Origin: Planctomycetales bacterium
GTDB lineage: Bacteria > Planctomycetota > Planctomycetia > Isosphaerales > Isosphaeraceae
Length of the DNA stretch: 32,884 nt
Assembly (NCBI GenBank): GCA_027449865.1
Contig: DAIDKV010000178.1
Location: 1 to 32,884 of the forward strand
Reading direction: 5' to 3'
Position numbers and translations under genes: made by a program. The notes under the pieces are model-generated. The model worked only from the letters and a program-made list of their open reading frames with translations, was not told the origin of the DNA and searched no databases. Of this stretch, positions 1 through 32,884 are shown piece after piece (the stretch's first letter is position 1; every line of letters starts with the position of its first letter).

Positions 1-141
1 ACCGTCGAGCACCACCAAGGCGCGATCGACATGGCCAGGTCCGAGTTGAAATCCGGCAAAAGCCAGGAAGTGAAGGACAAGGCCCAGGAGATTATCGAGA
101 AGCAGGGCAAGGAGATCGCCGAGCTCAAGCGGATGCGATAA
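1..141 (+). CDS. DUF305 protein, C-terminal end (partial)
   Basis: Only the last 46 residues are in the window; the frame is open at base 1 and stops with TAA at 139-141. The visible part reads HHQGAIDMA followed by a charged helix with an EIIEKQGKEI segment. This matches the end of DUF305 proteins, small four-helix secreted or periplasmic proteins whose His/Met motifs are linked to metal handling, copper in some members. The HH and M in the first motif are present. The signal peptide and first half lie outside the window, so location and length cannot be judged. It is the last gene before about 1 kb without a convincing gene and is probably unrelated to the CRISPR operon. Confidence 0.75.
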   Translation, partial: TVEHHQGAIDMARSELKSGKSQEVKDKAQEIIEKQGKEIAELKRMR

Positions 142-354
142 TGCGATCACACGTTACCCTGCGACGAGATACCGGTGCCGGTTCTACGGAGGCTTGATTG
201 CCAGCAGTCTGTCATGAATGCATGATTGCATGAAACCTGCCAAGCGTGCCAAGACCTCCGATCTCCAACAGTAGGTCCAATCCCTGTCCGCCGAAGGCGA
301 AGCCGGTTTCAACCGCCACCGGCTATGGCGATGATCTCCGCCCGGACCGAACGC
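142..354. other. intergenic stretch without a supported gene
   Basis: Short open frames exist on both strands, but none has a ribosome binding site, a recognisable motif or a plausible composition. A small cluster of repeated gcatga words lies near 215-235. No tRNA-like fold and no obvious terminator for the DUF305 gene was found. Confidence 0.4.
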
Positions 355-502
355 GACAGGAGGTGCCAGTTCGCGACCAACTTTCGGAGTGTCGCGTCCC
401 TGCATACATCGTGCAGACAGGCAGGAGGGCAATTGACGCAACATCCTGCGGCATCAGAAGGTTGTGTCGAGTGATCCGCGGGTGCAATTCCCGCCGCCTC
501 CA
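355..502 (+). repeat. left flanking direct repeat with ssrA-like 3' end (putative attachment site)
   Basis: This 148-bp stretch is collinear with 8080-8226. The two start with gacag, share ggtgccag and gcgtccc at matching places, diverge in the middle, and end in an identical 23-bp core (480-502 here, 8204-8226 there). The core has the form of a T-arm plus acceptor end: here gcggg and cccgc can pair around a 7-nt loop, followed by cgcctcca, which is how many tmRNAs end before CCA. tmRNA 3' ends are common integration sites for tyrosine recombinases. No tmRNA body or tag sequence is visible upstream, so this is a remnant or a copied site, not a full ssrA gene. On the minus strand the flank encodes a short peptide related to one in the right flank. 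Confidence 0.6.
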
Positions 503-506
503 CTTG

Positions 507-538
507 AAGGCCACTTGCGAATTACCGCAAGTGGCCTT
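507..538 (+). terminator. perfect stem-loop just after the left ssrA-like core
   Basis: Bases 507-519 (aaggccacttgcg) pair perfectly with 526-538 around a 6-nt loop, giving a 13-bp stem five bases after the core repeat. It is followed by acttatt, only a weak T-rich tract. It sits where the terminator of an ssrA gene would be expected; it could equally be a recombination-site arm. Confidence 0.5.
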
Positions 539-1207
539 ACTTATTGGACTTGGCACGATTCACCGGCATGGGGAGATTGCGGGTAGGTGCCCGCCGCCTT
601 CGCCGGTTTCCGCCTGGCGTTCCTCATCATAAGCATCCAGACCAGCAGAATTTACGTCGCCGCTCGGGGAGCATCGACGGGCGAAGCAGTTTTGCCCGAT
701 CAAAGCCTCGCCGCCCAAATCCCGACAAATACCCGACCGATCGTCGACCTTTGATGTGAATGAGGCTGGCAGCCCGGTGGGTTCTCTGTCTGATCCTCCA
801 GGCCGAGTTCCAATCGTCGGGTTTTCGCCGGGCTGGCGGCCCGTCACCCACGGTTCCGTTCATATCGGCCGTTGCGCAAGACTCTTTGCCGCGCTGGTTG
901 AATTAGGCCCTTCTCTTGGGTACGCTCGCGGTTCAAGCATCGGTTCTTGGATGATGCTCGGATGCCATTCGGCTAGAATAAGCCGGGATTCTCAGGCGCT
1001 TCGATGACGAGAGCCATGGGACGTGAAACAGCACAAGGCGCCGTATCCCGGCAGTCGTCGCAAAGGCTTTTCCTTGCGGCTCGTCCTGCGGTTCAAACGA
1101 CCGTTTTATGGGTGAATACCGGAGGCTGCTCCGCTACAATGTGGCGGACATCGAAACGGCAACGTCAGAAGCACGACCCTTGCCGCACGTGAGGCAGCGA
1201 GGCCGAG
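539..1207. other. 669-bp leader region upstream of the type III operon, no supported gene
   Basis: No CRISPR repeats, RNA gene or convincing coding frame was found. A tacaat hexamer at 1135-1140 could be a -10 box for the operon, but no good -35 box lies at the right distance, so no promoter is called. An in-frame TGA at 1190-1192 shows that the cas10 gene does not extend into this region. Confidence 0.4.
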
Positions 1208-2776
1208 ATGATCATTCTTGGCGACATTTCGGGCATTCAGAACTACGTCTTTGACGTGGCGGAGGAGGGTGGCGGCCAGGCACAGCGTCTCCGGGCGCGG
1301 TCGTTTTTTGTCCAACTTCTCGCGGAAACGGCGGCCCTGCGGTTGGTTCGCGCCCTGAAGTGGCCGTTGGACGCAATTCGGCTTTCCGGAGCCGGCAAGT
1401 TCTTACTCCGAGGATCGAATACGCCCGAGGTGGAGAAGTGGCTTGCCGGGGAACAGCAATGGATCGACGAGTGGTTGCTGCGAGAGACTCGAGCGGAACT
1501 GCGGCTGTCGATCGCCTGGGCCGATTCCGGATCGGAAACCGCGAGTTACCGGGAGGCTCAGCGACGATTGCAGAGGTCTAAGGCAAAGCCTTGGGCACCG
1601 GTGCCGCAGGATGGTTGGAACCCTTCGCGGCTCCTCCTTGCGCCCTTGGACGCGCCCTGCGATTTGTGCCGCCATGCCCCGGCTATCGAGCCGGAAAGAG
1701 ATCGCGAATCCGGCCAGGTCCGGCAGGTGTGCCGTGGTTGTGCGAGGAATCGAGAAATCGGCCGACGTTTGCCGCAAAGCCGATGGCTGGTCATTTGCGA
1801 TAGGGCAGAATCAGAGGAATTCTTCGGCTTCGGAGTCGATATAGCGACCGAAGACCGTCCCGCCATCGGACGTGAAACAGTGGCGGTCGCGAACTTTCGC
1901 AACCCAGAAGAGCGTCCTTCCTGGTGCCCGCCAGAGCGATTTCTGAAGCGGCGGCTGATGGCTCATGTGCCGACCGATCAACAGGGAACGCCTGTTTGGT
2001 TCACTGAACTGGCCCGTGACGCTCGGGGTGACCAATTGCTCGCGGTGCTCAAGGCCGATGCCGATTCGCTCGGTGTCCGTTTCGAACAGTTGCTGAATAC
2101 CAACGGCCTCGACGCCATGCAGTCCCTGGGCGACCGACTCGACGCCTTCTTCGCCGGCCGGCTGCGGCAGGAGCTTGCCAACCAGGTAGGACGGTGGCAG
2201 TCGATATACACAATCTTCGCCGGCGGCGATGACCTGGTCATGGTGGGTCCGTGGAACGTCATCGTCGATTTCGCCAGCACCATGCGGCAGTGGTTCGCGG
2301 AAGAATTCCGCGAACACGGGTTGACGCTGAGCGCCGGCCTGGAGCTGATGAAGCCCAAACGTCCGATCAAGCCTGCCGTGGAACGGGCCGAGTTGCTCCT
2401 CAACGAGGCCAAGGACAGCGGCAAGGACCGGCTGGCGGCATTCGGCCAGGTCTGGCAATGGACAGACCACGCTGCCATCATCACCGCGGCCGGGCAACTG
2501 GTGGAGTGGGCGAACGCCGGCGAAATCCAGCGCGGCTGGCTCCACACGCTGCTGGAGCTGGCGCTGGCCCGCCACGGCGACAAGCCCGAGCCGCTGGCCA
2601 CGGCTCGCCTGGCCTATCACGTGGACCGGAACTGGAAAAAGGGCACACCCGCCCGGCGGTGGGCCGATCGTCTGATCAACGACTTTGACGACCGGGAGCA
2701 AATCCAGGTGCGTTATCTGCCCGCGATTGTCCGTTACGCGCTGACTGCCACGCGGACGCGGGCCGAGGAGGATTGA
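1208..2776 (+). CDS. csm1: Cas10/Csm1, type III CRISPR large subunit without HD domain
   Basis: This is the signature subunit of type III interference complexes; on target RNA binding its Palm domains make cyclic oligoadenylate from ATP. The 522-residue protein begins directly with the first Palm segment (GDISGIQNYVF, residues 5-15), has a four-cysteine zinc site (C151, C154, C175, C178), the strand LKADADSLG at 281-289 and the catalytic loop FAGGDDLVMVG with GGDD at 339-342. A helical C-terminal part follows. Family members of about 750-850 residues carry an N-terminal HD nuclease; it is absent here, and an in-frame TGA 16 bases upstream rules out a missed N-terminus. Inference: cyclase active, no Cas10 DNase. 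First gene of a tight operon; csm2 starts four bases after its stop. Confidence 0.93.
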   Translation: MIILGDISGIQNYVFDVAEEGGGQAQRLRARSFFVQLLAETAALRLVRALKWPLDAIRLSGAGKFLLRGSNTPEVEKWLAGEQQWIDEWLLRETRAELRLSIAWADSGSETASYREAQRRLQRSKAKPWAPVPQDGWNPSRLLLAPLDAPCDLCRHAPAIEPERDRESGQVRQVCRGCARNREIGRRLPQSRWLVICDRAESEEFFGFGVDIATEDRPAIGRETVAVANFRNPEERPSWCPPERFLKRRLMAHVPTDQQGTPVWFTELARDARGDQLLAVLKADADSLGVRFEQLLNTNGLDAMQSLGDRLDAFFAGRLRQELANQVGRWQSIYTIFAGGDDLVMVGPWNVIVDFASTMRQWFAEEFREHGLTLSAGLELMKPKRPIKPAVERAELLLNEAKDSGKDRLAAFGQVWQWTDHAAIITAAGQLVEWANAGEIQRGWLHTLLELALARHGDKPEPLATARLAYHVDRNWKKGTPARRWADRLINDFDDREQIQVRYLPAIVRYALTATRTRAEED

Positions 2777-2780
2777 ACCC

Positions 2781-3218
2781 ATGCCACCGAATGAAGAATC
2801 GCTGTCCGACATCCTCCGCCGCGGCGGTTACTTCGACCCCGCGGGCAACCTGCGCAACGAATTTGTTTCTCGCGACCGTATCGTGTCGATTGCAGAAGAC
2901 ATGAGCAGGGCAACACCACCTCTGACGATGCATCAGATCCGGCGTTTCTTCCAGCACTGCCGGGCAATCGAGGCAAAGGTGCGAGCCGGAACATCGACCT
3001 GGCCTGCCGAAGAGGCAGCATTCCGCCAGCTCGACGTGGCTGCTGCTGATGCCTTCGGCAAGTCGCCGCCGAAAATTCCCAAGCTTTTCCACGACTTTAT
3101 CAAGAGCAACGTCGCCGCCGTCAATAACGAGAAGGACTTCCTGAAGGGGTTCCTTCCGCACTTCGAGGCGTTGGTCGGCTTCGGGTCCCAATTCTTCAAA
3201 GAACGCGAGAGGAGCTGA
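2781..3218 (+). CDS. csm2: Csm2, small (Cas11) subunit of the type III complex
   Basis: The 145-residue helical protein has the usual Csm2 layout: a short N-terminal arm, LTMHQIRRFFQHCRAIEAKV around residues 48-67, a middle linker, and a C-terminal helical part ending in a FEALVGFGSQFFKE segment. Csm2 forms the inner filament that contacts the crRNA-target duplex beside the Csm3 backbone. The start is supported by a purine-rich site (gaggagg) just before it, inside the end of cas10. Its stop overlaps the csm3 start (TGATG). No catalytic function is expected. Identification rests on pattern and position between cas10 and csm3. Confidence 0.85.
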   Translation: MPPNEESLSDILRRGGYFDPAGNLRNEFVSRDRIVSIAEDMSRATPPLTMHQIRRFFQHCRAIEAKVRAGTSTWPAEEAAFRQLDVAAADAFGKSPPKIPKLFHDFIKSNVAAVNNEKDFLKGFLPHFEALVGFGSQFFKERERS

Positions 3219-3868
3219 TGATGAGAAAGACCGGCTACCATGAAATCACTGGCGTCATCCATTGTTTGAGCGGCCTGCGCGTCGGCGGTAGCGACGAACT
3301 CCTGCAGATCGGAGGTACCGACCTTACCTGCATCAAGCACCCGGTCACGCTTCGGCCCTATATTCCCGGTTCGTCGATTAAGGGAAAGATGCGCTCCGAG
3401 CAGGAGCAGAAGCTGGGGCGCTTTGGCGGCCGTGACCAGAGCGAGCCTTGCGGCTGTGCTGGTCTGGCGTGCCTGGTCTGCCGCGTTTTTGGCCCGCACA
3501 AGAAGGCCAGGCACGAGTTAGGCCCCACGCGGATCGTCATGCGCGATGCGGCCTGTACGCGCGGCGGCGAGACCGAGCTGAAGTCCGAGAATGTCATCGA
3601 CCGGAAAACTGGCACCGCCCTGCACCCGCGCAAGGTCGAGCGCGTTGTCGCCGGCTCCGAGTTCTCGCTCCGCATCGGTATCCAGGTGTGGGACCTCGAC
3701 AGCGGATGCGAGCACAATGACAAAAACGGCGGCGACGCCCTGGTCGAGTTCGTCAAGGACGGCCTGCGCTCCTTGCAGCAGACCGGCCTCGGTTCCGGCA
3801 TCAGCAAAGGCTCCGGCGAGATCGAGTTCCAGGGCCTGAAACTGGACGGCACGCCGTTTACCTTGTGA
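3218..3868 (+). CDS. csm3: Csm3, backbone RAMP (Cas7-type) and target-RNA nuclease
   Basis: Csm3 forms the helical backbone along the crRNA and cuts bound target RNA at 6-nt steps. The 216-residue protein shows the family signatures: GLRVGGSDELLQIGGTD (19-35), PYIPGSSIKGKMR, a cysteine-rich insertion (CGCAGLACLVC) followed by RVFGPHKK, and the C-terminal glycine-rich GLGSGISKGSGEIEF. Asp35 in IGGTD aligns with the catalytic Asp32 of Staphylococcus epidermidis Csm3, so RNA cleavage is probably retained. The start overlaps the csm2 stop by one base; a second ATG follows directly at 3221 and could be used. It is the only Cas7-type backbone gene in the locus. Confidence 0.92.
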   Translation: MMRKTGYHEITGVIHCLSGLRVGGSDELLQIGGTDLTCIKHPVTLRPYIPGSSIKGKMRSEQEQKLGRFGGRDQSEPCGCAGLACLVCRVFGPHKKARHELGPTRIVMRDAACTRGGETELKSENVIDRKTGTALHPRKVERVVAGSEFSLRIGIQVWDLDSGCEHNDKNGGDALVEFVKDGLRSLQQTGLGSGISKGSGEIEFQGLKLDGTPFTL

Positions 3869-3877
3869 CGAAATGGC

Positions 3878-5233
3878 ATGAACCTTTACCGCTTTCGCCT
3901 CGTTCCCGAATCGCCCTGGCGCACGCCGTGGCAGGCCGACACTCTCAGCGGGCTGCTGTGCTGGACATGTGCGCGCACCGAAGGCGACGGAGTGCTGCGA
4001 CAGCAGCTGATCGAGCCCGCGCTTGATGGTCGGCCACCCTTCGTCCTTTCCGACGCCTTCCCCGGTGATCGGCTACCACTTCCGGCGGCAGTGCGAACCC
4101 TGGATGTTCCGGCTGAACTGCGGAAAACGGTGAAGCGGGCTCGGTGGTTGTTGCCGAATACCTTCCAACGACTCCAGGAAGGCACCGTACCGGGCACGGG
4201 CGAAATGCTCCGCGACGCAGGCGTTTTCGAATACACGCAATTGCGGAACACCATTGGCCGGGCCTCGAACACCACCAACAACGGGGGCGGCCTGTTTCCC
4301 ACGGAAGAATCGGTCTTGAATCGAGGTATCCGCCATCTGACTGTCTATGCTCGCATAGTCCCCGAGTTCGTCGAGCCGTTCGGGCGGCTGGTCCAGGAAC
4401 TGGCCCACTGGGGTTTCGGTTCGGATCGCACGGCCGGTAAGGGGCAGTTTCGCCTGGACGGCGGACTGGAAGCCGTACCCGGGCTGGACGAGCCGGCGAA
4501 TGCCGACGGTTGCGTCGTGCTTTCGACGTTTCAGCCGGCGGGCGGCGATCCGGCGGAGGGGGCCTGGGAAGCATTTACCAAGTACGGCAAGCTCGGCCCG
4601 GACTTCGGCCTGGAGAATGTTTTCAAGAAACCTCTGATCGTCCTGCGCCCCGGCGCCAGCTTCCGCGTGCCGGCGCCGCGCGGGTGGCTGGGCCGAGCCA
4701 TCCCCATGCACGACCTGCTCGCGCACGAGGTCGTCGGCCATCTCCAGGGTATCGGCGCTAACGTGATCCACTGGGCCTTTGGCCTGTGCTTGCCGCTGCG
4801 CTGGCCGCGCGGCGAAGTTCGCCATTCCGACCCGATAACCGAACCGGTGGCTGCCGAGGAGCAAGCGCTGCCGGGCATCGAACCTGTAGCCCCGCTGGAA
4901 GCGTTTGCCGCATTGTCGCCGGTGCCGGAGATTATCCAGCCACCGCGGCCCGCGACGCTGGACCCTGATCGAGTGATGGTCAAGGTGCTGGAGCGGCGCG
5001 AGATCGGCGGCAAGGTGCAGTTCTTCGTGCAGGAGGAAGGCAAGCGGCGCGGCGTGTTGGCATACGGCGTCCCGCCACCTTCGGACAAGCTGCCTCAGGT
5101 TGGCGACGACATCAGTGTGTATCGCAACAACCAGGACGTTCAGAATCCACAGTACCGGTGGGACAAGCCGGTCTCCCACGCAGGGAAGCCCAAAGGCGGT
5201 CCTGTCGGCCATCGACCGCGCGAGAGGAAGTGA
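3878..5233 (+). CDS. csm4: Csm4 (Cas5-type RAMP) with extra C-terminal domain
   Basis: Residues 1 to about 312 are Csm4-like: RFRLVPESPWRTPWQADTLSG at the N-terminus, PPFVLSDAFPGDRLPLP (53-69), and the glycine-rich loop WGFGSDRTAGKGQF (178-191). Csm4 binds the 5' handle of crRNA and docks Cas10. After a proline/alanine-rich linker (about 318-362), residues 365-432 form an extra domain: KVQFFVQEEG, then GVPPP, a Gly/Asp turn, and PQYRW (424-428). A basic tail ends the protein. The extra domain is not part of canonical Csm4 of about 300 residues. It is homologous to the whole next small gene. Its function is unknown; a small beta-barrel-like fold is only a guess from length and strand pattern. 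Confidence 0.85.
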   Translation: MNLYRFRLVPESPWRTPWQADTLSGLLCWTCARTEGDGVLRQQLIEPALDGRPPFVLSDAFPGDRLPLPAAVRTLDVPAELRKTVKRARWLLPNTFQRLQEGTVPGTGEMLRDAGVFEYTQLRNTIGRASNTTNNGGGLFPTEESVLNRGIRHLTVYARIVPEFVEPFGRLVQELAHWGFGSDRTAGKGQFRLDGGLEAVPGLDEPANADGCVVLSTFQPAGGDPAEGAWEAFTKYGKLGPDFGLENVFKKPLIVLRPGASFRVPAPRGWLGRAIPMHDLLAHEVVGHLQGIGANVIHWAFGLCLPLRWPRGEVRHSDPITEPVAAEEQALPGIEPVAPLEAFAALSPVPEIIQPPRPATLDPDRVMVKVLERREIGGKVQFFVQEEGKRRGVLAYGVPPPSDKLPQVGDDISVYRNNQDVQNPQYRWDKPVSHAGKPKGGPVGHRPRERK

Positions 5234-5236
5234 ACA

Positions 5237-5446
5237 ATGACGCGACCCAGCGTCATCGCGGCACGACCGAAGGGTGGTTTCAACGTTCAGGATCTGGAGT
5301 TGGGGCGGAATCCCGGCGCCTTGACGGTTGGCTCACCGCCGCCGAACATTGACACGAACCCGGGAGCGATCGTGGATGTGGTCGCTCACAACGACGAGGC
5401 GAAGACCCCGCAATACAGGTGGCCGGACCCGCGGAAGAAAAAGTGA
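5237..5446 (+). CDS. 69-aa protein homologous to the Csm4 C-terminal extension
   Basis: The gene starts three bases after the csm4 stop with a good binding site (gagaggaag) upstream. The product aligns over nearly its full length with residues 374-432 of Csm4: KGGFNVQD (12-19) with KVQFFVQE, GSPPP (32-36) with GVPPP, and PQYRW (58-62) with PQYRW. It ends in a basic PRKKK tail, as Csm4 ends in a basic tail. Position, spacing and homology make it a real operon member. The family is unknown to me. It may be a subunit of the Csm complex or a domain that replaces part of the missing Csm5; both are inference. Confidence 0.75.
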   Translation: MTRPSVIAARPKGGFNVQDLELGRNPGALTVGSPPPNIDTNPGAIVDVVAHNDEAKTPQYRWPDPRKKK

Positions 5447-5454
5447 GTACAGGC

Positions 5455-6615
5455 ATGAGAGTGCTACTTTGCTTGCTTTCCGATCAGCACGTTCCCAACT
5501 TGCTGTCGGTTCATCACTATGTGCCAGATCTACTCGTGCTGATTGAATCGGAGCAAATGAAATCGCGCGGAGTGGCCAGCCATTTTCTTAAGGCGCTCAA
5601 GCTTGGCTCTCTCGATTACGACGGTCGACACCTTATCGAACCGTTGACTGCCGAGGACAATCTCACCGCCGTGCGACAGGCCTTGCAACTCGCCTACGGC
5701 AAGTTCCCGACGGGGGAATGGATCGCCAATCTCACGGGTGGCACCAAGCCCATGAGCATCGCGACCTACGAATTCTTCAAGGCGTTGGGTGGAAAGTTGG
5801 TCTACACGAACGTCGCCCGTCCAGCAAGGCTCACCGACGTGAGCACGGACCAAGTCGAAGACTGCGGCCATCGGCTGGGGATCAAGGAGTTCCTGGCGGG
5901 CTATGGCTTCGAGTCACGAAAGGCCGACGACAAGCTGGCGGGGGCGGAGGACCGGGCGCGCGGATGGGCGGAATCGGCGAAACTACTCGCACAGCACGCC
6001 TGCGGCCAGGAAATCCTGGCTCTCGATGATCAAGAACGCACGAAGGCCCGAGACAAGGGCATCGAACTGCCCGCAGATCGATTCAACTTCCCGTGCGACG
6101 AACTGCGCGGAATCTGGCTCGACGGGAAAACCACTCGTCGGCTGACGAAATATGAGGTCGAATTCCTTACCGGCGGCTGGCTCGAGGTATTCTTCTGGGA
6201 TATCCTCACACGGCATTCAGAGGCTCTTGGGATCTGGGATGTGCGACTCGGCTTGGAAGTCGGTCGTTGCGGTGATCCAACGGGCAACGATTTCGATGTG
6301 GCATTCATGCACAACCATGGCTTGTCGATGATCGAGTGCAAATCAGGCTCGCAAGATCACGATCCCGGTTCCGACATCCTTTACAAGGTCGAGGCGGTCA
6401 CGCGACAGTTCCGAGCCTTGCGGGTGCGGTCCTACCTGGCGACGACCGGAGCCAATGTCCTCGACAAAAAGAACAAGGTGAAGGAATCGCTCCTGACGCG
6501 GGCCAACATCTATCAATGCCGAATCCTGGTCCGCGATCAAATACGCGAGCTGGCTCTGGGGACGAACGACACCGAAACGGTTCGCGAGCTGGTTCTGGGC
6601 GGGAATGCTTCGTGA
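5455..6615 (+). CDS. Can2/Card1-type CARF-nuclease (DUF1887), cyclic-oligoadenylate-activated
   Basis: Residues 1 to about 150 form a CARF ligand-binding domain: LLCLLSDQHVPNLL at the N-terminus and the ligand loop NLTGGTKPMS (92-101). A linker follows, then a PD-(D/E)xK nuclease: WLEVFFWDIL (242-251), NDFDVAF (278-284) with Asp281, and IECKSG (293-298) with Glu294 and Lys296. This arrangement is that of Can2/Card1 (DUF1887), which is switched on by cyclic tetra-adenylate from Cas10 and cuts DNA and, in some members, RNA. The 386-residue length fits. A GTG at 5443, preceded by ggaagaaaaa and overlapping the upstream stop, is a good alternative start adding four residues. The usual NE-x-D is ND-F-D here, a conservative change. 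Confidence 0.9.
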   Translation: MRVLLCLLSDQHVPNLLSVHHYVPDLLVLIESEQMKSRGVASHFLKALKLGSLDYDGRHLIEPLTAEDNLTAVRQALQLAYGKFPTGEWIANLTGGTKPMSIATYEFFKALGGKLVYTNVARPARLTDVSTDQVEDCGHRLGIKEFLAGYGFESRKADDKLAGAEDRARGWAESAKLLAQHACGQEILALDDQERTKARDKGIELPADRFNFPCDELRGIWLDGKTTRRLTKYEVEFLTGGWLEVFFWDILTRHSEALGIWDVRLGLEVGRCGDPTGNDFDVAFMHNHGLSMIECKSGSQDHDPGSDILYKVEAVTRQFRALRVRSYLATTGANVLDKKNKVKESLLTRANIYQCRILVRDQIRELALGTNDTETVRELVLGGNAS

Positions 6616-6627
6616 CGAGGAGCCGAC

Positions 6628-6900
6628 ATGCCTCAAACCGTGTTCTACTCTATCGGCGTCGATCTCCCGATCAGCCCGGACGAGCCGTTGCCACCCCTGC
6701 CGGAAATTCCGCGCGGAGCCCTCGTCGTTATCGAGGGGCGGGCACCGATCTGGCGCTATGGACTGGCGTTTCACCGGCTCCATGGATCACCGGCCGGAGC
6801 CATTGCGGTGTTCGACCCAAGGCTCGGAGCGGTGATCGTGGCTTCTCATCATCCCAACTGGCGAGAAGGTCAGATTGTGGACGTCACTCCACCGGCGTGA
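6628..6900 (+). CDS. csx3: Csx3/Crn3-type ring nuclease
   Basis: The 90-residue protein has the Csx3 core: VVIEGRAPIWRYGLAFHRLH (33-52), then AVFDPRLGAVIVASHH (60-75). Csx3 family members degrade cyclic tetra-adenylate and so reset type III signalling; D63 and R65 keep the Asp-x-Arg motif, and H49 or H52 could supply the active-site histidine. It begins 12 bases after the Can2/Card1 gene with gaggag in front, so effector and off-switch are made from one transcript. A 7-bp hairpin (6893-6899 with 6908-6914) spans its stop but has no T tract. Last gene of the operon. Confidence 0.85.
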   Translation: MPQTVFYSIGVDLPISPDEPLPPLPEIPRGALVVIEGRAPIWRYGLAFHRLHGSPAGAIAVFDPRLGAVIVASHHPNWREGQIVDVTPPA

Positions 6901-6960
6901 CGAGGACCACGCCGACTCGCAGATCCTCAAGGAACCGCCGGGGAATGCCCCCTCGTCGCT

Positions 6961-7515
6961 TCACAACCGGCAGAGGAGACGGATCAGTCGCCTGCGCCAG
7001 GTGCGCGGCTGAACCGTGACGTGTCGCCGCTCCGGATCGAGCCAGAAATCGAGGTCGTTCTCAAGCAGAGCGGGGAGCCCCAGCAGCGGTAACCGCGGGC
7101 CGGGCGGGACTGCGTCCTGCGTGTAGACTGCGATGCCCTTGCTCAGATTCAGCCGGACCGGCAGCCTGTCCGCAGCCGCATCCTGACGACCAGGGACATT
7201 CGGGTACAGCCAGACCGTCGCCTTCCGGCGCGGGACCGTCTTCCCCTCGATCGTGATGTCTCCGATCGCTTCCAGCAGTCCGGGGTCGATCCCGGCCCAC
7301 TCGCGCAAGTGCCGGTCCTGCGCTGAGAAGCCGAAGTTGTTCCCGGTGTCCAGCAGGGCCGGGAATCTCGGGATGTTCCCGTCCGGCATGACAACCCCAG
7401 ACAGGTGGACACTCAGCCAGACCAAGATCTGGTTGGCGTGGATCGTGACGTACCGGTCGCCGAACCGCAGTGCCCCGCGATCTTTCGAGATGGGTAGTCG
7501 ATCGAGGATCTTCAT
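6961..7515 (-). CDS. retropepsin-like aspartic protease family protein
   Basis: The 184-residue protein carries the retropepsin hallmark FPALLDTGNNFGFS (D-T-G near residue 56), a second half-site region with LPLLGLPALLENDLDFWLD, and a basic C-terminus (RRRLIRLL). Such single-domain aspartyl-protease-like proteins are common in planctomycetes; real proteolytic activity needs dimerisation and is unproven here. There is no signal peptide, so it is probably cytosolic. Its ATG overlaps the stop of the upstream 153-aa gene (ATGA at 7512-7515), so the two are translationally coupled. It converges with csx3, 60 bases away. Confidence 0.65.
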   Translation of the reverse strand: MKILDRLPISKDRGALRFGDRYVTIHANQILVWLSVHLSGVVMPDGNIPRFPALLDTGNNFGFSAQDRHLREWAGIDPGLLEAIGDITIEGKTVPRRKATVWLYPNVPGRQDAAADRLPVRLNLSKGIAVYTQDAVPPGPRLPLLGLPALLENDLDFWLDPERRHVTVQPRTWRRRLIRLLCRL

Positions 7516-7973
7516 TCGTCGTCGAGTGGGGCCTCGCCTGGATCCGTGGCTTCATATAGGGACCTGTCGCACTCGATCGTACCCCACGGAGGGATCCCGT
7601 CGGGGTGGGCATCCAGCTTCCCAACGTAAAACTCCCCACGCGTGAGTCCCCGACGGAGGCATTCCTGATACGCGTCAACCTCCGACGGCGTGATGGCCAC
7701 GCGGTCCTCGCCGTGGTATGCCGCCCACTTCCGATGATTCCGTCGGTCCATGAGCAGCCCGGGCAGGTCCCGCCAGAACGCCTGTTGCGAGCGGAGAAGC
7801 ATGGGCGGGATCTTCGGATGGGACTGTCCCCCGAGTGGCTCTCGAGCTTCCGCCAGACGCGCGTACTCCTCGGATCGGACCAGTACGTAAGCCTCGTGGG
7901 TCAAGGGATCGATGATCCGCACCGGCTGCCCCTGCGCCATCGCTTGCCGTTGCTCGGTATTCAACTCGATCAT
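7512..7973 (-). CDS. 153-aa conserved partner of the retropepsin-like gene
   Basis: The frame is open up to 8135, but the start at 7973 is preferred because the sequence after it (MIELNTEQRQAM) begins the compact protein, while the stretch before it encodes the flank-repeat peptide. The N-terminus has QPVRIIDPLTHEAYVLVRSEEYARL, which resembles the first part of small Phd/YefM-like antitoxins or substrate-binding modules. The middle has WAAYHGEDRVAI and a YQECLRRGL...GEFYVGKL motif. I know of no assigned function. The four-base overlap with the protease-like gene suggests a stable two-gene cassette, perhaps partner or substrate. Confidence 0.65.
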   Translation of the reverse strand: MIELNTEQRQAMAQGQPVRIIDPLTHEAYVLVRSEEYARLAEAREPLGGQSHPKIPPMLLRSQQAFWRDLPGLLMDRRNHRKWAAYHGEDRVAITPSEVDAYQECLRRGLTRGEFYVGKLDAHPDGIPPWGTIECDRSLYEATDPGEAPLDDE

Positions 7974-8079
7974 GCCCCGCCTCCAGTACGATCCTAACCG
8001 AAATCGCCGCGGAGGGGCTAGATGAAGCCAACTGTGAGAAGACCGCACCAGGGCCAAGATCGCGTCCCTGACGGTAGGC

Positions 8080-8226
8080 GACAGCCGGTGCCAGGTTGCT
8101 ACGACCTCGCGAAGTGCCGCGTCCCCCCGACACATTTCCTGCGCACCGGTGGCAGTCGCCTCGCAACTGTTTTGCGGGCAGTGAGTTAGGTAATCAGGGT
8201 GAAGGGTGCAATTCCCGCCGCCTCCA
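8080..8226 (+). repeat. right flanking direct repeat with ssrA-like 3' end
   Basis: This is the second copy of the 355-502 repeat, 147 bp against 148 bp and collinear with it. The last 23 bases (8204-8226) are identical to 480-502. Just before the core this copy has gtgaa where the left copy has atccgc, so the 5-bp T-stem cannot form here. The minus strand encodes MCRGDAALREVVATWH, related to VCRDATLRKLVANWH in the left flank. No tmRNA body is present. Confidence 0.6.
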
Positions 8227-8276
8227 TGCTTTCCTGAGCAAACCTCAGGGTGGGACAGGTTCAGTCACGAAGCGAC

Positions 8277-8305
8277 CGAAACCCCCTGCTCGCGAGGGGG
8301 TTTCG
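8277..8305 (+). terminator. stem-loop terminator after the right ssrA-like core
   Basis: cgaaaccccc (8277-8286) pairs perfectly with gggggtttcg (8296-8305) around a 9-nt loop, followed by ttgctt. The strong GC stem closing with A-T pairs looks like a rho-independent terminator. It lies 50 bases after the core, where an ssrA terminator would sit, and 18 bases beyond the stop of the minus-strand SnoaL-like gene, so it could also serve that gene. Confidence 0.6.
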
Positions 8306-8323
8306 TTGCTTCGAAGGTGATTT

Positions 8324-8770
8324 CTATCGCCGATCCGACGCGTCAGAGGGCGTCGGCGCTCGTTCGGCCAACGTCACGGAGGCCGCCTGGACGTCTCGGG
8401 AATCGACGTAGTTCCGGTAGCGGGTGATCCGTCCGTCGCGGACGACGAAGACCATGGCCCAATCGGTTTCGACGACGCGGCCAGTCTCGCGAATCCTCTG
8501 TCGTTCGTGGCCGAGGACAATCACCTTGTCCCCCTTGGCAAGGTATTCCCGAGGCTCAAACGTCTCGAACTCGGCCGCCTGGGCAAAGTCGCGGAAGAAC
8601 GTCGCGACGGCCTCTCGGCCACGGTGGAGACCGACGAACGGTAGTTCGGCAGGACCCGCGATCCGCCATTCGACGTCGTCGCTAAGCCGGTCCAGAACCC
8701 CCGAAAGATCGCCACGGGTCAGGGACGCGAACATCCCTTCGACCACCCGCACGTTCGCCTGTTCGTCCAC
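8324..8770 (-). CDS. SnoaL-like / ketosteroid-isomerase-fold protein
   Basis: The 148-residue product has the NTF2-like pattern: VEGMFASLTRGDLSGVLDRLSDDVEWRIAG, then FVGLHRGREAVATFFRDF, a strand with VIVLGHERQRI, and a C-terminal MVFVVRDGRITRYRNYVDS. Such proteins are small pocket proteins; members range from isomerases to unassigned stress proteins, and no catalytic set can be assigned here. The GTG at 8770 is preferred because it follows a G-rich site and starts where the family does; an in-frame ATG at 8854 would add a basic, unconserved extension. It stands alone between the island and a long gap. Confidence 0.75.
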   Translation of the reverse strand: MDEQANVRVVEGMFASLTRGDLSGVLDRLSDDVEWRIAGPAELPFVGLHRGREAVATFFRDFAQAAEFETFEPREYLAKGDKVIVLGHERQRIRETGRVVETDWAMVFVVRDGRITRYRNYVDSRDVQAASVTLAERAPTPSDASDRR

Positions 8771-9222
8771 GACGGTCCCCCCTGCTGCTTCTGGCCACTC
8801 CCGATGATCGAAAACCTCCCGCCGGCGACCTCCTTCCCGCCAACGGCGGGCCATCGCCGCCCGACGCAAGCTCGGTCGAGGACGGCAAGGCAAGGTCGAC
8901 ACAAGAAAACTTCCCTGCACCCCGCGCGCCGGAATGCCGTCAGGTTCGTGACCTTGAGACGATTCTGGACCACTCCGTTCCTCGGCGGCCGGTTATCGTC
9001 GCGATTTCATCGAAAATCACGCGATCGATGACCCTCCCGCGTCCCCATCGACGCGGCCAGACGGTTCGGCACCAGGAAGCCGCCACTCCTCCTGCTTCAG
9101 CGATCACCCTCTGGAGCTAAGGCAGTCATGGTCCCACGGCGTGCGACCGGCCCCCGCTTCGCAGCATGCTTCGCGGGATTCCGGGGAAGGATCACACCTG
9201 GGGCGTACGATCCGAGCGATGC
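8771..9222. other. 452-bp intergenic region, nothing supported
   Basis: The region lies upstream of the SnoaL-like gene and downstream of the phosphatase gene, both on the minus strand. Short frames are present, but none shows a motif or binding site. No RNA gene, repeat or clear terminator was found. It should hold the promoter of the SnoaL-like gene, but no convincing boxes are visible. Confidence 0.35.
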
Positions 9223-10644
9223 TCACCGACTGATCACAAACTGGTCGATGACCTGGCCCTCGGCTCCGACCTGTTGAACGCGGACGGCCTGGCCATCCAC
9301 GTCCACGACGGTCATCGAAAAGACCTTCGAGACGTGCTTGACCGTGAACTCCTTCCACGAAGCTGTGTCGTCCTGTTGCTCGGGGTTATAGAGGTGTCGG
9401 CCGCCGGCGCCGGTGACCAGGTAGATCACCCCCTCGGGCGTGGTGTCGGTCCGGCCGTCGAAGGTGCGGTCAAGGGTCCATCGGCCGGCGACCCGGCGGT
9501 CCTTCTTGAAATCCGATCGAGTTGAGGCAGCATCGGGGAGGAACGACAGGGGGTAGCTCCGCTGATAATTGTGAACGTGCCCGCTGAAGACAAGGCTCAC
9601 CTTCCCCGCCTCGAACACCGGCGCCAGGGTGCGCATCTGCTCCTCCTCGCCATGCGATCGCGAGGAGTGGAATCCGGGATGGTGGAAGGTCACAAACCGC
9701 CAGGGGGCTCCCTTCGCGATCGCCAGGTCCTGCGCCACCCATCGCCGGAGTTCGGGGTCGTTCCAGTTGACCGATGGGTTCGAATCGAGAACCGTCCAGT
9801 GGACGTCGCCGAAGTCGAACGAGAAGTTCGCCATCCGGGGGAAAGCCGGCCCGGCGGCCTCGCGAAAGGCAAGCCGGTTTGACTCGGGGCCGACCAGTGG
9901 CGAGGTCATCGGACCACCCTCTCGCCCCTCGGGACCATTGATCGGCTGCGACCAGTAATAAAAATACGAAAGACCGTCGGGATACTTGCCCAGGTCGCGC
10001 GCGCCGATGTCGTGGTTGCCGGGGGCGGCCACGAAAAGGGTCGAGCGCATCAGCGGAGCACCAGCGTCCGGCGAGGGTGCATCCGCATTGAAGATCGGCC
10101 AGAACCGGTCGCGATACTCAGTCGCCCGGCCCCGGTCGTAAACAATATCGCCAGGAATGAGAACGAGGTCGGGATGAGCCTGGAAGGCCCGGTGCGCGAT
10201 CGCCTTCTGGTTCGGCGAACCGTCGCCGCAATCGCCAAACGCGACAAACCGATGCGGCTGACCGGCCGACTTCGGCGCCCGGGCCTCTGACTCGAAAACC
10301 AGACGGTCGCCCAGGCTGACCCGATACGAGAAATTTGATCCAGGCGGCAAATCCCTCAGGGTCACCTCGTAGACCCGGTGCGGCGGCATCCCCTCAACCC
10401 GGACCGTTCTGAACCTCGGCCCGGGCGTCGACCGCCAACCCTTGTGCCGGCCTGGGCGATACTCGACCTTCCAGGCAAGATCGGCATCGGTCGAGAGCCA
10501 GAGCAGGTCCAGTTTCCCCACGCCCGCGGAGTGGCCAAGCTGCAAATAGGGCTCGGCCAGGAAGGGTCCTGTCTGATCCCCGGCAAGAACGGACGACGTC
10601 CCGAACGATACCAGAAACGCGACCCGCAAGAATCGAACGATCAT
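9223..10644 (-). CDS. purple-acid-phosphatase-like metallophosphoesterase, secreted
   Basis: The 473-residue protein starts with a signal peptide (MIVRFLRVAFLVSFGTSSVLA). An N-terminal beta-sandwich, about residues 27-125, resembles the fibronectin-like domain of purple acid phosphatases. The metal-site motifs follow in order: GDCGDG (137-142), PGDIVYDRG (164-172), GNHD (209-212), HHPGFHS (321-327) and GHVHNYQR (355-362). It is therefore an exported binuclear-metal phosphatase for phosphomonoesters or diesters. The ATG at 10644 is chosen because ggaggt lies eight bases upstream and it begins the signal peptide; the longer open frame upstream lacks such features. Monocistronic, divergent from the DUF2231 gene. 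Confidence 0.88.
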   Translation of the reverse strand: MIVRFLRVAFLVSFGTSSVLAGDQTGPFLAEPYLQLGHSAGVGKLDLLWLSTDADLAWKVEYRPGRHKGWRSTPGPRFRTVRVEGMPPHRVYEVTLRDLPPGSNFSYRVSLGDRLVFESEARAPKSAGQPHRFVAFGDCGDGSPNQKAIAHRAFQAHPDLVLIPGDIVYDRGRATEYRDRFWPIFNADAPSPDAGAPLMRSTLFVAAPGNHDIGARDLGKYPDGLSYFYYWSQPINGPEGREGGPMTSPLVGPESNRLAFREAAGPAFPRMANFSFDFGDVHWTVLDSNPSVNWNDPELRRWVAQDLAIAKGAPWRFVTFHHPGFHSSRSHGEEEQMRTLAPVFEAGKVSLVFSGHVHNYQRSYPLSFLPDAASTRSDFKKDRRVAGRWTLDRTFDGRTDTTPEGVIYLVTGAGGRHLYNPEQQDDTASWKEFTVKHVSKVFSMTVVDVDGQAVRVQQVGAEGQVIDQFVISR

Positions 10645-10871
10645 CGAAGGGACCTCCCGCTTCGCAAGGGGCGACATCGCAAGAATTCTCAGACTACCAG
10701 CGCGGCGGGCCCCGCGCGTGAATCTCTGGCGAAGAATCCCAGAGCGAATCGAGGAACGCGCATCGGCGCGGAGATTGCTGGGCTCTCTTGATTGTGGCGG
10801 AATCGACGGCCAGACAGACGCGCCGATCCTCCACTGGCCCGATGATCCCATCTCAAGCGAGGAGCCACGCC

Positions 10872-11456
10872 ATGGACGATCCGATCACCCAGGCCATCGA
10901 CAGCACCGAGGAACTCCTTGGCCACAGCCCACACCCGGCGATTGTCGCGGTCCCGCTGGGTGCCTTCGCCGTGAGCAACTTGTGCGACACCCTCGGCCTG
11001 GTCTCCGGCGACGAACGATTCGACGACACAGCGCGAATCAGCATGGCGATCGGCCTGGTTGGTGCCGCGGGTGCGGCGCTGACGGGCGTGCGCGATTATG
11101 GATACATTCCGGCCGATCGCCAGCCGAACCATCAGATCGCGACGGCACACGGCCTGGGCAACGCCGTGGTCGGTTCACTTTTTGTGACAAGTTACGTCCT
11201 GCGGAGCCGGGACCACGCCGCCGGACGACGGACCAGCCTGGCCGCGCGCCTTCTCGCCCTGACCGGCGGCGCGCTTTCGCTTTACACGGCCTGGCTCGGC
11301 GGCAAGCTCGTCGAGGAATACGGTGAGGCCGTCCAGCCCGTCATGGAAAGGCAGCAAGCCGAGGAAGAACGTCCGGCCGAGCGCCAGGTGATCGGCGACG
11401 GCCGAGCTCGCCCGGCCGGCGAAACCTCGCGGCAAGGCGAGCGACAGTCGGTATGA
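10872..11456 (+). CDS. DUF2231 family membrane protein
   Basis: The 194-residue protein begins MDDPITQAIDS after a gaggag binding site. It has four hydrophobic segments: around AIVAVPLGAFAVSNLCDTLG, ISMAIGLVGAAGAALTGV, GLGNAVVGSLFVTSYVL and LLALTGGALSLYTAWLGG. The HPAIVAVPLGAF...D motif near the N-terminus is typical of DUF2231 inner-membrane proteins, some of which carry haem; no function is assigned. The C-terminal 45 residues are polar and charged, probably cytosolic. An open frame exists upstream, but the ATG at 10872 fits both the binding site and the family start. Confidence 0.75.
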   Translation: MDDPITQAIDSTEELLGHSPHPAIVAVPLGAFAVSNLCDTLGLVSGDERFDDTARISMAIGLVGAAGAALTGVRDYGYIPADRQPNHQIATAHGLGNAVVGSLFVTSYVLRSRDHAAGRRTSLAARLLALTGGALSLYTAWLGGKLVEEYGEAVQPVMERQQAEEERPAERQVIGDGRARPAGETSRQGERQSV

Positions 11457-11527
11457 TGGCGAGGGGCCTCGCGACGGGCGGGTGCCTCGTTGAGCGTGCC
11501 TGACCCGACCGCGACGGAGCCTCCCCG

Positions 11528-13888
11528 ATGCTGAGCCGAGATTTCTGGCCGCGAAGCGGGTTGCTGGTCCTCAGCCTCGCCGCCCTGGCCGCCGCGCCCC
11601 CAGAAAACCAGAGGCCGACCAACCGGCTGGCGAAGGAGACCAGTCCGTATCTCTTGCAGCACGCCCACAACCCGGTCGACTGGTATCCCTGGGGGCCCGA
11701 GGCGTTCGCGAAGGCCCGGGCCGAGAAGAAGCCCATCTTCCTCTCGGTCGGTTACAGCTCGTGCTACTGGTGCCACGTGATGGAACGTGAGAGCTTCGAG
11801 GACGCCGAGATCGCTCGGACTCTCAACGGGAATTTCGTCTGCATCAAGGTCGATCGTGAAGAACGTCCCGACGTCGACCAGATCTACATGACCGCCCTCC
11901 AGGCCCTCGGCCCAGGCGGCGGCGGCTGGCCGATGTCGATGTTCCTGATTCCCGATGGCCGGCCGTTCTTCGGCGTTACCTATCTCCCCCCGCGCGACCG
12001 GGCTGGCTCGACCGGCTTCCTCACGCTGCTCGGGGCCATTGCGAAGGGATGGACCACCGACCGGGCCAACATCGAGAAGGCGGCCGATGAGCTGACGGAG
12101 GCCGTCCGCGACCGCCTCCGCGCCGAGCAGGGACGAAAGCTCGCCCTCTCTCGCGATTGGGCCACTCGCGGACTTGACCTCCTCGCCGAACAATTCGACG
12201 CCGAGTACGGCGGCTTTGGCTTCAGCCCAGCGAGCCCTCGCCGGCCGAAGTTCCCCGAACCTGTCAATTTACTCTTCCTTCTCGATCGGGATCGTCGGTC
12301 GAAAAAGGAGGGTGCGAAATCACCCGTCGAGCCGATGACGATGCTCCGGACGACGCTCGACCATATGGCCCGCGGAGGAATTCGGGACCATCTCGGCGGC
12401 GGCTATCACCGGTACTCGACCGATCGCTACTGGGCCGTCCCACACTTCGAGAAAATGCTCTACGACAACGCCCAGCTTGCGACGGCTCACGTGCTCGCAT
12501 TCGAGGCCACCGGCGATCCACGCTGGCGTGCCGAGGTCGATTCGACCTTCGCGTTCATCGAACGGAAGCTCACCTCGCCCGAGGGCGGATTTTATTCCTC
12601 CCTCGACGCCGAGACGAAAGCCGGCGAAGGGGCGTACTACGTCTGGACCCGAGACGAGGTAAAGGCCGCCCTGGGCGAAGGACCCGAACTCGATCTCTTC
12701 GCCCGGTTCCTCGGCCTGAACGGCGAGCCAAACTTCGAGGACAGGCGATATGTCCTGCACGAACCGGCGGTCCCCTCCGCGACCGACGAAGTCCGCCTCT
12801 CGCCGATCCGGGCCAGGCTGCTGGCCGTTCGCGAGAACCGACCCGCGCCACGGCTTGACGACAAGATCCTCACCGCCTGGAACGGCCTGACGATCGCCGC
12901 CTACGCCGAGGGATACCGCGTTCTCCGAACCGACGCATACCGACGTACCGCCGAGAAGGCGGCCGGCTTCCTGCTCGCGAAACTCCGAACGCCCGACGGT
13001 GGCCTTCTCCGAACCTATCGCGACGGACAGGCTCGCTTGAAGGCTTACCTCGAGGATTACGCCTTCCTCGCCCATGGCCTGCTTCGTCTGCATGCCGCGA
13101 CGGGCGATGTTCGATGGCTCCGCGAGGCGCGTTCCCTGACCGACCGGATGATCGCCGACTTTGAGGACACCAGGGACGGCGGCTTCTTCTTCACCGCCGA
13201 CGACCATGAGAGCCTGCTCGCCCGCTCAAAGGATCCGATCGACAACGCCTTGCCCAGCGGCAACGCAATCGCAATCATCGATCTGCTTGCCCTTCATGAG
13301 CTGACCCGTGAGTCCTCGTATCGCGAGCACGCCGCAAAGGCGCTGGGAGCGTTCTCGACGACGATGGCGCGTCTCCCGCACGCCGTTCCCATGATGCTCC
13401 TCGGACTGGAAACGTACCTGGACGGCGAACGAGCGCCGGCCCCCTTGACACCGAGCCTCGAGCCCCAGGCCAGTGAGGTCTCGGCAACCGTCCGCGTCGA
13501 AAAGCCAATCGTGCCCCCAGGCGGCACGGTCGAGGCAGTCGTTTCCCTGGTGATCGCCGATGGGTGGCACCTCTACGCCCATGAGGCCGACCCCGCCGAG
13601 TCACGCCCAACCACGCTCCGCCTCGATCCCGCCGCCCGGAAATCGGCCGAGCTTTTGGAGGTCAGCTATCCCTCGGGCGCCTCGAAGGCACTGGCGTCCA
13701 TCGGGACGGGAAAGGTCCCACTCTACGAAGGGAAAATCGAGATTCGCGCACGCCTGCATGTCTCTGACAGGGCGATGCCTGGGCCGATGCGATGCACGCT
13801 CACGCTCGACTTTCAGGCGTGCAACGATCGCCTCTGCCGGGCGCCTGGGCGGATCTCGATTCCGGTGGAGCTTGAGATCCAAAGATGA
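11528..13888 (+). CDS. DUF255/YyaL-like thioredoxin-fold protein with C-terminal DsbD-alpha-like domain
   Basis: The 786-residue protein starts with a hydrophobic leader and then the family opening [24 protein letters not shown]. The thioredoxin-like domain has the active-site motif CYWC at 79-82. The middle part is the alpha/alpha-barrel of the YyaL/spermatogenesis-associated-20 family, with [21 protein letters not shown] and DNALPSGNA. From about residue 655 a beta-rich domain resembles the N-terminal domain of DsbD, ending in [12 protein letters not shown] with C765 and C770. Known members of about 680 residues lack this extension; here a periplasmic redox function is inferred. The stop overlaps the next start (ATGA). 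Confidence 0.88.
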
Positions 13889-15930
13889 CTTGTCCGAGAA
13901 TCCTCCGAGCCGCCCGACTCTTCGCGATCGCAGCGCCGATCGCGGTGCTGGCGATCGTGGCGATTGTGGGCCCCGGGTGGTTGCCGTCCTCTCCGCGATG
14001 GTTTCGCCGCGGCCTGATCGAGGCGGCGATGCGCGGGGTTCTTCTGGGCTACTGGACGCTCGCTGTCGTCTCGCTCGTCGGCCTTCCCATGACGATCCTC
14101 CTCGCGCGCCGGGCGCGGCGAGCGGGCCGTCAGGTCAGTCGCCGACGATTAATGGCGATGGCGGCCTCTCTGGCCTCGCTGGTGGCTCTGCTGGCGTTGG
14201 AGGCCGGTTCGTCGGCCTGGCGGACCTGGATGCACCGGCTACCGGCGCTTCCGATGAGCTTTGATCCGACGCCGCCCGGTGAATACCGGATCGTCGTGCT
14301 GGGTGGCTCCAGCGCGCTGGGAGAGCCATACCGTCCCTGGGTCTCGGTCGGCCAGATCCTGGCCTGGCAGCTTGGCGAGGCCGACCCCTCGCGTCGGTTC
14401 GAGTGCGAGATCCTCGCCTGGCTGGGAGAGTCGCTGGAACAGCAGCATCAAAAGCTGGCCCGCATCCGAAAGCGTCCCGACGCGGTGATCGTTTACTCGG
14501 GGCACAACGAGTTCGTCGCCCGGTTTGAGAACGGCCGGGAGGAGCGCGATCCTGGGATCGTCGAGGAGCCGGGCGGGTGGCTCTCGCGCCGGCTGTACCG
14601 GACCTCGCTGTTCTCGCCGTTCTGCCGGTTGGCTTATGAGATCATCAGCAAGAACCGGCTCGACGACCCTCCGCCACTCGACGGCCGCCATCGCCTGATC
14701 GACCCTCCGCTTTGCAGTCCATCGGAGGAGGCCGACATCCTGGCTGGGTTCCGCCGCCGACTTGAAGCGATTGTCGGTTATTGCGACCAGATCGGCGCCC
14801 TCCCGATTCTGATCGTGCCCCCGGCGAATGAGTCGGGGTTTGAGCCGAGCCGGTCGACGCTCCCGTCCTGGATCACGGCCGAGGAGCGCGCCTGGGTTGT
14901 GTCGACGTTCGAGTCGGCGCATGCCGTCGAGTTGAGCCATCCCGATCGAGCGGAGTCGGGATATCGTGCGATCCTCGGACGACATCCTGAGTTCGCCGAG
15001 GCCCATTTTCGGATGGCTCGCCTGCTGGAAGCCGCCGGCAAGACAGCCGAGGCCGGACGGCATTACCTCGAGGCGCTCGACCACGACGGCCTTCCGATCC
15101 GGTGTCCAGCACCGTTCCGCGAAGCTTATGCCGAGGTGGCCCGCCGGCATCCACGCTGCCTCCTGATCGACGGCCGGCGCGAGCTGTCGGCGGCCTCGCC
15201 GACCGGTCTGATTGGCGACGCAGTGATTCAGGACGCCCACCATCCCACGCTGGTTGGTACCTGCGCCCTCGCCAGCGCGGTCCTTCGCGCGATTCAGGAG
15301 CGAAAGGCCCTCGGCCGGCTCGATCGTATCCCCCTGCCCCTCGAACCCGAGTCGATCGCCCGCCATTTCATGATGGACGGCCCGAAATGGTCTACCGTCT
15401 GCGAGCGGACGAGCACCCATTACCATCGGGTCGCCGGTTATCGGTTCGATCCCACCGAGCGGTTGGAAAAAGCCAGGCTCTACGCCGAGGCGGCCCGGAT
15501 TGTCTCGGGCTCGACGACCATCGGCCTAATTCGAGACCTGCTCCACCTGCCAGTCCTGCAAATCGACGGTCGCCCCCCGACCGAGGAACTGCACGACCGC
15601 GACGAACTGGTCCCGCTTCCCGCGCCGGATCACCGTGCCGACAATCCCCTCCAGCGGCCCGTTGACGATCCGGACCCGCGACCCAACCGGCACCATCGGC
15701 TCGGCCGAGACGGCCAGGCCCGAGTGAAGCATCCGGTGGATTTGCCGAAGATCGCGAACAAGGTTTTCCTGGTCGACCACCTCCAGGACATTCACCAGCC
15801 GGTTGCCCCGAAGCGCGGCGAGTCGGTCGTGCGAGTCGCCGTAAAGGAAGACATAACCGGAAAAGAGCGGCGTGATGGACTGAATCCGCCGCCCCTGCGG
15901 CGTCCGGCCTTCCTTGACCACCTGCGGTAA
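13885..15930 (+). CDS. membrane-anchored SGNH-hydrolase-like protein with aberrant C-terminus
   Basis: Three hydrophobic segments fill the first 110 residues (10-30, 50-73, 89-106), followed by an SGNH-like domain: [10 protein letters not shown] with Ser142, [10 protein letters not shown] with Asn208, ILIVPPANE, and DAHHP with Asp450 and His453. A TPR-like stretch (about 351-400) is inserted. Members act on ester or acyl groups of envelope polymers, the substrate being unknown. Translation is coupled to the DUF255 gene by an ATGA overlap. From residue 548 on, the frame reads antisense to the NusG-like gene for about 400 bases and the sequence is polar and featureless. A TAA in another frame at 15527-15529 would end the protein almost exactly where the opposing gene stops, so a frameshift or lost stop is likely. 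Confidence 0.75.
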
Positions 15931-16095
15931 ATAATAGGTCACGCCCTGGTCGCGAAGGTCGCGGACGGTGGCCTTCTCCTGCCGGGGCTTGGTGTGCAGG
16001 CACCACCAGAGGGCCTCGGGCCTGTTGGGCAATGGGACACCCTCGTCCCAGAGATCCTCGGGATATCGGTCGGGCTCGGCGGGTAGTATCGGCAT
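15526..16095 (-). CDS. specialised NusG paralogue (RfaH/UpxY/LoaP-like antiterminator)
   Basis: The 189-residue protein has an N-terminal arm, an NGN domain (about 28-125) with WWCLHTKPRQEKATVRDL and [12 protein letters not shown], and a KOW motif (about 138-165) with [19 protein letters not shown]. NusG paralogues bind RNA polymerase and let it pass pause or termination sites in long operons, often for surface polysaccharides. It is not the housekeeping nusG, which sits with secE and ribosomal protein genes; none is near. Downstream lies only a convergent gene, so its target operon must be elsewhere. A strong promoter lies 46 bases upstream. Confidence 0.85.
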   Translation of the reverse strand: MPILPAEPDRYPEDLWDEGVPLPNRPEALWWCLHTKPRQEKATVRDLRDQGVTYYLPQVVKEGRTPQGRRIQSITPLFSGYVFLYGDSHDRLAALRGNRLVNVLEVVDQENLVRDLRQIHRMLHSGLAVSAEPMVPVGSRVRIVNGPLEGIVGTVIRRGKRDQFVAVVQFLGRGATVDLQDWQVEQVSN

Positions 16096-16140
16096 CGCAG
16101 GGCGACGGCTCCGAACGGGACGAACTACGCTTAGATTAAC

Positions 16141-16170
16141 ATGTTATCACACAGACCGGCTCTCTGTCAA
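16141..16170 (-). promoter_or_regulatory. sigma70-type promoter of the NusG-like gene
   Basis: On the minus strand TTGACA (16170-16165) is followed after 18 bases by TAACAT (16146-16141), itself preceded by TGA, giving an extended -10. The predicted transcript starts near 16134, leaving a leader of about 40 bases before the ATG at 16095. The perfect -35 box in a GC-rich background makes chance unlikely. Confidence 0.6.
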
Positions 16171-16360
16171 GCGAAGCCGCTCGATTGGAGAGGGCCGCTA
16201 CCTTCTTGGATCGGCTGGGAAACGGCGACGGGTACTGGAGCGAAGCGCGAGTGCGTGTCTTCCTTTCGTGGGCAATCTGGTGTTGGTCCTTCACGCGGCG
16301 ACACAATGGGTCGGGCCAACGACAACTGGCTCCCGTTGAAGGAACAATCAGGAGAATAGC

Positions 16361-17260
16361 ATGGCGGTCGGGCGGATCAAGATCGGGGTGTCGGGTCTGG
16401 TGGTGGTCGACAAGCCGAGGGGGATCACGTCGAGAACGGCGGTGGACCGGGTGATCCGCGCGGCCGGCCGGGCAAAGGCTGGGCACGCGGGGACGCTCGA
16501 CCCGTTGGCCTCGGGTGTACTGGTCGTCTGCCTGGGATCGGCCACGCGGCTGGTGGAGGAAGTGCAGGCGCAGCCCAAGTCGTACCGGACAGTGGTTCGC
16601 CTGGGGGCCCGGAGCGACACGCTCGACGCCGACGGCCAGATTGAGGAGGCAATCGATCCATGCCCACCCACGCGTGAGGCGATCGAGGCGGTGATCCGGC
16701 CGATGGTGGGTGAGGTCGCCCAGGTCCCGCCCGATTTTTCAGCATTGAAGATTGGCGGACGCCGGGCATACGAACTGGCGCGGGCCGGTCAAGCGATCGA
16801 ACTGGCGGCGAGGCGAGTCCAAATCGACCGGATCGAGGTGATCCGCTACGAGTGGCCTCACCTGGAACTGGAGGTCGATTGCGGATCGGGGACGTACATC
16901 CGCTCGATCGCTCGCGACATCGGCGAGGCGGTCGGCACGGGCGGGTTGGTGGAAGTCCTGGTCCGGACCCGGATCGGACCGTTCCGCCTGGATGCGGCAG
17001 TTAAACTCGAAGACCTGACCCCGGAGACGCTCGCCGCGGCGATCCGGCCGACGGTCGAGGCGACGGCGGGAATGCCGCGACGATCGCTCGACCCGGACGA
17101 GATCGCGACCATCGCGGCCGGGCGTTCGATCGCGGCCGGGCCGGGGTGTCTCGCAGGCCCATTGGCGCTGATCAACGCCGACGGCGAACTGGTCGCCATC
17201 GCCGAGGTCGCCCCGGATTTGCAATCGATCCGCCCGCGAAAGGTACTGATATCTCAGTGA
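16361..17260 (+). CDS. truB: tRNA pseudouridine-55 synthase TruB
   Basis: TruB makes pseudouridine 55 in the T-loop of tRNAs. The 299-residue protein shows VVVDKPRGITSRTAVD (14-29), the catalytic GHAGTLDPLASG with Asp47, RLGARSDTLDADG, PPDFSALKIGGRRAYELAR and the GSGTYIRSIARDIG motif. The length is normal. The ATG is supported by caggag seven bases upstream. It is not followed by other translation genes as in many bacteria; the next feature is a repeat element. Complete and apparently functional. Confidence 0.95.
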   Translation: MAVGRIKIGVSGLVVVDKPRGITSRTAVDRVIRAAGRAKAGHAGTLDPLASGVLVVCLGSATRLVEEVQAQPKSYRTVVRLGARSDTLDADGQIEEAIDPCPPTREAIEAVIRPMVGEVAQVPPDFSALKIGGRRAYELARAGQAIELAARRVQIDRIEVIRYEWPHLELEVDCGSGTYIRSIARDIGEAVGTGGLVEVLVRTRIGPFRLDAAVKLEDLTPETLAAAIRPTVEATAGMPRRSLDPDEIATIAAGRSIAAGPGCLAGPLALINADGELVAIAEVAPDLQSIRPRKVLISQ

Positions 17261-17288
17261 ATTCCGTTCAAAAACGCTGAAAAACCGT

Positions 17289-17835
17289 CTCACCACAGCG
17301 GAAACAGCGCGGTCGAGACGCATCTCCAACAGAGCGGATTCACCACAGAGTCACAGTGGACACAGCGCGGTCGAGACGCATCCCATCAGAACGGATTCAC
17401 CACAGAGTCACAGAGAGCACAGAGGGCACAGAGAAGAATTCGATGAGAAATCCTTGCGTTCAGAACGGATTGGCGGTTTGTAACCACGGGAACGTGCGCG
17501 ACGTACAGGATTTTGAAGGTTAGTCATACAGACGTCACGGAGACCGACAGAATGAATCCGTCCATCAATCTCACTCCTCGCTCCCGACGAGCCGCGGACA
17601 TCGCAGAGACGGTCCATCTCTCCCGTCTTTCTCTGTGACATATGTGAAACTGACTTTAAGAATCCTGTGCGCCGCGCACAATTTCATCACTTCAAATCAC
17701 ACAGGCATTTTGTCACACAATGTACTATAAATCTTTTTTCTTCTCTGTGCTCTCTGTGCCCTCTGCGACTCTGTGGTGAATCCGTCCTGATGGAGATGCG
17801 GCTCGACCGCGCTATGCCCGCTGTGGTGAATCGAT
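17289..17835. repeat. inverted-repeat element with tandem-duplicated arms, between truB and hflX
   Basis: The inner left arm 17391-17438 and the right arm 17738-17785 are reverse complements over 48 bases with three mismatches. They are built from a gattcaccacagag motif followed by cacagag-like repeats. The inversion extends outward: the left side has two further copies of a unit containing cagcgcggtcgagacgcatc (17300-17340 and 17360-17398), and the right side has one inverted copy (17786-17835). The interior, 17439-17737, is less GC-rich and has no supported gene. No transposase is present. It looks like a non-autonomous dispersed element; similar CACCACAGAG repeats are known from several bacterial genomes, so other copies are likely elsewhere in this genome. 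Confidence 0.7.
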
Positions 17836-17934
17836 TCTTCAAATCAAAATGCCGCTTCGAACCTTCTCGCTCCGTCGGTGTCGATCCCAGAAAAGACATT
17901 CGAACAGGAACCAGGTGACGAGCGTACAGAAATC

Positions 17935-19368
17935 ATGACAAACTCAGAACCGTCGTTGACGCCTGAATACGGGGGCCTTAGAATTCGACCAGCGCGTGAG
18001 GCGCAGGGTCTGTTCCGGTCGATCCCATCCTTCGACACATCGAGGTCGAAACCCGCCTTGATTGAAATCAATCGCATCGAACGTCCGGGGCGTCGCGAGA
18101 AGGCCATCCTGGTGGGGGTGGTCCTCCCGCCGGGCCCCGAGGAATCGTATCCCGACGACCCACTCGATGAGCTGCGCGGGCTTGCCAAGACGGCCGGCCT
18201 GAACGTCGTCGGTAGTCTGCTCCAGAAGCGGCAGCAGATCGACATCGCCACCTACATCGGCTCCGGCAAGGTTGAGGAGCTGAAGGAAATCGTCGAGGCC
18301 CAGGAGGCCGACGTCGTCGTCTTTGACAACGATCTCGGGCCGGCGCAGACGCGCAATCTGGAGAAGGCGCTCGGCGTGAAGGTGGTTGACCGGACCGAGG
18401 TGATCCTCGACATCTTCGCGACCCATGCGCAGACGCACGAGGCGCACCTTCAGGTCGAGCTAGCGCAACTCGAGTACGCGATGCCTCGGCTGAAGCGGAT
18501 GTGGACGCACCTCTCGCGATACAAGGGGGGCATCGGCGTCCGCGGCCCTGGCGAGAAGCAGCTTGAAGAGGACCGCCGGCTCGTCGGCCACCGCATCCAG
18601 GAGCTGAAGGCGAAGCTCGCCAAGATCCAGGCGCGGAAGGAGCGTGAGGTCGCCAGCCGGGGCGAGGTCCCCACGGTCTCGCTGGTCGGCTACACGAACG
18701 CCGGCAAGTCGACGCTGATGAACGCGCTGACGGACGCGGGCGTCCTGGTCGAGAACAAGCTGTTCGCGACCCTCGACACCCGGACCCGTCGCTGGCGGTT
18801 CCGCGGCGGCGGCCAGTCGTTGCTCTCCGACACGGTCGGTTTCATCAAGGACCTGCCCCACGCGCTGGTGGCCTCGTTCAAGGCGACCCTCGAAGAGGCC
18901 CGCCAGGCCGATTTGCTGCTGCACGTGGTGGATGCTTCCAGCCCCGAGGCCGAGACGCAAATCCGCGCGGTGCAATCTGTTCTGGCCGAGCTCGGTCTGG
19001 AAAATCACCCGACGCTGCTCGTTCTGAACAAGGCCGACCGGGTTCCCGATCGATCTTACCTCGACGTCCTGCGGGCTCATCACGCCCAGACCGTCACCAT
19101 CAGCGCTGCGCAGGGTGAAGGGCTCGACCGACTGGAGCTGGCCGTCCGCGAGGCGCTCAGCGACCGCGCCCTGGAAGCGGAAGTGGAGACGGGCGTGGAG
19201 AATGGTCGCGTGCTCGCCTACCTGGCCCAGCACGCCCAGATCCACGATCGGACCTACGCGGAGGACCGGGTGCTCCTGCAGTGCCGGATTCCTCGCCGAT
19301 GCCTCGATTTCCTATATGAAAACGGCGTCCAAATCCGCGAGAACGGCCAGCGGCTGCATGCATCATGA
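17935..19368 (+). CDS. hflX: ribosome-associated GTPase HflX
   Basis: HflX splits stalled or stress-inactivated 70S ribosomes. The 477-residue protein has the HflX N-terminal domain (QKRQQIDIATYIGSGKVEEL; VVVFDNDLGPAQTRNLE), the linker with GGIGVRGPGEKQLEEDRR, and a GTPase domain with the P-loop GYTNAGKST (about 252-260), DTVGFIKDLP and NKAD. All G motifs are intact. The ATG at 17935 is chosen; an in-frame GTG at 17878 would add 19 residues and lies just beyond the inverted repeat, with no better binding site. Monocistronic; any promoter would have to lie in or next to the repeat element. Confidence 0.95.
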   Translation: MTNSEPSLTPEYGGLRIRPAREAQGLFRSIPSFDTSRSKPALIEINRIERPGRREKAILVGVVLPPGPEESYPDDPLDELRGLAKTAGLNVVGSLLQKRQQIDIATYIGSGKVEELKEIVEAQEADVVVFDNDLGPAQTRNLEKALGVKVVDRTEVILDIFATHAQTHEAHLQVELAQLEYAMPRLKRMWTHLSRYKGGIGVRGPGEKQLEEDRRLVGHRIQELKAKLAKIQARKEREVASRGEVPTVSLVGYTNAGKSTLMNALTDAGVLVENKLFATLDTRTRRWRFRGGGQSLLSDTVGFIKDLPHALVASFKATLEEARQADLLLHVVDASSPEAETQIRAVQSVLAELGLENHPTLLVLNKADRVPDRSYLDVLRAHHAQTVTISAAQGEGLDRLELAVREALSDRALEAEVETGVENGRVLAYLAQHAQIHDRTYAEDRVLLQCRIPRRCLDFLYENGVQIRENGQRLHAS

Positions 19369-19380
19369 GAAATCGCAGTC

Positions 19381-19396
19381 AGGGAGCTTTCTCCCT
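19381..19396 (+). terminator. short stem-loop after hflX
   Basis: agggag (19381-19386) pairs with ctccct (19391-19396) around a cttt loop, 13 bases after the hflX stop, and is followed by cggcggttttcttt. The T-rich tract starts eight bases after the stem, so it is a weak factor-independent terminator. The rest of the gap to 19600 has nothing supported. Confidence 0.4.
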
Positions 19397-19600
19397 CGGC
19401 GGTTTTCTTTATCGCGAAAGCGCGAAACAGAGCGGGCCCTGGCCTCGGTTTCGCTCTTTCGTGATCTGTTCCCAGCCCACGAGGGAAGCGGGACCGCCTC
19501 ATCGAGCATGAAGACCCTGGTGGCCGCTCGATGGATGCCCCCGTTCCTGGCAACTCCCCGAGGTATCACCGACTTCGATCCAGGCAGCCGTGTCCAACCT

Positions 19601-20140
19601 TCATGAGTCCCTATGCCATGGATCATGGGGCCAAGCCACATCGATGCTCACGACGCGACGCTTTGCAGTTCGGCGACCACAGGCCGTTCGAGCCCCTTTC
19701 GTGGAGATCCCTGCCGAGAATCCGTCCGTCGTTGCACGCCACATTCCCGCAAGAAACGGACGAAATGGTAGGCGACTCCTGCTTATCACATCCGATTCCG
19801 AGGCTGCGGGCGGGACCTCGTAATCTCCCAGCAGCAACCGTCCCACGAATCGATGCGCTGGCGTGAACTTGAATCCTTCCTCTTCCGGCCAGACCACGAA
19901 AACCATCCCGCTGATCAAACCCGTGTAATGATGTTCCTGGAGGTATAGGCCCAGGAAATCATACACGTGTAGCTGATTATTGCGATGCCCGTACGGGGCA
20001 GGCGGGACCGGGTCCACGATCCGGTCAGGCTGGCCCAGAACGGCCCACAAGCTCGCTGGCTGCACCGCCGTCCTGATCTCGAAGTCGTTGAGGACCGTGC
20101 GATGCAATTCGACGACCACCTCGACCAGTAGCGAAGACAC
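19601..20140 (-). CDS. 179-aa conserved hypothetical protein (DUF7738-like)
   Basis: The product lacks a signal peptide. It contains the motif APYGHRNNQLHVYDFLGLYL around residues 48-67, then ISGMVFVVWPEEEGFKFTPAHRF and a C-terminal RRVVSIDVAWP strand. The pattern of an LG..D-x-x-V segment, YDxLGL and a beta-rich middle recalls DUF7738, a family of unknown role; I am not certain of the assignment. The start is a GTG at 20140, six bases after the stop of the secreted protein upstream, with ggagg eleven bases before it. It is probably the last gene of a three-gene minus-strand operon. Confidence 0.6.
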   Translation of the reverse strand: MSSLLVEVVVELHRTVLNDFEIRTAVQPASLWAVLGQPDRIVDPVPPAPYGHRNNQLHVYDFLGLYLQEHHYTGLISGMVFVVWPEEEGFKFTPAHRFVGRLLLGDYEVPPAASESDVISRSRLPFRPFLAGMWRATTDGFSAGISTKGARTACGRRTAKRRVVSIDVAWPHDPWHRDS

Positions 20141-20146
20141 CGTGAC

Positions 20147-21331
20147 CTAATCCTCCGACCGTGCTCGGCTCGGGCCGGATTCGATCCGAAACCCAATGGC
20201 CACCGTATCGCCGACGATCCGTCGCGTGATCGGCCCAACCTCATCCACCTCGAACGGTCGCGCGACGCTATTGCCGGCGACATCCTCCAGTTCGGTCCCG
20301 ACCACAAGCCGATACGATCCGGCTTGCCAGGGCTTCTCCGGCCGGAATCGCCAGGTCGTCTCGCCTGACCCGATCTCGATCGAGCCAGCCACGGGGCGGT
20401 CGGAGGCGTCCCGGACCGCGATCAGCCGGCCCAGAAGGGCCTGGTCGAGCGGATCGGGAAAGCGGACCTCTAAAGCATCGCGACGGCCCGCTTCAGGTGG
20501 CTGAATCTTCCACGTCTTCGGGTCAGGCGAGGTCTCGTCGGGAGGGCCGGCGCGGAAGGCTTTTCGAAGGCCCGAGGCCAGCGGACGCCCCTCGGCGTCG
20601 GGCCAGCCGGGATCGATTGCCAGGACGTACGACCGCCCCGATTGCAGGACCGGCCCGACCTCCTCACGCGGCTTCAATCCCCGCTTGATCCGCCCCGGGT
20701 CGATCAGAAGTGTGAACCGCCGACCGTCCGGCGACCAGAGTTCCTCCTCCAGCTCCAGGAACGGGTCCGCGATCGGATGGCCCGAGGCATCAAGCAGGCG
20801 GATGTGTCGGTAGGCGGCGCCCCGGCTCATCGGGGCCGTGAAGTGGAGGTAAAACCTCAGCAGATTCTCGGGCAGGACGTCGGGCGTCGGGTAGACCGCC
20901 GAAACACGCGCGGCTGGACCGCTCGACGACCGGTCGATGGAAAGCTCGGCCGTCATCCGGGAGCGGGACTGGCCAGACGGGTCGAAGGTGGCGCGGTAGC
21001 GTAACCCCGGCTCGATCGGGAACCGAGGGTCGAAGCGGAGGACGTCGCCCGAGAGGTGATAGGTTCCCAGCAGCGCCGGCGCGATTTGCGTCCCCTCACC
21101 GTCGCGGACGACCCGGACGACCAGGAACGCCCGCCAGCGTTCGGGCGTCATTTGATTCATCACGATCCGGCGAAGGGCTTCGGCATCGAGTCCAGCCGCC
21201 TCGACGACGATCCGCGAGGGATCGCCGTCGCGCGGTTTCATCGTGAGTCGGGGCCCGTCCGCCGCCATTGCGACGGACGAGGCCCCGGCGAGGATCAGCG
21301 TCCAGCAGAGACCAGGCGTGAGCCGGCTCAT
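20147..21331 (-). CDS. secreted protein with Ig-like domains, function unknown
   Basis: The 394-residue protein begins with a signal peptide (MSRLTPGLCWTLILAGASSVAMA, cleavage after the second AMA-like site). The rest is beta-rich and proline-rich. Segments such as LRFYLHFTAPMSRGAAYRHIRLLD and a WRFRPEKPWQAGSYRLVVGTELEDVAGN stretch match bacterial Ig-like domains of the Big_5/SbsA kind, found in surface proteins. No catalytic residues are apparent. Its ATG overlaps the stop of the upstream gene (ATGA at 21328-21331), so the two are translated together, perhaps as parts of one surface complex. Confidence 0.7.
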   Translation of the reverse strand: MSRLTPGLCWTLILAGASSVAMAADGPRLTMKPRDGDPSRIVVEAAGLDAEALRRIVMNQMTPERWRAFLVVRVVRDGEGTQIAPALLGTYHLSGDVLRFDPRFPIEPGLRYRATFDPSGQSRSRMTAELSIDRSSSGPAARVSAVYPTPDVLPENLLRFYLHFTAPMSRGAAYRHIRLLDASGHPIADPFLELEEELWSPDGRRFTLLIDPGRIKRGLKPREEVGPVLQSGRSYVLAIDPGWPDAEGRPLASGLRKAFRAGPPDETSPDPKTWKIQPPEAGRRDALEVRFPDPLDQALLGRLIAVRDASDRPVAGSIEIGSGETTWRFRPEKPWQAGSYRLVVGTELEDVAGNSVARPFEVDEVGPITRRIVGDTVAIGFRIESGPSRARSED

Positions 21332-22437
21332 GGCAGGTCGATGGTTTCGAGGTCCATCTTGCCCTGGTTGTCGGTGAGAATCACAGCGCGGTGGTCGTCG
21401 AGCTGGTCCATCTGGACCACGCCCTTGAGGCTACCGATCGTCTCGTAGCCGAGGCCGCGGGTCCCGCCACCGCGAACCGGCTCGGTGATCGCCTCGGCGT
21501 TACCGGCGCCCTCGGTCCGGATCTTCATCACGCCCCGGCTGTTGTTGGTCATGAGGATGTAATCCTTGCCGTCCTTCCGGTAGACGATCATGTCGAGCGG
21601 GCGGTTGCGGTTGCCCAGCTCGGCGATGGTCGTTCCCTTTACGTGGGCGCCGGCCTTCAGGGCCGAGACGGGCACCTTCACCAGCGGCGTGCAGGTGTAG
21701 GCGGCCATCAGGTACGGCTCGTTCTCGATCCGGTACGCGGCGAAGGTCCGGATCGGCGATTTCGTCTCCAGCCGCCCGTGGGCGCCGTGGTAGATCTCGA
21801 TCGAGGCCCCATCTGCCTCCTCGCCCCCGAACGGGAACGGGATCGCAATCAATCGCGACGAGAACTCCTCGTTCGAGAGCCCCGCGAGAAAGACCCGGCC
21901 GTCGACATACGCCAGATCCGTGATCGACTCGTTCCGGAGCGCCTGACCCCGATCCTTCTTGTCGGGCGAGGGAGCATTCGGGACGTCCGTCCGAGCGAAC
22001 CGGACGTTCTCCAGCGAGAGTTCCTCGGGCTGGCCCGTGGCGTTGATCCGGACAATCATCGGAATCGCCTCGGGGCCCCGGCCTCGGGCGATCGCCAGGT
22101 ACACGTTCCCCGAAAGCGGATTGACCGCCAGGTCGTTGATCTGGATCTGTCCCACCTTGGTACCAAGCATGTCGGCAACCTTGCGGGCGAGATCCTCGAC
22201 CTTCACCGCTCGCTTCTCGGACGCCCGACTGTGATCGCCGGTGTCGATGGCGAAGAGGGCAGCGCCCCGGGTATCTCCGACGAACAGGATGCCTTCGGGC
22301 CCGAAGGCCAATGGGCCAGCCGACTTCAGTTCGGCCTTGCCTTGCTTCAGGCTGGCCGTGGGTTCTGCCGCCACCGCCACCGCGGCACACAGGCAGATCC
22401 CCGCCAGCGCCCCGAACGCCTCGCGAGCTCTCGTCAT
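21328..22437 (-). CDS. secreted beta-propeller-like protein, function unknown
   Basis: The 369-residue protein has a signal peptide (MTRAREAFGALAGICLCAAVAVAA). Repeated strand motifs such as AFGPEGILFVGDTRGAALFAID, INDLAVNPLSGNVYLAI, ITDLAYVDGRVFLAG and RPLDMIVYRKDGKDYILM are spaced about 40-50 residues apart, as in six- or seven-bladed propellers. No enzyme motif is seen. The ATG follows a strong gaggaggga site. It is the first gene of the minus-strand cluster and is divergent from the HINT genes across a 218-bp gap that should hold both promoters; no clear boxes were recognised there. Confidence 0.7.
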   Translation of the reverse strand: MTRAREAFGALAGICLCAAVAVAAEPTASLKQGKAELKSAGPLAFGPEGILFVGDTRGAALFAIDTGDHSRASEKRAVKVEDLARKVADMLGTKVGQIQINDLAVNPLSGNVYLAIARGRGPEAIPMIVRINATGQPEELSLENVRFARTDVPNAPSPDKKDRGQALRNESITDLAYVDGRVFLAGLSNEEFSSRLIAIPFPFGGEEADGASIEIYHGAHGRLETKSPIRTFAAYRIENEPYLMAAYTCTPLVKVPVSALKAGAHVKGTTIAELGNRNRPLDMIVYRKDGKDYILMTNNSRGVMKIRTEGAGNAEAITEPVRGGGTRGLGYETIGSLKGVVQMDQLDDHRAVILTDNQGKMDLETIDLP

Positions 22438-22655
22438 CGGTGGTCCCTCCTCGGTCGGTGCAGGTTCTCGATTCGCTCCGGCGCGATGCCGGACAACGAT
22501 CGTAGCGATGATTATGTCACGCCCGTCCCGCGATTCAACGATTCCGTTGTATTCCCGCGTGTGATTTTTCTGGAGAGCGACGCCTACTTCTCATAGGATG
22601 GTTTGAATCGCCGTGCCACCATCCTCGCTCGATGGAACCGCCGGGAGATGAACGA

Positions 22656-24803
22656 ATGAACGCTCTCGTTCCGCTGGCCCTGGTCCTGTTCGCCGCCGGT
22701 CGAGAAGATGCGACCTCTCCCACACCCAATGACCAGGCCGCCTACCAGAACATGGCAAGGAGCGCCGGGAAAGATCCTGCGACGCAGGTGAAATTGGCCC
22801 TCTGGTGCGAGGCGCACGGGATGTCAGCCGAGCGGATGAAGCACCTCGCCGCCGCGGTGGTTCAGGACCCCGCCCACGCCGTCGCTCGCGGCCTGATGGG
22901 ACTGGTCGCTCGCGGCGGGAAGTGGGAGCGGCCCGAGGAAATCAGCCGCGAAGTGAAGGACGATCCCCGGCTCAAGGCCCTGCGCGAGGAATACTTCCAG
23001 CGCAGGGCTCGAACTCCCGACAAGGCCGACGACCAGTGGAGGCTCGCCCGATGGTGCGAGCAGAACGGTCTGAAAGAAGAAGCGACCGCTCATTATCACG
23101 CCGTCTTGCGGCTAGAGCCGCGGCGCGATTCCGTCTGGAAGCACCTGGGTTTCAAGAAGGCCGCCGGGCAGTGGGCCCGACCCGAACAGATCGAGGCCAA
23201 GAAGCGAGAAACGGAGGCACAGTCCCGGGCTGATCGGCGGTGGCAGCCGATCCTGGAGCGGTGGCGCGCCGGCCTCGCCAGTCGGGACAGGGAGCGGCGG
23301 GCCCACGCCGAGGAGGGGCTGGCGGGCGTGACCGACGCGAGGGCCGTGCCCATGATCTGGTCGATCTTCGCCCGCGGGAAGGCCAATGATCAGCAGGTCG
23401 CGATCCGGATGCTGGCGCGGATCGATTCGCCTGGAGCCTCGCGGGCGCTGGCCATGCTCGCCATCCACGGCAGGACTCCAGAACTTCGTCGGAATGCCGC
23501 GGAGATTCTCAGAAACCGCGACCCACGCGACTACCTCGGCCTCCTGGTCAGAATGGTCCGCGACCCGCTCAAGTATGAGATTCGGCCAGGCGAAGAACCG
23601 AACTCGCCGGGACAGCTCTTCGTCGAGGGCCGCCGCTACAACATCGTTCGCCGCTACATGATCAGTGAGGAAGGAAACTCCTTCGCACGGCTCAACAACA
23701 TACCACCTCGACTCTTCGCCGATGGAGTTCCCTTCGATCCAACGGGATACTGGGAATCCGGCCTGGCGATGCAGGCCATGATGTGGAACAACCCCTTCGG
23801 TTTCGCCGGGGCACCGGTCTCGGCGACGCCCGTCAACGGCTCGATGCCGGCCCCGGCGAACGCCCGAGCGAGCGCAGCGCTCGGCATGATCGCGAAGGCC
23901 GTACCGGCTGGAGGTCCACCGTCGCCGTTTGTCGGCTCAGTGCCGAGCGCGCAGGCGCTGGCCGCGGAGCGAGACCTCGTCATCGCTCAGCGCCTCGCCC
24001 TCCTGAATCAGGTCGTCGAACTCAGCCGGCAACAGCTCCGTAACGACATCCAGACCGTCGAGAGCTACAACGCCGATGTCCGGCAAGTCAACGGTCAGGT
24101 TGTCCCGGTCCTGAACTATCTCACCGGCGTCGATATCGGCGGGTCGGGAGAAGATTGGCAGGCCTGGTGGACCGACCAGCAAGGCTACGCCTACACATCG
24201 CCGGATACCAGCGAGAAGCCGACGTACGAAAATATCGTGATGAATCCCTTCGTCTTACCCGGGCACTCGTGCTTTGCCGCGGGTACCCTGGTTCGTACCC
24301 TGGAAGGCACCAAGGCGATCGAAACCATCTGGTCCGGGGACCAGGTACTTTCGCAGGACGTCCGGACGGGTGCCCTCAACTATCTTCCGGTCGTCGCCGT
24401 CTACCACAACAAACCCGCGGCCACCTATCGGATCAGGCTTGAGGGCCAGGAAATCATCGCGACGGGCATCCACCGGTTGTGGAAGGCAGGCAAGGGCTGG
24501 ACGATGGCCCGAGAACTCAAGCCCGGTGACGTCCTCCGCACCCTCTCCGGCCTCGCGCCGATCCAGTCGGTCGATCCCGATCGCGTCCAGCCGGTCTTCA
24601 ACCTCAAGGTCTCCGAGGGGAACAGCTACTTTGTGGGTGAGATCAGCGTTCTTGCTCACGACAACAGCCCAGTGGAACCAGTCGCCGAGCCGTTTGATGC
24701 CGTCAGGCCGATCGACGTCGTGACCGCACCGGCTTCCCCAACACCCGACCCAGCGCCAAGGCCCTCGTCCTCCACGCGCCACCGTTCCATGCTCGGTCAC
24801 TGA
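22656..24803 (+). CDS. HINT-domain secreted protein, copy 1
   Basis: The start at 22656 gives a short hydrophobic leader (MNALVPLALVLFAAG) and has gggag eight bases upstream; the ATG at 22632 adds eight polar residues. The N-terminal half carries TPR-like motifs (LALWCEAHGMSAERMKHLAAAV) and a HEAT-like stretch (ASRALAMLAIHGRTPELRRNAA), followed by a variable Ala/Pro/Asn linker. The C-terminal HINT domain runs from Cys539 (SCFAAGTLV) through ATGIHRLWKAGKGW to HDN (668-670) and Ser671. HINT domains self-splice or self-cleave. The remaining 45 residues form a short tail with EPFDAV and a terminal RSMLGH, not a toxin. First of three tandem paralogues. Confidence 0.85.
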   Translation: MNALVPLALVLFAAGREDATSPTPNDQAAYQNMARSAGKDPATQVKLALWCEAHGMSAERMKHLAAAVVQDPAHAVARGLMGLVARGGKWERPEEISREVKDDPRLKALREEYFQRRARTPDKADDQWRLARWCEQNGLKEEATAHYHAVLRLEPRRDSVWKHLGFKKAAGQWARPEQIEAKKRETEAQSRADRRWQPILERWRAGLASRDRERRAHAEEGLAGVTDARAVPMIWSIFARGKANDQQVAIRMLARIDSPGASRALAMLAIHGRTPELRRNAAEILRNRDPRDYLGLLVRMVRDPLKYEIRPGEEPNSPGQLFVEGRRYNIVRRYMISEEGNSFARLNNIPPRLFADGVPFDPTGYWESGLAMQAMMWNNPFGFAGAPVSATPVNGSMPAPANARASAALGMIAKAVPAGGPPSPFVGSVPSAQALAAERDLVIAQRLALLNQVVELSRQQLRNDIQTVESYNADVRQVNGQVVPVLNYLTGVDIGGSGEDWQAWWTDQQGYAYTSPDTSEKPTYENIVMNPFVLPGHSCFAAGTLVRTLEGTKAIETIWSGDQVLSQDVRTGALNYLPVVAVYHNKPAATYRIRLEGQEIIATGIHRLWKAGKGWTMARELKPGDVLRTLSGLAPIQSVDPDRVQPVFNLKVSEGNSYFVGEISVLAHDNSPVEPVAEPFDAVRPIDVVTAPASPTPDPAPRPSSSTRHRSMLGH

Positions 24804-24829
24804 CCCCAGGCCCCCGAGGAGACCAATCC

Positions 24830-27046
24830 ATGCTCGCGATGGCCCTGCTCTGCCTCGGACTTGTCGAAAGCGCCGACCCCTCCTCGGCCGACAAGACCGC
24901 CTACCAGGAGGCGGCGGCGAAGGCCGGCAAGGATCCGTCGGCCCAGGTCAAGCTGGCCCTCTGGTGCGAGGCGCACGGGATGTCGGCCGAGCGGATGAAG
25001 CACCTCGCCGCCGCGGTGGCTCAGGACCCCGCCCACGCCATCGCTCGCGGCCTGATGGGACTGGTCGCTCGCGGCGGGAAGTGGGAACGCCCCGAGGACG
25101 TCACCCGAGAAGTCAACGACGATCCCCGGCTCAAGGCCCTGCGCGACGAATACTTCCAGCGCAGGGCTCGAACTCCCGACAAGGCCGACGACCAGTTCAA
25201 ACTCGCTCAGTGGTGCGACGAGAACGGACTGAAGGAAGAGGCGATCGCCCATTATCGGGCCGTCATCCGTCTCGACCCGAAACGCGAGATGGCGTGGCAT
25301 CGCCTGGGGTTCAAGAAGGTGAAGGGGCGCTGGGTCAAGCCCGAGTGGCAGAACGCCGCGAAGAAGGAATTCGAGGAGCAACACCGGGCCAACAAGCACT
25401 GGAAGCCCGTTCTAGAGCGAATTCGATCGGGGCTGGAAAGCAAGGACAGGGAGCGTCGCGAGCGGGCCGAGGCCGAGGCGTTCCAGGTAACCGACCCGCG
25501 CGCCGTGCCGATGGTCTGGTCCGTCTTCGTCCCGCGTGGGGTCTCTGGCCAGGTGATCGCGGTCAGACTACTGGGGCAGATCGATGCGCCGGGCGCCTCG
25601 CGGGCGCTGGCGATGCTGGCGATCTCCGGAAAATCGGGGGAAGTGCGCGGCCAGGCGGCACAGATCCTCCGCCAGCGCGATCCGCGGGACTTCGCACCGA
25701 TCCTCGTCGCGATGATCCGCGACCCGATCAAGTACGAGGTCAAGCCGGTGCAAGGACCGGGGAAAGCGGGCGAACTGGTGATCCACGAGGGGACCGTCAA
25801 GCGAGAGCGGCTCTACACGCCGCTCTCCGGGCCGAACTTCACGATGCAACCAGGCGACCGAATCGTCACGGGACCGGATGGTCTTCCAGTGCTGGATCAG
25901 TTGGTGGGTGTCACGAACATAAACATAGGTAACACACTCACCGGCGACAGCTACATGAATCCTTTCAGTGGAATGTATCCCGGCATGGGCCTCGGCGTTC
26001 CGGGGCCAGGAGCGACCGGACAACTCACCGGCATGCTGGAGAAGGCGGGGGTTTCCGCCGCTCAGAGCGCGGGAGTGGCCCGTACGATTGTCGGAAATAG
26101 CCGATCCAATCTGACCGCGTTCCAGAACTTGAGGCCCGAAGGCTACTTCGTCGCCGAATTCGGGAACTACCTGCAAATCCCGATCGGCGACCTTCAGCGT
26201 GACGCGCAGCTCTCGGCCCAGGTCGCGCGGATGCAGCTCGAGGGCGATGTTCAGGCCATAGACGCTTACAACGCCCCGATCCTCAACCTCAACCGCCGAA
26301 TCCGCCAGATCCTCAAGGATGTCGCCGGGGTCGATCCGGGCAACGATCGATCGGCCTGGACGAAATGGCTGGTCGACCTCTTCGGGTACGCGGCGAGTCC
26401 TCAGAAAGCCTCTGCCGACCAGACGACCGTGATCGAGCAAGTCCCGCTCGAATACGTGCCGCAGGCGCCCCCACTGTCGATGACGTCTTCACTCCTGGGA
26501 GTCTCCTGGCACCACTCGTGTTTCGCCGCCGGGACGCTGGTACGCACACTCGATGGCCCACGTCGAATCGAGACGATCGCGGCCGGTGACCAGGTCCTGA
26601 ACCAGGACCCGACCTCAGGCGAATTGCGATACCGGGCCGTCGTCACGGCCTTCCACAACCCGCCCAACGGTACTTACCGCATCCAGCTCGATTCTGGCGA
26701 GGCGATCGTCGCCACCGGAATCCACCGGTTTTGGAAGGCCGGCAAGGGCTGGACGATGGCCCGAGACCTCAAGCCCGGCGATGTCCTCCGCACCCTTGGA
26801 GGCGTCGCGACCGTCCAGTCGGTCGATCCCGATCGCGTCCAGCCCGTTTTCAACCTCGAGGTCGCCGAGGGACAAAGTTTCTTCGTCGGCGAATCAGGCG
26901 TCCTGGCTCACGACAACAGCACGATCCACCCCGTCCCCGAGCCGTTCGACGCGGTCGGGCCGATCGACGTCGCCACCGCACCGGCGCCGGCCTCAACGCC
27001 GAATCCCGCATCCCAGGCCCATCGCCGTTCGATGCTCGGACGCTGA
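24830..27046 (+). CDS. HINT-domain secreted protein, copy 2
   Basis: The 738-residue paralogue starts with the leader MLAMALLCLGLVESA after a gaggag site, 26 bases after copy 1. The same layout follows: TPR-like N-terminus, HEAT-like stretch, a distinct linker rich in Gly/Met/Pro (around GMYPGMGLGVPGPG), and a HINT domain from Cys564 to HDN (694-696) and Ser697. The block TGIHRFWKAGKGWTM is present, so the splicing-type residues (first Cys, TxxH, terminal Asn) are all there. The tail has EPFDAVGPID and ends in RRSMLGR. DNA of its N-terminal part is nearly identical to copy 1 over about 235 bases. Confidence 0.87.
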   Translation: MLAMALLCLGLVESADPSSADKTAYQEAAAKAGKDPSAQVKLALWCEAHGMSAERMKHLAAAVAQDPAHAIARGLMGLVARGGKWERPEDVTREVNDDPRLKALRDEYFQRRARTPDKADDQFKLAQWCDENGLKEEAIAHYRAVIRLDPKREMAWHRLGFKKVKGRWVKPEWQNAAKKEFEEQHRANKHWKPVLERIRSGLESKDRERRERAEAEAFQVTDPRAVPMVWSVFVPRGVSGQVIAVRLLGQIDAPGASRALAMLAISGKSGEVRGQAAQILRQRDPRDFAPILVAMIRDPIKYEVKPVQGPGKAGELVIHEGTVKRERLYTPLSGPNFTMQPGDRIVTGPDGLPVLDQLVGVTNINIGNTLTGDSYMNPFSGMYPGMGLGVPGPGATGQLTGMLEKAGVSAAQSAGVARTIVGNSRSNLTAFQNLRPEGYFVAEFGNYLQIPIGDLQRDAQLSAQVARMQLEGDVQAIDAYNAPILNLNRRIRQILKDVAGVDPGNDRSAWTKWLVDLFGYAASPQKASADQTTVIEQVPLEYVPQAPPLSMTSSLLGVSWHHSCFAAGTLVRTLDGPRRIETIAAGDQVLNQDPTSGELRYRAVVTAFHNPPNGTYRIQLDSGEAIVATGIHRFWKAGKGWTMARDLKPGDVLRTLGGVATVQSVDPDRVQPVFNLEVAEGQSFFVGESGVLAHDNSTIHPVPEPFDAVGPIDVATAPAPASTPNPASQAHRRSMLGR

Positions 27047-27072
27047 GCCCGTTCTCCGAGGAGACCGATTTC

Positions 27073-29172
27073 ATGCTCGCCATCGTCCTGCTCTGTCTCG
27101 GACTCATCGATGGCGAGGGTCCACCAAACGCCGAGACTTCCGCCTACCGAGACGCGGCGGCAAGGGCCGGCAAGGATGCCTCGGCCCAGGTCAAGCTGGC
27201 CCTCTGGTGCGAGGCTCATGGCAGGGGCGCCGAGCGGGTCAAGCACCTGGCGCTCGCGGTTCTCTCCGATCCTTCCAATGCCCTCGCACGGGGGTTGATG
27301 GGGATGGTCCACGCCGGCGGGAAGTGGGGCCGTCCCGATGACGTCGGCCAGAAAATCGAGGCCGATCCATCCTACCGGAAAAACATCGACGATTACCTGG
27401 CCCGGCGCGCCCGAACTCCTCGAACGGCCGACGCCCAGGCCCGGCTCGCCGCCTGGTGTGCCGAGAATGGCCTCAAGGATCAGGCGATCGCCCACTATTC
27501 CGAGGTCATCCGGCTCGACCCGTCCCGCGATTCGGCCTGGCGGCACCTTGGCTACAGGAAGCAGGGACATCGTTGGGTTAAGCCCGAGGAAGTCGCCGCC
27601 GACCGGCTCGAGGCTGATCGACAGAAGCACGCCGACCGGCAGTGGCGGCCCAGGCTCGAACGCATCCGCGATGGCCTCGATAGCCGAGACCCCGGGCGCA
27701 GGGACCGGGCCGAGCAGGCCGCCCGCGAGGTCACCGATCCTCGCGCTGTCCCGATGATCTGGGCCGTGATGCTCCGAGGAAGCGACCGATCCCGGATGAC
27801 CGCTCTCCAGATGCTCGCCCAGATCGACGGTCCCCAGGCGTCCAACGCTCTCGCCTCGCTCGCCGTTATGCACCCCTCGGCCGAGCTTCGCGCCCGAGCC
27901 ACCAAGATCCTCACTCGCCGAGACCCACGAGACGTGATCGGCCGCCTGATCGGCCTCGTCCGCCGCCCGTTCCGTTACGAGGTCCGCCCGGTCAACGGAC
28001 CAGGAACCGACGGCGTCCTGTTCGTCGACGGCGAGCGCTATAACATCTATCGAGAATATCAGGACCCGGCGATCCAACCGAATGCGATCGCCCCGAGGCT
28101 CTTCGCCCCATCGGTCCCCTTCGACCCGTACAGCCCCCAGAACATGGCCCTGGCCTTCGCTGCGATGACCGGCACGAACGTCACGCCGATGTCGCTCTCC
28201 CCGGGCGCGGCGCAGCAGACGGGCCGGGCGATCGCAGCCAATCCGTCCAACGTCGGCGGCATTCTCAAGGGGGCAACTTCCTCACCATCGGCCGCCGCCG
28301 GAGCCGGCGGATTCGTCTACGACGCGCTCGCCGCCGCCGCCTATCGCGACCTCCAGATCGCCGAGGAATACCGGCGGATTCAACAGGTCGGCCAGGCGCT
28401 CCAGCAGAAGCTCCAGCGCGACGTTCAAACCGTCGAGGCCACCAACCTCCTCATCCGCCAGAACAACGCCCGCATTCTTCCGGTTCTCGGCCTGCTCACC
28501 GGCCAGGACTTCGGCTCCGAGCCCGAGAGGTGGCGTGCCTGGTGGACCGACCAGCTTGGATATGTCTATAAGTCAAGCAATCCGGCAGCCAAACCGACCT
28601 TCACCGAAACCCTTCGGGTACAAACTCCCTTCCAGGTCGGCACCACTCACTCCGCCTGCTTCGCCGCCGGAACGCTCGTCCTTGCGCTTCAGGGCCCGAA
28701 AACGATTGAGTCGATCGAGCTTGGAGACCGTGTCCTCGCACAAAATCCCACCACGGGCGAACTGGCCTTCCGCGCGGTTGTCGCCATCCATCGGAATCCG
28801 CCGGCGCCGACGTTCCGGGTCGCGATCGATGGCGAGACCGTCGTGGCGACCGGCATCCATCGCTTCTGGAAGGTCGGCCAGGGCTGGACGATGGTTCGCG
28901 ATCTCAGGGCCGGCGACCGGCTGCGGCTCCTCGGCGAGGCAGCCGTTGTCCGATCGGTCGAGCCCGATACCAATCAGCCGGTCTACAATCTCGACGTCGA
29001 CGACGACCGCGATTTCTTCGTCGGCGCCAGGGGCCTGCTCGTACACGACTTCAGCTTCGTGCAGCCGGTTTCGAATCCGTTCGACCGCACGCCCGATCTC
29101 CACGAGATTTCCGTCCCTTCGGCGCCTCGGTCGATGCTCGGGCCGAAGGGACGTCCATCGGGCTCGCGATGA
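27073..29172 (+). CDS. HINT-domain secreted protein, copy 3, altered terminal Asn
   Basis: The 699-residue product begins MLAIVLLCLGLIDG after the same gaggagacc context as copy 2, 26 bases after its stop. An open frame runs back into copy 2 in another frame, so the later ATG is correct. TPR-like motifs (LALWCEAHGRGAERVKHLALAV) and HEAT-like segments lead to a HINT domain from Cys529 to HDF (658-660) and Ser661. The Asn seen in copies 1 and 2 is Phe here, so Asn cyclisation is impossible, while the thioester step at Cys529 and TxxH remain. The tail keeps NPFD and RSMLG but ends GPKGRPSGSR. Its stop is four bases from the clpB stop. Confidence 0.85.
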   Translation: MLAIVLLCLGLIDGEGPPNAETSAYRDAAARAGKDASAQVKLALWCEAHGRGAERVKHLALAVLSDPSNALARGLMGMVHAGGKWGRPDDVGQKIEADPSYRKNIDDYLARRARTPRTADAQARLAAWCAENGLKDQAIAHYSEVIRLDPSRDSAWRHLGYRKQGHRWVKPEEVAADRLEADRQKHADRQWRPRLERIRDGLDSRDPGRRDRAEQAAREVTDPRAVPMIWAVMLRGSDRSRMTALQMLAQIDGPQASNALASLAVMHPSAELRARATKILTRRDPRDVIGRLIGLVRRPFRYEVRPVNGPGTDGVLFVDGERYNIYREYQDPAIQPNAIAPRLFAPSVPFDPYSPQNMALAFAAMTGTNVTPMSLSPGAAQQTGRAIAANPSNVGGILKGATSSPSAAAGAGGFVYDALAAAAYRDLQIAEEYRRIQQVGQALQQKLQRDVQTVEATNLLIRQNNARILPVLGLLTGQDFGSEPERWRAWWTDQLGYVYKSSNPAAKPTFTETLRVQTPFQVGTTHSACFAAGTLVLALQGPKTIESIELGDRVLAQNPTTGELAFRAVVAIHRNPPAPTFRVAIDGETVVATGIHRFWKVGQGWTMVRDLRAGDRLRLLGEAAVVRSVEPDTNQPVYNLDVDDDRDFFVGARGLLVHDFSFVQPVSNPFDRTPDLHEISVPSAPRSMLGPKGRPSGSR

Positions 29173-29176
29173 CCGG

Positions 29177-31828
<2,652 letters not shown>

Positions 31829-31878
31829 GATAGTGGCTTCCTTTTATCCAGGGGATCGAATGGCCGGTTGACCAATCG

Positions 31879-32277
31879 TCAGGATGCGGCGACCTGGAGA
31901 GTCGGCGGGTAGATGTAGACGTCGTCGACGAAGATCCCCCCGATCATCTGTCCCCTGAGACGGGTCGGGATCTGTGTCGGAAACCGCCTGTTGATATCCA
32001 CTGCCGCCTGTGCCAGTGGATCCTGACTGCTGATCACCTTCACGCGGAAGGGGTCGAAGAAAGGGGAACGGAACCGATCGGAGAGCCGAGCCACCTCGCC
32101 GTACGCCAGATCAAAATTCGTGTCGTCGATCTGATCCGATGCGAGGTAGAGATAACGATGATCGTCGTCGCTGGCCTTGAGCCAGAAGGCTACCTTGATC
32201 GGGGCATAGTTGTCGAACTCACGAGCCAGCTTGGCGCCCATGTCGACCTCTTCCATCACCAATGGACCTTGATCCAT
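31879..32277 (-). CDS. 132-aa conserved protein, partner of the HEPN gene
   Basis: The product starts at the ATG at 32277, with ggag seven bases upstream. It reads MDQGPLVMEEVDMGAKLAREF, then APIKVAFWLKASDDDHRYLYLASDQI and FDLAYGEVARL, and ends in VDDVYIYPP. There is no signal peptide or membrane segment. Such short proteins occur next to HEPN-domain genes in planctomycetes and cyanobacteria; the role is unknown. The start lies inside the end of the HEPN gene (22-bp overlap), so translation was coupled; the upstream nonsense codon may reduce its expression. It could have been the antidote or regulator of the HEPN protein. Confidence 0.65.
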   Translation of the reverse strand: MDQGPLVMEEVDMGAKLAREFDNYAPIKVAFWLKASDDDHRYLYLASDQIDDTNFDLAYGEVARLSDRFRSPFFDPFRVKVISSQDPLAQAAVDINRRFPTQIPTRLRGQMIGGIFVDDVYIYPPTLQVAAS

Positions 32278-32663
32278 GGCAATACTCCATGAGTTGGGTC
32301 GGAAACGGCCGCGAAAAGCTTGCGAGCCTGTAACTCGGTCCACTGTTGATAGCGTGTCCTCTCACTCCAGTCCTTGAGGGTATTCCAGTTCTTCGCCCGT
32401 GCTTTGCTCGGGTCCGCATCCCGGTGGCTCTTGAGTCCGGCCACGTCAATTAAGGTCTCGATGTTATGGGTGTAAGACCTCGCCACGAAATCCTTATCCG
32501 GAAAATCGTGAAGATTGGTCAACCTGGCGATGCAAGCCTTCAACCCGCATTCGACGGCCTAACCCGCCAGATAATAGGCCCCCGACCAACGACCCGCGTT
32601 CAGGAGCGCCTCTGCATCCTGGACCCGGTCCTCGGCAAGCTGTTGCAATTTGACCCGGTTCAC
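32256..32663 (-). pseudogene. HEPN-domain gene interrupted by an in-frame TAG
   Basis: Read from the GTG at 32663, the frame gives VNRVKLQQLAEDRVQDAEAL and then WSGAYYLAG, hits TAG at 32561-32559, and continues in the same frame as AVECGLKACIARL, HDFPDKDF, SYTHNIETLID and GVLPWIKVHW to its stop at 32256. In relatives the motif is YYLAGYAVECGLKACIA, so one base change of a Tyr codon (TAT or TAC) to TAG broke the gene; nothing else is missing. A TTG at 32543 could start a 95-residue remnant, but it would lack the first HEPN helix. HEPN proteins are often RNases or toxin components. It overlaps the 132-aa gene. Confidence 0.75.
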
Positions 32664-32772
32664 GACGTTCCCCCGCTGCCGAGCCCATCCCGGGGCCTCC
32701 GGGAGCGAAACGCTCGAATCGGGACCGTTGGCGGATGAGGGACGGCCCCATCAGCCAACGGCCATCGGGCGA
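32664..32772. other. short gap between the HEPN gene and dnaK
   Basis: This 109-bp stretch contains a G-rich site before the GTG of the HEPN gene and no recognised terminator for dnaK. Confidence 0.35.
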
Positions 32773-32884
32773 TTACTTCTTCTCCTCGAACTCCACGTCG
32801 ATCACGTCATCCGTCTTGCCGCCGGGGCCGGCGGCGCCGCCATCGGGCGAGGGGCCGCCGGGGCCGAAGCCGCCGGGGCCCGCG
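32773..32884 (-). CDS. dnaK: chaperone DnaK, C-terminal end (partial)
   Basis: The last 36 codons of a minus-strand gene are visible. They encode a Gly/Pro/Ala-rich tail followed by TDDVIDVEFEEKK and TAA. The glycine-rich linker and the acidic DDVIDVEFEE end are characteristic of bacterial DnaK, where this tail helps hold substrates and bind co-chaperones. The rest lies beyond the right edge. With clpB on the same strand 0.9 kb downstream, this is a chaperone region. Confidence 0.88.
   Translation of the reverse strand, partial: AGPGGFGPGGPSPDGGAAGPGGKTDDVIDVEFEEKK

Follow-up and report, generated by a model that had tools for sequence, protein, structure and literature searches.

An inverted-repeat element of about 564 bp lies between truB and hflX in the genome of a Planctomycetales bacterium (G000; 8.48 Mb, 278 contigs). 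Judged by its sequence, it very probably belongs to a dispersed family of inward heptad arrays, and this family is very probably associated with genes of the GxxExxY family, which code for a predicted PD-(D/E)XK nuclease. We lean slightly towards reading the element as a gene-less, non-autonomous member of a GxxExxY-associated palindromic array family that resembles REPIN/REPtron systems, with the nuclease in place of RAYT. The window is the whole stretch of 32,884 nt that was analysed, and coordinates refer to it unless a contig is named.

Architecture of the element between truB and hflX

The preliminary description had placed an inverted repeat at 17289-17835, with tandem units extending its left arm and two housekeeping genes as neighbours. 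The repeat, the tandem units and the neighbours were all recovered, and the limits were corrected to about 17278-17841. Upstream is truB (16361-17260, + strand; TIGR00431, E 2.1e-66) and downstream is hflX (17935-19368, + strand; TIGR03156, E 1.2e-142). Two pairs of arms were found by repeat search. The inner left arm (17383-17438, + strand, 56 nt) contains four CACAGAG heptads at 17401, 17409, 17418 and 17427. The inner right arm (17738-17793, - strand) contains the reverse-complement heptads at 17743, 17752 and 17769, and a CTCTGCG variant at 17761. These two arms are 93% complementary over 56 nt, with a spacing of exactly 299 nt. The outer left arm (17278-17365, + strand) pairs with the outer right arm (17754-17841, - strand) at 84% over 88 nt. 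Within the left arm, tandem unit 1 (17294-17324, + strand) and tandem unit 2 (17352-17382, + strand) form a direct repeat of 31 nt with 94% identity, and a second direct repeat of 40 nt (17326-17365 and 17383-17422) has 88% identity. The tandem units of the left arm measure 57-58 bp.

The 299-bp interior had been described as lacking a gene and having a lower GC content. It contains no gene and its GC content is 0.48, compared with 0.52 for the element and 0.64 for the window. It is not featureless, since a 59-bp module is present there twice, in inverted orientation. The degenerate copy (17477-17532, + strand) has a local alignment score of 56 and the second, inverted copy (17649-17698, - strand) has a score of 76 and 88% identity by blastn, against a maximum of 28 among 300 shuffles. 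A GxxExxY profile built in this analysis found no significant remnant of the gene in six frames of the interior, and Rfam had no match in the window.

With the two inverted modules inside its arms, the element is one large imperfect palindrome. Because of these modules, the complete 564 nt is predicted to fold as one long hairpin, as had been anticipated for its RNA. The predicted RNA fold of 17278-17841 has an MFE of -280.8 kcal/mol versus -168.8 on average for shuffles (sd 7.6), which gives a z of -14.74, and none of 100 shuffles was equally good. Single copies of the 59-bp module are not stable hairpins (z about 0 for the three copies folded).

Elsewhere in the window, a pretoxin HINT domain lies close to the C-terminus of each of two adjacent large proteins (22632-24803 and 24830-27046; PF07591, with E values of 5e-14 and 1e-14), and this pair is possibly a tandem duplicate. 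Close to the C-terminus of a Thioredox_DsbH (DUF255) protein at 11528-13888 is a DsbD N-terminal-like domain.

Copies in the genome and in sister species

The preliminary description had named a genome-wide copy count as a check on its suggestion of a transposable element, which a solitary copy would have contradicted. Many copies were found. The core motif CACCACAGAGNCACAGAG, with up to 2 mismatches allowed, has 94 matches (47+47) in G000 versus 4 for the reversed-pattern control. By our own count of the list, they are spread across 41 contigs. Most are CACAGAG heptad arrays that point inward. To describe the pairing of arms, 35 clusters were picked by script from 48 fetched sources. An inward pair is present in 28 of the 35, and 30 transitions are inward versus 5 outward. 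Arms of the same cluster are more alike than swapped arms (mean 12.6 versus 9.8; 31 of 5000 permutations). Simple copies are roughly 110-190 bp long, considerably shorter than the copy in the window. The arrays are found beside many other genes and are mostly intergenic. A high-GC3 ORF spans 4 of the 35 clusters, which may be inside genes or reflect spurious calls, and the other 31 are not spanned.

Several single loci were also recorded. At L110 (G000 C52 12788-13017), two whole inward elements form a tandem whose starts are about 130 bp apart and whose flanks match, an apparent duplication of the complete element. CACCGAG variants are common to both arms in L141 (C260) and L114 (C90). Contigs C69, C102, C126, C139, C218, C253 and C274 have arrays near their ends, so the assembly may break at arrays and more copies may exist than were counted.

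A 70-bp query for the 59-bp module matched 19 times in G000, across 16 contigs, and once in G003. There were none in G001, G002, G004, G014 or G039. Because G000 has 19 matches versus one in one sister species (G003) and none in the other (G001), the module subfamily has, as far as these counts indicate, multiplied recently in a lineage-specific burst. The completeness of G001 and G003 is 89% and 77%, so a few misses are possible.

Around most of the array sites that were compared, G001 and G003 are syntenic with G000, in most cases with 80-94% DNA identity. At the truB-hflX site, the array of G001 is small, each arm consisting of a single unit, and G002 and G004 are without an array. At C132, a small array is present in both sisters and G000 is about 275 bp longer. 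Orthologous sites free of arrays were found for C124 and C154 in G001 and for C52 in G003, in alignments judged by eye. The C123 site was not counted as array-free in G003, since a degenerate array is present there. A 48-bp tandem duplication separates G001 and G003, and an 8-bp loss was found at C141 (L125/L276). The two arms at C90 carry matching differences in the sister species, as would be expected if arms were converted or replaced together.

The suggestion of a non-autonomous transposable element was thus upheld by the dispersed copies, the lineage burst and the array-free sites, but not by a transposase. None was found with the element when Y1_Tnp, the family sought, was searched for. 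No target-site duplication could be defined either; no junction was clean enough, and orthologous sites were too diverged outside genes.

GxxExxY genes and heptad arrays

The lead that GxxExxY genes may occur among such repeats was put to the test. Four PF13366/TIGR04256 genes are present in G000, with profile scores of 141, 144, 138 and 138 bits versus a cut-off of 35. Those at C20 and C266 sit inside inward CACAGAG arrays. Heptad flanks are weaker at the remaining two. The gene at C101 has one CACGGAG heptad on each side, and at C151 an upstream frame near the contig start encodes CGCAGAG-like repeats (judged by eye). The orthologue of the C20 gene in G003 and those of the C266 gene in G001 and G003 occupy arrays at corresponding positions, and no movement of the gene copies is apparent. 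The dN/dS values of orthologues in the sister species (0.082, 0.057 and 0.056) indicate strong purifying selection on the gene. The 59-bp module is absent from every gene-bearing copy in G000, and no master of the window element's own subfamily was therefore identified.

Two other candidate partners were rejected. The 23S rRNA intervening-sequence proteins (PF05635) are small genes from inverted-repeat inserts. None of their three loci in G000 had heptad pairs. The RAYT/Y1 transposases were likewise without heptad pairs at all six Y1_Tnp loci of G000.

We next consider the protein. The AlphaFold2 model has a pLDDT of 92.8. Its best structural match is 4ic1 (SSO0001), with a Z of 9.4 over 101 residues, yet at 15% identity and with a Foldseek E of only 0.014. 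SSO0001 is presumably a Cas4-family nuclease. The match to PF13366 (PDDEXK_3) supports a restriction-endonuclease-like core, and by its model the protein is a minimal Cas4-like PD-(D/E)XK nuclease. Hjc, Cas4 and restriction enzymes in the lower structural rows (Z 5-7) were not used as evidence of function; many PD-(D/E)XK proteins match at middling Z. The PDB had no sequence relative, and PADLOC and PHROGs had no match for the two GxxExxY proteins searched. Across 79 aligned sequences (76 of the 80 loci described below, the 4 with stops being left out, and three of the four G000 genes), H29, G33, G35, E38, Y41, E48, D78, K90, N119, F120 and G128 are invariant, and E88 is conserved in 90% or more. 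The active-site motifs, with D78, E88 and K90, are intact. Phyla are intermingled in the gene tree (33 changes of label, with a minimum of 14), which puts three of G000's genes in different parts, with many forks unresolved. Matches with in-frame stops or fragments, apparently decayed gene copies, were seen in G013, G145, G186 and others. At the sensitivity of the search, GxxExxY was found in 8 of 72,556 plasmid records and in none of 50,697 phages. This near-absence is unlike many mobile genes.

The pairing of gene and array was then examined across taxa. A heptad pair was defined as two occurrences of C[AG]C[AG][AG]AG with 1-2 nt between them, no more than 400 bp from a GxxExxY gene. Among 80 loci from named genomes, 55 had an inward pair (28 of these on both sides), 2 had outward pairs only and 23 had none. 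The positives come from 14 phyla, including one Methanothrix record. The locus of Thioalkalivibrio sp. ALJ16 (L213) is among those flanked by inward heptads upstream and downstream. Bacteroidota were weaker, with 3 positives among 12 loci. Another 30 loci were sampled from the window's phylum; 23 of these had an inward pair, 19 of them on both sides, and none was outward-only. Several loci without the strict heptad (23 of 80 and 7 of 30 lacked a strict pair) carry close variants, for example CACGACGG or CGCCAAGG. In the far flanks of the same loci (1500-1900 bp away), heptads were found at 3 loci in 130 windows, where any orientation was counted, whereas the near test counted inward pairs. Control loci of hflX had heptad pairs in 0 of 22. 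The 71 of 80 loci with 400 bp on both sides were also subjected to a motif-free arm test, in which the upstream flank was matched to the downstream flank as an inverted repeat. At a score of at least 36, 34 of 71 were positive with their own arms, compared with 15 of 355 with swapped arms and 0 of 51 in far flanks.

Co-occurrence was also counted at the level of genomes. In 199 genomes of the phylum, the triple-heptad pattern is present in 42 and the gene in 96. The gene is found in 38 of the 42 array-bearing genomes versus 58 of the 157 array-less ones (Fisher p 1.7e-10, on counts read by eye from two lists). It was undetected in four array-bearing genomes (G077, G109, G111 and G162), and all genomes with at least 3 array matches carry it. 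Among 40 relatives including G000, 9 match the DNA of the window element. All of these have the gene except G029, which has one weak match, and 16 of the remaining 31 relatives have it.

Comparison with known systems and the spread of the arrays

In the open-access literature searched, the six heptad strings did not occur, no title on heptad, palindrome and planctomycete topics or on MITEs concerned such an array family, and no paper was found on the PDDEXK superfamily. One passage of PMC8934634 matched the family terms (GxxExxY, PF13366, TIGR04256, PDDEXK_3), and its subject is a CRISPR-like RT. The four G000 genes belong to TIGR04256 / PF13366 PDDEXK_3 by profile, and the one-line library descriptions of these families are silent on flanking heptad arrays.

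REPIN/RAYT is, by likeness, the closest working analogy for the family. Passages of PMC3116915 and PMC8266576 describe REPINs as hairpin-forming extragenic doublets that amplify within genomes, with few linked genes kept under selection. The arrays of G000 are likewise dispersed inverted doublets, mostly extragenic and predicted to form hairpins (28 of 35 clusters inward and 31 of 35 outside a high-GC3 ORF). A few copies are linked to one conserved gene, the proposed mover, which is kept like a housekeeping gene. However, the linked gene codes for a PD-(D/E)XK nuclease here and for a HuH tyrosine transposase (RAYT/TnpA-REP) in REPtrons, and the repeats here are variable heptad arrays with a CACAGAG core. 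The family cannot be placed within REPIN/RAYT, because the gene linked to it encodes a nuclease and the Y1_Tnp loci of G000 lack heptads.

In the reading that we slightly favour, CACAGAG runs (more widely CRCRRAG, with a period of 8-9) face inward at the two ends, which would let one strand fold back. The array would be extruded as a hairpin or cruciform during replication or supercoiling. The nuclease from gene-bearing copies would recognise the heptad hairpins and cut in or beside the heptads. Repair would then copy array DNA to other sites, preferentially to existing heptad arrays, and gene-less copies would be moved in trans. The arrays would be enlarged by slippage and by tandem duplication of their units, which measure 8 bp and about 48-57 bp. 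Signs of such nested growth are seen at the window site and at C132, which hold small arrays in sister species. We consider the chances of nuclease-driven spread to be about even. Weighing against this reading are the failure to find a junction with a readable target site, the lack of a gene-bearing copy with the window element's own module, the fixed positions of the C20 and C266 genes, the GxxExxY loci without a strict heptad pair, the array-less genomes with the gene and the four array-bearing ones in which it was undetected, its near-absence from plasmids and phages, and the single heptad per side at C101. A broader proposal is more tentative and, in our opinion, rather doubtful. It holds that GxxExxY nucleases and inward heptad arrays constitute a widespread, undescribed class of mobile repeats in Bacteria and at least one archaeal record, in which a single-domain PD-(D/E)XK protein moves arrays in cis and in trans without a transposase, the window element being a passenger.

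The arrays may instead owe their growth and spread to passive events, namely slippage, template switching and similar errors of host replication and repair at palindromes, with GxxExxY as a hairpin-processing caretaker or persisting cargo. We consider this unlikely, though it deserves attention. The gains and losses of 8-bp and 48-bp units speak for it, and a caretaker would agree with the strong purifying selection on the gene, with copies fixed in place between sister species and with the Cas4-like, exonuclease-type fold of the model. However, one module reached 16 contigs in a single lineage, which exceeds local slippage, and array genomes coincide with gene-bearing ones (38 of 42).

A function in RNA is improbable. 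A long hairpin in the truB-hflX transcript might terminate or stabilise it or undergo RNase processing, and might be retained for that purpose. The very stable predicted fold (z -14.7), the resemblance of same-cluster arms noted above and the change in both arms at C90 would fit. However, folding as RNA is a property of any DNA palindrome, and a z of about 0 was obtained for the 59-bp module by itself. The element at this site differs strongly in size and content in the sister G001 and is absent in G002 and G004, and the same arrays adjoin many other genes.

The reading that we expect least is a classical MITE or REP that depends on a transposase encoded at another place in the genome, either RAYT/Y1 or a different insertion-sequence enzyme. 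The inverted ends, the size (roughly 110-560 bp), the mostly intergenic dispersal and the array-free sites in sister species speak for it. Against it are Y1_Tnp loci without heptads (0 of 6; Y1_Tnp being the one transposase family sought), no defined target-site duplication, and arms that are variable heptad arrays instead of fixed terminal repeats. By the passage of PMC10969869 on MITEs, the element is similar to these in being short, gene-less and dispersed with inverted ends, at about 564 bp here and roughly 110-190 bp in simple copies, for an expected 50-500 bp or so. It differs from that description in that no target-site duplication or parental transposase (Y1_Tnp sought) was found, a nuclease is encoded in the parent-like copies, and the arms grow by units.

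The pairing of gene and array offers GxxExxY, a widespread family, a testable substrate, and offers the heptad repeats, which recur as such arrays in many environmental genomes, a candidate driver. If the nuclease does move the arrays, this would be a route of repeat spread that uses neither a HuH nor a DDE transposase.
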